Positions 1 through 64,000 of a DNA stretch of 64,000 bases are shown here, in pieces. The stretch covers positions 1 through 64,000 of the forward strand of contig NZ_CP036186.1 in the NCBI RefSeq assembly GCF_015291885.1. The letters run 5' to 3'. Source of the stretch: Stutzerimonas stutzeri. GTDB lineage: Bacteria > Pseudomonadota > Gammaproteobacteria > Pseudomonadales > Pseudomonadaceae. A program made the translations under genes and the position numbers. The notes under the pieces were generated by a model, which was not told the origin of the DNA, did not search any database, and saw only the letters and a program-made list of their open reading frames with translations. Numbering within the stretch: the stretch's first letter is position 1; each line of letters opens with the position of its first letter.

Positions 1-1464
1 GTGTCGGTGGAACTTTGGCAGCAGTGTGTTGAGCTTTTGCGCGATGAACTGCCTGCTCAGCAATTCAACACATGGATTCGTCCGCTTCAGGTGGAAGCCA
101 ACGGTGATGAGCTTCGCGTCTATGCGCCTAACCGTTTTGTGCTCGACTGGGTCAATGAAAAGTACCTGTCTCGGTTGTTGGAGTTGCTATCCGAGCGTTC
201 GTCCGGGCATGCCCCCTCGATTTCACTACTTATAGGTAGTAAGCGAACCTCAGCGGCTGCGTTGCCTTCTGCTGCTGCCGCGGCTCGTGCTCAGCCTCAG
301 TCACAGCCTGCCGCTAGTGCTCCTGCTCCCGCTCAGTCGGCTCCGCCGCAAGCGGCGCGTTTCGAACCGTTGTCGGCAGACACCAGCGAGCCTGTGCAGC
401 CACGGATGGAACGTAACGTTCAGGTCGAGGGCGGCCTCAAGCACACCAGCTATCTGAACCGTACCTTTACCTTCGAAAATTTCGTCGAGGGCAAGTCCAA
501 CCAGCTGGCCCGAGCGGCAGCCTGGCAGGTGGCCGACAACCCCAAGCACGGTTACAACCCGCTGTTTCTTTACGGTGGAGTCGGCCTCGGCAAGACTCAC
601 CTGATGCATGCTGTGGGTAATCACCTGCTTAAGAAGAATCCGAACGCGAAAGTTGTCTACCTGCATTCAGAGCGTTTCGTGGCCGACATGGTCAAGGCGC
701 TGCAGCTCAATGCCATCAATGAGTTCAAGCGCTTCTATCGCTCCGTTGACGCGCTGCTGATTGACGATATTCAGTTCTTCGCCAAGAAAGAGCGTTCGCA
801 GGAGGAGTTCTTTCACACCTTCAACGCGCTACTGGAGGGTGGTCAGCAGGTCATTCTCACCAGTGACCGTTATCCCAAGGAAATCGACGGGCTCGAGGAA
901 CGTCTGAAATCGCGTTTCGGCTGGGGACTGACGGTTGCGGTCGAACCGCCTGAGCTGGAAACCCGCGTCGCGATTCTTATGAAGAAGGCTGACCAGGCGA
1001 AGGTGGATCTTCCCCACGATGCGGCGTTCTTCATCGCACAGCGCATACGCTCCAATGTCCGTGAACTGGAAGGCGCCTTGAAGCGAGTGATCGCCCATGC
1101 GCACTTCATGGGGCGCGACATCACCATCGAGTTGATTCGCGAATCGCTGAAGGATCTGCTGGCGTTGCAGGATAAGCTGGTGAGCGTCGACAATATCCAG
1201 CGCACCGTAGCCGAGTACTACAAGATCAAGATCTCCGATCTGCTGTCGAAACGGCGTTCACGTTCTGTCGCGCGTCCGCGGCAGGTAGCGATGGCGCTGT
1301 CCAAGGAGCTGACAAACCATAGCTTGCCGGAAATTGGCGATGCGTTCGGTGGTCGGGATCACACCACAGTTTTGCATGCGTGTCGTAAGATCGCCGAACT
1401 GCGGGAAATAGATGCGGATATCCGCGAAGATTACAAGAATTTGCTGCGAACTTTGACAACCTGA
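1..1464 (+). CDS. dnaA: Chromosomal replication initiator DnaA
   Basis: DnaA binds oriC, melts it and loads DnaB helicase. The 487-residue protein has the usual four parts: an N-terminal DnaB-interaction domain (about 1-85), an Ala/Pro/Gln-rich linker (about 85-140), an AAA+ core with Walker [10 protein letters not shown] near residue 191 and Walker [10 protein letters not shown] near 253, and a C-terminal DNA-binding domain with the DnaA signature around [15 protein letters not shown]. It starts with GTG at base 1, so its promoter and oriC are off the window. It heads the conserved dnaA-dnaN-recF-gyrB cluster. Confidence 0.98.
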
Positions 1465-1497
1465 GTGCGACCTAATCTATAGGCAAGGGACCAGACC

Positions 1498-2601
1498 ATG
1501 CATTTCTCCATTCAGCGCGAAGCCCTGTTGAAACCCCTGCAGCTGGTTGCTGGCGTCGTTGAGCGCCGTCAGACCTTGCCGGTGCTTTCTAACGTCCTTC
1601 TGGTAGTTCAGGAACAGCAACTGTCGCTGACCGGTACCGATCTTGAAGTTGAGCTGGTAGGCCGAGTTGCGCTCGAGGACGCCGCCGAGCCGGGCGAGAT
1701 CACCGTTCCGGCGCGCAAACTGATGGACATCTGCAAAAGCCTGCCGAGCGATGCTTTGATCAATATCCGTCTGGATGATCAGAAGGTGATCATCAAGTCC
1801 GGCCGTAGCCGCTTCACCCTGTCCACCCTGCCGGCCAACGACTTCCCTACCGTAGAGGAAGGCCCGGGTTCGCTGTCGTTCAGTGTTGCGCAAGGCAAGC
1901 TACGCAAGCTGATCGAGCGCAGCAGTTTCGCCATGGCGCAGCAGGACGTTCGCTATTATTTAAATGGCATGCTCATCGAGGTATCCAGCGGCATGTTGCG
2001 CGCGGTGGCTACCGATGGCCATCGCCTGGCGATGTGCTCGATGCAAGCGGGCATCGAGCAACCTGATCGCCATCAGGTCATCGTGCCACGCAAGGGCATT
2101 CTGGAGCTTGCGCGCCTGCTCAATGATCAGGACGCCGAAGTCAGTATCGTCCTAGGGCAGCATCACATTCGTGCTACCACCGGGGAGTTTACCTTTACCT
2201 CGAAATTGGTCGACGGCAAGTTCCCGGACTACGAGCGCGTGCTGCCGCGTGGTGGCGACAAACTGGTAGTAGGTGATCGTCAGTTGTTGCGCGAGGCATT
2301 CAGCCGCACGGCGATTCTGTCGAACGAAAAATATCGTGGAATTCGTCTACAGCTGGAAAGCGGTCTTCTGAAAATCCAGGCGAACAACCCTGAACAGGAA
2401 GAGGCTGAGGAAGAGGTCGCGGTTGACTACAACGGTGGCTCGCTGGAAATAGGCTTCAACGTCAGCTATTTGCTGGATGTGCTGGGTGTGATGACCACCG
2501 ATCAAGTGCGTTTGATTCTCTCCGATGCGAATAGCAGTGCATTGGTCCAGGAATTCGATAACGACGATTCCGCGTATGTCGTGATGCCGATGCGTCTGTA
2601 A
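1498..2601 (+). CDS. dnaN: DNA polymerase III beta sliding clamp
   Basis: This is the ring-shaped processivity clamp that tethers Pol III and other partners to DNA. Its 367 residues equal the family's normal length and cover three repeated clamp domains of about 120 residues. The N-terminus ([17 protein letters not shown]) and the C-terminal MPMRL ending are typical. An AAGGGA ribosome site lies about 8 bp before the ATG. It follows dnaA by 33 bp and precedes recF by 8 bp, so the genes are probably co-transcribed. Confidence 0.98.
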
Positions 2602-2609
2602 CCAGCTTA

Positions 2610-6133
<3,524 letters not shown>

Positions 6134-6140
6134 TCCTAAG
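6134..6140. repeat. Target-site duplication, left copy
   Basis: TCCTAAG immediately follows the gyrB stop codon and is repeated exactly at 19540-19546, just outside the other end of the element. It reads as the 7-bp host sequence duplicated on insertion. Confidence 0.85.
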
Positions 6141-6186
6141 TGTCGATGGGCAGATTAATTGGCATGTTTGTGCGAGTTATTGGCAT
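6141..6186 (+). repeat. Left end: terminal inverted repeat plus sub-terminal repeats
   Basis: The tip TGTCGATGGGC is followed by TGGCAT at 6160-6165 and again at 6181-6186, the latter inside TTATTGGCATG. The tip and first TGGCAT align position for position with the inverted right end at 19515-19539. The second copy matches CATGCCAATAA at 19447-19457 in reverse complement. Confidence 0.82.
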
Positions 6187-6203
6187 GCCAAAATCAGCCA
6201 CTA

Positions 6204-6231
6204 CCCCGGCCTAGCGCCGGGGTTTTTCTTT
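6204..6231 (+). terminator. Rho-independent terminator inside the element's left end
   Basis: A 7-bp perfect stem (CCCCGGC / GCCGGGG) with a 5-base loop is followed by TTTTTCTTT. It lies 70 bp after gyrB but inside the mobile element, so it now terminates gyrB transcription and insulates the cargo. Confidence 0.9.
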
Positions 6232-6496
6232 CTGGATCAGTGTTTTAGAGAAAACTGAGCAGTGCCCAGAACGCGTTGTATGTAGTGAAGCTACAGGGGA
6301 ATCCGAGAAAATCTCGTTTTGAGAATGCAAAAATCTGGGAAACTTTAGGGACGAATGCAGCGCGGCAATTTATGGCAATCAGAACAGCATCGCCCATCAG
6401 CTCTTTTATATGGCGCTGATCGGTGGGTAGATAGGCAGTTCCGCATACCTCCAAATCGTGTGTTCACTAAACCCTTCTATCAACAAGGAAATGATG

Positions 6497-7357
6497 ATGG
6501 CTGACAGACCCATTGCCCAGCAGCACCATGAAACCTTTGAAGGAATCCGTCAGCTGGATCCTGATGGCAATGAGTTTTGGTTGGCCCGCCAACTTGCCAA
6601 GGTGCTGGACTACTCGCAGTACCGCCATTTTTTGCCGGTAATTGAGCGTGCGAAAGAGGCTTGCGTTAACAGTGGTCAGCCGGTGATAGACCATATTGAG
6701 GATGTCCTCACAATGGTTGATATCGGCTCTGGTGCCAAACGTCAGGTAGAGGACTTCAGGCTTTCCCGCTATGCCTGCTACCTCATCGTGCAAAATGGCG
6801 ACCCCGGAAAATCGGTGATCGCTAACGGGCAAACCTACTTTGCCATGCAAACGCGGCGACAAGAATTAGCTGATGACGCCAAATTCAGGCAGCTGAATGA
6901 AGATGAAAAACGCCTAGCCATTCGCAATGAACTGGCAGCCCACAACAAGCACCTGGCAGCTGCCGCCAAGGAAGCTGGTGTGGAAACCGGTATCGACTTT
7001 GCCATCTTCCAGGATTATGGATACAAAGGTCTTTATGGTGGCTTGGGTAATAAGGAAATTCACGCGCGCAAGGGCCTGAAAAAAAGTCAGAAAATCCTCG
7101 ACCACATGGGCAGTACCGAGTTGGCCGCCAACCTGTTCCGCGCCACGCAAACAGAAGAGAAACTGCGTCGGGATGAGGTGAGTGATAAGTCTCAGGCCAA
7201 CAAAACTCACTTTGAGGTTGGGCGTAAAGTACGCGAAACCATCGCTGAGTTGGGTGGCACTATGCCGGAAGGTCTACCCACACCAGACAGCAGCATCCAG
7301 CAGCTTGAGTCGGCCAAAAAGAAACTGGCTAAAAATGAAGATGGAAAACTGAACTGA
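6497..7357 (+). CDS. dinD: DinD family protein (DNA damage-inducible protein D)
   Basis: The protein resembles E. coli DinD nearly end to end: an N-terminal Bro-N-like region (FEGIRQLDPDGNEFWLARQL), LSRYACYLIVQNGDP in the middle, and LDHMGSTELAANLFRATQTE near residue 200. DinD is SOS-induced in E. coli and reported to inhibit RecA filament activity. Here it is the first cargo gene of the element. Three ATGs occur in a row at 6491, 6494 and 6497. The last is best spaced from the AAGGAA at 6485-6490, giving 286 residues. A GTG at 6458 would add 13 residues but lacks a good ribosome site. No LexA box is evident upstream, so regulation may differ from E. coli. Confidence 0.88.
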   Translation: MADRPIAQQHHETFEGIRQLDPDGNEFWLARQLAKVLDYSQYRHFLPVIERAKEACVNSGQPVIDHIEDVLTMVDIGSGAKRQVEDFRLSRYACYLIVQNGDPGKSVIANGQTYFAMQTRRQELADDAKFRQLNEDEKRLAIRNELAAHNKHLAAAAKEAGVETGIDFAIFQDYGYKGLYGGLGNKEIHARKGLKKSQKILDHMGSTELAANLFRATQTEEKLRRDEVSDKSQANKTHFEVGRKVRETIAELGGTMPEGLPTPDSSIQQLESAKKKLAKNEDGKLN

Positions 7358-7432
7358 TCACGCGTCCAAGGATGCCTATGGCAAGGGGCTAGCGTTTTAA
7401 ACCATAGATGGTTGCCCCACTGCCCTGCCAAG

Positions 7433-7467
7433 AAACCCCGATTGACTGAAAGGTCTGCCGGGGTTTT
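7433..7467 (+). terminator. Possible terminator after dinD
   Basis: An 8-bp inverted repeat (AAACCCCG / CGGGGTTT) with an 18-base loop ends in TTTT, about 75 bp after dinD and upstream of hsdM. The long loop makes it weaker than the other terminators in the window. Confidence 0.45.
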
Positions 7468-7610
7468 GTCATTCAAGGGAGGTTGATTTTTCGGGCTCCA
7501 AATGGCGTCGACTTGTACAATCGAGCCCACTTTTTTCTGATGTGCCCATGTGTCATGGCAGTAATCGCCAGGTGCTGGGCGTCGTGCTTTCTATAGGGAT
7601 TGATTTACCC

Positions 7611-9221
7611 ATGGCTGACAAGCTGTCACTCGAAACGCTGGAGTCCTGGCTCTGGGAATCCGCGAACATTCTGCGCGGTTCCATCGACTCCTCCGACTTC
7701 AAGAACTACATCTTCGGGCTGCTCTTCCTCAAACGCTACAATGACGTGTTCGAAGAGCGTATTGCCGAGCTAATGAAGGAAGAAGGCCTGAGTTTTGGTG
7801 ATGCCCAGGACGAGATCGAAGACAAATGGGGCAAGTTTCCTATCAGTGCCCGTTGGTTCGATCTGATATCGCGCACTGAGAATATTGGTGAAGCCCTGGA
7901 CAAGGCGTTCGCGACCATCGAAGCCAACAACCCAGAACTGCAACATGTGCTGACCGCTACGCAGTACGGCGATAAGCGGGTGCTGTCGGATGCTACCTTG
8001 CAACGTCTGCTGCGCCACTTTAACCAGTACAAGCTGGGCAATGACGACTTGTACAAGGCTGACATGCTGGGCGATGCCTACGAGTATTTGATCAAGCAGT
8101 TTGCCGATGACGCCGGTAAAAAAGGTGGCGAGTTCTATACGCCCAAGGCCGTGGTGCAATTGGTGGTTGAGCTAATTGACCCGCAACCCGGTCACAGCGT
8201 GTATGACCCCACCTGCGGCAGCGGCGGCATGTTGGTAGAGAGTGCCCACCATGTATCCGCTCTGCCCAATGGCACCCTGATGGGAAAGCCTAATGTTCTG
8301 CTTTATGGGCAGGAAAAGAACCTGGGCACCTGGGCCATCGCTAAGCTCAACCTATACCTGCACAACATGCATGCCGAGATTGAGCGCGGCGATACGCTCG
8401 TGGAGCCCAAGCACTTAGATGGTGATTACCTGAAGACCTTTGACCGGGTAATCGCTAATCCGCCGTTCTCAGCAAAGTCCTGGTGGACTCCGCTGGAACT
8501 AAGCAACGAGAACGAGCAAGACAGTGGCAAGAAGCTCAAGGCCCCCAACTACAGGCAGGTCAGTGACCCTTATGGTCGATTGGTCTATGGCGTCCCGCCA
8601 CGGAGCTATGCCGACCTCGCCTTTGCTCAACATATGTTGGCCAGCCTCAAGGCTGATGGCCGCATGGGAGTTATCCTGCCCCATGGCGTGCTATTCCGTA
8701 GCGGCGAGGAAGGCAAGATTCGCGAGGGGCTGCTCTTCGGCACCAACGCTGCTAGTGGCAATCAGCTGGGAGACCTGATCGAGGCCATCGTGGGCCTACC
8801 TCCCGCGTTGTTTTACAACACTCCCATTCCGGCTTGCGTACTAATTCTTAACAAGCAGAAACCGACGGCGCTCAAGGGCAAGATAATCATCATTGATGCG
8901 AGTGCCGACTTTGCTAATGACAAGGTGCAGAACAGTCTGCGCGCTGAAGACGTCACCCGTATCGTTAACACACACAAGGCGGCATTTGAGCAGCAGGTCG
9001 AAGTCGAAAACTATTGTCGGGTGGTAACGCTGGACGAAATCCGTAGTAATGACTGCAATCTCAATATCGCACGCTATATCGATAACGGAGAGACTACGGA
9101 AGTCGTGGATGTCGCCGCCACCTTATCTCAACTGGCTACGCTGGCTGAGGAAGAAGCGCAGATTGATGCGAGGTTGAACGGCTATCTGGTGGAGCTGGGC
9201 CTTAAAGGAGTGGAATTTTGA
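7611..9221 (+). CDS. hsdM: Type I restriction-modification DNA methyltransferase subunit HsdM
   Basis: HsdM transfers a methyl group from S-adenosylmethionine to adenine in the HsdS-defined target. The 536-residue protein has the N-terminal HsdM helical domain (about 1-140), the SAM-binding motif DPTCGSGGML near residue 200, and the N6-adenine catalytic motif NPPF near 282. The ATG at 7611 (MADKLSLETLESWLW) matches the usual start; an upstream ATG at 7542 would add an unconserved leader. Its stop overlaps the hsdS start, so the genes are coupled. Confidence 0.95.
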   Translation: MADKLSLETLESWLWESANILRGSIDSSDFKNYIFGLLFLKRYNDVFEERIAELMKEEGLSFGDAQDEIEDKWGKFPISARWFDLISRTENIGEALDKAFATIEANNPELQHVLTATQYGDKRVLSDATLQRLLRHFNQYKLGNDDLYKADMLGDAYEYLIKQFADDAGKKGGEFYTPKAVVQLVVELIDPQPGHSVYDPTCGSGGMLVESAHHVSALPNGTLMGKPNVLLYGQEKNLGTWAIAKLNLYLHNMHAEIERGDTLVEPKHLDGDYLKTFDRVIANPPFSAKSWWTPLELSNENEQDSGKKLKAPNYRQVSDPYGRLVYGVPPRSYADLAFAQHMLASLKADGRMGVILPHGVLFRSGEEGKIREGLLFGTNAASGNQLGDLIEAIVGLPPALFYNTPIPACVLILNKQKPTALKGKIIIIDASADFANDKVQNSLRAEDVTRIVNTHKAAFEQQVEVENYCRVVTLDEIRSNDCNLNIARYIDNGETTEVVDVAATLSQLATLAEEEAQIDARLNGYLVELGLKGVEF

Positions 9222-10567
9222 GCAGTTATTGCCATCAGTCTTCTCCAGTGGAAATACTCCCTAGTAATTGGCGCGTGATTCGTTTGCGAGATTTTGGCTA
9301 TGCCTATTCAGGGCTCTCAGGCAAGCGCAAAGAAGATTTTGGAACAGGCAGTTTTTATGTCCCCTACAAAAATATCTTCACGAATGGATTTGTAGATACA
9401 ACGAGCCTTGAAAAGGTGTCCATCTCTAGGGACGAAGTCCAGAACAAGGTTAAATACGGAGACATACTCTTTACCATTTCATCTGAAACGCCTGAAGATG
9501 TAGGCATGTCCGCTGTCATGGAGGAAGAGTTACCCTTCGAACTTTATCTGAATAGCTTTTGTTTTGGTTTCAGACCAACAAAGCCCCACCTTTTACCACG
9601 ATTTGCAGGTTATGCGTTTCGCTCGGATTATTTTCGAAAGAAAGTAGTTTTTCTTGCGCAGGGTTCAACTAGATACAACATTTCTAAAAATGGGGTTCTA
9701 GATATAGAGCTACCTATCCCCACATTTCCTGAGCAACAAAAAATAGCCTCGATCCTCACCGCTGTGGACGACAAACTGGAGGTGATTACCCGCCAGATTG
9801 AAGCTACACAGGCTCTGAAACAGGGCCTGATGCAAACCCTGTTCAGTAAGGGCGTAGGCACTCAAGATGCTACTGGTCGTTGGATTCCTCATACTGAGTT
9901 CAAGGACAGTGAACTCGGGAAGATTCCAGCGCTATGGGATGTTGGTGCGATAGCGGATTACGTATCAGCTCTCCGGTCTGGGGTCAGTGTTAACGCAGAA
10001 GATCGCGTACATGGTGATGATGAGGTTGGTGTCCTCAAGGTGAGTTGCGTGTCCCGTGGCGGGTTCTATCCGAATTGCCATAAGACTGTTGTGCCTGAGG
10101 AGCGGGAGCGCGTCGCCGAGCCCGTTTTACAGGGACGCATTATCGTCAGTCGAGCGAACACTCCTGCCTTGGTAGGTGAATCAGCCTATGTTGATTCTGC
10201 TTGGCCTAACTTGTATCTCCCAGACAAACTCTGGCAAATCGAGCCTTCCGAAAGGCCTCATTCGATAAAATGGCTGTCCTTCTATTTGCAGTCACCATTT
10301 GCTCGTCAAGAAATCAGCAAGGCAGCAACGGGCACAAGTGGCAGCATGAAGAACATCGCCAAGCCAGCATTTTTGAGTATTCGGATGCCCTTAGTTCCGC
10401 TAGCTGAGCAAGAACACATTGCCGCGATTCTTTCTGGCGTGACATCAAAGATTGAAGCCCTAAGCAGTAAACAAGGCCATTACCAAACCCTCAAGCGGGG
10501 CCTGATGCAAAAACTGCTAACCGGCGAATGGCCGGTCAAGCTCGATAGCCCTAGCGGTACAGTCTGA
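9218..10567 (+). CDS. hsdS: Type I restriction-modification specificity subunit HsdS
   Basis: HsdS sets the bipartite recognition sequence for HsdM and HsdR. The 449-residue protein has two target-recognition domains, each followed by a conserved helical spacer: FPEQQKIASILTAVDDKLE near 170 and LAEQEHIAAILSGVTSKIE near 395. Translation starts at TTG 9218, overlapping the hsdM stop as TTGA, with AAAGGAG at 9204-9210. The first recognition domain is visibly A/T-richer than the rest of the operon, as expected for exchanged specificity domains. The methylation target cannot be predicted by eye. Confidence 0.93.
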   Translation: MSSYCHQSSPVEILPSNWRVIRLRDFGYAYSGLSGKRKEDFGTGSFYVPYKNIFTNGFVDTTSLEKVSISRDEVQNKVKYGDILFTISSETPEDVGMSAVMEEELPFELYLNSFCFGFRPTKPHLLPRFAGYAFRSDYFRKKVVFLAQGSTRYNISKNGVLDIELPIPTFPEQQKIASILTAVDDKLEVITRQIEATQALKQGLMQTLFSKGVGTQDATGRWIPHTEFKDSELGKIPALWDVGAIADYVSALRSGVSVNAEDRVHGDDEVGVLKVSCVSRGGFYPNCHKTVVPEERERVAEPVLQGRIIVSRANTPALVGESAYVDSAWPNLYLPDKLWQIEPSERPHSIKWLSFYLQSPFARQEISKAATGTSGSMKNIAKPAFLSIRMPLVPLAEQEHIAAILSGVTSKIEALSSKQGHYQTLKRGLMQKLLTGEWPVKLDSPSGTV

Positions 10568-10577
10568 GTTTTTATTC

Positions 10578-11462
10578 ATGGATGAAATCACTCCCCTCTC
10601 CTCAAATCCGGTACCTGACCTTCAGCGAGTTGTGCAGCGCAAGCTTGGGCGCTGCATGTTGCAGTTGCAACTGTACGAGCGGCTGCTCAAGGCCATGGTG
10701 GCTCATAGCGAGCTGAGTGGCCCTCCGGAACGACTTCAGGCGATTCGTGAAGAGAAAGTTGCCTGTGCCCATAAGAAGACTCTGGGCACCTTGGTGGGGA
10801 TGCTGACCGAGAGCTATCTGAAGCTGCCGGACTTAGCTGATGAACCAGAGCAGGCTGAGCCTATTGATCAGATATGGGTCAGCTTCCGATACCAGATGGA
10901 GTTACCCGAGGAGCGATACGCCGAAACCAAGGCTGCACTCAAGGAACTGGTCGATCTGCGTAACGAGTTGGTGCACCACTTCCTTCAGCGCTTCGATCTT
11001 TGGGGCGTCGATGGCTGTATGGCCGCCGAGGTATACCTTGATGAAAGTTACGAAACCATCGACGGCCACTACCTGACGCTGCGCGATTGGGCCAAATCCA
11101 TGGATGAAGCTCGGCAGTATATGGTGTCGTTTATGCAGACCCCGGAGTATAGGGATTTCGTTATCAACGGTATTGGGCCGGATGGCACCGTGCACTGGGC
11201 TGGAAGCGGTATAACTAACTGCTTACGTGAAGCGGAAACCAAGCTAGCTCAGGCGGGGTGGACACCCCTTTTCGAGGCCATTCACTGGATTGCCAAGACC
11301 TATCCGGAGCAGACGCCCAAGCGCTATGGCTGCGGAAGTTGGCGTCATGTCATCCATGCGTCGCAGCAGTTTGAAATCCGCAAGCAAAGCCAAGCCGATA
11401 ATTGCGCTACGGTGGTTTGGTACCGCAGTCGTTCGAGGGAAACCTCCAAGGAACAGGAGTAA
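10578..11462 (+). CDS. HEPN-like plus OST-HTH/LOTUS-like protein within the hsd operon
   Basis: I do not recognise a named gene. The 294-residue protein has an all-helical N-terminal half containing DLRNELVHHF (R128 to H133), an Rx4H pattern typical of HEPN ribonuclease active sites. The C-terminal segment (about 211-284, from GITNCLREAE through AGWTPLFEAIHWIAKTYPEQ and RYGCGSWRHVIHASQQFEIR) resembles OST-HTH/LOTUS RNA-binding domains. It lies 10 bp after hsdS and 3 bp before hsdR, so it belongs to the operon. PrrC, a HEPN-type anticodon nuclease, occupies the same slot in the E. coli prr locus. I infer an RNA-targeting effector held in check by, or guarding, the Hsd complex. Both domain assignments are by eye. 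Confidence 0.6.
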   Translation: MDEITPLSSNPVPDLQRVVQRKLGRCMLQLQLYERLLKAMVAHSELSGPPERLQAIREEKVACAHKKTLGTLVGMLTESYLKLPDLADEPEQAEPIDQIWVSFRYQMELPEERYAETKAALKELVDLRNELVHHFLQRFDLWGVDGCMAAEVYLDESYETIDGHYLTLRDWAKSMDEARQYMVSFMQTPEYRDFVINGIGPDGTVHWAGSGITNCLREAETKLAQAGWTPLFEAIHWIAKTYPEQTPKRYGCGSWRHVIHASQQFEIRKQSQADNCATVVWYRSRSRETSKEQE

Positions 11463-11465
11463 GTA

Positions 11466-14400
11466 ATGAGCCAGTCACCGGAGAAGGTCGGGGTTGAGCT
11501 GCCCGCTATCAACTGGCTGATCAAGCTGGGCTACACCCATCTGCCTGGTACCCATGTACAAGTTGAGCATCGCCACCTGGCTCCGGTGCTGGATGATGTG
11601 TTGCAGGCTCGACTGCTCATCCTCAACCCATGGCTGGCGAGCGCCCCCGGTGGTATCAGCGCGGCGTTGATCGAGCTACGCAAGCGCGTCAATGATGAGC
11701 TGTTGCCCGCCAACAAGGCGTTCTGGGAACAGGTGGTGCATCGTTCGGATATCCAGGTGAAGGATGTCGAGGGCAAGCCCCGCAGCGTACGCTTCTTCGA
11801 TGCCAGTGATGCCAGCAACAACGACTTCCATGTGGTCGATCAGTATGTGGGGCGCAATGCGGATGGCGATGTTTTCCGCCCTGACCTGCTGTTGTTTGTG
11901 AATGGCTTGCCGCTGGCCATCATCGAATGCAAAGCCAGCCATCACCGCCTGGATGAAGCCCTGGGCCAGTTGGATGGCTACCAAAGTACCTTCCCAACCC
12001 AGTTTTTATTCAACCAGGTATGTGTTGGGCTTAATCGGCGTGAAGGGTTGTATGGCGCGATCCTGACCAAGCCTGCCTATTACGCCCGCTATCGGTTGCA
12101 GTCGCTGGAGACTACCGCTGTCACCGCCTTGTTAGGAGACGCGCCCAGTGAGCAGGACAGTCTCCTGTGGGCATTGTTCGAGCCGAGCCGCTTCCTGCAA
12201 CTGATCACCCATTTTGTGCTGTTTGAAACCCGCGACGGCAAGACGGTGAAGAAGCTGCCGCGCTATCAACAGTGGCGTGCCGTGCGCAAAACGGTGGATC
12301 GCCTGTACGCCCCGAAACCTTCAGGCGGCGTCGTTTGGCATACCCAGGGTAGCGGCAAGTCCCTGACCATGGCTCTGCTCGCGCGCATGCTGCGGGCAGA
12401 TAGCACAGGGTTAAAAAACCCAACCGTGTTGGTGCTGACCGACCGTAAAGACCTCGATAAGCAGATCTTCGACACCTTCCATGCGGTGGGCCTCAATGCC
12501 ATTCAGGCCGTGTCGGTTGATGGCCTGCTGAAGATGCTGTCTAACGACTACGGCAGCGTGTTCACCAGCACCGTGCAGAAGTTCCAGGAGAACGATCAGC
12601 CTACTGAGCAGGCTGCCGAGACGCCTGACGAAGAAGATGATGCCCTGCAAGCGACCCGCCACCGGCGGATTCGTGAGGAGAAGGACTTCTTCATCGTGCA
12701 TGAGCGTAATGTCCGCCACCTAGAGGTGGATGAGAGCGGTGTTCCGGTTAAGCCCAAGTGGGAAGAAATCAGCCGGGAAAAGGTGCACTTCCGAGTGCTG
12801 AGCACCAAGCCAAATTTCTATGTGCTGGTCGATGAAGCTCACCGTAGCCAGTACGACTTCCTCGCAGCTTTTATGCGCGCCAGCTTGCCCAACGCAAGGT
12901 TTATTGCCTTTACCGGCACACCTTTGCTGCAAGAGGACAAACACACGCTGGGCGAGTTTGGCGGTGGCGAGTACATCGACGAATATCGCCTGCATGAAGC
13001 GGTGGCGGATGGCGCAACCCTGCCGATCAAATACCAGGACGCCTGGGTAGCGCTGTCGGCCAATGCGGAGCTGGATGCCGCGTTCAAAGAGCAGTTCGCC
13101 GACCAGAGTGAAGTTCGTCAGCACGAGTTGAAGCGTGAGCTGCTGCGCCGCTGGCGTCAGGCCGGTGACCGCATGGAACAGGTCGCCGAGCATCTGGTCG
13201 AGCACTTCCTCAGCAGCGTAAAGGCCAAAGGTTTGAAGGCCATGCTGGTGTGCGATGGCCGCGACATGGCGGTGCGGTACAAGGATCTGCTCGATGCGAT
13301 CATGGTCGAGCGGGCACAAAAAGGGCTGCCGACCTTTGATAGCAAGGTGGTTATTTCCCTGGCCAGCATCACTTCTTCCCGTACCGGCGCTTCTGCCATG
13401 GAAGAGGCGGCAGCGTACGAGATTGAGACCGACAAAATCCGCAGCATCGAGGAACGTATCAAGGCTGAGTTGAAAGCCGGAAAGTCCCCGGTTGCCATGC
13501 CGTCTGAGCAGATCGGCAATTTCGTCAGCAAGCTGTTTCCCCTGCCCTACGGGGAAGAGAGTAAAGGGCTTGATGGTAAGCCGCAGGCGAACAACGTCGG
13601 GCTGATCATTGTTTCGGACATGCTGCTGACCGGCTGGGATGCCCCGATTGTTGGCACCATGTACCTCGATAAGCCGTTAAAAGAACACACCCTGTTGCAG
13701 GCCATCGCACGGGTGAACCGCACCCTGCCTGGCAAGAATGCCGGCTACATCGTGGATTACCATGGCGTGGTTGATCACCTTGATCACGCGCTGAAAATTT
13801 ACGGCGGCGAGGTGAAGCCTTCGCAGGTCTGGGAAGGTGTTGAAACCGAACTGCCTAAGCTGCAAGCCACACTCGACCGCATCCTTAAGTTGCTGCCGAA
13901 AAAGCATGACCCGGTGGCGCAGCGCGAGGCTTACAAAGACGACGCCGAGCGCTTCCTTGATCCTGCCACCAGGCTGGACATGGTCGAAGAGTTCCTCGAC
14001 CTGGTGAAGCAGTTCAACCGCTCAGTGGACATCATCCTGCCGGACGTACGCGGTGTACCGTTCAAGCCCTATTTCACCCTGCTCGGTGAAATTCGCCTGA
14101 TGCTGCGCGACAAACTGCCGGGTAATACCTACAAGGAACGCATCACCAAACTGGAGTCTGCACTGCTTCAGCAACTGCTGGATGAGTACATCGCTGCCAG
14201 TCCGGCCAAGAGCCTGCTGGGCCATGAGGTGTCGATTCTGGATGCCAGTGATATGGAGCGTTTAAAGAAACTGGCGAGCCCCGGTAGTCGCGCCCTGGTG
14301 ATGAAAAACCAGCTGAAGCAGACCATCGTTACCGGCAAAGACAAGGATCCCGCATTCTTCGACAAGATAGCCGAGGAGCTGGAAAAGCTGCTGGAAGAGG

Positions 14401-14750
14401 AAAAGGCGGGTCGTATTACCCAAGCCAAGTTCCTGGAGCAACTGGAGTTGTTCAGCCAGCGGATTCAGGACAAGGACAACACCGGTTTTGAAAAGCCCGC
14501 ACACTCGGCGGTGTACCACTACCTTGCCGCCCAACTGGCTGAGGACACGGCAAGAGTGGCAACGACCAAGCTGTTCGAAGATGAAATGCTGAACCGTGCG
14601 CTGGCGACTGAAAACTGGAAGAAAATGCCAGATACGCACCCTGACTTTCGAGACCACCTGCGCGGGGTCTTGATGCCTTTGGCGGGCTGGGAGCGCTCAG
14701 TAGCGCGTGATCACGCCAAGCGAATCTTCGATATTTTGCTGAAAAACTAA
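11466..14750 (+). CDS. hsdR: Type I restriction-modification endonuclease/translocase subunit HsdR
   Basis: HsdR is the motor and nuclease subunit that translocates and cuts unmodified DNA. The 1094-residue protein has an N-terminal PD-(D/E)xK nuclease region ([20 protein letters not shown], about 138-157), then a superfamily 2 helicase with Walker [10 protein letters not shown] near 293, DEAH near 456, FTGTPL near 480 and a C-terminal [18 protein letters not shown] region near 754. An AGGAG lies just before the ATG. It ends the core operon hsdM-hsdS-(HEPN-LOTUS)-hsdR and is followed closely by a peptidase gene. Confidence 0.95.
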
Positions 14751-14763
14751 CGCGGCGTTACCC

Positions 14764-15474
14764 ATGCCAGTATTGAATTACGGCCAAACGGCAATCGAGT
14801 GGTACTTCCAGCTCGATAGCAAACTCAAGCGCCACTACGTGACCGTGGAACGGGGGCGACCTGTTCTATTGCGCGGGCCGCAGGTGGATGAGCTTGAGCA
14901 AGAGGCTTTGGTGCTGCGCCGTGCACGCTGGATTAGGGAAAAGCTGGTACAGGTGAATCAGCCCCTTGCCAGCGAACCCATCGTGACGGGCAGTCGCCTG
15001 CGCTATGCCGGGCGTACGTATTTCACCGAGGTACGGCATACACCGGATATCCTCAAGCCCCGGCTCACCTTCACCGCATCGCGCTTCATCGTGGACAACC
15101 CGGATGGTGCAAGCATCCTGCCCGATGTGTTGATGCCGCTGCTTGAGCGGTTCTACCGGGATCGTGCTCATGAGAAGTTGTTGGTACGTGTCCGTCACTG
15201 GCAGCGAGAGACCGGTCTTCAGGCAAAAGGGGCTCGAATCCGCCACTTCCAAAGCCGTTGGGCCAGCTGCGATGCGAACCACATCCTGGAATTTCATCCT
15301 CGGGTGATGGAGTTGCCAACAAGCGTGCAGGATTACGTCATCGTCCATGAGCTTTGTCATACAGTGGAAAAGAACCATACCAAGGCCTTCTGGGCGCTGG
15401 TGGCAAGCCATATGCCGGATTGGCAGAGGCAGCATCAGGTGTTGGAAAGGGCGGTGTTTGGGGATGCGGTTTGA
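14764..15474 (+). CDS. YgjP-like zinc metallopeptidase (M48/DUF45 family)
   Basis: This 236-residue protein carries the zinc-peptidase motif HELCH near residue 196 in VIVHELCHTVEKNHTKAFW, with a downstream DWQR, as in YgjP/SprT-like DUF45 proteins. The region KGARIRHFQSRWASCD before it is also typical of that family. It starts 13 bp after hsdR and is probably in the same transcript. Members are often found beside type I restriction genes, where their role is unknown; processing or turnover of HsdR is one possibility. The substrate cannot be inferred from sequence. Confidence 0.82.
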   Translation: MPVLNYGQTAIEWYFQLDSKLKRHYVTVERGRPVLLRGPQVDELEQEALVLRRARWIREKLVQVNQPLASEPIVTGSRLRYAGRTYFTEVRHTPDILKPRLTFTASRFIVDNPDGASILPDVLMPLLERFYRDRAHEKLLVRVRHWQRETGLQAKGARIRHFQSRWASCDANHILEFHPRVMELPTSVQDYVIVHELCHTVEKNHTKAFWALVASHMPDWQRQHQVLERAVFGDAV

Positions 15475-15599
15475 TCTTCGGTGTTTGCCTTATTTGATTA
15501 ACGTTGAGCGGCTCGGGTTTAGACTTCTGAAATAGCTTTGACTGGGGCCACTATTGCCGTCACTTCTCCACCGGTTTTTGGGCAGGGTTAAGCCGATTA

Positions 15600-15854
15600 G
15601 TGGTTTTCCAAGGCCGGTTTGCGTGCATTGGCCTCAGTGTTTTTGGCTTTATGGTGGGCCTTGAATCTCTGCTCGGGGCATCGGCGGATCTTCCAAGCAC
15701 CGTAGACCCGGCCATGGATCTGACGGGACTAGGCCTTGTGCTGCTGATGCTTTACCTGGCGGCACCTACCTCCTCCACTACAAGCATTCGACCCAATGTG
15801 TCTGCCGCCGTCGAGCCCACGCTCGTTCCTGCTGAAAAGGAAGTCGCTGTATGA
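15600..15854 (+). CDS. Small hypothetical membrane protein
   Basis: This is an 84-residue reading frame beginning at GTG 15600, with two hydrophobic segments (about residues 8-25 and 41-54) and a polar C-terminus. I recognise no family. Its stop overlaps the ATG of the next, frameshifted gene (ATGA at 15851), which suggests translational coupling and supports it being real. The start is uncertain; an ATG at 15651 would leave only the second hydrophobic segment. Confidence 0.4.
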   Translation: MVFQGRFACIGLSVFGFMVGLESLLGASADLPSTVDPAMDLTGLGLVLLMLYLAAPTSSTTSIRPNVSAAVEPTLVPAEKEVAV

Positions 15855-16246
15855 AGGCTCTCAACTTTGTGATTTCCCTGATGCTGGGCAGTAGCAATTG
15901 CCTATGCCTTGCCTGACAGTGACTCGAAGCATCTGGTGACTAGCTGTCAGGCGTTGGTGGAAATTTATGCAAAACGCGATCAGCAGCATCTCCTGGCAGG
16001 GCTGACAACCTCTACCTCAGCGGCATTGCGTGCGGGATATTGCCGAGGCGTTCTAGACGAGTATCGGCGGAGCACTGACTTTTGCTACCAGGGCGACTGG
16101 TATGTTCAGGCTGCACGCATTGCGGAGTACCCCACGTATGCAGAGGATCTCCCAGCAGTAGATGAATTGTTGAAGCCAACCTACTTGCCAAACGACGGCT
16201 ACCCTGTCAGTGTAAATACGAATGTCATTACAGTGAGGGCCGCACC
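15851..16246 (+). pseudogene. Frameshifted secreted protein, possibly Rap1a/Tai-like
   Basis: ATG 15851 encodes the start of a signal peptide (MKALNFVISLMLG). Reading on in the same frame stops at 15914, but skipping one base near 15890 continues as VAIAYALPDSDSKH and about 110 further residues. Together these form a normal signal peptide with an AYA cleavage site. The mature part (SCQALVEIYAK, AGYCRGVLDEYRR, CYQGDW) resembles Rap1a/Tai-type periplasmic immunity proteins, though weakly. The open frame runs on into relB in another frame, so the 3' end is probably lost as well. A sequencing error near 15890 is an alternative to true decay. Confidence 0.5.
16211..16232 (+). promoter_or_regulatory. 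Possible relBE operator
   Basis: TGTAA and TTACA form an inverted repeat with a 12-bp spacer, 14 bp before the relB start. RelB-type antitoxins autoregulate by binding such repeats at their promoter. The arms are short, so this is tentative. Confidence 0.25.
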
Positions 16247-16486
16247 ATGGCGTCCATCAATATCCGCATCGACGACGAGCTTAAGGCGCGTGCTTACCAG
16301 GAGCTGGAAAAGCTCGGCGTCACCCCCTCTGAACTGATGCGCCAGGCTTTGCAGTATGTGGCCGAGCGCGGACAGCTGCCATTTCGCCCGGTGCTGATGA
16401 CCGAGGAAGATGAAGCGTTAATCGCCACGGTTCGTGAACGCCTGGCCGCTCCTCAGCGCGTGAAGGTTGCGCTGGATGACCTATAG
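16247..16486 (+). CDS. relB: Antitoxin RelB
   Basis: The 79-residue protein closely resembles E. coli RelB. It has the ribbon-helix-helix N-terminus ASINIRIDDELKARAYQELE, which dimerises and binds DNA, then LGVTPSELMRQALQYVAE, and a C-terminal tail that would wrap and neutralise RelE. Its end overlaps the relE start by 11 bp, the usual coupling in this toxin-antitoxin operon. Inside a mobile element it probably helps stabilise the element. Confidence 0.93.
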   Translation: MASINIRIDDELKARAYQELEKLGVTPSELMRQALQYVAERGQLPFRPVLMTEEDEALIATVRERLAAPQRVKVALDDL

Positions 16487-16763
16487 CCTTGAGTTTGATG
16501 CGCGGGCACTGAAGGAATGGCAAAAACTGGGTGATACCGTTCGCCAGCAACTCAAGAAGAAGCTCGCTGAGGTATTGTTGAATCCGCGAATTGAAGCCAA
16601 CCGGCTCCATTCGCTGCCGGATTGCTACAAGATCAAGCTGCGCAGCAGCGGCTATCGCCTGGTGTATCAGGTGATTGATCATGAGGTGGTGGTGTTTGTG
16701 GTCGCGGTTGATCGCCGTGAGCGCGAGCAGGCGTACCGCAAGGCAGCCGAGCGTCTTAAATAG
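16476..16763 (+). CDS. relE: Toxin RelE (ribosome-dependent mRNA interferase)
   Basis: RelE cleaves mRNA in the ribosomal A site when RelB is degraded. The 95-residue product from ATG 16476 follows E. coli RelE almost residue for residue: YSLEFDARALKEWQKLG at the start and the active-site stretch DCYKIKLRSSGYRLVYQV with its Lys and Arg residues. It ends with an Arg/Tyr-containing tail (RREREQAYRKA). An upstream in-frame ATG at 16467 would add three residues. The toxin looks intact. Confidence 0.93.
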   Translation: MTYSLEFDARALKEWQKLGDTVRQQLKKKLAEVLLNPRIEANRLHSLPDCYKIKLRSSGYRLVYQVIDHEVVVFVVAVDRREREQAYRKAAERLK

Positions 16764-16807
16764 CGGGCTCAACTGTTCCCCTATGACTGAAAGGTGGTCT
16801 CGGCACG

Positions 16808-19195
16808 ATGAGTGGTGATGATCTGCTTGAGTATCTACGGGCCGAAAATGCACGCTTGATCGCGCTGTTGGAAGCGCATGGTGTTGAGTGGCGCTTGCCT
16901 GACGAGCCGCCGCTAGTTGAACCGACTAGCCCGCCTCCACTGATAAGTTCGAGTCTCGACACGGATGCCAAGTTGGCGTTGTTCAGGCGACTGTTTCGGG
17001 GGCGAACCGATGTGTTTCCCGTGCGCTGGGAAAGCAAGGCCGGTAAATCGGGCTACTCTCCGGCGTGCGCCAATGAATGGCGTCCAGGCGTGTGTGAGAA
17101 GCCACGGATCAAGTGCGGAGATTGCTCGTTCCGCCAACTCCTGCCGCTGACTGATCAGGTGCTCTACAAGCATCTGGCCGGAGAGATTGTCATCGGCGTT
17201 TACCCGTTGCTGCCAGACGACACCTGCTACTTCCTGGCGGTGGATTTTGACGAGGCCGATTGGCGCGCGGATGTCACGGCGTTCGCTCAGTCTTGCCGCG
17301 AGTTAGATGTGCCGGTGGCCCTGGAGATTTCCCGCTCCGGTAACGGGGCGCATGCCTGGATTTTCTTTGAGCGTAATGTCCCCGCCTATGAGGCGCGCCT
17401 GCTCGGCTCCGCGATCATCAGTCATACCTGTGAGCGTACCCGGCAACTGACGCTGGGCTCGTATGACCGACTGTTTCCAAATCAGGACAGCATGCCCAAA
17501 GGCGGCTTTGGTAACTTGATTGCCTTGCCCTTGCAGAAGCGAGCTCGCGCGCTCAACGGCAGTGTTTTTGCCGATGAGACGTTGGTGGCCTATCCCGACC
17601 AATGGGCATTTCTGGCCAGCATTCAGCCTATGCCCGTGCAGGATATTGCGCCGAAAACCCTGCTGGCCACTGGAGGTCGGCATCCGTTGGATGTCACCGC
17701 AGTAGCGGATGACGAGGAGTCGAAACCCTGGCAGCGCACAGCGGAAAAGACTCAGAAATTGGCTTGTCCGTTACCCGAGTCAGTGAACGTTACCCTGGCC
17801 AACCAGATCTATTTCGACAAGTCCGAACTGCCCCAGCCATTGGTCAACAAGCTCATCCGCTTGGCGGCCTTTCAGAACCCCGAATTCTACAAGGCACAGG
17901 CCATGCGTCTGCCTGTGTGGAACAAGCCCCGGATCATTGGTTGCGCGGAAAACTTTCCCCAGCATATTGCCTTGCCCCGTGGCTGCCTGGATGACGTGCG
18001 GGCATTGCTGCATGACAACGGGATTGAGCTGGTGCTGCACGATGAGCGCTTCGCTGGAGAGCCCATCGATGTCCACTTTGCGGGCACGCTACGCCCGGAT
18101 CAAGAGGCTGCTCTCGAAGGCATGTTGGCGCACGACACCGGCGTCCTCTGTGCGCCCACTGCTTTTGGAAAAACCGTCACGGCTGCCGCGCTGATTGCCC
18201 GGCGTGGTGTGAACACGCTGGTGCTGGTGCACCGGACGGAGTTGCTCCAGCAGTGGAAGGAGCGGTTGCAGGCGTTTCTGGGTGCAGACACAACGAAAGT
18301 CGGCACCACCGGCGGTGGTAAGACCAAGCCGACAGGCATCATCGATATTGCAGTAATGCAGTCCTTGTCGCGGCAGGGCGAAGTCAGCGAGCAGGTGAAA
18401 AACTACGGGCTAATCATCGTAGATGAGTGCCACCACCTGTCAGCCTTTTCGTTCGAGGCCCTCCTCAAGACTACTGGGGCTAAATATGTGGTGGGGCTGA
18501 CTGCTACACCCATACGTCGTGATGGTAAGCAGCCGATTATCTTCATGCAGTGCGGGCCCATTCGGCATACCGCGAGCCGGCCCGAGAGTGCTCCTACTGA
18601 TTTGGCCGTGACTCCTCAGTGGTTGTCACGACCAATCGTCATGCCTGAAGGAGCAGGCATCCAGGATGTTTTCTTGCAGGTGTGCAACGACACGGAGCGA
18701 ACAGCCAAGGTTGTTGTCGAGGTCGGAGAGGCTTTTGACCAAGGCCGGAAGATCCTGGTGCTGACAGAGCGAACGGATCACCTCAGTGCCATTGAGGAGC
18801 AGCTGGTTGGCCGGGTCGAGAATCTATTTACGCTGCATGGGCGGTTGTCCAAGAAGCAGCGCACTGCCCTAATCGGCGAGTTGGAAGCACTGCCACCCGA
18901 TGCACCACGGGTGATCCTGGCGACTGGGAAACTGGTCGGAGAGGGGTTCGACCATCCGGCATTGGATACTTTGGTATTGGCCATGCCGGTTTCCTGGAAG
19001 GGCACTCTCCAGCAGTATGCGGGCCGCCTGCACCGGGAACATGCGAGTAAGGCTGATGTGCGCATCATCGACTTCATTGATGCCGGACATCCTGCTTTGC
19101 TGCGTATGTGGAGCAAGCGCCAAGCGGGTTACAAGGCGATGGGCTATCGATTTGCTGATTCGTCCAGCTCAATGGAGCTGTTGGCAAAGGGCTAA
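16808..19195 (+). CDS. Archaeo-eukaryotic primase and SF2 helicase fusion (TOTE conflict-system type)
   Basis: The 795-residue protein starts with a short helical segment, then a Cys cluster (CANEWRPGVC and CGDC, about 86-105) likely to bind zinc. A primase fold follows, with the metal-binding pair in AVDFDEADW near 146, the SGNGAHAW motif near 176 and GFGNLIALPLQ near 236. The C-terminal half is a helicase with Walker A variant APTAFGKT near 450, DECHH near 539, LTATPIRRD near 563 and QQYAGRLHRE near 736. This order matches what domain libraries call the TOTE conflict-system primase (from memory). No separate nuclease partner is beside it. It closes the cargo of the mobile element. Confidence 0.8.
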   Translation: MSGDDLLEYLRAENARLIALLEAHGVEWRLPDEPPLVEPTSPPPLISSSLDTDAKLALFRRLFRGRTDVFPVRWESKAGKSGYSPACANEWRPGVCEKPRIKCGDCSFRQLLPLTDQVLYKHLAGEIVIGVYPLLPDDTCYFLAVDFDEADWRADVTAFAQSCRELDVPVALEISRSGNGAHAWIFFERNVPAYEARLLGSAIISHTCERTRQLTLGSYDRLFPNQDSMPKGGFGNLIALPLQKRARALNGSVFADETLVAYPDQWAFLASIQPMPVQDIAPKTLLATGGRHPLDVTAVADDEESKPWQRTAEKTQKLACPLPESVNVTLANQIYFDKSELPQPLVNKLIRLAAFQNPEFYKAQAMRLPVWNKPRIIGCAENFPQHIALPRGCLDDVRALLHDNGIELVLHDERFAGEPIDVHFAGTLRPDQEAALEGMLAHDTGVLCAPTAFGKTVTAAALIARRGVNTLVLVHRTELLQQWKERLQAFLGADTTKVGTTGGGKTKPTGIIDIAVMQSLSRQGEVSEQVKNYGLIIVDECHHLSAFSFEALLKTTGAKYVVGLTATPIRRDGKQPIIFMQCGPIRHTASRPESAPTDLAVTPQWLSRPIVMPEGAGIQDVFLQVCNDTERTAKVVVEVGEAFDQGRKILVLTERTDHLSAIEEQLVGRVENLFTLHGRLSKKQRTALIGELEALPPDAPRVILATGKLVGEGFDHPALDTLVLAMPVSWKGTLQQYAGRLHREHASKADVRIIDFIDAGHPALLRMWSKRQAGYKAMGYRFADSSSSMELLAKG

Positions 19196-19387
19196 TGAGC
19201 CCTTAAACCGCCACCAAGCTTTCCGTCCGTCGGAGGTGGAAAGTGGCTGTTTCCTATGCGGTGGATTCGCCGTAATCTGGGTTGCATTGACAGGTTGTCA
19301 ATCCAAGCCGTGGCTTGAGGCCTGCCTCCACCACGTCGGCTGTCTTACCGAAATGTAGTGCTGCACGCGGCTCGATTCAGGGGCTTG

Positions 19388-19539
19388 CGGAAAATGACAC
19401 TAATTGCGGTAATTTCGGCGGAAAATGCCACTTTATGTGGCTCAATCATGCCAATAATGGTGCCCATTGCTTTTCGTAAGTCATTGATTTAATTGAGTTT
19501 ACCTGTGGTTCTGAATGCCAGGTTTGTCGCCCGTCGACA
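19388..19539 (-). repeat. Right end: terminal inverted repeat plus sub-terminal repeats
   Basis: Read inward on the minus strand, the tip is TGTCGACGGGC. TGGCAT copies lie at 19515-19520, 19448-19453 and 19425-19430, with a variant TGTCAT at 19394-19399. The innermost two sit in near-identical 15-bp units (GCGGAAAATGACACT / GCGGAAAATGCCACT on the plus strand). Four copies here against two on the left is an asymmetric array like transposase-binding sites of Tn7-type ends. Confidence 0.75.
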
Positions 19540-19546
19540 TCCTAAG
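19540..19546. repeat. Target-site duplication, right copy
   Basis: TCCTAAG directly follows the element's terminal ACA and is identical to the copy at 6134-6140. Removing the element and one copy rejoins the gyrB stop to the terminator at 19580 over about 40 bp. Confidence 0.85.
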
Positions 19547-19579
19547 CTGTCCTCTTTACGGTCATCGACCTAAAACAGA

Positions 19580-19605
19580 CCCCGGCCTTGCAAGCCGGGG
19601 TTTTT
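19580..19605 (+). terminator. Terminator, probably the original gyrB terminator
   Basis: A 7-bp stem (CCCCGGC / GCCGGGG) with a 7-base loop is followed by TTTTTCGTTT. It lies 34 bp outside the element's right flank, the distance expected of a terminator originally just downstream of gyrB. It now stops transcription leaving the element before ahpF. Confidence 0.9.
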
Positions 19606-19680
19606 CGTTTCAGAAATAGGCAGAGTGAATCGCAGCGACTGGTTTAATCAATTTCGAACACGCCCCTGCTAAGCGTATGG

Positions 19681-19740
19681 TTAACCCATCAAGTTACTCA
19701 CCTTACCGCGCCTTTAGCGCAAACACATTTGATGGGGTAA
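19681..19740 (+). promoter_or_regulatory. Hairpin-forming ahpF leader that could mask the ribosome site
   Basis: TTAACCCATCAA (19681-19692) pairs with TTGATGGGGTAA (19729-19740) at 11 of 12 positions, and the right arm contains the GGGG ribosome site 10 bp before ahpF. A smaller GCGC hairpin (19708-19720) nests inside. It could regulate translation, or the arms could be an operator; the sequence alone does not decide. Confidence 0.4.
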
Positions 19741-19747
19741 ATCGCTT

Positions 19748-21310
19748 ATGTTGGACACCAATCTCAAGACCCAGTTGAAAGCCTACCTGGAGAAGGTCAC
19801 CCAGCCCTTCGAGATCGTCGCGTCCCTCGATGACGGCGAGAAGTCCCAGGAAATGCTGAGCCTGCTGCAGGACATCGCCAGCCTCAGCGACAAGATCACT
19901 CTGAAGACCGACGGCGACGATGCACGCAAGCCGTCGTTCTCGCTCAACCGCATCGGCGGCAACATCAGCCTGCGTTTTGCAGGCATCCCCATGGGCCACG
20001 AATTCACCTCGCTGGTGCTGGCCCTGCTGCAGGTCGGCGGTCACCCGTCGAAGACCGCGCCGGAGGTGATCGAGCAGATCAAGGCGCTGGATGGCGACTA
20101 CCGCTTCGAAACCTACTTCTCGCTGTCCTGCCAGAACTGCCCGGACGTGGTCCAGGCGCTGAACCTGATGGCCGTGCTCAATCCGAACATCAAGCATGTC
20201 GCCATCGACGGCGCGCTGTTCCAGGACGAGGTCGAAGCCCGCCAGATCATGTCCGTGCCGAGCATCTACCTCAACGGCGAGCTGTTCACCCAGGGCCGCA
20301 TGAGCGAGGAAGAGATCCTCGCCAAGCTCGACACCGGCTCAAGCGCCCGTGACGCCGAGAAGCTCAAGGCCAAGGATGCCTTCGACGTGCTGGTGGTCGG
20401 TGGTGGCCCGGCCGGCGCCGCAGCGGCCATCTACGCTGCGCGCAAGGGCATCCGCACCGGTGTGGCGGCCGAGCGCTTTGGCGGCCAGGTGCTGGACACC
20501 ATGGCCATCGAGAACTTCATCTCGGTGAAGGAAACCGAAGGCCCGAAACTTGCCCGCGCCCTGGAAGAGCATGTGCGCGAGTACGACGTCGATATCATGA
20601 ACCTGCAGCGCGCCAGCCAGCTGATCCCGGCGGGCGAAGACGGTCTGCACCGGGTGCAGTTCGAGAACGGCGGCGAGCTCAAGGCCAAGACCCTGATCCT
20701 GGCTACAGGCGCCCGCTGGCGCGAAATGAACGTGCCCGGCGAGCAGGAATACCGCGGCCGTGGCGTCGCCTACTGCCCGCACTGTGACGGCCCGCTGTTC
20801 AAGGGCAAGCGCGTGGCGGTGATCGGCGGCGGTAACTCCGGCGTGGAAGCGGCCATCGACCTGGCCGGCATCGTCGCTCACGTGACCCTGCTCGAGTTCG
20901 GCGAGGAACTGCGTGCCGACGCCGTGCTGCAGCGCAAGCTCAACAGCCTGCCCAATGTTCGCGTGCTCAAGATGGCGCAGACCACCGAGGTCAAAGGCGA
21001 CGGCCAGAAGGTCACCGGCCTGGTCTACAAGGACCGCACCAGCGACGAGGTGCACGAGGTCGAGCTGGAAGGCATCTTCGTGCAGATTGGCCTGCTGCCC
21101 AACAGCGAATGGCTCAAGGGCACCCTGGAGCTGTCCCGTTTCGGCGAGATCATCGTCGACGCCAAGGGCCAGACCAGCATCCCCGGCGTGTTCGCCGCCG
21201 GTGACGTGACCACGGTGCCGTACAAGCAGATCGTGATCGCCGTGGGTGAAGGCGCCAAGGCCTCGCTGAGCGCCTTCGATCACCTGATCCGGTCTTCCGC
21301 TCCGGCCTGA
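19748..21310 (+). CDS. ahpF: Alkyl hydroperoxide reductase subunit F
   Basis: AhpF is the NADH-dependent flavoprotein that reduces the peroxiredoxin AhpC. The 520-residue protein has the N-terminal tandem thioredoxin-fold domain with SCQNC (about 128-131), then FAD-binding [10 protein letters not shown] near 218, the redox-active CPHC (about 342-345) in the thioredoxin reductase-like part, NADH-binding [10 protein letters not shown] near 359, and a C-terminal FAD motif (FAAGDVTT). ahpC, usually adjacent, is not in this window. A structured leader precedes it and a strong bidirectional terminator follows. Confidence 0.96.
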
Positions 21311-21327
21311 TCGGGCGTAGCAAAAAG

Positions 21328-21362
21328 AAAGGGGAGCAGCCGCGAGGTTGCTCCCCTTTTTT
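21328..21362. terminator. Bidirectional terminator between ahpF and plsC
   Basis: An 11-bp stem (AAAGGGGAGCA / TGCTCCCCTTT) with a 10-base loop is followed by a T run on the plus strand and preceded by an A-rich run giving T's on the minus strand. It serves the convergent ahpF and plsC transcripts. Confidence 0.9.
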
Positions 21363-21482
21363 ATTGTGCCGCTGTGGGCCACAGCTTCTGTGCCAGAAAA
21401 GTGATGCTCACGCTGCGGTTGGATGCTTGATGTCTAGGAATGCAAGATGGGCGGGCCATCCCTGCCCTGCCTAGCGTCCGCA

Positions 21483-22232
21483 TCAGAGGGTTGGGCGACC
21501 CTGTGTTTCGAGTTGGGTGACCTGCGTGTTGATCCAGTCTTCGGCACGCTGATTGAGCTCGGCTATGGCTCTCGGACTTTCGCTGTCGGCGAACATCGCT
21601 GGGCCGATCACTACCTGGATGGTGCCGGGTCGCTTGCCCCAACCCGCTTTTGGCCAGAACGTACCGGCGTTGTGGGCAATAGGCAGCACCGGCAGGCCGG
21701 CGTTGACTGCCAATGCCGCACCACTGCGGGAGAACTTGCCCTTTTCACCGACCGGTACGCGGGTGCCTTCCGGGAAGATCAGCACCCAGGCGCCCTGCTC
21801 CAGGCGCTCGTGACCCTGCTTGGCGACTTGGCGCAACGCCGCCTTGGGGTTGTCACGATCGATGGCGATCGGCTTGAGCAGCATGATTGCCCAGCCAAAG
21901 AATGGCACCCGCAGCAGCTCACGCTTGAGCACTTGGGTCAGCGGCTCGAAGTATGCGGAGAGAAAGAAGGTCTCCCAGGTGCTCTGGTGCTTAGCCAGGA
22001 TCACGCAGGGACGCATCGGCACGTTCTCCGCGCCATGCACCTCGTAGCGCAAGCCAACCAGCGTCTTGCCCAACCAGACGGCGCAGCGACACCAGTTCTG
22101 TACCACGAAGCGATAGCGCGGGCGGAACGGCATGAACGGGGCGAACACCAAGCTCACCAGGCACCAAGCGAATGCCGTGAACGCCAACAGAAAATAGAAC
22201 AGGGCAATACGGACGGAGAACAGGAGGCTCAT
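21483..22232 (-). CDS. plsC: 1-acyl-sn-glycerol-3-phosphate acyltransferase
   Basis: The enzyme acylates lysophosphatidate to phosphatidate at the inner membrane. Its 249 residues start with a hydrophobic anchor (about 3-25). The acyltransferase motif is HQSTWE near residue 82 (HX4E rather than the commoner HX4D), and FPEGTR lies near 154. It is the last gene of the glyQ-glyS-gmhB-plsC cluster, overlapping gmhB by 4 bp. The same order follows gyrB in P. aeruginosa, where this gene is PA0005. Confidence 0.92.
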   Translation of the reverse strand: MSLLFSVRIALFYFLLAFTAFAWCLVSLVFAPFMPFRPRYRFVVQNWCRCAVWLGKTLVGLRYEVHGAENVPMRPCVILAKHQSTWETFFLSAYFEPLTQVLKRELLRVPFFGWAIMLLKPIAIDRDNPKAALRQVAKQGHERLEQGAWVLIFPEGTRVPVGEKGKFSRSGAALAVNAGLPVLPIAHNAGTFWPKAGWGKRPGTIQVVIGPAMFADSESPRAIAELNQRAEDWINTQVTQLETQGRPTL

Positions 22233-22807
22233 CGAGAACTCTCGAGTAGATGATCGACAACAGCGGCAAGGTCATCGAAGACCTGAGTGCCCGGCGGCAG
22301 GGTGCCTTCAAGCGTGCGCAGGCCTTTGCCGGTCCTGACCAGATAGGGCACGCCGCCGAGTAGCATGCCGGCATGCAGGTCACGGTGGCTGTCGCCCACC
22401 ACCGGTACGCCCTTCAGGTCGGTCAGCCCGAAATGCTCAGCGATGGTGCGGAACATCCCGGGCTTGGGTTTGCGGCACTCACAACCATCATCCGGGCCGT
22501 GCGGACAGTGCACGATCAGATCGATCCGGCCGCCCTGCTCCATCACCAGCTGCTGCATCTTGAAATGCATGTCGCCGAGGGTGCTCAGATCGAACTTGCC
22601 GCGCGCGACACCCGACTGGTTGGTGGCCACCGCCACCGTCCAGCCGGTCTTGCACAGTCGCGCGATGGCTTCCAGCGACCCGGGAATGGGTATCCACTCA
22701 TCCAGCGACTTCACGTACTCGTCGGAGTCCTCGTTGATCACCCCATCGCGATCCAGCACGATCAGCTTCACAGGCTTAGCCAAGTGCGGAAATATCGGCA
22801 ACGCCAA
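22229..22807 (-). CDS. gmhB: D-glycero-beta-D-manno-heptose-1,7-bisphosphate 7-phosphatase
   Basis: GmhB is a HAD phosphatase in the ADP-heptose pathway for lipopolysaccharide core. The 192-residue protein has the HAD motif [10 protein letters not shown] near residue 18, TNQSGVARG near 62, the zinc-binding loop [19 protein letters not shown] near 99 and [10 protein letters not shown] near 137. The start is uncertain. TTG 22807 has an AGAGGA ribosome site 7 bp upstream and overlaps glyS by 32 bp, whereas GTG 22771 lies just past the glyS stop but lacks one. Confidence 0.93.
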
Positions 22808-24830
22808 GGAACAATCCTCTCAGCCGGGCCAGCAAGGCATAACGGTTGGCGCGCACCGAAGCGTCTTCGGCATTCACCAGTACCGCTTCGAAGAAGGCAT
22901 CCACCGGGCCACGTAGGTGCGCCAGACGCTCCAGCGCCTCGCGGTACTGACGCGCGGCAGCGAGCGGTTGAACCGCCTGCTCGGCCTGCTGGATCGCCGA
23001 GTACAGCGAGAACTCGGTGGCGTTGTCGAACCAGCGTGGCTCGACCGCTTCCGGCAGCTTCGCATCGAACTTGCTCAGCAGGTTGGAGACCCGCTTGTTG
23101 GCGGCGGCCAGTGACGCCGCTTCCGGCAATATGCGGAAGGCCTGCACGGCCTGCACGCGCTGGTCGAAGTCCAGCGCCGAACCGGGCTGCACGGCACGCA
23201 CCGAGAGGTAGGCGGCGACATCGACGCCTTCGTCCTCGTAGCGTGCGCGCAGGCGGTCGAAGATGAATTCCAGCACCTGATCGGCTAGCCCGGCGCTCTT
23301 CACCTGGCCACCGAACTGACCGATGGCGAAGTTCACTGCTTCGACCAAGTTCAGGTCCAGCTGCTTCTCGATGAGGATGCGCAGCACGCCGAGGGCGGCA
23401 CGGCGCAGGGCGTAGGGATCCTTGGAGCCGGTCGGCAGCATGCCGATGCCGAAGATCCCGACCAGGGTGTCGAGCTTGTCGGCCACGGCCACGGCCGCGC
23501 CGGTGAGCGTGCTTGGCAGCTCACCGCCGGCACCGCGCGGCATGTACTGCTCGTTCAGTGCCAGCGCCACGTCTTCCGGCTCGCCGTCGTTGAGTGCGTA
23601 GTAGTAACCGGCGATGCCCTGCATCTCCGGGAACTCGCCAACCATTTCGGTGGCCAGGTCGCACTTGCAGAGCAGTCCGGCGCGCGCGGCACGCTGCTTG
23701 TCGCCACCGGTACGTTCGGCGATCAGCCCGGCCAGGCGCGAGACGCGCTCGGCCTTGTCATAGACGGTGCCGAGCTGGGCCTGGAACACCACGTTCTTCA
23801 GACGATCGTTGAAGCTGTCGAGCTTCTGCTTCTTGTCCTGCTTGAAGAAGAATTCGGCGTCGGTCAGACGCGGGCGCACCACCTTCTCGTTACCGGAGAC
23901 GATCTGCGCCGGGTCCTTGGATTCGATGTTGGCCACGGTGATGAAGCGCGGCAGCAGCTTGCCGTTGCTGTCCAACAGGCAGAAGTACTTCTGGTTGTCC
24001 TGCATGGTAGTGATCAGCGCTTCCTGCGGTACGTCGAGGAAGCGTTCCTCGAACGAGCAGACCAGCGGCACCGGCCACTCGACCAGCGCAGTCACTTCAT
24101 CGAGCAGCGCCGGCGGCACGATGGCCGTACCGTTCTGCTCGGCCGCCAGCTGCTCGACGCGCTTGGCGATCAGCTCGCGGCGCTCGGCGAAGTCGGCGAT
24201 CACATGGGCGCCGCGCAGGTCTTCCAGGTAGCTGGACGGCTTGGAAATGTGCACCTGACCCGGACTGTGGAAACGGTGGCCGCGGGATTCGCGCCCGGCG
24301 CGCTGGGCGAGAATCTCGCAATCGATTACCTGCTCGCCGAAGAGCATCACCAGCCACTGGGTCGGGCGGACGAACTCTTCCTTGCGTGCGGCCCAGCGCA
24401 TGCGCTTGGGGATCGGCAAATCGTTCAGCGAGGTCGCGACGATACCCGGCAGCAGTTCGGCAGCCGGTTGGCCTTCGATGGTACGGCTGAACTTGAGCTT
24501 CGGCCCGCTGCGATCGATCTCGGCGAGGTCGACGCCGCACTTGCGGGCAAAGCCCAGGGCGGCCTGGGTCGGCTCGCCGTCAGCGTCGAAGGCAGCCTGC
24601 ATTGGCGGGCCGTCGAGGTTGATGCTGCGATCGGGCTGCTGGGTCGCCAGCTGTTCGACCAGCACGGCCAGGCGACGCGGCGCGGCATAGGCCTGCGTCT
24701 TGACGAAGCCCAGGCCAGCGTCCTTCAGGCCCTTCTCGATACCGGCGCAGAAGGCTTCGGCCAGCTTGGCGAGCGCCTTTGGTGGCAGTTCTTCGGTACC
24801 CAGTTCGACGAGAAAATCCAGTGCACTCAT
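22776..24830 (-). CDS. glyS: Glycyl-tRNA synthetase beta subunit
   Basis: This is the beta chain of the alpha2-beta2 glycyl-tRNA synthetase, which binds tRNA and is needed for charging. Its 684 residues match the bacterial family. The N-terminus ([19 protein letters not shown]) and the ending [13 protein letters not shown] are typical. Its ATG overlaps the glyQ stop by 4 bp, giving balanced subunit translation. Long antisense open frames on the plus strand here are shadows of its GC-rich codons. Confidence 0.97.
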
Positions 24831-25774
24831 TCTGCAGCCTCCAGCTTGGCCAGCACTTCGTCACGCAGTTCGGGGGTGGCCATGGGGAAGCCGAGTTTGG
24901 CCCGGGCCAGCAGGTAGCTCTGGGCGATCGAACGCGCCAGGCTGCGCACGCGCAGGATGTACTGCTGGCGCGCGGTGACCGAAATGGCGCGACGGGCATC
25001 GAGCAGGTTGAAGGTGTGCGAGGCCTTGACCACCATCTCGTAGGCAGGCAGCGGCAGCTCGGCGGCCATCAGCCGGTTGGCTTCGCTCTCGTAGAAATCG
25101 AAGAGTTCGAACAGCTTCGGCACATTGGCGTGCTCGAAGTTGTAGGTCGACTGCTCCACTTCGTTCTGGTGGAACACATCGCCATAGGTCACGGTGCCGA
25201 ACGGGCCATCGGCCCAGATCAGGTCGTAGACCGAGTCGACGCCCTGTAGGTACATGGCCAGGCGCTCGAGACCGTAGGTGATCTCGCCGGTGACCGGATA
25301 GCACTCGACGCCGCCGACCTGCTGGAAGTAGGTGAACTGAGTGACTTCCATGCCGTTGAGCCAGACTTCCCAGCCCAGGCCCCAGGCACCGAGGGTCGGC
25401 GATTCCCAGTTGTCCTCGACGAAGCGTACGTCGTGCACCGAGGTGTCGACGCCGATGCGGCGCAGCGACTCCAGGTACAGGTCCTGGATGTTGTCCGGGT
25501 TGGGCTTGAGCACCACCTGGAATTGGTAATAGTGCTGCAGGCGGTTGGGGTTCTCGCCGTAGCGGCCATCGGCCGGGCGGCGCGAAGGCTGAACATAGGC
25601 GGCGTTCCAGGTCTCGGGACCAATGGCGCGCAGGAAGGTGGCGGTGTGGAATGTACCGGCGCCCATTTCCATGTCATAGGGCTGCAGGACCACGCAACCC
25701 TGCTCGGCCCAGTAGCTTTGCAGGGCGAGGATCAGGTCTTGGAAGGTGCGCACGGCAGGCGTAGTCTGGCTCAA
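24827..25774 (-). CDS. glyQ: Glycyl-tRNA synthetase alpha subunit
   Basis: This catalytic subunit forms glycyl-adenylate and charges tRNA-Gly. The start is TTG at 25774 ([19 protein letters not shown]), preceded by AGGTGA, because the conserved sequence begins there. An upstream extension to 25954 is open but not conserved. The resulting 315 residues fit the family. Characteristic stretches are [18 protein letters not shown] near 28 and [20 protein letters not shown] near 60. It is the first gene of the glyQ-glyS-gmhB-plsC operon. Confidence 0.96.
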
Positions 25775-25881
25775 AATTTCACCTGTGCTGGGCTTCGACA
25801 GAAAGCCTCGAAGTATACCCCCCGCATGGTCGCGCTTGCGATGGTTTCGGCCATTGGACGAGGCCTGCGCAAGGAGACCAC

Positions 25882-26439
25882 ATGCCACGTTGCGCCTGGT
25901 GCGGCACGGATCCGCTGTATATCGACTACCACGATCGCGAATGGGGCGTGCCAACTCGCGATCCGCAGGTGCTGTTCGAATTCCTCTTGCTCGAAGCCTT
26001 CCAGGCCGGTCTCTCGTGGATTACCGTGCTGCGCAAGCGTGAGCGCTATCGACAGGTACTGTTCGCTTTCAACGCCGAGCGCCTGGCGCGCATGAGCGAC
26101 GCCGAGATCGACGAGCGCATGCAGGACCCCGGCATCATCCGCAACCGCCGCAAACTCGAGGCCGCGCGCAGCAACGCACGTGCCTGGTTGCAGCTGGAAG
26201 ACCCGGTGGGTTTCATCTGGTCTTTCGTCGATGGCCAACCAAAGATCAACCGCTTCGAGCGCATCCATCAGGTGCCTGCGGTCACACCCGAAGCCGAAGC
26301 CATGAGCAAGGCACTGAAGAAAGCCGGCTTCAGCTTCGTCGGACCGACCATCTGTTACGCCTACATGCAGGCCTGCGGCCTGGTCATGGATCATTTGACC
26401 GACTGCGACCGCTATGTGCCGCTGGCTGGCGCCGAATGA
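25882..26439 (+). CDS. tag: DNA-3-methyladenine glycosylase I
   Basis: Tag excises 3-methyladenine from alkylated DNA in base-excision repair. The 185-residue protein begins [22 protein letters not shown], with the Cys and His residues that bind the structural zinc together with C-terminal His and Cys residues. [16 protein letters not shown] and [17 protein letters not shown] are hallmark stretches. It is divergent from glyQ with a 107-bp shared promoter region, and precedes htrB as in P. aeruginosa. Confidence 0.96.
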
Positions 26440-26513
26440 CCGTTGCAGCGCTGGCCTGAAAGTGTGCAGCGGATGCGGGTAGACTAGGCGACCTGAATAT
26501 TTCGGAGTTCGGC

Positions 26514-27401
26514 GTGGAAAAGTTCAAAGGTGCGATAGTGGTCGGCTCCCTGCGGCTCTTCGCTCGGCTGCCTTGGCGCACGGTCCAGGGCCTGGGTTCG
26601 ATGATCGGCTGGTTGATGTGGAAGCTGCCGAATCGCTCGCGTGAGGTAGCTCGAATAAACCTGCAAAAGTGCTTTCCCGAACTGAGCCCCGCGGAACTCG
26701 ATACGCTGCTTGGTCGAACGCTGCGCCAGACCGGCATGACCTTTACTGAAAGTGCCTGTGCCTGGATCTGGCCGGCGGAGAAAACCCTGGGCCTGGTCAG
26801 GCAGGTCGAAGGACTCGAGGTGCTGCAAGAAGCGCTGGCGTCCGGCAAGGGTGTGGTCGGCATTACCAGCCACCTGGGCAACTGGGAGGTGCTGAACCAC
26901 TTCTACTGCGATCAGTGCAAGCCAATCATTTTTTACCGCCCGCCGAAGCTGAAGGCGGTGGACGAGTTGCTTCAGCGTCAGCGTGTGCAGCTGGGCAATC
27001 GTGTTGCGCCGTCGACCCGTGAAGGCATTCTCAGCGTCATCAAGGAAGTGCGCCGCGGTGGCGCCGTGGGCATTCCAGCGGACCCCGAGCCGAGTGAAGG
27101 TAGCGGCATTTTCGTGCCCTTCTTCGCTACCCAGGCGCTCACCAGCAAGTTCGTACCGGGCATGTTGGCTGGCGGCAAGGCGGTTGGCGTGTTCCTTCAT
27201 GCGTTGCGCCTGGAGGATGGTTCAGGCTACAAAGTGGTGCTCGAGGCCGCGCCTGACGGGATGTACAGCGAAGATGCGGAAACTGGCGTAGCAGCAATGA
27301 GCGCGATGATCGAGAAATATGTCCGCGCTTACCCCAGCCAATACATGTGGACCATGAAGCGCTTCAAGAAACGCCCGGCAGGCGAGAAGCGCTGGTACTG
27401 A
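26514..27401 (+). CDS. htrB: Lipid A biosynthesis (lauroyl-type) acyltransferase
   Basis: This is a member of the LpxL/HtrB family, which adds a secondary acyl chain to lipid A at the inner membrane. The 295-residue protein has the catalytic HLGNWE motif (HX4E) near residue 120 and a hydrophobic N-terminal anchor. It starts at GTG 26514 with CGGAG about 7 bp upstream. Its position after tag matches P. aeruginosa PA0011. Which acyl chain it transfers is not evident from the sequence. Confidence 0.9.
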   Translation: MEKFKGAIVVGSLRLFARLPWRTVQGLGSMIGWLMWKLPNRSREVARINLQKCFPELSPAELDTLLGRTLRQTGMTFTESACAWIWPAEKTLGLVRQVEGLEVLQEALASGKGVVGITSHLGNWEVLNHFYCDQCKPIIFYRPPKLKAVDELLQRQRVQLGNRVAPSTREGILSVIKEVRRGGAVGIPADPEPSEGSGIFVPFFATQALTSKFVPGMLAGGKAVGVFLHALRLEDGSGYKVVLEAAPDGMYSEDAETGVAAMSAMIEKYVRAYPSQYMWTMKRFKKRPAGEKRWY

Positions 27402-27443
27402 TCAGGCTCAGAACAAGAATGATAAAAGGACAAGGACGATCGC

Positions 27444-27710
27444 ATGCGTAACCAGAGACAGTATCCGCGTACCAATATGAAGTGCCGTATCCGGATTGCA
27501 CATCCGGCGTTTGGCGAGGTCTTCGCCCACACTCGAGATCTCTCCGATGGCGGCGTCTACGTTCGCCATCCGGAATTGGTGGTGCTGCATCCCGGTGACA
27601 CAGTGACCGGTCAGGTACAGGACCTGCCCATTCCAGCGCCCGAACTGCAGATGGTGGTGATGCGGGTTGATGCCGAAGGGGTCGGCCTGCGGTTTCTGCG
27701 CGGGGACTGA
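27444..27710 (+). CDS. PilZ domain protein, likely cyclic-di-GMP binding
   Basis: The 88-residue protein is a single PilZ domain. It has an Arg-rich N-terminus (RNQRQYPRTNMKCRIRI) giving the RxxxR motif, followed by DLSDGGVYV, matching the (D/N)xSxxG motif; together these bind cyclic-di-GMP. It probably responds to the messenger through a protein partner, which the sequence does not reveal. It follows htrB by 42 bp, as in P. aeruginosa, and may share its transcript. Confidence 0.92.
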   Translation: MRNQRQYPRTNMKCRIRIAHPAFGEVFAHTRDLSDGGVYVRHPELVVLHPGDTVTGQVQDLPIPAPELQMVVMRVDAEGVGLRFLRGD

Positions 27711-27735
27711 CCGCGCGAACCTGTGCCGTGCTGGC

Positions 27736-28053
27736 TCAGTCTGGTGTCAGCCGGTCGAGACGGCGTAGAAATACGCTCATTTCCTTTTCCGCCTGCTTGT
27801 CGCCCTGGGCGCTCGCGGCCGCAATGCCGCGCTCCCAGGCTTGATGGGCACCTGGCTTATCGCCGTCGGCCTGCAAGGCCTTGCCCAGGAGCTTCCAGGC
27901 GGCCGAATACTTGGGGTCGAGTTCGACGCAACGGCGCAGGTGCTCAGCCGCCCTACCCGGCTGCCCGGCATCCAGATAGCCCTTGCCGAGGCCCAGACGC
28001 AGCATTGGATTATCCATCCCTTGGGAAAGCATTTTTTCCAGCGATTCAAGCAT
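27736..28053 (-). CDS. Tetratricopeptide repeat protein
   Basis: The 105-residue protein contains about two to three TPR helical pairs. Examples are NPMLRLGLGKGYLDAGQPGR and the following AAEHLRRCVELDPKYSAAWK, ending in a Lys/Glu-rich segment. It has no signal peptide, so it is a likely cytosolic scaffold with unknown partners. The gene converges on the PilZ gene, with stops 25 bp apart. It corresponds by position to a small TPR gene in the same neighbourhood of other pseudomonads. Confidence 0.82.
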   Translation of the reverse strand: MLESLEKMLSQGMDNPMLRLGLGKGYLDAGQPGRAAEHLRRCVELDPKYSAAWKLLGKALQADGDKPGAHQAWERGIAAASAQGDKQAEKEMSVFLRRLDRLTPD

Positions 28054-28185
28054 CTTCGGACCTTTTTGGTGCAGGGTACCCGGGGCGTTTCCTCACTTTA
28101 GTGCAAAGCACCAGCCGGGCAATAGCTGCAGCATACGCCATTGGTCTTAGCGCTCGCGGCGTTTGATGGGGGCTTCCGTGCGCGA

Positions 28186-29022
28186 TCAATGGGCTTCGTT
28201 GACTGCGCTGAGAAACTCCTGGGTGCGTTCCTCCTGTGGGTTGTTGAACAGCTCGTCCGGACTGCCCTGTTCGTGAATCCGGCCCTGATGGAAGAAGCAC
28301 ACACGATCGGCGAATTCGCGGGCGAAACCCATCTGGTGGGTGACCATCAGCATCGTCAGATTGTGCGCCTCGCCGAGGCGGCGGATCACGTTGAGCACTT
28401 CGCCGCAGAGCTCCGGGTCCAGTGCCGAGGTCACTTCGTCGAACAGCATCACCTTCGGCCGCATCGCCAGCGCGCGGGCTATGGCCACGCGTTGTTGCTG
28501 GCCGCCGGATAGCTGCACCGGGAAGTGCTCCAACTTGTCTTCCAGGCCGACCATGGCCAGCAGCTCCTCTGCCCGCTCGCGGGCCTCGCGCTTGCTCAGC
28601 CCGAGCACCTGCACCGGCGCTTCCATGACGTTCTGCAACGCGTTCATGTGCGGGAACAGGTTGAAGCTCTGGAACACCATGCCGACCTTGCCGCGCACTC
28701 GTCGCAAGTGACGGGCATTGGCTGGGACCAACTGGCCACTGGCGTCGGGCATGTGCGTCAGCGGCTCGCCGTCGACCTCAATCACGCCTTCGTCGATGCC
28801 CTCTAGGGTCATCAGCACCCGCAGCAGCGTCGACTTGCCCGAGCCGCTGGGGCCGATGATCGCGACCTTTTCACCTTCCTCGATTTGCAGATCGAGCCCG
28901 TCGAGCACGGTCAGTTCACCGTAGCGCTTGGTCACGCCGGCGAAGCGCACCAAAGGTTGCGCGTGCTCTGGCTGTTGTGGCGTCGGGTTCAGGGTGTCCG
29001 TGGACTGCATCGGCGTATTCAT
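28186..29022 (-). CDS. ehuA: ABC transporter ATPase, ectoine/hydroxyectoine type
   Basis: This is the ATPase of a polar amino acid-type importer. The 278-residue protein has Walker A GPSGSGKST near 59, an LRVLMTLEGIDEG stretch seen in EhuA proteins, signature LSGGQQQR near 170 and Walker B VMLFDEVTSALD. The ATG at 29022 (MNTPMQS) overlaps the permease stop by 4 bp; a longer open frame to 29664 is only a shadow of that permease. It is the last gene of ehuBCDA. A general amino acid substrate remains possible. Confidence 0.78.
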   Translation of the reverse strand: MNTPMQSTDTLNPTPQQPEHAQPLVRFAGVTKRYGELTVLDGLDLQIEEGEKVAIIGPSGSGKSTLLRVLMTLEGIDEGVIEVDGEPLTHMPDASGQLVPANARHLRRVRGKVGMVFQSFNLFPHMNALQNVMEAPVQVLGLSKREARERAEELLAMVGLEDKLEHFPVQLSGGQQQRVAIARALAMRPKVMLFDEVTSALDPELCGEVLNVIRRLGEAHNLTMLMVTHQMGFAREFADRVCFFHQGRIHEQGSPDELFNNPQEERTQEFLSAVNEAH

Positions 29023-29678
29023 CGGGCCAGCTCCATGCGGTTTTCCAGGCGGCGCACGCACCAGGCGAGGCCGAGGCTGAGAATGAGAAAGAACACACCG
29101 ACCATGGTGATCGGCTCCAGGTAGCGGAAACTCTCCGAGCCGATGTTCTTGGCCCGCTGCATGATTTCCACCACGGTGATCGCCGACAGCACCGGCGTGT
29201 CCTTGAGAATGGAGATCAGGTAGTTGCCCAGCGCCGGCAGCACCGGACGCAGCGCCTGCGGCAGGATCACGTCGCGGTAGGCGGTCCAGGGCTTCATGTT
29301 CAGCGCGGTGACGGCTTCCCATTGCGAACGGGGCACTGCATCCAGGCCGGCGCGGTACACCTCCGCGGTGTAGCAGGCGTAGTGCAGGGCGATACCGATG
29401 ATGCCCGCCTGCATCGCGCTGAGGTTGAGGCCGTAGTTGGGGAACACGTAGAACAGGAAGTACACCTGGATCAGCAGCGGCGTGCTGCGGATGAACTCGA
29501 TCAGCCCGGTTATCGGCCAGGACAGCCAGCGCAGGCGGCTGCGGCGGCCAATGGCGAGGAACAGGCCGAGCACCACGGCGATGGCGAAGCCGGCCAGGGC
29601 GATGCCGATGGTGGTCAGCGAGGCATCCAGCAGGCGCGGCAGGATCTCGCGGGCGAATGCCCAATCGAAGAAATTCAT
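29019..29678 (-). CDS. ehuD: ABC transporter permease, ectoine/hydroxyectoine type
   Basis: The 219-residue inner-membrane protein has several hydrophobic helices and the polar amino acid permease signature around EAVTALNMKPWTAYRDVILPQ near residue 121, which docks the ATPase. It overlaps both neighbours by 4 bp, so the operon is tightly coupled. It would pair with the preceding permease to form the channel for a compatible solute. Confidence 0.8.
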   Translation of the reverse strand: MNFFDWAFAREILPRLLDASLTTIGIALAGFAIAVVLGLFLAIGRRSRLRWLSWPITGLIEFIRSTPLLIQVYFLFYVFPNYGLNLSAMQAGIIGIALHYACYTAEVYRAGLDAVPRSQWEAVTALNMKPWTAYRDVILPQALRPVLPALGNYLISILKDTPVLSAITVVEIMQRAKNIGSESFRYLEPITMVGVFFLILSLGLAWCVRRLENRMELAR

Positions 29679-30334
29679 GACAGGCCTCCGCGCATCCGTC
29701 CGCGGGCCAGCCGGCGTTCCAGCTGGCGCATGCCGAAGTTGATCGCCTGGGCCAGGACGAAATAGATCACCAGTGCCAGGCCGAAGATCTCCATGGTCAT
29801 CAGCGTCGCCTGATCCAGCTGGCGGGCGCGGAAGGCCAGATCCGACAGGGTGATCAGCGAAACCAGCGAGGTGTTCTTCAGCAACTCGATCAGCAGATTG
29901 GTGCCGGGCGGAATTGCCGCGAGCAACGCCTGCGGCAGGATGATTCGGCGCATGCGTGTCAGCGGCGTCATGTTCAGCGCCTGGCAGGCTTCGTGCTGGC
30001 CCTGGTGCACCGAGCGGATCGCGCCGCGCAGCACCTCGGCGCCATAGGCACCGATGTTCAGACCCAGACCGACCACGGCCACGGCGAAGGCACTCATTTC
30101 GACATTGAACGGTGGCATCGGCAGCACGAAATACAGCCAGAACAGCTGCACCAGCAGCGACGAGCCGCGGAAGACTTCGATATAGGTGATGGCCAGCCAG
30201 CGCAATGGCGCCACTGGCGAAAGCCGGGCCAGCGCGGCGATCAGCGCGCAGGCGATGGCCAGCAGGGAGCCGAAGAACGTCACCTTCACGGTGACCCAGG
30301 CACCCTGCAGCAGCAGAGGAAGCAGTTCGATCAT
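29675..30334 (-). CDS. ehuC: ABC transporter permease, ectoine/hydroxyectoine type
   Basis: This is the second channel subunit, with the same fold and an ATPase-docking loop (EACQALNMTPLTRMRRIILPQ region). The ATG at 30334 (MIELLPLLLQGAWVTVKV) gives 219 residues, equal to its partner; a TTG-initiated extension to 30379 is less likely. The gap to the binding-protein gene upstream is 121 bp, room for processing that would let the binding protein be made in excess. Confidence 0.8.
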   Translation of the reverse strand: MIELLPLLLQGAWVTVKVTFFGSLLAIACALIAALARLSPVAPLRWLAITYIEVFRGSSLLVQLFWLYFVLPMPPFNVEMSAFAVAVVGLGLNIGAYGAEVLRGAIRSVHQGQHEACQALNMTPLTRMRRIILPQALLAAIPPGTNLLIELLKNTSLVSLITLSDLAFRARQLDQATLMTMEIFGLALVIYFVLAQAINFGMRQLERRLARGRMRGGLS

Positions 30335-30455
30335 GATGGCGCTATCCGGTTTTCCGGAGCGCTGAGCGAGGCTGCGCAAACAGCGGCGCAGCCTTGGTCA
30401 GCGTTCACAAGCGGGACAGCAGGCCGGCTGCGCCAACCAGCCGCCCCGACGGGCT

Positions 30456-31313
30456 TCAGGCGCCGCAGAGTTCGGCGGCAGTCTTGTCGGTGATGTTGGA
30501 GCGATCGAAGCCGAATGGCTCGATGGTCTTCAGATGCTCCTCGCTGCCCAGCCACTGCTTGAGCTCGGCATTGACCGCGTCACGCAGCGCCTTGTCCTGC
30601 GGACGGAAGGCCAGCGCGCCATAACCGGCACGGGCTGGATCGTCCTTGAAGTCGGCGATGGCCTCGACATCGTCACCGGCCTTGTCCGCCAGCCCTTTCA
30701 TGGTCAGCTGGGTGCCGATGGCGGCATCGGCGCGACCGCTGCGTACGGCCTGCAGCTGCGAGGTGGTATCCGGGACCTGCAGAATCTGCGAATCCTTGAT
30801 GCCCGCCTTACGTGCATAACCGAGGTTCACGGTGCCGGACATGATGGCGATCTTTACGTCGGGATTGCCGGCTATGTCCTCGTAGCTGCGCAGGTTCTTC
30901 GGGTTGCCTTCGGCTACCAGCAGGGTGTCGAGCAGGCGGTAATGCGGATCGGTGAACAGCACTTGCTTGCAGCGTTCGGGGGTGATGTACATGCCGGCCG
31001 CGATGAGATCGAAGCGCCCGGCGCGCAGGCCAGGGATCAGCGAGCCCCACTCGGTGAGTACCGGTTTTATGGTGTCGATCTGCATGCGCTCGAAGACTTT
31101 GCGCACGATCTCTGGCGATTCACCGGTAACGCTGCCGTCGAGGGCGGTGTAGGCGAATGGCGTTTCGTTGGCATAGCCGATGCGGACGCTGCTGCTGTCC
31201 TTGATCTTTTCCAGGGTATCGGCCTGGGTAATGCTGGCGAAACCTATGCTGGCCAGGGCGGCGCAGCTGATCAGCAGCCGGCGGGAGCGTGTCGGGATGG
31301 TGCTGTTCCTCAT
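30456..31313 (-). CDS. ehuB: Ectoine/hydroxyectoine-type substrate-binding protein
   Basis: This is a periplasmic receptor that delivers solute to the EhuCD channel. The 285-residue protein has an Arg-rich signal peptide ending near QADTLEK (about residue 31), then the solute-binding fold with VRIGYANETPFAYTALDGS and SGTVNLGYARKAGIK. The region SPEIVRKVFERMQIDTIKPV and overall pattern fit EhuB. ATG 31313 has AGGAGAAAC just upstream. It is the first gene of ehuBCDA, which suggests uptake of ectoines as osmoprotectants. Confidence 0.8.
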   Translation of the reverse strand: MRNSTIPTRSRRLLISCAALASIGFASITQADTLEKIKDSSSVRIGYANETPFAYTALDGSVTGESPEIVRKVFERMQIDTIKPVLTEWGSLIPGLRAGRFDLIAAGMYITPERCKQVLFTDPHYRLLDTLLVAEGNPKNLRSYEDIAGNPDVKIAIMSGTVNLGYARKAGIKDSQILQVPDTTSQLQAVRSGRADAAIGTQLTMKGLADKAGDDVEAIADFKDDPARAGYGALAFRPQDKALRDAVNAELKQWLGSEEHLKTIEPFGFDRSNITDKTAAELCGA

Positions 31314-31651
31314 GGGAGTTTCTCCTGTTCCTTGTAGAGACCCGAGGAATCGGATCGTTATTTGTCTAGGAGGGGCAATTGCGTTGAGCCGTACCGCGAA
31401 CGCCTTAGAACGAAGCAACGACCTGCCGGAAAACTGGGGTCGATAGCTTGGCTCAATCGAACAGGCAAACGGACGGCAAGCCAGGAGGGTACAAAAGCTG
31501 ACCATAAAATGGAAATCGGAGGGCATCTGGATCGAATGGATGCGATCAGAATGGATGAAGCGATCAGTGCTGGATTGACCGAACGGCCGAGATCGATTGA
31601 TAAAACAAAACGGCCCGCCAGTTGGCGGGCCATGCAGAAGCGCGCAGCGCC
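31314..31651. other. Intergenic region upstream of ehuB
   Basis: This 338-bp stretch has no credible gene. It contains the trkA terminator at its right end and an imperfect direct repeat (GATC, AATGGATG and a terminal GC in common; 31530-31543 and 31544-31561). The ehuB promoter must lie here. I could not place its -35 and -10 boxes with confidence. Confidence 0.5.
31601..31631 (-). terminator. trkA terminator
   Basis: On the minus strand an 8-bp stem (GGCCCGCC / GGCGGGCC, loop of 4) is followed by GTTTTGTTTTA. It ends the def-fmt-rsmB-trkA direction of transcription 20 bp after the trkA stop. Confidence 0.92.
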
Positions 31652-33025
31652 TCAGAAAAACGTCAGGCCGGCTTGAAAAAGTCGCTCCACATCGCGGATG
31701 TGGCGTTTGTCGACCAGAAACAGGATCACGTGGTCGCCGGACTCGATTACCGTAATGTCATGAGCGATGAGCACCTGATCGTCACGTATCACCGCACCAA
31801 TGGTGGTGCCTGGCGGCAGGGCGATCTGTGCGATGGGCCGCCCGACGACCTTGCTCGAACGCGAATCGCCGTGGGCGATCACCTCGATCGCTTCGGCGGC
31901 ACCGCGGCGTAAGGAGTGGGCACTAACGATGTCGCCACGGCGTACGTGGGTTAGCAGGGTGCCGATAGTGGCCAGCTGCGGACTGATGGCGATATCGATC
32001 TCGCCGCCCTGGACCAGGTCGACGTAGGCGGGGTTGTTGATGATGCACATCACCTTGCGTGCGCCCAGCCGCTTGGCCAGTAGCGACGACATGATGTTGG
32101 CCTCATCGTCGTTGGTCAGCGCCAGGAACACGTCCGCTTCGTTGATGTTCTCCTCGACCAGCAGGTCGCGATCCGAGGCACTGCCCTGCAGGATGATGGT
32201 GCTGTCCAGTGTGTCCGACAGGTAGCGACAGCGTGCCGGGTTCATCTCGATGATCTTGACCTGGTACCTGCTCTCGATGGCCTCGGCCAGCCGCTCGCCG
32301 ATATGGCCGCCGCCGGCGATGACGATGCGTTTGTAGTTTTCGTCGAGCCGGCGCATCTCGCTCATGACTGCGCGAATATGGCCTTTGGCGGCGATGAAGA
32401 AGACCTCGTCATCTGCCTCGATCACCGTATCGCCCTGCGGCAGGATCGCCTGGTTGCGGCGGAAGATGGCGGCTACGCGGGTATCGACATTGGGCATGTG
32501 GCGGCGCAGCTGGCGCAGCTCCTGACCTACCAGCGGCCCGCCGTAATAGGCGCGCACTGCCACGAGCTGTGCCTTGCCTTCGGCAAAATCGATTACCTGC
32601 AGAGAGCCTGGATGCTCGATCAGGCGCTTGATGTAATTGGTGACCACCTGTTCGGGGCTGATCAGTACGTCGACCGGAATCGCTTCATTGTTGAACAGGC
32701 CGGAACGGGTCAGATAGACCGACTCGCGCACCCGGGCGATCTTGGTCGGCGTATGGAACAGTGTGTAGGCGACCTGACAGGCGACCATGTTGGTTTCGTC
32801 GCTGTTGGTCACCGCCACCAGCATGTCGGCATCGTCTGCGCCGGCCTGGCGCAGCACCGTCGGAAAGGAGCCGCGGCCCTGAACGGTGCGGATGTCCAGG
32901 CGGTCGCCGAGATCGCGCAGTCGGTCGCCGTCGGTGTCCACCACGGTGATGTCGTTGGCTTCGCTGGCGAGGTGTTCGGCGAGAGTGCCACCGACCTGGC
33001 CGGCACCGAGAATGATGATCTTCAC
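31652..33025 (-). CDS. trkA: Potassium uptake regulatory protein TrkA
   Basis: TrkA is the cytosolic nucleotide-binding subunit of the Trk potassium uptake system. The 457-residue protein has two tandem halves, each with a Rossmann-type TrkA-N domain ([17 protein letters not shown] at the start and [18 protein letters not shown] near 233) and a TrkA-C domain. It follows rsmB by 74 bp in the conserved def-fmt-rsmB-trkA order. Confidence 0.97.
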
Positions 33026-33099
33026 GCGATCACTCCTGAGAGGCGGCTGAGTGCCGCCGCTTCCATGTTGGGCCCGAGCGCATGGCGCCAGGGATTGGC

Positions 33100-34422
33100 T
33101 TAGGCATTACGACCACGTGGCTGCGCCGCGATCTTGATCAGCTTGGCATAGTAGAAGCCGTCGTGGCCGTTCTCCTGCGGCAGCAGCTGCCGGCCATGCG
33201 CTTGCGCCAGGCCGAAGCTGCCTGGCAGGTCCAACTCGCGGGCGCCCGGCGTGCGCTCGAGGAAGGCGCCGATCACCTCGCGGTTCTCGGTCGGCAGCAC
33301 CGAGCAGGTTGCATACAGCAGCACGCCGCCAACTTCCAGGGTCGGCCACAGCGCATCGAGCATCTCGCCTTGCAACGCTGCAAGGGGGGCAATGTCATCG
33401 GCCTGGCGGGTCAGCTTGATATCCGGATGTCGGCGGATCACGCCGGTGGCCGAACAGGGCGCATCGAGCAGGATGCGCTGGAATGGCTTGCCATCCCACC
33501 AGCGCTCGGTGGCGCGGGCATCGTCAGCGACCAGTTGCGCACTCAGTTGCAGGCGATCGAGGTTTTCCCGTACTCGGACCAGGCGCTTGGGCTCCAGGTC
33601 CAATGCGATCAGCTCGGCCAGCTGTGGTTCACGTTCAAGCAGATGACAGGTCTTGCCGCCCGGTGCGCAGCAGGCGTCCAGCACGCGCTGGCCCGGCGCC
33701 AGGTCGAGCAGCGAGGCGGCCAGCTGTGCGGCTTCGTCCTGCACGCTGACCCGTCCTTCGGCAAAGCCCGGCAGCTGATGCACATCACAGGGCGTGACCA
33801 GGCGGATGCCGTCCACGCTGAATTCGCAGGGGTGGGCTTCGATATCGGCGCTCTGCAGCTCGGCGAGATAACCATCCCGGCTGACCTGACGGCGGTTGAC
33901 CCGCAGCATCATCGGCGGATGCGCGTTGTTCGCCGCGCAGACGGACTCCCAATGCTCCGGCCAGTGCGCCTTGAGCGCTTTCTGCAGCCAGCGCGGATGG
34001 GCGACGCGGATCACCGGGTCATGTTCGAGTTCGGCCAGCAGCGCTTCGCCTTCGCGTTGGGCACGGCGCAGCACGGCATTGAGCAGCCCCTTGGCCCAAG
34101 GCTTCTTCAGCTTGTCGACGCAACCGACGGTTTCGCCGATGGCCGCATGGGCCGGAATGCGGGAATAGAACAGCTGGTACAGACCGACCAGCAAAAGCGC
34201 CTCGACATCGCGATCGGCAGCCTTGAAAGGTTTTTGCAGCAGCTTGTCGGCCAGGCCGGCCAGGCGCGGATACCAGCGTGCAGTACCGAAGGCCAGGTCC
34301 TGGGTCAGGCCGCGGTCGCGGGCGTCCACTTTGCCCAGCACTTCTGGCAGGCTGCTGCCCAACGAGGCCTTGCCGGAGAGCACGACGCTCAGCGCACGGG
34401 CCGCGGCCAGGCGCGGGTTCAT
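33100..34422 (-). CDS. rsmB: 16S rRNA (cytosine-967) C5-methyltransferase
   Basis: RsmB methylates C967 of 16S rRNA. The 440-residue protein has an N-terminal NusB-like domain (about 1-140), the SAM motif [10 protein letters not shown] near 252, the catalytic-Cys motif [10 protein letters not shown] near 321 and [11 protein letters not shown] near 373. Its start overlaps the fmt stop as ATGA. The long plus-strand open frame opposite it is a GC-codon shadow. Confidence 0.97.
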
Positions 34423-35363
34423 TGACCGAGCACCAGACCGGGGGCGAACTGCTCGCGGCGGCTGTTGTACAGGTCGCCGAAGCCGAGCGGCTTGCCGCCG
34501 GGCAGTTGCAGGCGAGTCAGACGCAGGGCGCCTGTGCCGCAGGCAACGGTCAGCCCTTCCTTGCTCGCTTCTAGGATATGGCCGGGCTCGCCCTGCCCTT
34601 CGGCCAGGTGCGCGGCATGTACTTTCAAGGTTTCACCGGCAAGCGTGCTGTGGCAAATCGGCCAGGGATGGAAGGCGCGAATCAGCCGCTCCAGCTCGAC
34701 CGCCGGGCGCGTCCAGTCAATGCGCGCCTCGTCCTTGCTCAGCTTGTGGGCATAGGTGGCCAGACTATCGTCCTGTACTTCCCCTGCGAGCGTGCCGTCT
34801 GCGAGGCCATCGACCGCCTGCACCACTGCCTGCGCGCCGAGCGCGGCGAGACGGTCGTGCAGCGTGCCGCCGGTGTCCTCGGCGGATATTGGCGTATGGA
34901 CCTTGAGCAGCATCGGCCCGGTGTCCAGGCCGGCTTCCATCTGCATCACGGTGACGCCGGATTCGTCGTCACCGGCCTCGATCGCGCGCTGGATAGGCGC
35001 CGCGCCACGCCAGCGTGGCAGCAGCGAGGCGTGGCTGTTGATGCAGCCCAGGCGCGGCATGTCGAGCACCGCCTGCGGCAGGATCAGGCCATAGGCGACC
35101 ACGACCATCAGGTCCGCCTGCAGTGCCGCCAGCTCCTTCTGCGCCGCGGGATCACGTAGCGTCTGCGGCTGAAACACGGGAATGCCGTGTTGCACGGCCA
35201 GTTGCTTGACCGGGCTGGGCATCAGCTTCTGCCCGCGACCGGCAGGGCGATCCGGCTGGGTGTAGACGGCGATGATCGACTTGCCCGCATCAAGCAGGGC
35301 CTGCAGATGCTGAGCGGCGAATTCCGGGGTGCCGGCGAAGACGATGCGCAAGGGCTGGGTCAT
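34419..35363 (-). CDS. fmt: Methionyl-tRNA formyltransferase
   Basis: Fmt formylates the initiator Met-tRNA using 10-formyl-tetrahydrofolate. The 314-residue protein starts at ATG 35363 ([20 protein letters not shown]), with the catalytic region [20 protein letters not shown] near 106-125 and a C-terminal tRNA-binding domain. A longer open frame upstream is not conserved. It lies 53 bp after def, with a terminator-like hairpin between. Confidence 0.97.
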
Positions 35364-35375
35364 GGGGAGCTCGCT

Positions 35376-35403
35376 AAGAAAAAGGCTTGCCGTAGCAAGC
35401 CTT
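35376..35403 (-). terminator. Terminator or attenuator between def and fmt
   Basis: On the minus strand AAGGCTTGC pairs with GCAAGCCTT (9 bp, loop of 4), followed by TTTTTCTT. It would reduce read-through from def into fmt, so fmt-rsmB-trkA may be partly uncoupled. Confidence 0.85.
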
Positions 35404-35416
35404 CGAGGTTCGGGAA

Positions 35417-35923
35417 TCAAGCCTGCTGGCGGTGAATCTTTTCCAGCTTCTTCTTGATCCGATCGCGCTTGAGGCTGGAGAGATAATCGACGAACAGCTT
35501 GCCGTTGAGGTGATCGCACTCGTGCTGGATGCACACCGCGAGTAGGCCTTCGGCGACCATCTCGTAGGGTTTGCCATCACGATCCAACGCCTTGATCCGC
35601 ACTTTCTGCGGGCGATCGACGTTCTCGTAGAAACCCGGTACCGACAGGCAGCCTTCCTGGTACTGGTCCATCTCGTCGGTCAGCGATTCGAGTTCGGGGT
35701 TGATGAAAACCCGCGGCTCGGACCTGTCTTCGGACAGATCCATCACCACCACGCGCTTGTGCACATTGACCTGTGTCGCGGCCAGGCCGATGCCCGGAGC
35801 CTCGTACATGGTCTCGAACATGTCGTCGATCAGCTGGCGAATGCCGTCATCGACCACATCCACCGTTTTGGCGATGGTGCGCAGCCGCGGATCGGGAAAT
35901 TCAAGGATGTTCAGAATGGCCAT
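35417..35923 (-). CDS. def: Peptide deformylase
   Basis: Def removes the N-formyl group from nascent proteins. The 168-residue protein shows all three metal-site motifs: GIGLAATQV near 45, EGCLSVPG near 89 and [12 protein letters not shown] near 132, whose Cys and two His bind iron. It is the first gene of the def-fmt-rsmB-trkA group and is divergent from the LysM gene. Confidence 0.98.
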
Positions 35924-36071
35924 ATGCGTTTGTGATGCACTTATGGAATAAAGTCAAAAGCCGCTGCTAAGATGCCGAGCAGCATGGAAAACGGCTTAAT
36001 GCCGCGATCCAAAAGGGTTCCGCGGCGCTAGGGCGCTTTACGTGAAGGCACATAATAAAGGGATTCACCAC

Positions 36072-37097
36072 ATGAGGAAATCACTACTCGCCCTGCTGCT
36101 GGTGGCCGTCGGCGGGCTCGCCCAGGCCGCGGTGCAGCTCAAGGACAACCACCCGGAGCGGTATACCGTGGTGAAGGGCGACACACTCTGGGACATTTCA
36201 GGCCGTTTTCTACGTGAGCCGTGGAAATGGCCGGAGCTGTGGCACGCCAATCCGCAAATCTCCAATCCTCATCTGATCTACCCTGGTGACACCCTGAGCC
36301 TGGTCTATGTCGACGGTCAGCCGCGACTGGTACTCGACCGAGGTGCTTCGCGTGGCACCATCAAACTGTCGCCGACCGTGCGTACGACACCGATGGCCGA
36401 AGCCATTCCGACCATTCCGCTGGAGGCGATCAACAGCTTCCTGCTGAGCAACCGCATCATCGACACCGCCGAGCAATTCCAGGGCGCGCCCTATATCGTC
36501 GCCGGCAACGCCGAGCGGGTGATCAGCGGCGCGGGCGATCGCATCTACGGCCGCGGCAGCTTCGAAGCGAACATGCCGGCTTATGGCATCTTCCGCCAGG
36601 GCAAGACCTACGTCGATCCAGACAGCGGCGAGTTCCTCGGCATCAACGCCGATGACGTCGGCACGGTGGAAATCGTCGAGATCGAAGGCGACATCGCCAC
36701 CATGCAGCTGACCCGTACTACCCAGGAAGCGCGTATCGGTGATCGCCTGTTCCCGGGCGAAGAGCGTGCAGTCAATTCCACCTTTATGCCCAGCGCGCCG
36801 TCCACCGATGTCGAGGGCGTAATCCTTGACGTACCGCGTGGTGTTACCCAGATCGGCCAGTTCGATGTGGTCACGCTGAACAAGGGGGCTCGCGACGGCC
36901 TGAAGGACGGCAACGTGCTGGCGGTCTACAAGACCGGTGAAACCGTGCGTGACCGTGTGACGGGCGAAAACGTGAAGATTCCGGATGAGCGTTCCGGTCT
37001 GCTGATGGTGTTCCGCACCTACGACAAGCTCAGCTACGGCCTGGTGCTGCAGGCGACCCGCTCTCTGGCAGTGAAGGACAAGGTCCGTAATCCCTGA
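36072..37097 (+). CDS. LysM domain exported protein
   Basis: The 341-residue protein starts at ATG 36072 with a clear signal peptide (MRKSLLALLLVAVGGLAQA), then an N-terminal LysM peptidoglycan-binding domain (YTVVKGDTLWDISGRFL through HLIYPGDTLSLVY). The remaining 250 residues form a region of unknown fold conserved beside dprA in pseudomonads. It probably acts at the cell wall; its exact role is not known to me. A terminator follows. Confidence 0.88.
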   Translation: MRKSLLALLLVAVGGLAQAAVQLKDNHPERYTVVKGDTLWDISGRFLREPWKWPELWHANPQISNPHLIYPGDTLSLVYVDGQPRLVLDRGASRGTIKLSPTVRTTPMAEAIPTIPLEAINSFLLSNRIIDTAEQFQGAPYIVAGNAERVISGAGDRIYGRGSFEANMPAYGIFRQGKTYVDPDSGEFLGINADDVGTVEIVEIEGDIATMQLTRTTQEARIGDRLFPGEERAVNSTFMPSAPSTDVEGVILDVPRGVTQIGQFDVVTLNKGARDGLKDGNVLAVYKTGETVRDRVTGENVKIPDERSGLLMVFRTYDKLSYGLVLQATRSLAVKDKVRNP

Positions 37098-37103
37098 GTC
37101 ACG

Positions 37104-37128
37104 AGCCCCGCATATGCGGGGCTTTTTC
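37104..37128 (+). terminator. Terminator after the LysM gene
   Basis: The perfect 20-bp palindrome AGCCCCGCATATGCGGGGCT is followed by TTTT within a T5C run, 7 bp after the stop codon. Confidence 0.92.
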
Positions 37129-37183
37129 ATGCTGCGATAACCACCGCAAGGATGCGGTGCAACGAGACAAGGAGTGCTCGCCC

Positions 37184-38281
37184 ATGCCTGCTATTTCCCC
37201 CGCCGAAGTGGATGCCCGGCTGCGTCTGCATTTGCTGCCCGATCTCGGTCCGCGACGTCTGCGCAAACTGCTCAGTGCCTTCCCCGATGCCGCTTCGGCG
37301 CTTAGTGCGCCAGCCAGCGCCTGGCGCTCGCTGGGGTTGCCGGCCAGTTGTGCCGAGCCGCGGCGTAGTGCCGAAATCCGCGAGCGTGCCAGCGCGGCTC
37401 TTGCCTGGCTGGAGCAGCCGGACCGGCATCTGCTCTGCTGGGACGATCCCAACTACCCCGCTATGCTCGCTGAACTGCCGGATGCGCCACCGCTGCTGTT
37501 CATTGCCGGCGATCCGACTTTGCTCGAGCGACCCCAGCTGGCGATGGTCGGCAGCCGCCGCGCCTCGCGCAACGGTCTGGACAATGCCCGGGCCTTCTCC
37601 CGCAGCCTGGCCGGCGCCGGCTTCGTCATCACCAGCGGGCTGGCATTGGGCATCGATGGTGCTGCGCATCAGGGCGCGCTGGACGCCGGCGGCAAGACCG
37701 TCGCGGTGCTCGGTACCGGCCTGGAACGCTTGTATCCGCAGCGTCATGTCGGCCTTGCCCAGCAGATCGTCGAAGGAGGTGGGGCGCTGGTGTCCGAGTT
37801 GCCATTGGACTGCCCGCCGCAGGCAAGCAACTTTCCGCGGCGCAATCGCATCATCAGTGGCCTGTCGCTGGGCGTGCTGGTGGTCGAAGCGAGTCCCTCC
37901 AGTGGTTCGCTGATCACCGCGCGACTCGCTGCCGAGCAGGGCCGCGAGGTCTACGCGATTCCCGGTTCGATCCATCATCCCGGCGCCCGTGGCTGCCATC
38001 AGCTGATTCGCCAGGGCGCGGCGCTGGTGGAGTCGGTCGAGGATGTGCTCGAAGCCCTGCGCGGCTGGCAGCGCGTTGCACCGGTGGCCGGCGAAACACC
38101 AACGCAGACAGGGCCGGACAGCCCGCTGCTGCGCGAGCTGCTGGCCGCCCCGCGGAGCAGCGAAGCACTGGCCATGGCGATCGATCAACCCCTCGGGCAG
38201 GTGCTGGCGCAGCTGACCGAGCTGGAAGTCGACGGACTGGTGGCCAGCGACAACGGCCTCTGGACGGTGGTCTCCCGCTAG
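37184..38281 (+). CDS. dprA: DNA processing protein DprA
   Basis: DprA protects incoming single-stranded DNA and loads RecA during natural transformation, a trait known in P. stutzeri. ATG 37184 is preceded by AAGGAG and gives 365 residues. It has an N-terminal helical domain, the Rossmann core with MVGSRRASRNGLDNARAFSR near 119 and ITSGLALGIDGAAHQGAL near 149, FPRRNRIISGLS near 215 and a C-terminal winged-helix. A large antisense open frame is a shadow. Confidence 0.95.
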   Translation: MPAISPAEVDARLRLHLLPDLGPRRLRKLLSAFPDAASALSAPASAWRSLGLPASCAEPRRSAEIRERASAALAWLEQPDRHLLCWDDPNYPAMLAELPDAPPLLFIAGDPTLLERPQLAMVGSRRASRNGLDNARAFSRSLAGAGFVITSGLALGIDGAAHQGALDAGGKTVAVLGTGLERLYPQRHVGLAQQIVEGGGALVSELPLDCPPQASNFPRRNRIISGLSLGVLVVEASPSSGSLITARLAAEQGREVYAIPGSIHHPGARGCHQLIRQGAALVESVEDVLEALRGWQRVAPVAGETPTQTGPDSPLLRELLAAPRSSEALAMAIDQPLGQVLAQLTELEVDGLVASDNGLWTVVSR

Positions 38282-38446
38282 ATGGAGCTGCGGGCCTGGG
38301 GGGCGTGCTTGTCGACCCAGTCCTATGGTTTGCACACTCGAAAGGCGGGGGCTGTTGCAGCCTGTTGCGAATCGGCCGCCCAGCCCCCTGCTCGACGGCA
38401 GGTGCCTTGGGTACACTGCCGGCTTTTCAGTCAGGCAGAGGTCGGC

Positions 38447-39004
38447 ATGATCGGCGATTGGCGTGTGCAGCAAGTGGCGCGGGTGGTTCGCGCCGGCGGA
38501 GTGATCGCCTACCCGACCGAAGCGGTCTGGGGGGTTGGCTGTGACCCTTGGGACGAAGACGCGGTACTGCGCCTGCTGGCGCTCAAGGAGCGGCCCGTGG
38601 AGAAGGGTCTGATCCTGGTCGCCGACAGCATCGAGCAGTTCGATTTCCTGCTGGAGGATGTGCCCGAGCGTTGGCTCGACCGCCTGGCTGGTACCTGGCC
38701 GGGGCCGAACACCTGGCTGGTGCCGCATCGTGGCCGCTTGCCGGAGTGGATCACTGGGCGACACGACAGCGTCGCGCTGCGGGTAACCGATCACCCACTG
38801 GTCACGCGGCTGTGTGCGCTGACCGGCCCGCTTGTTTCTACGTCCGCCAATCCTGCCGGTCGTCCCGCGGCGCGCTCGCGACTGCGGGTCGAGCAGTATT
38901 TCCCGCGTCAGCTCGACGCCGTGTTCACCGGCCCCCTGGGTGGGCGGCGCAACCCCAGCGTCATTCGCGATCTGCGCACGGGCGAAGTGATTCGTCCGGC
39001 CTGA
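38447..39004 (+). CDS. tsaC: Threonylcarbamoyl-AMP synthase TsaC
   Basis: TsaC (YrdC family) makes the threonylcarbamoyl-AMP used for t6A37 of tRNAs. The 185-residue protein from ATG 38447 ([14 protein letters not shown]) has [14 protein letters not shown] near 23 and [10 protein letters not shown] near 140, both binding-site motifs. The reading frame is open to 38282 but the extra segment is unconserved. A TACACT box about 33 bp before the ATG could be its -10 element. Confidence 0.93.
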
Positions 39005-39026
39005 ACCGGCGTTGAAACCGCTGTAC

Positions 39027-39048
39027 GGCTGCCCCTATAAAGGCAGCC
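39027..39048. terminator. Hairpin between convergent tsaC and qor
   Basis: GGCTGCC and GGCAGCC form a 7-bp stem with an 8-base loop midway between the two stop codons. There is no T run, so efficiency as an intrinsic terminator is doubtful. Confidence 0.45.
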
Positions 39049-39057
39049 GCCGCGGCG

Positions 39058-40035
39058 TCAGGGCAGCAGAATGGTCGATCCGGTGGTTTCCCCGGCCGCC
39101 AGTTTGCGCTGGGCTTCGGCCGCTTCGCTGAGCGGGTAGCGCTGGCCTATCTCGACCTGGATCTTGCCGCTGCCGATCATCTCGAACAGTTCGTCGGCCA
39201 TGGCCTGCAGACGCTCCGGCGTGTCGGCGTAGCCGGCCAGGGTCGGCCGGGTGACGAACAGCGAGCCTTTCTGCGCCAGCACGCCGAGGTTTACCCCGGT
39301 GACGGCGCCGGACGCGTTGCCGAAGCTGACCAACAGGCCGCGCGGGGCGACGCAATCGAGGGAAACTTCCCAGCTGCTCTTGCCCACCGAGTCGTAGACC
39401 ACCGGGCACTTCCTGCCTTCGGTCAGCTCCAGTACGCGTTGCACCACGTCCTCACGGGTGCGATCGATGGTGGCCCAGGCGCCCAGGGCCTTGGCCCGCT
39501 CGGCCTTCTCCGCCGAGCCGACCACGCCGATCAACTGCGCGCCCAATGCGCGCGCCCACTGACAGGCGATCGATCCGACACCACCGGCAGCGGCATGGAA
39601 CAGCACCGTTTCGCCGGCCTGCAGCGGATGGATCTGGCGCAGCAGGTATTGGCAGGTCAGACCCTTGAGCATCACTGCGGCAGCCTGCTCGAAGCTGACG
39701 GAGTCCGGCAGTTTGACCAAGTGCCGTGCCGGCAGCGTGTGATAGTCGGCGTACGCACCGAGCGGACCGGTGGCATAGGCGACGCGGTCGCCCGGCTGCA
39801 GGTGCTGCACGCCCTCACCCACCGCGTCGACCACGCCGGCACCCTCGGTGCCCAGACCGGACGGCAGGCTCGGCGGCTGGTACAGGCCGCCGCGGAAATA
39901 GGTGTCGATGAAGTTCAAGCCGATGGCGTGGTTGCGCACCCGCACCTCGCCTGCAGCCGGCGCGCTGAGCGGCACATCGATCTGTTCCAGGACTTCGGGA
40001 CCGCCGTGCTGGCTGAATTGGATGCGCTGGGACAT
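39058..40035 (-). CDS. qor: NADPH:quinone oxidoreductase
   Basis: This is a zinc-free medium-chain dehydrogenase that reduces quinones with NADPH. The 325-residue protein starts at ATG 40035 (MSQRIQFSQHGGPEVLEQID), with GLNFIDTYFRGGLY near 43 and the NADPH-binding GETVLFHAAAGGVGSIACQW stretch near 135-160. It lacks the Cys/His set of zinc alcohol dehydrogenases. It is divergent from hemF, as in P. aeruginosa PA0023-PA0024. Confidence 0.95.
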   Translation of the reverse strand: MSQRIQFSQHGGPEVLEQIDVPLSAPAAGEVRVRNHAIGLNFIDTYFRGGLYQPPSLPSGLGTEGAGVVDAVGEGVQHLQPGDRVAYATGPLGAYADYHTLPARHLVKLPDSVSFEQAAAVMLKGLTCQYLLRQIHPLQAGETVLFHAAAGGVGSIACQWARALGAQLIGVVGSAEKAERAKALGAWATIDRTREDVVQRVLELTEGRKCPVVYDSVGKSSWEVSLDCVAPRGLLVSFGNASGAVTGVNLGVLAQKGSLFVTRPTLAGYADTPERLQAMADELFEMIGSGKIQVEIGQRYPLSEAAEAQRKLAAGETTGSTILLP

Positions 40036-40055
40036 GTCTGGCTCCTGGTCTTTGA

Positions 40056-41105
<1,050 letters not shown>

Positions 41106-41148
41106 CCGTCGATTGCTACCTGTATCCAACACTGCGCAAGGATCACCC

Positions 41149-41961
41149 ATGGATCGCTACGGCGTCTTCGGCAACCCCATCGGCCACAGCAAGTCACCGC
41201 AGATTCATGCCCTGTTCGCGGCGCAGACCGGGCAGGTGCTTTGCTATGAGACTCTACTGGCACCGCTGGACGACTTTCCGGGGTTCGCCCGGGCATTTTT
41301 CCGGGACGGCCAGGGTGCCAATGTCACCGTGCCGTTCAAGGAACAGGCCTATGGAATGGCGGATCAGCTCACCGAGCGCGCCCGTCGGGCCGGCGCGGTG
41401 AATACTCTGAAAAAGCTCGAAGACGGCCGCCTGCTCGGTGACAACACCGACGGTGCCGGGCTGGTAAGCGATCTGCTGAACGCCGGCGTGGCGCTGCGTG
41501 GTCAGCGCATCCTCCTGCTGGGTGCCGGCGGGGCCGTGCGTGGCGTACTTGAGCCGTTGCTGGCGCAGAAGCCCGCCGCGCTAATCATCGCCAACCGCAC
41601 ACCGAGCAAGGCTGAACAGCTGGCGCAGGAATTTGCCGAACTCGGTCCGCTGTCGGCCAGCACGTTCACCGATCTTGCCCAACCGGTTGACCTGATCATC
41701 AATGGCACCTCGGCAAGCCTCGGCGGCGAACTGCCACCGCTCGCCGATAGCCTTATCCAGCCAGGCCATACCTTCTGCTACGACATGATGTACGCGGCCG
41801 GGCCGACGGCATTCTGCCAGTGGGCGGCAGCGCTGGGTGCGAACACCCGTGACGGGCTTGGCATGCTGGTGGAGCAGGCGGCGGAAGCCTTCGAACTCTG
41901 GCGCGGGGTTCGGCCCGACACGGCGCCGGTACTCGCCGAATTGCGTCGGCAGCTCAGCTAG
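41149..41961 (+). CDS. aroE: Shikimate dehydrogenase
   Basis: AroE reduces 3-dehydroshikimate with NADPH in aromatic amino acid synthesis. The 270-residue protein from ATG 41149 has the substrate site [10 protein letters not shown] at 7-16, the catalytic-Lys motif [11 protein letters not shown] near 60, and NADPH-binding GAGGAVRGV near 127. Its stop overlaps the stop of the convergent next gene at a shared CTAG. Confidence 0.97.
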
Positions 41962-42569
41962 CCGCTGAAGTGAATGCGTTGATGGATGTGCTGGGGGTTT
42001 TCCAGTTCGTCGACGATGCCGGCGGCAATACGCTGCAATTCCCGATAGGGATTGGCGTCGCCCTTGCCAGCGGCTTCGGCCAGCGCCTCGACGGTCAACT
42101 GATTGCCCGCTGACGGCGCATCCACCAACGTCCAGCGCAGCGGATGGGCTATCAGTCGTTGCAGGGCAGCCTCGACCTCTGGCTGCAACTCGATTGCCGG
42201 AAAGTCGGCAACCAGCAGCAGGCGTTCGACCTTGGCGCGCTCCAGCCCGAGCAACAGCGCCTCGACCGCCTGGTAGAAATCGCGCTGGGGCGACTCGCCG
42301 GTAGTGGCATTGGCACCCGGTAGGCGCGGCGTCTGAAACAGACAGACCACCGCATCCATCCCGGCCGCGCTCTCGCTGACGCTCACTGCATCGAACGGAT
42401 TGCCCGGCTTGGTCCGCAGACCAGGCCGGGCAACTATCGAATTGAGGTCGTCGAGCAATGCCACGGCCTCATGCTGGCGGCTGAGCAGCTCCACCAGCAG
42501 CGCACTGCCTAGGTCGTCATGCGCACCGTAAAGGGCGAACTTCAATCGCGGCGTTTCAGCGTTGAGCAT
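41958..42569 (-). CDS. Rossmann-fold NAD(P)-binding protein of unknown function
   Basis: The 203-residue protein begins [20 protein letters not shown], a variant of the GxxGxxG dinucleotide motif of NmrA/YwnB-like short-chain proteins, and has MDAVVCLF and [10 protein letters not shown] at strand-like positions. It lacks an obvious YxxxK catalytic pair. The protein may bind a nucleotide without being an oxidoreductase. It converges on aroE and follows the DUF883 gene by 12 bp, suggesting one transcript with it. Confidence 0.65.
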
Positions 42570-42581
42570 GACGGTTGCCGG

Positions 42582-42890
42582 TCAGCGACGGGTGATCAGG
42601 TAGCCGATCACGGCAAAGGCGCCGGCCGCCAGGGCGAGGGTACCCAGCGGATGCTCCTTGGCGCATTCGCGCGCAGCACGGCTGGCTTCGCGGGTGCGTC
42701 GGGAGATATCGGCATAGTGCTCATCCCAGTCGTTGTCGTGCCAGAGTGACTCGGCACGCGAACGCAGTGCGCTCAGGCGCTTGCGCGAGTCGTGGGCGGC
42801 ATCGTGCTTGAGCTCATCGAGCGCGCGCATCAGGCTGTCGATCTCGTGTTGGACTTCTTCGCGGGTGGTGGCTTTGCTGAAACGGGACAT
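42582..42890 (-). CDS. DUF883 (ElaB/YqjD-like) membrane-anchored protein
   Basis: The 102-residue protein has a long amphipathic charged helix (about 8-75) and a C-terminal membrane segment with glycines (LGTLALAAGAFAVIGYLITRR), the layout of ElaB/YqjD proteins. In E. coli these are tail-anchored, ribosome-associated, stationary-phase proteins. That function is inferred from family only. Confidence 0.88.
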   Translation of the reverse strand: MSRFSKATTREEVQHEIDSLMRALDELKHDAAHDSRKRLSALRSRAESLWHDNDWDEHYADISRRTREASRAARECAKEHPLGTLALAAGAFAVIGYLITRR

Positions 42891-43124
42891 GGTGGGACCT
42901 CCCCTCGGTAAGTGTGGTTGTTTGACTCCAAAAACAGGCAGAGGTGCGGCCCGATCTTTGCGCGCAACATCGGCCGGATCGTTACGCGGCCGCTCTGGCG
43001 CTGCTCTTCCGACGAACCGCTCATCGGAAAGAGGCGAGTCTGCGGGCGATTCCCTATACTGGCGAAACGTCTACCACGTCGCATTCAGCGCATTTCGCCC
43101 TTCCATCGCGGGGAAACACCCATC

Positions 43125-44063
43125 GTGAACTTTCGTCGTACCCTCGCCAGTGTGTTATTTGCCTGTCTGGCCTCGCTGCCGGCCATCCATGCCCAGGCCG
43201 CCAAACCGACCGTCCAGGAACTCGCTTCCGGCAGTGCGCTGCTAGTCGATCTGAATACCAATGAAATCCTGTATTCCAGCAATCCCGACATGGTCGTGCC
43301 GATCGCCTCGGTGACCAAGCTGATGACCGCCATGGTTGCGCTGGACGCCAAGCTGTCGTTGGATCAGGCACTGCCGGTGACCATCCGTGATGCCAAGGAA
43401 ATGCAGGGCGTGTTCTCCCGCGTACGCATCGGCAGCGAGATCAGCCGCCGCGAGATGCTGCTGCTGACCCTGATGTCCTCCGAGAACCGTGCTGCGGCGA
43501 GCCTCGCCCACCACTATCCGGGCGGTTACCCTGCGTTCATCCAGGCGATGAACGCCAAGGCGCGGGCGCTGGGCATGACCCGCACGCACTATGTCGAGCC
43601 CACCGGGCTGTCCGAGCGCAACGTCTCCAGCGCCAATGACCTGGTCAAGCTGATCCGCGCCAGCCGTCAGTACCCGCTGATCCAGCAGTTCAGCACCACT
43701 GACGAGAAGACCGTGGCCTTCCGCAAACCCAACTACACCCTCGGTTTTCGCAACACCAACGCTTTGGTACGCAAGAACAATTGGGACATCCAGCTGAGCA
43801 AGACCGGCTTTACCAACGCCGCCGGCCATTGCCTGGTGATGAGCACCACCATGAAGCAGCGCCCGGTGGCCTTCGTGGTGCTCGATGCGTTTGGCAAGTA
43901 CACCCACATGGCCGACGCCAATCGCCTGAAGAAGTGGCTGGAAACCGGTACCGTCACCCCGGTACCCGCCGCGGCGCTGGCCTACAAGCAGCAGAAGCAG
44001 GCGCAGCGCCAGCTCGCCGGCCAGCCCGCCGACGCGGCGCAGGCGCTGCTCGACGCCCGCTGA
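43125..44063 (+). CDS. pbpG: D-alanyl-D-alanine endopeptidase (PBP7)
   Basis: PbpG is a periplasmic serine peptidase that cleaves peptidoglycan cross-links. The 312-residue protein, from GTG 43125, has a signal peptide (about 1-26, ending HAQAA), the active-site SVTK near 67, SEN near 124 and KTG near 226, the three penicillin-binding motifs. Its frame is open further upstream to 42912 but that part has no secretion signal and is unconserved. Confidence 0.94.
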
Positions 44064-44074
44064 GTTGTTGTCTC

Positions 44075-44105
44075 GCGCTACCCGGAACATTGCTTCGGGT
44101 AGCGC
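44075..44105 (+). terminator. Strong hairpin after pbpG
   Basis: GCGCTACCCG and CGGGTAGCGC form a perfect 10-bp stem with an 11-base loop, 12 bp after the pbpG stop. No T run follows, so it may stabilise the mRNA end or act with Rho. Confidence 0.55.
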
Positions 44106-44142
44106 CGCGATTGACGACATTCTTGAGTTTGCTCAACTCTTT

Positions 44143-44163
44143 ATGCTGAGAGTCGTTCCTATC
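44143..44163 (+). promoter_or_regulatory. Possible degenerate Fur box upstream of the metal-uptake cluster
   Basis: TGAGAGTCGTT matches 9 of 11 bases of the TGAGAATCATT portion of the Fur consensus, and TATC follows one base out of register. It lies about 40 bp before the DUF2946-like gene. The poor spacing makes this a weak call. Confidence 0.28.
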
Positions 44164-44201
44164 ATGAACGCCATTCGCACCTGCGCCTGATCGGATTGCC
44201 G

Positions 44202-44594
44202 ATGACACGCCGCCGCCTCCCTGCCTGGCTCGCCAGCCTGGCCCTGCTGATCCATCTGCTGAGCATGCCGCTGTCGGGACTGCTGCCGGCAGAGACCAAG
44301 CGGCTGCTCGGCTGGAGTGGGCATTGCCCGCTAATGCAGGCGCAGGTGCAGCAGGCGCACTCGCTGCACCAGCCGACGACCCATGGCGAGCATGAGCCGA
44401 GCGCTCATGGCGGGATGCCGCCTTGCTGCTGCTGTGCCGGTTCGGTGGGACTGGCGGCGCTGCCCGGTGCAGCGCCGCAACTGCCGCAACACACCGCCGG
44501 CCACCTGGCCCGGCTCGCCGAATCACGCGTCCATCGACCGTCGCCACGGCAACAGTGGCCAGCCCTCAACCCTCGCGCTTCCCCCCTCGCCTGA
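44202..44594 (+). CDS. DUF2946-like metal-associated small protein
   Basis: The 130-residue protein has an N-terminal membrane or signal segment (RLPAWLASLALLIHLLSMPLSG) and a His/Met/Cys-rich centre (HSLHQPTTHGEHEPSAHGG then CCCC), as in DUF2946 proteins found beside TonB receptors and copper genes. The clustered metal ligands suggest metal binding or trafficking in the periplasm. It starts the cluster with the TonB receptor and PepSY genes. The metal is not determined by the sequence. Confidence 0.65.
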   Translation: MTRRRLPAWLASLALLIHLLSMPLSGLLPAETKRLLGWSGHCPLMQAQVQQAHSLHQPTTHGEHEPSAHGGMPPCCCCAGSVGLAALPGAAPQLPQHTAGHLARLAESRVHRPSPRQQWPALNPRASPLA

Positions 44595-44717
44595 CGCCGC
44601 CGGCGTCACCCCTCGTTGCCACGCCTGAACTGCCTGCACCAGCCGATGGTTGCGTGTTGGCGTCTGCCTGCGGCCATTCGCCGTATGGCCATGCCTGTTG
44701 CACAAGGAACATGCGAG

Positions 44718-46766
44718 ATGCTCGACCATCCTGCGCACCCTTCGCGGCGCCCTGCGCTGCTCCGTCTGTTTATCGTGGCCATCGCCGCCGCCTATCTGCC
44801 GACAAGCCTTGCCGATACCGCCGCCTCCGCGCTATCGCTGGGCAGCAGCACCGTCACCGCGACCCAGTCGGGTGGTGGCCTGCCGACCAGCAGCGTGATC
44901 AGCTCGGTCGATCTGCTCGGCGGCGACATCCTCGAACAGCAGCCGGTGCTCTACAGCTGGGAGCTGTTCCGTCGTGCGCCTGGGGTGATGCTCACCGAAT
45001 TCGGCCAGGGCACCAGCTCCGGCAAGCTGTCCTTTCGCGGCTTCAATGGCGAGGGCGAGGTCAATGCGGTCAAGCTGCTGATCGACGGCATCCCCAGCAA
45101 CAGCAACGACGGCAACATGCCCTATCTGGACATGCTGTTCCCGCTGGAAATCGACGGCATCGAGGTGGTGCGTGGCACCAACGATCCGCGCTACGGCTTG
45201 TACAACATCGCCGGCAACGTCGCCGTGCAGTCGCGCATCGGTGGCGACTACGGTAAGGCGCGGCTGCGCTACGGCAGCTACGACACCCAGGAGCTGCAGC
45301 TGGCCAAGGGCATCGAAAGCGGCAACTGGACGCAGAACTACTTCATCGGCCAGCAGAAGAGCGATGGCTACCGCGACCATGCCGGCAGCGAGCGCACCAG
45401 CCTGTCCGGCAAATGGTTCTACACGCCGGATGCCGGTAACTGGCGCCTTGGCCTGATCGCCCGGCACTACGAGGCCGAGGCCGACGAGCCCGGTTACCTT
45501 TCCCGTGAGGACGCACGACACTCGCCACGCCAGTCCTACGCGCTGTCGTCCAGCGACATGGGCGAGCGGCGCATGAACCAGCTCAGCCTGCATCTGGACA
45601 GCCAGCTGGCCAGCGATCTCAGCTGGGCGACCAAGGTCTGGCTCAACACCCTGGACGACGACCGCTGGGTGCGTTTCTCCCAGGCCCAGCCGCAACAGCG
45701 GCGCACCAGCGAGGAGAAGCAATACGGCGCACGCACCTCGCTGACCTACCGGCCGGACGTGTCCTGGCTCCATGACCTGGCGCTCGAAGGCGGGCTGGAT
45801 ACCGAACAGCAGCGCAACCGCAGCGAGCGCTACACCACCGTCGAGCGCCAGGTCGTGAGCCAGACCCGCGACCAGCGCTTCGACTACGACAGCTACGGCG
45901 CCTACCTGCAGGCGGTAATCCAGCCGGTGGAATCACTGAAGATCATCCCGGCGTTTCGCGTCGACCGCATTCGCGGCGACTTCACCGACGAGCTGAGTGG
46001 CAGCGATTACGCCATCAATGACTACGGCAGCATCGAGCAGCCGAAGATCAGCCTGATCTACACCCCCATCGAGCAGCTGAGCCTGTATGGCAACTGGGGC
46101 CGGACCTTCCAGATCGGCACTGGCGCGGCCGCCTACAAGGTGCCGCCGCGCACCAGCGATCTCTCGCCGTCGATCAACGATGGCTGGGAGACTGGCATCA
46201 AGTTCAGCCCGGCGCACTGGATCGACGGGCGCGTCGCCTACTGGGAACAGGTGGCCACTGACGAGGTGCGGCGCCGGCTCAATGACCCCAGCGGTGAATC
46301 GGAAAACCTCGGGCAGACCCGCCGCTGGGGCTACGACGCCCAGCTCAACCTCTACCCTGCCAGCGATCTGAATCTGTGGCTGGCGCACTCCTGGCAGTTC
46401 TCCGAAATCGAGAAGGCCGACCCGAGCCTGCCGGCCAGTCAGGGCCAGCAGATCGACCACGTGCCGCAGCGGCTGTACTCGGCCGGCAGCACCTACCAGG
46501 CGACGCCGGACCTGCAGCTCAGCGCCTGGCTCAACGGCCAGACCGACTACTACCTCGAACGCGAGAACACCCAGGGCAAGTTCGGCGGCTACGTACTATT
46601 CAACCTGGGCGTCAGCTACCAGCTGACCGAGCAGCTGGCCGTCGACCTGCAGCTGAAGAACCTCACCGACCGTTACTACGAGTACGTCTGGTACGACGGC
46701 GCCGAGACACTGCATGCGCCGGGTGATGGCCGCGCGCTGTATGCGGCCATGACTCTGGACTTCTGA
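44718..46766 (+). CDS. TonB-dependent outer-membrane receptor
   Basis: This is an energy-coupled outer-membrane importer. From ATG 44718, with AAGGAA 8 bp upstream, the protein has 682 residues: a signal peptide (to about 33), a plug domain (about 50-170; FRRAPGVMLTEFG, VKLLIDGIPSN, IDGIEVVRGTNDPRYGLYN) and a 22-strand barrel ending in aromatic MTLDF. In-frame ATGs upstream would bury the signal peptide. The PepSY gene follows after 5 bp, pointing to ferric-siderophore uptake with reductive release. The DUF2946-like neighbour instead hints at copper. Confidence 0.9.
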   Translation: MLDHPAHPSRRPALLRLFIVAIAAAYLPTSLADTAASALSLGSSTVTATQSGGGLPTSSVISSVDLLGGDILEQQPVLYSWELFRRAPGVMLTEFGQGTSSGKLSFRGFNGEGEVNAVKLLIDGIPSNSNDGNMPYLDMLFPLEIDGIEVVRGTNDPRYGLYNIAGNVAVQSRIGGDYGKARLRYGSYDTQELQLAKGIESGNWTQNYFIGQQKSDGYRDHAGSERTSLSGKWFYTPDAGNWRLGLIARHYEAEADEPGYLSREDARHSPRQSYALSSSDMGERRMNQLSLHLDSQLASDLSWATKVWLNTLDDDRWVRFSQAQPQQRRTSEEKQYGARTSLTYRPDVSWLHDLALEGGLDTEQQRNRSERYTTVERQVVSQTRDQRFDYDSYGAYLQAVIQPVESLKIIPAFRVDRIRGDFTDELSGSDYAINDYGSIEQPKISLIYTPIEQLSLYGNWGRTFQIGTGAAAYKVPPRTSDLSPSINDGWETGIKFSPAHWIDGRVAYWEQVATDEVRRRLNDPSGESENLGQTRRWGYDAQLNLYPASDLNLWLAHSWQFSEIEKADPSLPASQGQQIDHVPQRLYSAGSTYQATPDLQLSAWLNGQTDYYLERENTQGKFGGYVLFNLGVSYQLTEQLAVDLQLKNLTDRYYEYVWYDGAETLHAPGDGRALYAAMTLDF

Positions 46767-46771
46767 CCGGC

Positions 46772-48295
46772 ATGAAACGCTATCTGTACCTCGCACACCG
46801 CTGGCTGGGCATCGCCCTGGGCCTGTTCGTCCTGCTCTGGATCGTCAGCGGCGTGGTGATGCTCTTCGTCGGCTACCCCAAGCTGACGCCAGAGGAGCAC
46901 CTGTCACGCCTGCAGCCGCTAAGTGGCGATTGCTGCGTCGCACCAGGCGCAGCGCTTGCCGCCAGCGCAGACCCGCGCACGCCGCTCAGCCTGCGTCTGA
47001 CCGGTGCCGGTGGCTCGCCGCGCTATCTGTTGGACTACGGCGACGGCCCGTTGCTGGTGGTCGATGCGCGCAGCGGCAAGCGGATCGAGCACATCGGTGC
47101 TGCCGAGGCTCTGGCCAGCGCGCGGCAGTTCGCGGACGGCGCCGAGGTGCGCTTGCTCGATCAGGTCGAGGAGGATGCCTGGACGCGCAACCACGCCCTA
47201 GCCCGCGAGCGACCGCTGTATCGCGTACAGGCGGACGATGCCGAAGGGCGTCTGCTGTACGTTTCCAGCCACACCGGGCTGGTGGTGCGCGACGCCACTG
47301 CCCACGAGCGCGCCTGGAACCTCCTGGGCGCCTGGCTGCACTGGCTCTATCCGTTGCGCGAGGTGATGCCGAAGGCGCTCTGGTCGGTGGCGCTGGTCTA
47401 CGGCGCGTTACTGGCTGCGGTGCTGGTGCTGCTGGGCATGCTGATCGGGCTGTTGCGCTGGCGCTTCGCCGGGCGTTACCGCAACGGCTCGCACTCGCCC
47501 TACCCGACCGGCGCTGGCCGTGTGCACCACGTCGGCGGGCTACTGGCCGGCGTCGTGCTGCTGGTCTGGCTGGTCAGCGGCATGCTGTCGATGGAGCCCT
47601 GGGGGCTGTTCGAGAAACGTTCGACCATCGAGGCCGCCGCGCTAAGAAGTACGCCGCTGAACGCAGAGGCGGTCAAGACGGACCTTGTCTCCGCACTGGC
47701 CCGATTCCGCGAGGCCGATATCGAACCGGTGGAGCTGCAGTGGCACATGCTCGGCGAGCAGCCCTATTTGGTCGGCCTCGATTCCAGGGGCGAGACGCGC
47801 ATTCTGCCCGTGGCATCCGCCGGGCCGGCGCAGGAGCACCTTGAGCGCGCGGTGCTGGAGCGCCAGGTCCGCGAGGCCTGGCCGGAACAGCCGCTGCACT
47901 TCGACTGGCTGGAACAGGAGGATTTCCACTACTACGCCCGCAGCGAACCAAGCCTTTACAGCCATCTGCCGCGCCGCTTGCCGCTGCTGCGGGTGCGTTT
48001 CGACGATCCGGCCGTGACCTGGCTGCACATCGATCCCTACAGCGGCACCGTGATTGAGCAGCTGGACCAGCGCCGGCGTGCGGTGCGCTGGGTGTTCAAG
48101 CTGCTGCACAGCTGGGACTGGCTGCCCTTGCTGCAACGGCCGCTGCTGCGTGACGGCCTGCTGCTGGCGTTCAGCGCCGGCATGCTGGCGATCGCCGTCA
48201 GCGGCGTACTGCTGGGCTGGCGCCGCCTGCGCGCTCGACCAAGGCGAGCCCGGGCGCGGACAGTGCGCGCCGTTCAGCCGCCGCGGTTACCGTAG
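46772..48295 (+). CDS. PepSY-associated transmembrane protein, putative siderophore-iron reductase
   Basis: The 507-residue inner-membrane protein has four hydrophobic helices, at about 7-32, 203-230, 250-272 and 460-488, with periplasmic PepSY-like regions between. Histidines placed for heme binding occur in LAHRWLG, LHWLYP and VHHVGG. Proteins of this type (FoxB/PiuB-like) are thought to reduce ferric siderophores. It is coupled to the TonB receptor gene. Its 3' end overlaps the convergent hydrolase gene by 22 bp. Confidence 0.85.
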   Translation: MKRYLYLAHRWLGIALGLFVLLWIVSGVVMLFVGYPKLTPEEHLSRLQPLSGDCCVAPGAALAASADPRTPLSLRLTGAGGSPRYLLDYGDGPLLVVDARSGKRIEHIGAAEALASARQFADGAEVRLLDQVEEDAWTRNHALARERPLYRVQADDAEGRLLYVSSHTGLVVRDATAHERAWNLLGAWLHWLYPLREVMPKALWSVALVYGALLAAVLVLLGMLIGLLRWRFAGRYRNGSHSPYPTGAGRVHHVGGLLAGVVLLVWLVSGMLSMEPWGLFEKRSTIEAAALRSTPLNAEAVKTDLVSALARFREADIEPVELQWHMLGEQPYLVGLDSRGETRILPVASAGPAQEHLERAVLERQVREAWPEQPLHFDWLEQEDFHYYARSEPSLYSHLPRRLPLLRVRFDDPAVTWLHIDPYSGTVIEQLDQRRRAVRWVFKLLHSWDWLPLLQRPLLRDGLLLAFSAGMLAIAVSGVLLGWRRLRARPRRARARTVRAVQPPRLP

Positions 48296-49974
48296 GCGGC
48301 TTCTTCGCTGTCCTCCTCGCTGGCGCGGGCCAGCTCCTGGGCCAGATGCTGCTTCAGGCGCTGCAGCGCGGCGTCGCTCCAGCCTGCCGGGGCGCTGACG
48401 ATCCGCCAGGCATCGACGTAGTCGGCCGGTGCGTAGACGTGGCCGTAGCCGGGCGGTGTCGGTGTGGTCACTGCCATGTCTACCGCCAGCTGCAGCATGG
48501 TCACCAGAGGAAACCAGCGCAGCGACGGCGACACGTCCGGCCCGCGCGGCTCGCTCATCCAATCCGGCCGGCGCCAGGCATAGCGGTGGTCGAAGAAGGT
48601 GATCGGGTCGCTGGCATACTGCAGATAGAGCAGGCGCATCGGTCCCCAGGGTGCATCGGCGGGCTCCGGTGTGCCCTGCTGGTTCATGAAGCGCACGAAA
48701 CGGCCATCGCGAAATTGCGGGCGCCACTCCGGGCTGCCTTCGTTGCGACTGTCGGTGAGGCTGCGCCACAGGTCGCTGCGAAACGGTGGCCCGCTCCACA
48801 GCGCACCATGGATGGGGTCGCCGAGCAGCTCGTGCAGCTCCCACGAGCGTTGTGAATGCAGGGCGCCGAGGCTCAGCCCGTGCAGATACAGACGCGGGCG
48901 GCGTTCGGACGGCAGCTGCGTCCAGTAGGCATAGATTTCCGCGAACAGCGCGCGGGCCACATCGCGGCCGTAGTCCGCCTCCACCAGCAATGCCAGTGGG
49001 CTGTTCAGGTAGGAATACTGCAATGCGACGCTGGCGATGTCGCCATGGTGCAGGTATTCCACGGCGTTCATCGCAGCGGGATCGATCCATCCGGTGCCGG
49101 TTGGCGTCACCAGCACCAGTACCGAGCGCTCGAAGGCGCCGCTGCGCTGCAGTTCGTTAAGCGCCAGCCGGGCGCGCTGGCGCGGCGTTTCGGCGGCACG
49201 CAGGCCGACGTAGACGCGAATCGGCTCCAGCGCGGGCTGGCCGCTCACCGCCGAGATATCTGCCGCGGATGGACCGGAGCCGATAAAGCCGCGACCGGTG
49301 CGGCCCAGTTCTTCCCAGCGCAGCGCGGAGGCCGCACTGCCGCTTTTCAGTGGCGAATCGGGCGGCGCCGTTTCCGGCTCGATAAGTGCGTCGTACTGGG
49401 CGAACGAAGCATCCAGCACCCGCAGCGTCTGTGCCACCAGAACATCGGTCGCCAGCGACCAGAACAGCGCCAGCGCCACCAGCACGCCGATGACATTGGC
49501 CACCCGGCGCGGCAGCACACGGTCGGCATGTCGCGAGATGAAGCGCGATAGCAGTCGATAGAGGCGGGCCAACGTCAGCAGAATGAGAAAGGTCGCCAGC
49601 GCGGTGAGGACCACCTCGATCAAATGGGCACTGCTTACCGGCTCCATGCCCATCAGCGCACGCACCGCGTTCTGCCAGCCGGCGACCTGGCTGAGAAAGT
49701 AGCCCGCCAAGGGTACGCAGATGGCGGCAATCACCAGATTGACCCGTTCGCGCAGATGCTCGGGGCGTTCCGGCAGGTCCAGATAGCGCCACAGCCAGCG
49801 CCAGAGCACACCGAGGCCATAGCCGACCGCCAGCGCCGCGCCGGCCAGCACGCCCTGGCTTAGTGTCGAGCGTGGCACCAGCGAAGGCGTCAGCGCTGCG
49901 CAGAAGAACAGCGTGCCCAGCAGCAGGCCAAAACCGGACAACGATCGCCACGCGGAAAGCAGGGGAACACGCAC
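48274..49974 (-). CDS. Membrane-anchored alpha/beta hydrolase (Abhydrolase_9-like)
   Basis: The 566-residue protein from GTG 49974 (GGAG 8 bp upstream) has an N-terminal domain with about four membrane helices (FGLLLGTLFFCAALTPSLVP, then VLAGAALAVGYGLGVLW and others). A hydrolase domain follows with the nucleophile motif HGLSLGA (GxSxG form) near residue 375. Its substrate is unknown. A longer open frame to 50130 has no matching start signal. Confidence 0.8.
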   Translation of the reverse strand: MRVPLLSAWRSLSGFGLLLGTLFFCAALTPSLVPRSTLSQGVLAGAALAVGYGLGVLWRWLWRYLDLPERPEHLRERVNLVIAAICVPLAGYFLSQVAGWQNAVRALMGMEPVSSAHLIEVVLTALATFLILLTLARLYRLLSRFISRHADRVLPRRVANVIGVLVALALFWSLATDVLVAQTLRVLDASFAQYDALIEPETAPPDSPLKSGSAASALRWEELGRTGRGFIGSGPSAADISAVSGQPALEPIRVYVGLRAAETPRQRARLALNELQRSGAFERSVLVLVTPTGTGWIDPAAMNAVEYLHHGDIASVALQYSYLNSPLALLVEADYGRDVARALFAEIYAYWTQLPSERRPRLYLHGLSLGALHSQRSWELHELLGDPIHGALWSGPPFRSDLWRSLTDSRNEGSPEWRPQFRDGRFVRFMNQQGTPEPADAPWGPMRLLYLQYASDPITFFDHRYAWRRPDWMSEPRGPDVSPSLRWFPLVTMLQLAVDMAVTTPTPPGYGHVYAPADYVDAWRIVSAPAGWSDAALQRLKQHLAQELARASEEDSEEAAYGNRGG

Positions 49975-50163
49975 TATCGAAACTCCACGATTGGCTGGCA
50001 GTAGGGTAGCGGATGCTATCGCTTGGGCATTTCGAGGCGCCAGCTGTGGCTCGGTTCCCAGGCAGCGGCAGTCTTGGCTCGGGCAAATTCGATGCAACGA
50101 TGCCGAGGCGCTCGACTCAAACGATAACATTTATTCCCTTAGCGCAGCGGGAACCGACGTCGA

Positions 50164-52233
50164 ATGACTACTCCAGACAATAGCTATATCCAGTGGCTGG
50201 TCGACCAGTCCATGTTGCATGCGGCCCGTGAGCGGTCGCGTCTATACGCCGGCCAGGCGCGACTCTGGCAGCGGCCCTACGCCCAGTCCCGCCCGCGTGA
50301 TGCCAGCGCCATAGGCTCGGTATGGTTCACCGCGTACCCGGCGGCGATCATCACTCCCGAGGGTTGCTCGGTGCTCGAAACGCTGGGAAATGATCGGCTG
50401 TGGAGCGCGCTGTCCGAACTCGGGGTGCAAGGTATCCACAACGGCCCGATGAAGCGCTCTGGTGGCTTGAGCGGACGCGAGTACACGCCGACCATCGATG
50501 GCAACTTCGACCGCATCAGCTTTGATATCGACCCGAAGCTGGGCACCGAAGAGCAGATGTTGAAGCTCAGCCGTGTCGCTGCCGCGCATAACGCCATCGT
50601 CATCGACGATATCGTCCCGGCTCACACCGGCAAGGGCGCGGACTTCCGCCTTGCGGAAATGGCCTATGGCGACTATCCGGGGCTCTACCACATGGTCGAG
50701 ATCCGCGAAGAGGACTGGGAACTGCTGCCCGATGTGCCGCCTGAGCGCGATTCGGTCAACCTTGAGCCGCCGGTAGTGGACCGTCTGCATGAAAAGCACT
50801 ACATCGTAGGTCAGCTGCAGCGGGTGATCTTCTTCGAGCCCGGCATCAAGGACACCGACTGGAGCGTCACCGGGGAAGTCACCGGGGTCGACGGCAAGGT
50901 CAGACGCTGGGTCTACCTGCATTACTTCAAGGAAGGTCAGCCGTCGCTGAATTGGCTCGATCCGACGTTCGCCGCTCAGCAGCTGATCATCGGCGATGCC
51001 CTGCATGCCATCGACGTGGCTGGGGCGCGCATGCTGCGCCTGGACGCCAACGGCTTTCTCGGTGTCGAGCGGCGCGCCGAGGGCACTGCCTGGTCCGAAG
51101 GTCATCCGCTCTCGGTAACCGGCAACCAGCTGCTCGCCGGCGCGATCCGCAAGGCCGGTGGCTTCAGCTTCCAAGAGCTGAACCTGACCATCGACGATAT
51201 CGCCGCCATGTCCCACGGCGGCGCCGACCTGTCCTACGACTTCATCACCCGGCCGGCCTATCACCACGCGCTGGTCACCGGCGACACCGAGTTCCTGCGC
51301 ATGATGCTGCGCGAAGTGCACGCCTTCGGCATCGACCCAGCCTCGCTGATCCATGCACTGCAGAACCACGACGAGCTGACCCTGGAGCTGGTGCATTTCT
51401 GGACCCTGCACGCCTACGACCACTACCACTACAAGGGCCAGACGCTGCCCGGCGGGCATCTGCGTGAGCTGATCCGTGAGGAGCTGTACGAACGGCTGAC
51501 CGGCGAGCATGCGCCCTACAACCTCAAGTTCGTCACCAACGGCGTGGCCTGCACCACCGCCAGCGTGATCGCAGCAGCGCTGAACATTCGCGATCTGGAC
51601 GCCATCGGTCCGGCCGAAGTGGAGCAGATCCAGCGCCTGCATATCCTGCTGGTGATGTTCAATGCCATGCAGCCCGGTGTATTCGCCCTCTCCGGCTGGG
51701 ATCTGGTTGGCGCCCTGCCGTTGGCCGCCGAAGAGGTCGAGCACCTGATGGGCGACGGCGACACTCGCTGGATCAATCGTGGCGGCTATGACCTGGCTGA
51801 TCTTGCACCGGAGACCTCCGTCTCTGCAGAAGGACTGCCGAAGGCGCGTTCGCTATACGGCAGCCTGGCCGAGCAGCTGCAGACCACGGGCTCGTTCGCC
51901 TGCCAGCTCAAGCGCATCCTTAGCGTGCGGCAGGCCTACGACATCGCCGCGAGCAAGCAGATCCTGATACCTGATGTGCAGGCGCCGGGGCTGCTGATCA
52001 TGGTCCATGAGCTGCCGGCCGGCAAAGGCGTACAGATCACTGCGTTGAATTTCAGCGCCGAGACCATCAGCGAAACCGTCTGCCTGCCCGGCGTTGCGCC
52101 CGGCCCGGTAGTGGACATCATCCACGAGCGCGTCGAAGGCGACCTCACCGAGAACTGCGAGCTGACCTTCAACCTCGACCCCTACGAAGGTCTGGCCCTG
52201 CGTGTGGTGAGCGCTGCATCGCCGGTGATCTGA
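50164..52233 (+). CDS. treS: Trehalose synthase (maltose alpha-D-glucosyltransferase)
   Basis: TreS interconverts maltose and trehalose. The 689-residue length equals, from memory, the trehalose synthase cloned from P. stutzeri. GH13 catalytic residues are visible: the nucleophile in [10 protein letters not shown] near 293, the acid/base Glu in FSFQELNLT near 340 and NHD in LQNHDELT near 402. It is a divergent GH13 branch, unlike the usual TreS fused or linked to maltokinase, and no treY/treZ or maltokinase genes lie beside it. It probably serves osmotic adaptation. Confidence 0.85.
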
Positions 52234-52244
52234 AGGCCCTCTTC

Positions 52245-52291
52245 GCGAGCCCCGGGCGCACGGCTATAGTGCGCACCGGCCCGGGGCTCGC
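52245..52291. terminator. Very strong hairpin between treS and the next gene
   Basis: GCGAGCCCCGGGC and GCCCGGGGCTCGC are a perfect 13-bp inverted repeat with a 21-base loop, and GCGCAC/GTGCGC nests within it. No T run follows on either strand. The loop contains TATAGT, which could also be a -10 box for the following gene 45 bp on. Confidence 0.6.
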
Positions 52292-52312
52292 CCTCGCCTT
52301 CGAGGACTTCGC

Positions 52313-52927
52313 GTGTCGTTCACCAAGCTTCTTCGCTGTACGCCCCTGCTGCTCGCATTCGTAGCGTTTGCTAGCGAGCGGGCTTCGGCGCAGATCGCCT
52401 GCCCGCCCGGCCAGCAACCGATCTGCTTCAGCGGCACTTGCCTATGCGTACCCGGTTCGGCAACCGATACCCAGGCGGTATACGACCGCGTACAGCGCAT
52501 GACCACGCTGGCGCTGCAGAACTGGATCCAGCAGTCGCGGGACCGCCTGATCGCCGGCGGTGTCGAGCCGATGCCGCTGCATATCCGCTCGCAGCTCGAA
52601 CCCTTTTTCGATCTCGCCGTGCTGGAAAGCGCGCACTACCGCGTCGGCGACGAGGTGGCGCTGAATGCCGGCAACACCCTGCTGCGCAACCCCGACGTCA
52701 ACGCCGTCACCCTGATCGACGTCATCGTCTTCCGCCATGCCAGCGACGCGCAGGACAACGTCGCACTCTGGGCCCATGAGCTCAAGCACGTCGAACAGTA
52801 TCTGGAATGGGGCGTCGCCGAGTTCGCACGGCGCTACACGCTGGACCATCGCGCCGTTGAGCGCCCAGCCTATGCCCTGGAGCGCGAGGTGGAAGAGGCT
52901 TTGCTGGAGGCAGAAGCGCAGCGCTGA
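52313..52927 (+). CDS. Secreted DUF4157-like protein with HELKH motif
   Basis: The 204-residue protein starts at GTG 52313 with GAGGA upstream. It has a signal peptide (about 1-26, ending ASAQI), a Cys-rich segment (ACPPGQQPICFSGTCLC) and a metallopeptidase-like HELKHVEQYLEWG (HExxH) near 160-172. That motif and the preceding spacing fit DUF4157, a domain also seen in extracellular contractile injection system loci. No such locus is present here. Its function is unknown. Confidence 0.75.
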   Translation: MSFTKLLRCTPLLLAFVAFASERASAQIACPPGQQPICFSGTCLCVPGSATDTQAVYDRVQRMTTLALQNWIQQSRDRLIAGGVEPMPLHIRSQLEPFFDLAVLESAHYRVGDEVALNAGNTLLRNPDVNAVTLIDVIVFRHASDAQDNVALWAHELKHVEQYLEWGVAEFARRYTLDHRAVERPAYALEREVEEALLEAEAQR

Positions 52928-52999
52928 GCCTGCTTGCCTCGCTTCGGGCCGGCGCTGAGAGACAACAGCCTCGAATGCGCTTGAAGCTGCGCAATGTCG

Positions 53000-53035
53000 G
53001 CGCAGCGCCGCACCTCGAAAGGCGCGGCACTGCGC
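53000..53035. terminator. Hairpin between the convergent DUF4157-like gene and spuH
   Basis: GCGCAGCGCCGC pairs with GCGGCACTGCGC (12 bp, one G-T type mismatch, 12-base loop) between two converging stops. There is no T run; it may be a bidirectional, Rho-aided terminator. Confidence 0.5.
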
Positions 53036-53081
53036 TGCAGTCATGGCACCCGCTATGGGCGTCAGCCAGTGCGTCTGGCGG

Positions 53082-53984
53082 TCAGGTATGAGCTGACGGC
53101 GGTACCAGCACCTTGCGGCTGTCGATCACCTGACGCCATGTGGGATTGCCAGCGGTTTCATCCATCGCCTGCTGCATCGCGCGAATGCGGCGCTTCTCGG
53201 CGCGACGGGTGAGATACCAGGCGAGGAACGTCGCCAGCGACACGCTGAGCAGAATCAGGCTGGCCACCGCGTTGATCTCCGGCTTCACGCCAAGGCGCAC
53301 GGCGGAGAAGATCTCCATAGGCAGGGTGGTAGAACCGGGACCGGAGACGAAGCTCGCCAGTACCAGATCGTCCAGCGACAGGGCGAAGGAGAGCATGCCG
53401 CCCGCGGCCAACGACGGCGCGATCATCGGCATGGTGATCAGGAAGAACACCTTCCATGGCCGCGCACCGAGGTCCATCGCCGCTTCCTCGATGGACAGGT
53501 CCAGCTCACGCAGGCGCGCCATCACCACTACCGCGACATAGGCCGAGCAGAAAGTCGTGTGTGCAATCCAGATGGTCATCAGGCCACGTTGCGCTGGCCA
53601 GCCGACCAGCTGCGCCATGGCCACGAAAAGCAGCAGCAGCGACAGACCGGTGATCACCTCGGGCATCACCAACGGCGCGGTGACCAGGCCACCGAATAGC
53701 GTGCGGCCACGGAACACCGGGATGCGCGTCAGCACGAAGGCAGCCATGGTACCCAGTGCTACCGCCGCAACCGCGGTATAGGCCGCGACCTCCAGCGAGC
53801 GCATCACCGCGCCCATCAGCTGCGAGTTGTCGAGCAGGCCGGTGTACCACTTCAGCGACCAGCCACCCCATACCGTCACCAGCCGCGAGGCATTGAACGA
53901 GTAGATGACCAGAATCACCATCGGCAGGTAGATGAACAGCAGCCCGAGCACCAGAATCAGGTTGGAAAAGCTCCAGCGCCTCAT
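53082..53984 (-). CDS. spuH: Polyamine ABC transporter permease SpuH (PotI-like)
   Basis: The 300-residue inner-membrane protein has six likely helices, starting FSNLILVLGLLFIYLPMVIL, and the permease docking region EEAAMDLGARPWKVFFLITM near 190. It pairs with SpuG in the putrescine/spermidine importer. It is the last gene of the spuABCDEFGH operon and overlaps spuG by 4 bp. Confidence 0.94.
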   Translation of the reverse strand: MRRWSFSNLILVLGLLFIYLPMVILVIYSFNASRLVTVWGGWSLKWYTGLLDNSQLMGAVMRSLEVAAYTAVAAVALGTMAAFVLTRIPVFRGRTLFGGLVTAPLVMPEVITGLSLLLLFVAMAQLVGWPAQRGLMTIWIAHTTFCSAYVAVVVMARLRELDLSIEEAAMDLGARPWKVFFLITMPMIAPSLAAGGMLSFALSLDDLVLASFVSGPGSTTLPMEIFSAVRLGVKPEINAVASLILLSVSLATFLAWYLTRRAEKRRIRAMQQAMDETAGNPTWRQVIDSRKVLVPPSAHT

Positions 53985-54877
53985 AGCTTGCCCTCCAGTT
54001 CCTTCGCTTGGTTCCTGTTGAACAGGATGATGGGCACCAGCAGGATCGCCAGCATCACCACCGCCAGTGCAGAAGCCACCGGCCAGTCACGGTTGTTGAA
54101 GAACTCCTGCCACAGCACCTTGCCGATCATCAGCGTCTCCGGGCCGCCGAGCAGTTCGGGAATGACGAACTCGCCGACCACCGGGATGAACACCAGCATG
54201 CAGCCGGCGATGATGCCGTTCTTCGACAGCGGCACGGTGATTTTCCAGAAACTGGTGAGGTTACGCGCACCGAGGTCGGAGGCGGCTTCCAGCAGGCTCA
54301 GGTCGTGTTTCACCAGATTGGCGTACAGCGGCAGGATCATGAACGGCAGGTAGGAATAGACCACGCCGATGTAAACCGCAGTATCGGTGTTGAGGATCTG
54401 TAGCGGTGTGTCGATCAACCCCATGCCGAGCAGCAGGCTGTTGAGCAGGCCGTTGCTGCTGAGAATGCCCATCCAGGCGTAGACGCGAATCAGGATGGCG
54501 GTCCAGGTCGGCATCATGATCAGCAGCAGCAGAACGGTCTGCAGATCCTTGCGTGCGCGGGAGATGGCATAGGCCATCGGGTAGCCGATTAGCAGGCAGA
54601 GCAGGGTGCTGAAGAAGGCGATCTTCAGCGAGCCCAGATATGCGGCCAGATACAACTCGTCTTCGCTGAGGAAGATGTAGTTGCCCAAGTTGATCAGCAC
54701 CTGCAGCTGCTGGTCGGCATAGGCGAAGATATCGGTGTACGGGGGAATCGCCACATCCGCTTCGGCGAAACTGATCTTCAACACGATGGCGAATGGCAGC
54801 AGAAAGAACAGCATCAGCCAGATGAAGGGTACGCCGATGACCAGCCGGCGCCCGGTATTCAGGGGCGAGCGCCTCAT
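53981..54877 (-). CDS. spuG: Polyamine ABC transporter permease SpuG (PotH-like)
   Basis: This is the second permease, 298 residues, with an N-terminal helix (PFIWLMLFFLLPFAIVLKIS) and the ATPase-docking loop LLEAASDLGARNLTSFWKIT near 205. It is sandwiched between spuF and spuH with 4-bp overlaps on both sides, so the channel and ATPase are translated together. Confidence 0.94.
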   Translation of the reverse strand: MRRSPLNTGRRLVIGVPFIWLMLFFLLPFAIVLKISFAEADVAIPPYTDIFAYADQQLQVLINLGNYIFLSEDELYLAAYLGSLKIAFFSTLLCLLIGYPMAYAISRARKDLQTVLLLLIMMPTWTAILIRVYAWMGILSSNGLLNSLLLGMGLIDTPLQILNTDTAVYIGVVYSYLPFMILPLYANLVKHDLSLLEAASDLGARNLTSFWKITVPLSKNGIIAGCMLVFIPVVGEFVIPELLGGPETLMIGKVLWQEFFNNRDWPVASALAVVMLAILLVPIILFNRNQAKELEGKL

Positions 54878-56025
54878 GCCTGCAGCACCACGCCGCTGTC
54901 ATCCCACCAGTAGACGAACACCTCTTCCTCCCAGGTCGGCAATTTCACGTGACGTTCGGCGTTGGCCATGAAGGCCTGCAGCACGCCGCCGGATGGCAGC
55001 TTGATGTAGTACACGGAGTGGCCGCCGAGGTAGGCGATGTCGTGCACGACGCCTTTGGCCCAGTTGTAGCCCGGGCGCTCCAGTTCCGGCAATTGGGTGC
55101 CGATCAGGAGTTTTTCCGGGCGAATCGCGTAGGTGATCTGTTTGTCCTCGGCGCGGGTACTGATGCCGTGGCCTACATAGATCGGGTTCTCAAGGCCCGG
55201 ACTGGCGATCACTGCGTGGTCGCCCATGTCCTCGATCAGCTCGCCGTCGAACAGATTGACGTTGCCGATGAACTCGCAGACCAGGCGACTGGCCGGCGTC
55301 TCGTAAATGTCCATCGGGCTGCCGACCTGGGCGATCCAACCGAGGTGCATGATGGCGATGCGTTCGGCCATGGTCATGGCCTCTTCCTGATCGTGGGTCA
55401 CCATCACGCAGGTCACCCCGACGCGCTCGATGATCTGCACCAGCTCCAGCTGCATCTGCGAGCGCAGCTTCTTGTCCAGCGCGCCCATCGGCTCGTCGAG
55501 CAGCAGCAGCTTGGGCCGCTTGGCCAGCGAGCGCGCCAGGGCGACGCGCTGGCGCTGCCCGCCCGACAGCTGATGCGGCTTGCGCTTGGCGTACTGGGTC
55601 ATCTGCACCAGGCCGAGCATTTCCTTGACCCGCTCCTCGATCTCCGCCTTGGGCAGGCCGTCCTGCTTGAGACCGAAGGCGATGTTCTGCTCCACCGTCA
55701 TGTGCGGGAACAGCGCGTAGGACTGGAACATCATGTTGATCGGCCGCTCGTAGGGCGGCATGTCGGTGATGTCCTGCCCATCGAGGAAGATGCGCCCCTC
55801 GGTGGGTCGTTCGAAACCTGCCAGCATGCGCAGCAGGGTCGATTTGCCCGAACCGGAGCCGCCCAGCAGCGCGAAGATTTCGCCCTGATGGATGCTCAGC
55901 GAAACATCGTCGACCGCCACCGTTTCATCGAACTTCTTGGTGACGCGGTCGATCTTCAGCAGCACCTGCTTGTTCTTGCTCTCGCCACTGAGGGCTTTTT
56001 TGTAGGCGCTGGAGGCAACGGCCAT
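54874..56025 (-). CDS. spuF: Polyamine ABC transporter ATPase SpuF (PotG-like)
   Basis: The 383-residue ATPase powers polyamine import. It starts at ATG 56025 with GGGAG 7 bp upstream; the open frame to 56124 is unconserved. Walker A GGSGSGKST lies near 52, signature LSGGQRQRVALARSL near 152, Walker B LLLLDEPMGALD follows, and a C-terminal TOBE-type domain (about 300-383) completes it. It lies 151 bp after spuE. Confidence 0.95.
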   Translation of the reverse strand: MAVASSAYKKALSGESKNKQVLLKIDRVTKKFDETVAVDDVSLSIHQGEIFALLGGSGSGKSTLLRMLAGFERPTEGRIFLDGQDITDMPPYERPINMMFQSYALFPHMTVEQNIAFGLKQDGLPKAEIEERVKEMLGLVQMTQYAKRKPHQLSGGQRQRVALARSLAKRPKLLLLDEPMGALDKKLRSQMQLELVQIIERVGVTCVMVTHDQEEAMTMAERIAIMHLGWIAQVGSPMDIYETPASRLVCEFIGNVNLFDGELIEDMGDHAVIASPGLENPIYVGHGISTRAEDKQITYAIRPEKLLIGTQLPELERPGYNWAKGVVHDIAYLGGHSVYYIKLPSGGVLQAFMANAERHVKLPTWEEEVFVYWWDDSGVVLQA

Positions 56026-56176
56026 GCGCGAACTCCCGAAATGAAAAAGGTTGGCCGGCCTGGGCCGGATATCTATTGGTCGTTGCAACGGACGCGTCGC
56101 CAGACGCGCCCTCGTTCTGTCCATCGCGCTTCGTCACGGCCGGTGCCGAAGACGAAACGGGAATGGACTGCGGGGT

Positions 56177-57340
<1,164 letters not shown>

Positions 57341-57447
57341 TCAACAGTTTTGCTGCAATTGCCGGTGCAATCGCGAGGTAAAGGAAAAAGCGGGAGAGGG
57401 CGAGGCATCGTGGGGATGGTGTTTGCATCGTTGTTCCTCGCAACGTC

Positions 57448-57470
57448 AGCCCCAGCACATGGCTGGGGCT
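57448..57470. other. Stable hairpin between spuD and spuE
   Basis: AGCCCCAGC and GCTGGGGCT form a perfect 9-bp stem with a 5-base loop in the 278-bp gap between the two binding-protein genes. With no T run, it is more likely an mRNA stabiliser or processing site setting separate SpuD and SpuE levels than a terminator. Confidence 0.6.
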
Positions 57471-57540
57471 GCAGTCGGTAGACCGACCTCCATGACCGGG
57501 CTCTGCACTGTTCATGCGACCCGGCACTGGAGCGTTCTTA

Positions 57541-58857
<1,317 letters not shown>

Positions 58858-60216
58858 TCAAGCCAGCGCATCCTTGGCGGTTGCATCCAGACACAGACGC
58901 ACCTTGCCGACCAACTCGTCGATCTGCTCCTCGCTGATTACCAGCGGCGGCGAGATGATCATGGTGTCGCCAACCGCGCGCATCACCAGACCATTGCGGA
59001 AGCAGTGCTCGCGACAGAGCATGCCTACGCCAGGGTCGGCAAAGCGCTCGCGGGTCTTCTTGTTCTTCACCAGCTCCAGCGCCCCGAGCAGGCCCACGCC
59101 ACGGGCCTCGCCCACCAAGGGATGCTCAAGCAGTTCCTGCCAGCGAGACTGCAAATAGGGTGCCGTCTTCGTCTTCACCTGCTCGACGATCTTCTCCTCG
59201 CGCAGGATGCGGATGTTTTCCAGTGCCACCGCGGCGGCCACCGGGTGTCCCGAGTAGGTGAAGCCGTGATAGAACTCGCCGCCTTCGTTTAGCGTGTGCA
59301 CCACTTCGTCGCGCACCACCACGCCGCCCATGGGGATGTAGCCGGAGGTCAGACCCTTGGCGATCGGCATCAGGTCCGGTTCGAGGCCGTAGTAGTTGCT
59401 GCCGAACCACTCGCCGGTGCGGCCGAAGCCGCAGATGACCTCGTCGGCGATGAAGAGGATGTCGTAGCGCGCAAGGATTTCCTTGACCCGTGGCCAGTAG
59501 CTCTCGGGTGGAATGATCACGCCGCCGGCGCCCTGGATCGGCTCGGCGATGAAGGCGGCGACCTTGTCCTCGCCGACCTCAAGAATCTTCTGCTCCAGCT
59601 GGTCGGCGATGCGCACGCCGAACTCTTCCGGGCTCATGTCGCCACCCTCGCCGAACCAGTAGGGCTGGTCGATATGTTCGATGCCTGGGATCGGGCCGTC
59701 GCCCTGATCGTGCATGGCCTTCATCCCACCGAGGCTGGCGCCGGCGATGGTCGAGCCGTGGTAGCCGTTCCAGCGGCCGATGACCACCTTCTTCGCCGGC
59801 TGGCCCTTGATCGCCCAGTAATGGCGCACCATGCGCAGCACGGTGTCGTTGGCTTCCGAGCCGGAGCCGGTAAAGAACACATGGTTCATCCCGGCCGGCG
59901 CGATGTCGGCGATCGCCTTGGCCAGGGCCACGGCCGGCGGGTGTGCGGTCTGGAAGAACAGGTTGTAGTACGGCAGCTCGCGCATCTGCTTGGTCGCGGC
60001 CTCGACCAGTTCTTCACGGCCATAGCCCAGGTTGACGCACCAGAGTCCGGCCATGGCGTCGAGGATCTTGTGCCCTTCGCTGTCCCACAGATAGACGCCG
60101 GACGCCTTGGTGATGATGCGCGTGCCTTTGGCGTTCAGCGCCTTGTAATCGGTGAACGGCGGCAGATGATGGTCGCGGCTCAGCGCTTGCCAGTGCAGGG
60201 TTTGCGAATCGCTCAT
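58858..60216 (-). CDS. spuC: Putrescine/polyamine:pyruvate aminotransferase SpuC
   Basis: SpuC is a PLP-dependent class III transaminase that removes the amino group of putrescine or its derivatives onto pyruvate. The 452-residue protein has [15 protein letters not shown] near 115 for PLP phosphate, [18 protein letters not shown] near 255 and the PLP-lysine in [15 protein letters not shown] near 287. It lies between spuB (86 bp) and spuD (219 bp) in the operon. Confidence 0.94.
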
Positions 60217-60302
60217 CAGTCACCTCTCGATAAAGTTCGTGCATGTTCGGTGGATGAGAAACGCGTCATCCACCCCTACGACCGGCTCCGACGGAAGCGG
60301 CC

Positions 60303-61661
60303 CTACACCGACAGCATCAGGAATTCCCGCTCCCATGAGCTGATCACGCGGTGGTAGTTCTCCTGCTCGGCCCGCTTGACCGCGACGTAGCCGGTGATGA
60401 ATTTCGGGCTCAGGTACTTCTCCAGCTCGCGGCAGGTTTCCATCCGCTCCAGCGCCGCTTCCAGGGTCAGCGGCAGGCGCAGGTTGCGGCGTTCATAGCC
60501 ACGGCCCTTGACCGGCTGGCTCGGCGGTAGCTGTTCAGCCATGCCGATATAGCCGCAAAGCAGGCTGGCGGCGATCGCCAGGTAGGGGTTTGCGTCGGCA
60601 CCGGCCAGACGGTTCTCGACGCGGCGGTTCTGCGGGTCGGAATCCGGCACGCGCAGGCCGACGGTGCGGTTTTCCTCGCCCCATTCGACGTTCACCGGCG
60701 CCGAGGTGTCGGGCAGGAAGCGGCGGAACGAATTGACGTTCGGCGCAAACATCGGCAGCAGCTCGGGGATGTACTTCTGCAGGCCGCCGACGTGGTGCAG
60801 GAATAGCTGGCTCATGGAGCCGTCTTCATTGGAGAAGATGTTGCGCCCTGTCTGCAGGTCGATGACGCTCTGGTGCAGGTGCATCGCGCTGCCCGGCTCG
60901 CCAGTCATCGGCTTGGCCATGAAGGTGGCGGCGACGTTGTGCTTGAGTGCCGCTTCGCGCATGGTGCGTTTGAACACCAGGATCTGGTCGGCCAGGTGCA
61001 GCGCCTCGCCGTGACGGAAGTTGATCTCCATCTGCGCGGTGCCTTCTTCGTGGATCAGGGTGTCCAGATCCAGGCCTTGTGCCTCGCACCAGTCGTACAT
61101 GTCCTCGAACAGCGGGTCGAATTCGTTGGCGGCGTCGATGGAGAACGACTGGCGGCCGGTCTCCTGGCGGCCGGAACGGCCGATCGGCGGCTGGAACGGC
61201 AGGTCCGGATCTTCGCAGCGCTTGGTCAGGTAGAACTCCATCTCCGGCGCGACGATGGGTTGCCAGCCGCGGTCGGTGTACATCTTCAGTACGCGCTTCA
61301 AGATGTTGCGCGGCGACAGCTCGATGGGATTGCCCATTTTGTCGTAGGTGTCGTGGATCACCTGGGCGGTCGGCTCGATGGCCCAGGGCACGAGGAATAC
61401 CGCGTTCGGATCGGGTCGGCAGAACATGTCGATATCAGCCGGATCGAGCAGCTCGTAATAGATCTCGTCCTCGACGTAATCGCCGGTCACGGTCTGCAAC
61501 AGCACGCTCTCCGGCAGACGCATGCCTTTCTCACCGAGGAACTTGTTGGTCGGTGAAATCTTGCCGCGGGCGATCCCGGTCAGGTCGCTGATCAGGCATT
61601 CCACTTCGGTGATCTTGTGTTCTTTCAGCCAGCCGGTGAGCTGGTCGAGTTGGATACTCAT
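60303..61661 (-). CDS. spuB: Glutamylpolyamine synthetase SpuB
   Basis: This is a glutamine synthetase-fold ligase that joins glutamate to putrescine or other polyamines (PuuA type). Its 452 residues include the N-terminal ITEVECLISDLTGIARGK, the metal-binding EMEFYL near 142 and EEGTAQMEINFRHG near 213, and GSAMHLHQSV near 265. It is a paralogue of spuI at 62691; the two probably differ in polyamine preference. Confidence 0.93.
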   Translation of the reverse strand: MSIQLDQLTGWLKEHKITEVECLISDLTGIARGKISPTNKFLGEKGMRLPESVLLQTVTGDYVEDEIYYELLDPADIDMFCRPDPNAVFLVPWAIEPTAQVIHDTYDKMGNPIELSPRNILKRVLKMYTDRGWQPIVAPEMEFYLTKRCEDPDLPFQPPIGRSGRQETGRQSFSIDAANEFDPLFEDMYDWCEAQGLDLDTLIHEEGTAQMEINFRHGEALHLADQILVFKRTMREAALKHNVAATFMAKPMTGEPGSAMHLHQSVIDLQTGRNIFSNEDGSMSQLFLHHVGGLQKYIPELLPMFAPNVNSFRRFLPDTSAPVNVEWGEENRTVGLRVPDSDPQNRRVENRLAGADANPYLAIAASLLCGYIGMAEQLPPSQPVKGRGYERRNLRLPLTLEAALERMETCRELEKYLSPKFITGYVAVKRAEQENYHRVISSWEREFLMLSV

Positions 61662-61703
61662 GTTGACCTCGGGGTTGCTGGGGAGGGCCGCCTGGGTCGG
61701 CCG

Positions 61704-62450
61704 TCAGCGTTGTCGGGCGCGCGCCTCGCAGGCTTCGGCGAAGCCGCGGAACAGCGTCAAATAGTGCGGATGCTCGTGAACCTTCCATTCCGGGTGCCAC
61801 TGCACGCCAAGGGCGAAGCTGCGCGCCTGCTCGACGGAAAATGCCTCGATCAGCCCGTCCGGCGCCAGCGCTTCGATGCGCAAGCCGCCGCCAAGTCGTT
61901 CGACACCCTGACCGTGTACCGAGTTGACCTGGATCTGCGCCGGCAGGCCCAGGCGCTCGAGCAAGCCGCCGGGCTGTACATGCAGGGCATGACTGAGCCC
62001 GTACTGCACCTCCAGCGGATCATCCGGCCGTTCACGGTGATCCTTATAGGGACCGGCTTCGTGAACCTTCTGGTACAGCGTGCCGCCAAAGGCCACGTTC
62101 ATTTCCTGAAAACCCCGGCAGATGCCGAATACCGGGATGCCCGCCTCGACAGCCGCACGAATCAGCGGCAGGGTAAGGTGGTCGCGCAAGGGGTCGTGAT
62201 GGGTGCCTGCCTCGCTTGGTGGTCCGCCATAATGATGGGGTTCGACGTTCGACGGTGAGCCAGTGAACAACAGACCGTCGAAGCTATCTAGAAGTGTCGC
62301 CGGGTCCATCAGCTCATCCAGCGCCGGGATCACCAGTGGCACACCGGCGATCGCCGCAGCACGCAGGTACTTGTCACCGGCGATATGGAAGCTGTGGTGT
62401 CCGATCTGCTTGGTACAGGCGGAAACGCCGATCAGGGGCTTGCGCGACAT
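61704..62450 (-). CDS. spuA: Gamma-glutamyl-GABA hydrolase SpuA (PuuD-like)
   Basis: SpuA is a class I glutamine amidotransferase-like hydrolase that releases GABA or a related acid from its gamma-glutamyl adduct. The 248-residue protein has the nucleophile Cys in VFGICRGFQEMN near 119 and the His-Glu of the triad in GVQWHPEWKVH near 227. ATG 62450 (MSRKPLIGVSACTKQ) is preferred; an in-frame ATG at 62477 adds nine residues. It is the first gene of the spu operon, divergent from spuI. Confidence 0.92.
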   Translation of the reverse strand: MSRKPLIGVSACTKQIGHHSFHIAGDKYLRAAAIAGVPLVIPALDELMDPATLLDSFDGLLFTGSPSNVEPHHYGGPPSEAGTHHDPLRDHLTLPLIRAAVEAGIPVFGICRGFQEMNVAFGGTLYQKVHEAGPYKDHRERPDDPLEVQYGLSHALHVQPGGLLERLGLPAQIQVNSVHGQGVERLGGGLRIEALAPDGLIEAFSVEQARSFALGVQWHPEWKVHEHPHYLTLFRGFAEACEARARQR

Positions 62451-62690
62451 GGGATACTCGTCGTTCGAATGGGGCATACCGGAGAGTAGTCTTGTTCATT
62501 TTTATAGACAATAGCCCGAGCATTAGCCCGGCGCGCTATATCCCCAGCGCGACCGAGATGCCCCAAAAAAGGCCCATTGTGGGCACTCATGGGGCGCTGG
62601 CGGGCTACTATTGACAGTGAACAGGCTTTTCGATTGACTCCCAGACAAGCATCTGATGATTGAAATTTTTAACAATTAAGGTAATTCATC
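62451..62690. promoter_or_regulatory. Divergent spuA/spuI promoter region
   Basis: This is a 240-bp A/T-richer gap between two divergent starts. A TTGACA at 62611 reads toward spuI and could be a -35 box, but no clear -10 is spaced 17 bp after it. No clear sigma-54 site was found. Polyamine-responsive control is expected from family knowledge but is not visible in the sequence. Confidence 0.4.
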
Positions 62691-64000
62691 ATGGCCCCGC
62701 CGCGTGCCGTTCAGCTCAACGAAGCTAACGCATTTCTCAAGGAACATCCGGAGATCCAGTACGTCGATCTGCTGATCACCGACATGAATGGAGTCGTGCG
62801 CGGCAAGCGCATCGAGCGCGCCAGCCTGCACAAGGTTTACGAAAAGGGTATCAACCTCCCTGCTTCGCTGTTCGCCCTCGACATCAACGGCATCACCGTT
62901 GAAAGCAGCGGGCTGGGCATGGACATTGGCGACTCCGACCGCACCTGCTTCCCGATTCCCAATACGCTGTGCAAAGAGCCTTGGCAGAAGCGTCCCACGG
63001 CGCAGCTGCTGATGACCATGCACGAACGTGACGGCGACCCGTTCTTCGCCGATCCGCGCGAGGTACTGCGTCAGGTAGTGAGCAAGTTCGACGAGCTGGG
63101 CCTGACCATCTGCGCCGCCTTCGAACTCGAGTTCTATCTGATCGATCAGGAGAACATCAACGGCCGGCCGCAGCCGCCTCGGTCGCCGATTTCCGGCAAG
63201 CGCCCGCACTCGACGCAGGTGTACCTGATCGACGATCTCGACGAGTACGTCGACTGCCTGCAGGACATCCTCGAAGGTGCCAAGGAGCAGGGCATCCCGG
63301 CGGACGCCATCGTCAAGGAAAGCGCTCCAGCGCAGTTCGAAGTCAACTTGCACCACGTCGCCGACCCGATCAAGGCGTGCGACTACGCAGTGCTGCTCAA
63401 GCGACTGATCAAGAACATCGCCTACGACCACGAGATGGATACCACCTTCATGGCCAAGCCCTATCCGGGCCAGGCCGGCAACGGGTTGCACGTGCACATC
63501 TCGCTGCTCGACAAGAATGGCAACAATATATTTGCCACCGACAACCCGCTGGAAAGCCAGACACTGCGCCACGCCATCGGCGGTCTCCAGGAGACCATGG
63601 CAGCGTCGATGGCCTTCCTCTGCCCGAACGTGAACTCCTACCGCCGCTTCGGTGCGCAGTTCTACGTACCCAATGCTCCTTGCTGGGGCATGGACAACCG
63701 TACCGTGGCACTGCGCGTGCCGACCGACAGCCCGGATGCGGTGCGCATCGAGCATCGCGTTGCGGGTGCGGACGCCAACCCCTATCTGCTTCTGGCAGGG
63801 ATTCTCGCCGGGGTGCATCACGGCCTGACCAACAAGATCGAACCGGACGCCCCCATCGAAGGCAACTCCTACGAGCAGGTAGAGCAGAGCCTGCCGACCA
63901 ACCTGCGCGATGCCCTGCGCGAGCTGGACGACAGCGAGATCATGGCGCGCTACATCAGCCCGGATTACATCGACATCTTTGTTGCCTGCAAGGAGAGTGA
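62691..64000 (+). CDS. spuI: Glutamylpolyamine synthetase SpuI (partial, cut by window end)
   Basis: The reading frame runs from ATG 62691 to the window end without a stop, giving at least 436 residues of an expected 455-460. It has the glutamine synthetase N-terminal fold (VDLLITDMNGVVRGKRIERA), FELEFYLID near 145, QFEVNLHHV near 215, and HVHISLLDKNGNNIF near 266. It ligates glutamate to polyamines, the first step of gamma-glutamylated catabolism. It is divergent from spuA, as in P. aeruginosa. Confidence 0.92.
   Translation, partial: MAPPRAVQLNEANAFLKEHPEIQYVDLLITDMNGVVRGKRIERASLHKVYEKGINLPASLFALDINGITVESSGLGMDIGDSDRTCFPIPNTLCKEPWQKRPTAQLLMTMHERDGDPFFADPREVLRQVVSKFDELGLTICAAFELEFYLIDQENINGRPQPPRSPISGKRPHSTQVYLIDDLDEYVDCLQDILEGAKEQGIPADAIVKESAPAQFEVNLHHVADPIKACDYAVLLKRLIKNIAYDHEMDTTFMAKPYPGQAGNGLHVHISLLDKNGNNIFATDNPLESQTLRHAIGGLQETMAASMAFLCPNVNSYRRFGAQFYVPNAPCWGMDNRTVALRVPTDSPDAVRIEHRVAGADANPYLLLAGILAGVHHGLTNKIEPDAPIEGNSYEQVEQSLPTNLRDALRELDDSEIMARYISPDYIDIFVACKES

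Follow-up and report, generated by a model that had tools for sequence, protein, structure and literature searches.

The 13.4-kb region at positions 6141-19539 of the window, the 64,000-nucleotide stretch of Stutzerimonas stutzeri DNA analysed here, derives, in our estimate (probability of roughly 0.9), from a Tn7-like transposon homing to the gyrB 3′ end and is itself no longer autonomous. At the level of sequence, this reading is carried by the borders of the element, its target, its conserved ends, the absence of tns genes where a partly colinear relative has them, and the lack of matches to cognate TnsB, TniQ, or TnsC in the genome. The features are collected in Table 1.

Table 1. Features of the gyrB-associated element and its flanks in the window.
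Feature	Position	Strand	Basis
gyrB, target gene	3719..6133	+	ORF; homologous gyrB at same junction in relatives
TCCTAAG, left duplication copy, 7 bp	6134..6140	.	sequence reading
Left tip TGTCGATGGGC	6141..6151	+	sequence; 11 aligned left ends
Left-end repeats TTGGCATG and TTATTGGCATG, candidate TnsB sites	6159..6187	+	also in right end
Intrinsic-terminator-like hairpin within left end	6203..6230	+	fold -16.6 kcal/mol, z -3.25
DinD-like (Bro-N) protein	6491..7357	+	NCBIfam NF008573, 446 bits; PF02498
HsdM	7611..9221	+	PF02384, PF12161
HsdS	9218..10567	+	PF01420
OST-HTH/LOTUS-domain protein, within R-M operon	10578..11462	+	PF12872, 1.5e-9
HsdR	11466..14750	+	PF04313, PF18766
YgjP-like metallopeptidase	14764..15474	+	PF01863
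Segment where BAL361 (G020) has ~10.3 kb including tnsABC-tniQ	15484..16174	.	comparison with BAL361
RelB-like antitoxin candidate	16247..16486	+	ORF; assigned by position ahead of relE
RelE/ParE-type toxin of toxin-antitoxin pair	16467..16763	+	PF05016, TIGR02385
TOTE archaeo-eukaryotic primase and helicase, adjoins right end	16808..19195	+	PF22548, 330 bits; PF04851
Right-end repeats around TGGCAT/TGTCAT, candidate TnsB sites	19389..19522	-	12 aligned right ends
Right tip TGTCGACGGGC	19529..19539	-	sequence; 12 aligned right ends
TCCTAAG, right duplication copy, 7 bp	19540..19546	.	sequence reading
Terminator-like hairpin outside element, taken as native gyrB terminator	19579..19605	+	sequence

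A sequence-only reading of this DNA had described a mobile element with exact borders, and its tips, TCCTAAG flanks, and coordinates were recovered exactly when the sequence was read again (TCCTAAG, TGTCGATGGGC...GCCCGTCGACA, TCCTAAG). With both strands checked, the window contains TCCTAAG at 6134 and 19540 and nowhere else, and its tip 11-mers are confined to the two borders. Genome-wide (4.64 Mb), the tip 11-mer gives 13 forward and 10 reverse matches, compared to 8 and 11 for a control, and the tip alone is therefore little proof, the bare 11-mer being far from rare. Judged by sequence, the borders are proven by homology, which also bears out the mobile element: left-end homology starts precisely at the tip in six other congeneric genomes, and the right-end match ends within 2 nt of the tip in eight of nine other genomes, the ninth (G010) showing a match that ends 49 nt before the tip, though the tip is present. 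A comparison of the window's left end with plasmids gave no match. The element has TGT/ACA inverted tips and, by sequence, several TnsB-type repeats at each end; those of the left end are kept as TTGKCATG across 11 aligned left ends, and TnsB may bind the repeats of both ends. In the alignment of 11 left and 12 right ends, the window ends are as well conserved as the ends of autonomous members.

The insertion point beside the conserved gyrB gene is fixed. Seven nucleotides separate the gyrB stop from the start of the window element, and in 24 of 24 elements, five of which were chosen because of such a tip, the tip nearer gyrB is found 4-7 nt beyond the stop codon. Full left ends follow gyrB directly at all nine loci recovered with a search pattern free of gyrB, and genes for TnsB relatives with identity down to 25% follow the gyrB stop at a distance of 11-22 kb in 9/9 genomes, that is, in the TnsB-selected genomes with both genes on one contig; the gyrB-proximal tips of these TnsB-relative elements also sit past the gyrB stop. 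For the G152 element and SJZ079, right ends were not found. Empty sites, which the sequence-only reading had proposed to look for, are frequent in relatives: among 55 congeneric genomes, the gyrB site was scored as empty in 34, carried the window's tip in seven (the window itself included), carried another tip in five, and held something else in nine. A sister family homing to terminator hairpins was considered and rejected, as the tip in question is the far end of the element in UMAB-08 (L124, G233/G308), where the TnsB gene separates this far tip from gyrB and the opposite tip comes after gyrB; this was checked in UMAB-08 only, and the other eight loci were judged by analogy.

The lack of a transposase in the window was confirmed, since no transposase-type gene turned up among the open reading frames scanned and tblastn with the cognate TnsABC-TniQ gave a best E value of 0.33 over the whole window, with nothing at 1e-5. 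The window's genome has no cognate TnsB at 1e-30 or TniQ at 1e-10, and a search of it with the cognate TnsC, run without a positive control, gave no match at E 10. Same-end elements with a transposase, also proposed as a check, were found in G023, BAL361, and P. boanensis, all of which carry tnsA-tnsB-tnsC-tniQ. The TniQ of these relatives is one 626-aa protein with an HTH_17 match, and the gene before tnsB shows TnsA-like matches to NF033179 (43.5 bits) and PF08722 (22.1 bits), both below the curated cut-offs. Tn5053/Tn552-type elements have a TniA/TniB core without a TnsA-like endonuclease. No tns match was detected inside the elements of the window, G051, G021, G054, and PIC25, and the G010 genome has no Mu-transpos_C match. 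Because tns matches are absent from the window element, with tns genes present in its same-end relatives, it is filed as a non-autonomous derivative rather than as a complete Tn7-like transposon. A resident Tn7-like element at ~4.61 Mb of the same genome was rejected as a helper, being not cognate; its TnsB aligns with the G023 TnsB in one 74-residue stretch (27%, E 2.6e-7) and its TnsD with a G023 protein in a 68-residue stretch (E 0.003).

It had also been suggested that the mobilising enzyme may be unusual and lie outside the Tn7 families. A non-Tn7 enzyme making 7-bp duplications would fit the 7-bp repeat and the lack of a transposase in the window, but it is very improbable in light of the relatives, in which elements sharing both ends and site have genes for TnsA, TnsB, TnsC, and TniQ and in which the duplication is 5 bp in five of the seven elements read on one contig (G051, G021, G054, G023, and P. 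boanensis). An unusual recombinase was dropped from consideration after the same-end relatives with tnsABC-tniQ had been found. The exceptions to the 5-bp duplication are the window, with 7 bp, and PIC25, with 4 bp, and both lengths weigh to some degree against the Tn7-like reading. BAL361 and G010, each with its ends read on different contigs, show no duplication, and G004, G005, and G011 are outside the count, their left tip being of another type or not found.

For the Tn7-like derivative, a plausible mechanism begins with a TniQ/TnsD-type selector that would recognise the gyrB end and position the TnsABC transposase 4-7 nt past the gyrB stop, so that gyrB would stay intact. The gyrB-proximal end would bring TnsB-bindable repeats and also its own terminator, which could substitute for the native gyrB terminator displaced to the far side. 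The left-end hairpin is a candidate for terminating gyrB transcription: its region contains a 24-nt stretch invariant in 11/11 aligned left ends, and a terminator-like hairpin was scored in 20 of the 24 gyrB-proximal ends and in 7 of 1500 control stretches. This final scan used looser hairpin rules than the first one, the same for elements and controls; the first, stricter scan with a short tip-search stretch scored 13 of the 24 elements and gave a hairpin in seven, compared to 5/2000 controls. Empty sites of relatives have a similar hairpin at the position of the one outside the element.

On this reading, the window copy has lost the tnsABC-tniQ genes that stood after the YgjP gene and before the relBE-TOTE block, which left defence-type cargo within conserved ends, and the element could move if TnsABC-TniQ were supplied in trans. 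In the BAL361 element, much of the cargo stands in the same order as in the window, around a central tns block, and the two are partially colinear at 91%. The BAL361 element is split over two non-overlapping contigs and is therefore assumed to be one element; P. boanensis and G023 are independent of this assumption. Window positions 15548-16176 are 92% identical to G023 DNA downstream of tniQ, and since this stretch resembles G023 and not BAL361, one clean deletion would not turn any of the elements seen into the window copy.

The present state of the element can be read in two ways, of which we lean slightly towards a dead, domesticated defence island that is kept for its cargo alone and rearranged through homologous recombination at the site the elements share. 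Such a history would account for the mosaic blocks, whose best relatives differ by block, for the mismatched flanks of BAL361 and G010 (read from separate contigs), and for decayed copies with remnants, as seen in G005 and in a second left end in P. boanensis, but the window keeps both ends and the flanking duplication intact. Ends conserved as in autonomous members would suit a living satellite which has no transposase of its own and is still moved in trans by the TnsABC-TniQ of incoming full-length relatives. Transposase-less copies are indeed common among same-end elements (window, G051, G021, G054, and PIC25; G010), and the window shares its left block (1687 bp) with S. stutzeri V81 at 97.7% identity, beginning at the tip, whereas the compared gyrB DNA of the two hosts is 81% identical and the flanks differ. 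However, the right blocks of the window and V81 are just 89% identical, so that the shared left end could go back to an ancestor that was still autonomous, or to an exchange between elements by recombination, and there is no direct sign of movement after the loss; we regard continued mobility as the less probable of the two.

The group resembles Tn7 and Tn7-like transposons (TnsABC with TnsD/TniQ) in its TGT...ACA ends with several internal repeats, in the TnsA, TnsB, TnsC, and TniQ of the full-length relatives, in the insertion at a set point shortly after a conserved essential gene, and in the 5-bp duplications of most window relatives and the defence cargo. Restriction-modification is given as the commonest defence cargo in PMC8649781. 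Tn7 targets glmS, whereas the target here is gyrB, and the window copy is unlike Tn7 in being without tns genes, in its 7-bp duplication, and in the terminator-like hairpin of its gyrB-proximal end. Tn7017, a type I-F3 CAST whose parE att site is targeted through TniQ (PMC11406308), likewise inserts next to the gene for a type II topoisomerase B subunit, but this gene is parE rather than gyrB and the element is CRISPR-associated. The Tn6022 family (PMC10293859) is Tn7-like with a fixed chromosomal gene target, comM, and has a short TniQ plus TnsF, in contrast to the one TniQ of the window's relatives. Besides parE, gyrB would be a second topoisomerase gene used as a Tn7-type landing site. The ends of a defence island can reveal its transposase even when the island has no mobility gene, the exact borders allow defence cargo to be delimited in Pseudomonas and Stutzerimonas, and the 24 gyrB-proximal ends are a ready set for studying how TniQ reads gyrB. 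The conserved hairpin suggests how an insertion after an essential gene could leave its transcript undisturbed.

Profile matches support the conflict-gene cargo of the sequence-only reading, identified here as a type I restriction-modification operon, an OST-HTH protein, a RelBE-type pair, and a TOTE primase-helicase, and this cargo probably defends against phage. The OST-HTH protein has no match in PADLOC or NCBIfam; its RNELVHH resembles a HEPN Rx4H motif, which makes HEPN a candidate assignment. A PDB sequence search with this protein gave one match (E 0.78), and its single-sequence structure model, with a mean pLDDT of 35, was unusable. TOTE is present in many group members and is reduced to a 156-aa piece in SJZ079; it was rejected as a fixed component of the group, as no match came from those parts of G023, G010, PIC25, and G005 that were read, and a literature search on TOTE found no paper. 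More tentatively, these elements may form an undescribed Pseudomonadaceae Tn7-like group that has three or more types of end and TnsB identity as low as ~25%, all homing to the gyrB 3′ end, mostly with a replacement terminator in the gyrB-proximal end, and spawning transposase-less satellites that would include the window element; TOTE at the far end of many members, with or without tns, might then serve the element (e.g. in post-insertion repair or protection) as well as defence. The dinD gene near the left end and the YgjP-like gene, like the left-end hairpin, are additions to what the sequence-only reading had listed.

Homology in relatives ends at the tips of the 13.4-kb defence-gene block downstream of gyrB; the element is real, exactly bounded, and mobile, as the sequence-only reading had proposed. 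When its left (gyrB-proximal) 167 bp were searched against 56 congeneric genomes, with the window's own counted, strong matches were obtained in six besides the window's genome (G051, G021, G020, G023, G010, and G054), and in each of the six the match begins at the tip, outside the flank; weaker matches are short and lie around a hairpin. The right-end query matched nine other genomes, with eight matches ending at most 2 nt from the tip and that of G010 ending 49 nt earlier. The bare tip is frequent in the window's genome (23 matches vs 19 for a control) and was therefore given no weight alone in defining the borders. In the window, TCCTAAG occurs only at the two borders; beyond the right one it is followed by a hairpin terminator and a gene that we take, from its sequence, to be ahpF. 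The cargo encodes a DinD-like protein, HsdM, HsdS, an OST-HTH protein, HsdR, a YgjP-like peptidase, a RelBE-type pair, and a TOTE primase-helicase, and identification of the restriction genes, the RelBE-type pair, and TOTE agrees with the conflict-gene cargo claimed earlier.

Features of the window and its genome, and transposition proteins of the same-end element in G023
Feature	Location	Remarks
gyrB	window 3719-6133	
Element	window 6141-19539	from TGTCGATGGGC (6141) to GCCCGTCGACA (19539); TCCTAAG outside each border
OST-HTH/LOTUS protein	window 10578-11462	between hsdS and hsdR; no PADLOC or NCBIfam match
TOTE primase-helicase	window 16808-19195	
Different Tn7-like operon	G000:C1:4604362-4612351 (L105)	complete-looking TnsABCD, second TniQ gene
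TniQ-domain stretch	G000:C1:2673225-2673752	internal TGA; below family cut-off
TnsA-like, 238 aa	G023	Pfam 22.1 bits, NCBIfam 43.5 bits, both below cut-off
636-aa protein	G023	Mu-transpos_C
TniB/TnsC ATPase, 330 aa	G023	
TniQ protein, 626 aa	G023	HTH_17 match

The mobilising enzyme had been suspected to be unusual, which is not supported by the same-end elements of G023, BAL361 (G020), and P. boanensis, all of which carry TnsA-like, TnsB, TnsC, and TniQ proteins. The four are encoded consecutively in the 28.5-kb G023 element, and they are found at 85-94% identity in BAL361 and at 70-81% in P. boanensis. Among 298 family genomes, TnsB (cut-off 1e-30) is matched in 11 and TniQ (1e-10) in 13, the two with TniQ and no TnsB match being G083 and G263 (21-24%). 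In nine of the 11 TnsB genomes (G023, G134, G233, G158, G152, G184, G167, G150, and G181) gyrB and TnsB share a contig, and in each the distance from the gyrB stop downstream to the start of TnsB is ~11-22 kb; in G020 and G177 they lie on different contigs. In all TnsB genomes other than G023 and G020, gyrB has a TGTCG or TGTAGG tip after it.

The claimed absence of a transposase from the window element holds, since tblastn with five G023 tns-region proteins gave no match in it at 1e-5, and the best match anywhere in the window at an E setting of 10 was 0.33. The same search found matches in BAL361, P. boanensis, UMAB-08 (G233), and G152; the small orf111 of the G023 tns region also shows a weak match in G011. 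Neither the cognate TnsB at 1e-30, TniQ at 1e-10, nor TnsC, the last searched without a positive control, was matched in the window's genome; a different Tn7-like operon is present there at ~4.61 Mb, as are four stretches with a TniQ domain, of which one scores below the cut-off.

The window is 91% identical to BAL361 over 11458-15483 and again over 16175-20000, and between these blocks lie ~10.3 kb in BAL361, comprising tnsABC-tniQ and other genes, versus 0.7 kb in the window. Of the 0.7 kb, 631 bp align at 92% identity with G023 DNA downstream of tniQ. Farther left, identity to BAL361 is 87% over 7413-9210 and 91% over 10478-11432, hsdS is mostly divergent, and the BAL361 stretches searched gave no dinD match. 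The BAL361 left end is on contig C397 and the rest on C18, two contigs whose ends do not overlap and which we assume to form one element. Because of this colinearity with tns between the blocks, together with the G023-like 0.7 kb, the simplest reading of the alignments is an ancestor with central tns, from which loss of tns and some block exchange would have produced the window element. The element is ordinary in kind, being Tn7-like with defence cargo; its target, hairpin-bearing end, and lost transposase are less ordinary.

A left-end pattern free of gyrB sequence, run over species-representative genomes, found 21 stretches. Nine are full left ends with the second repeat and hairpin, every one of them immediately 3' of gyrB; they come from five Stutzerimonas, from Pseudomonas PIC25, SJZ079, and boanensis, and from Atopomonas. 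Related tips occur at nine further Pseudomonas loci, with a TnsB match of 36-39% identity in six of those genomes, and the remaining three matches, outside the family, are about the number expected by chance as estimated by hand. In UMAB-08, the one related-tip locus traced, the related tip marks the gyrB-distal end of an element, the opposite tip of which comes after gyrB; the two flanks, compared by eye, show a 5-bp AGGCC duplication. In 24 of 24 gyrB-proximal ends, 4-7 nt separate the gyrB stop from the tip; five of these ends (G004, G005, G030, G039, and G044) were included on the strength of such a tip after gyrB and thus lend no independent support to the target. Among the matches listed, no paper describes gyrB as a Tn7-like target in its title or the start of its abstract, and no word beginning with 'gyr' occurs in the main texts of PMC10293859, PMC8649781, and PMC11406308; in PMC12452197 gyrB is a phylogenetic marker, and TniQ is known to target parE (PMC11406308).

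Eleven left ends align without gaps, sharing the tip TGTCGRYGGGC, the motifs TTGKCATG and TTATTGKCATG, and an invariant ACCCCGGCCTAGCGCCGGGGTTTT at 62-85 bp. The window hairpin has a folding energy of -16.6 kcal/mol (z -3.25). In a mechanical scan covering three end types, a hairpin with a T-rich tail was found in 20 of the 24 gyrB-proximal ends versus 7 of 1500 random cargo stretches; among the misses (PIC25, G167, G150, and G181), PIC25 has the same hairpin with a broken T run and G150, by eye, a hairpin with a short T run.

Of the 56 congeneric genomes, 55 gave a gyrB match, and the sequence 3' of gyrB scores as empty (shared downstream motif within 300 bp) in 34, which bears on the proposed check for strains with an empty site. 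In G035, for example, gyrB is followed by ~40 bp, a terminator-like hairpin, and sequence like that past the window's right border. A window-type tip is present in seven, a different tip in five, and nine score as 'other', a class that may include empty sites where the downstream sequence has diverged. Nine elements were compared for target duplication. The 7 bp noted previously stand for the window, where they span the entire stretch between gyrB stop and tip, and the usual 5 bp are found in five relatives (G051, G021, G054, G023, and P. boanensis); PIC25 has 4 bp, and BAL361 and G010, whose ends are on separate contigs, give none. The 7 bp might most simply reflect a stagger that is now and then wider.

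The different tip, TGTAGGTGG with AAAGTTA repeats, is a second end type downstream of gyrB in G004, G005 (a variant), G030, G039, and G044 (L037, L044, L049, L177, and L051). On one contig in G005 and on two in G004, this left end is combined with a window-type right end near ahpF, which suggests mixed or stacked elements. In P. boanensis (L181:119-160) and G011 (L079:5435-5451) a second left end lies 5 bp after a right end, pointing to elements or remnants in tandem at gyrB.

A TOTE gene is found close to the right end in the window, G051, G021, G054, G004, G011, BAL361, and P. boanensis. In UMAB-08 the match covers its last 320 residues and in SJZ079 a 156-aa piece; the stretches read of G023, G010, PIC25, and G005 gave no match. 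No other gene occurs as often next to the right end, in elements with or without a transposase, though TOTE is not universal; it may be either cargo or a gene serving the element. The OST-HTH/LOTUS protein contains RNELVHH, a possible HEPN-like motif, and BAL361 has a 299-aa ORF at the matching place. Window 6141-7827 (1687 bp) is 97.7% identical to S. stutzeri V81 (L070) and DinD 99.7%, versus 81% for gyrB DNA, which suggests recent spread between species.
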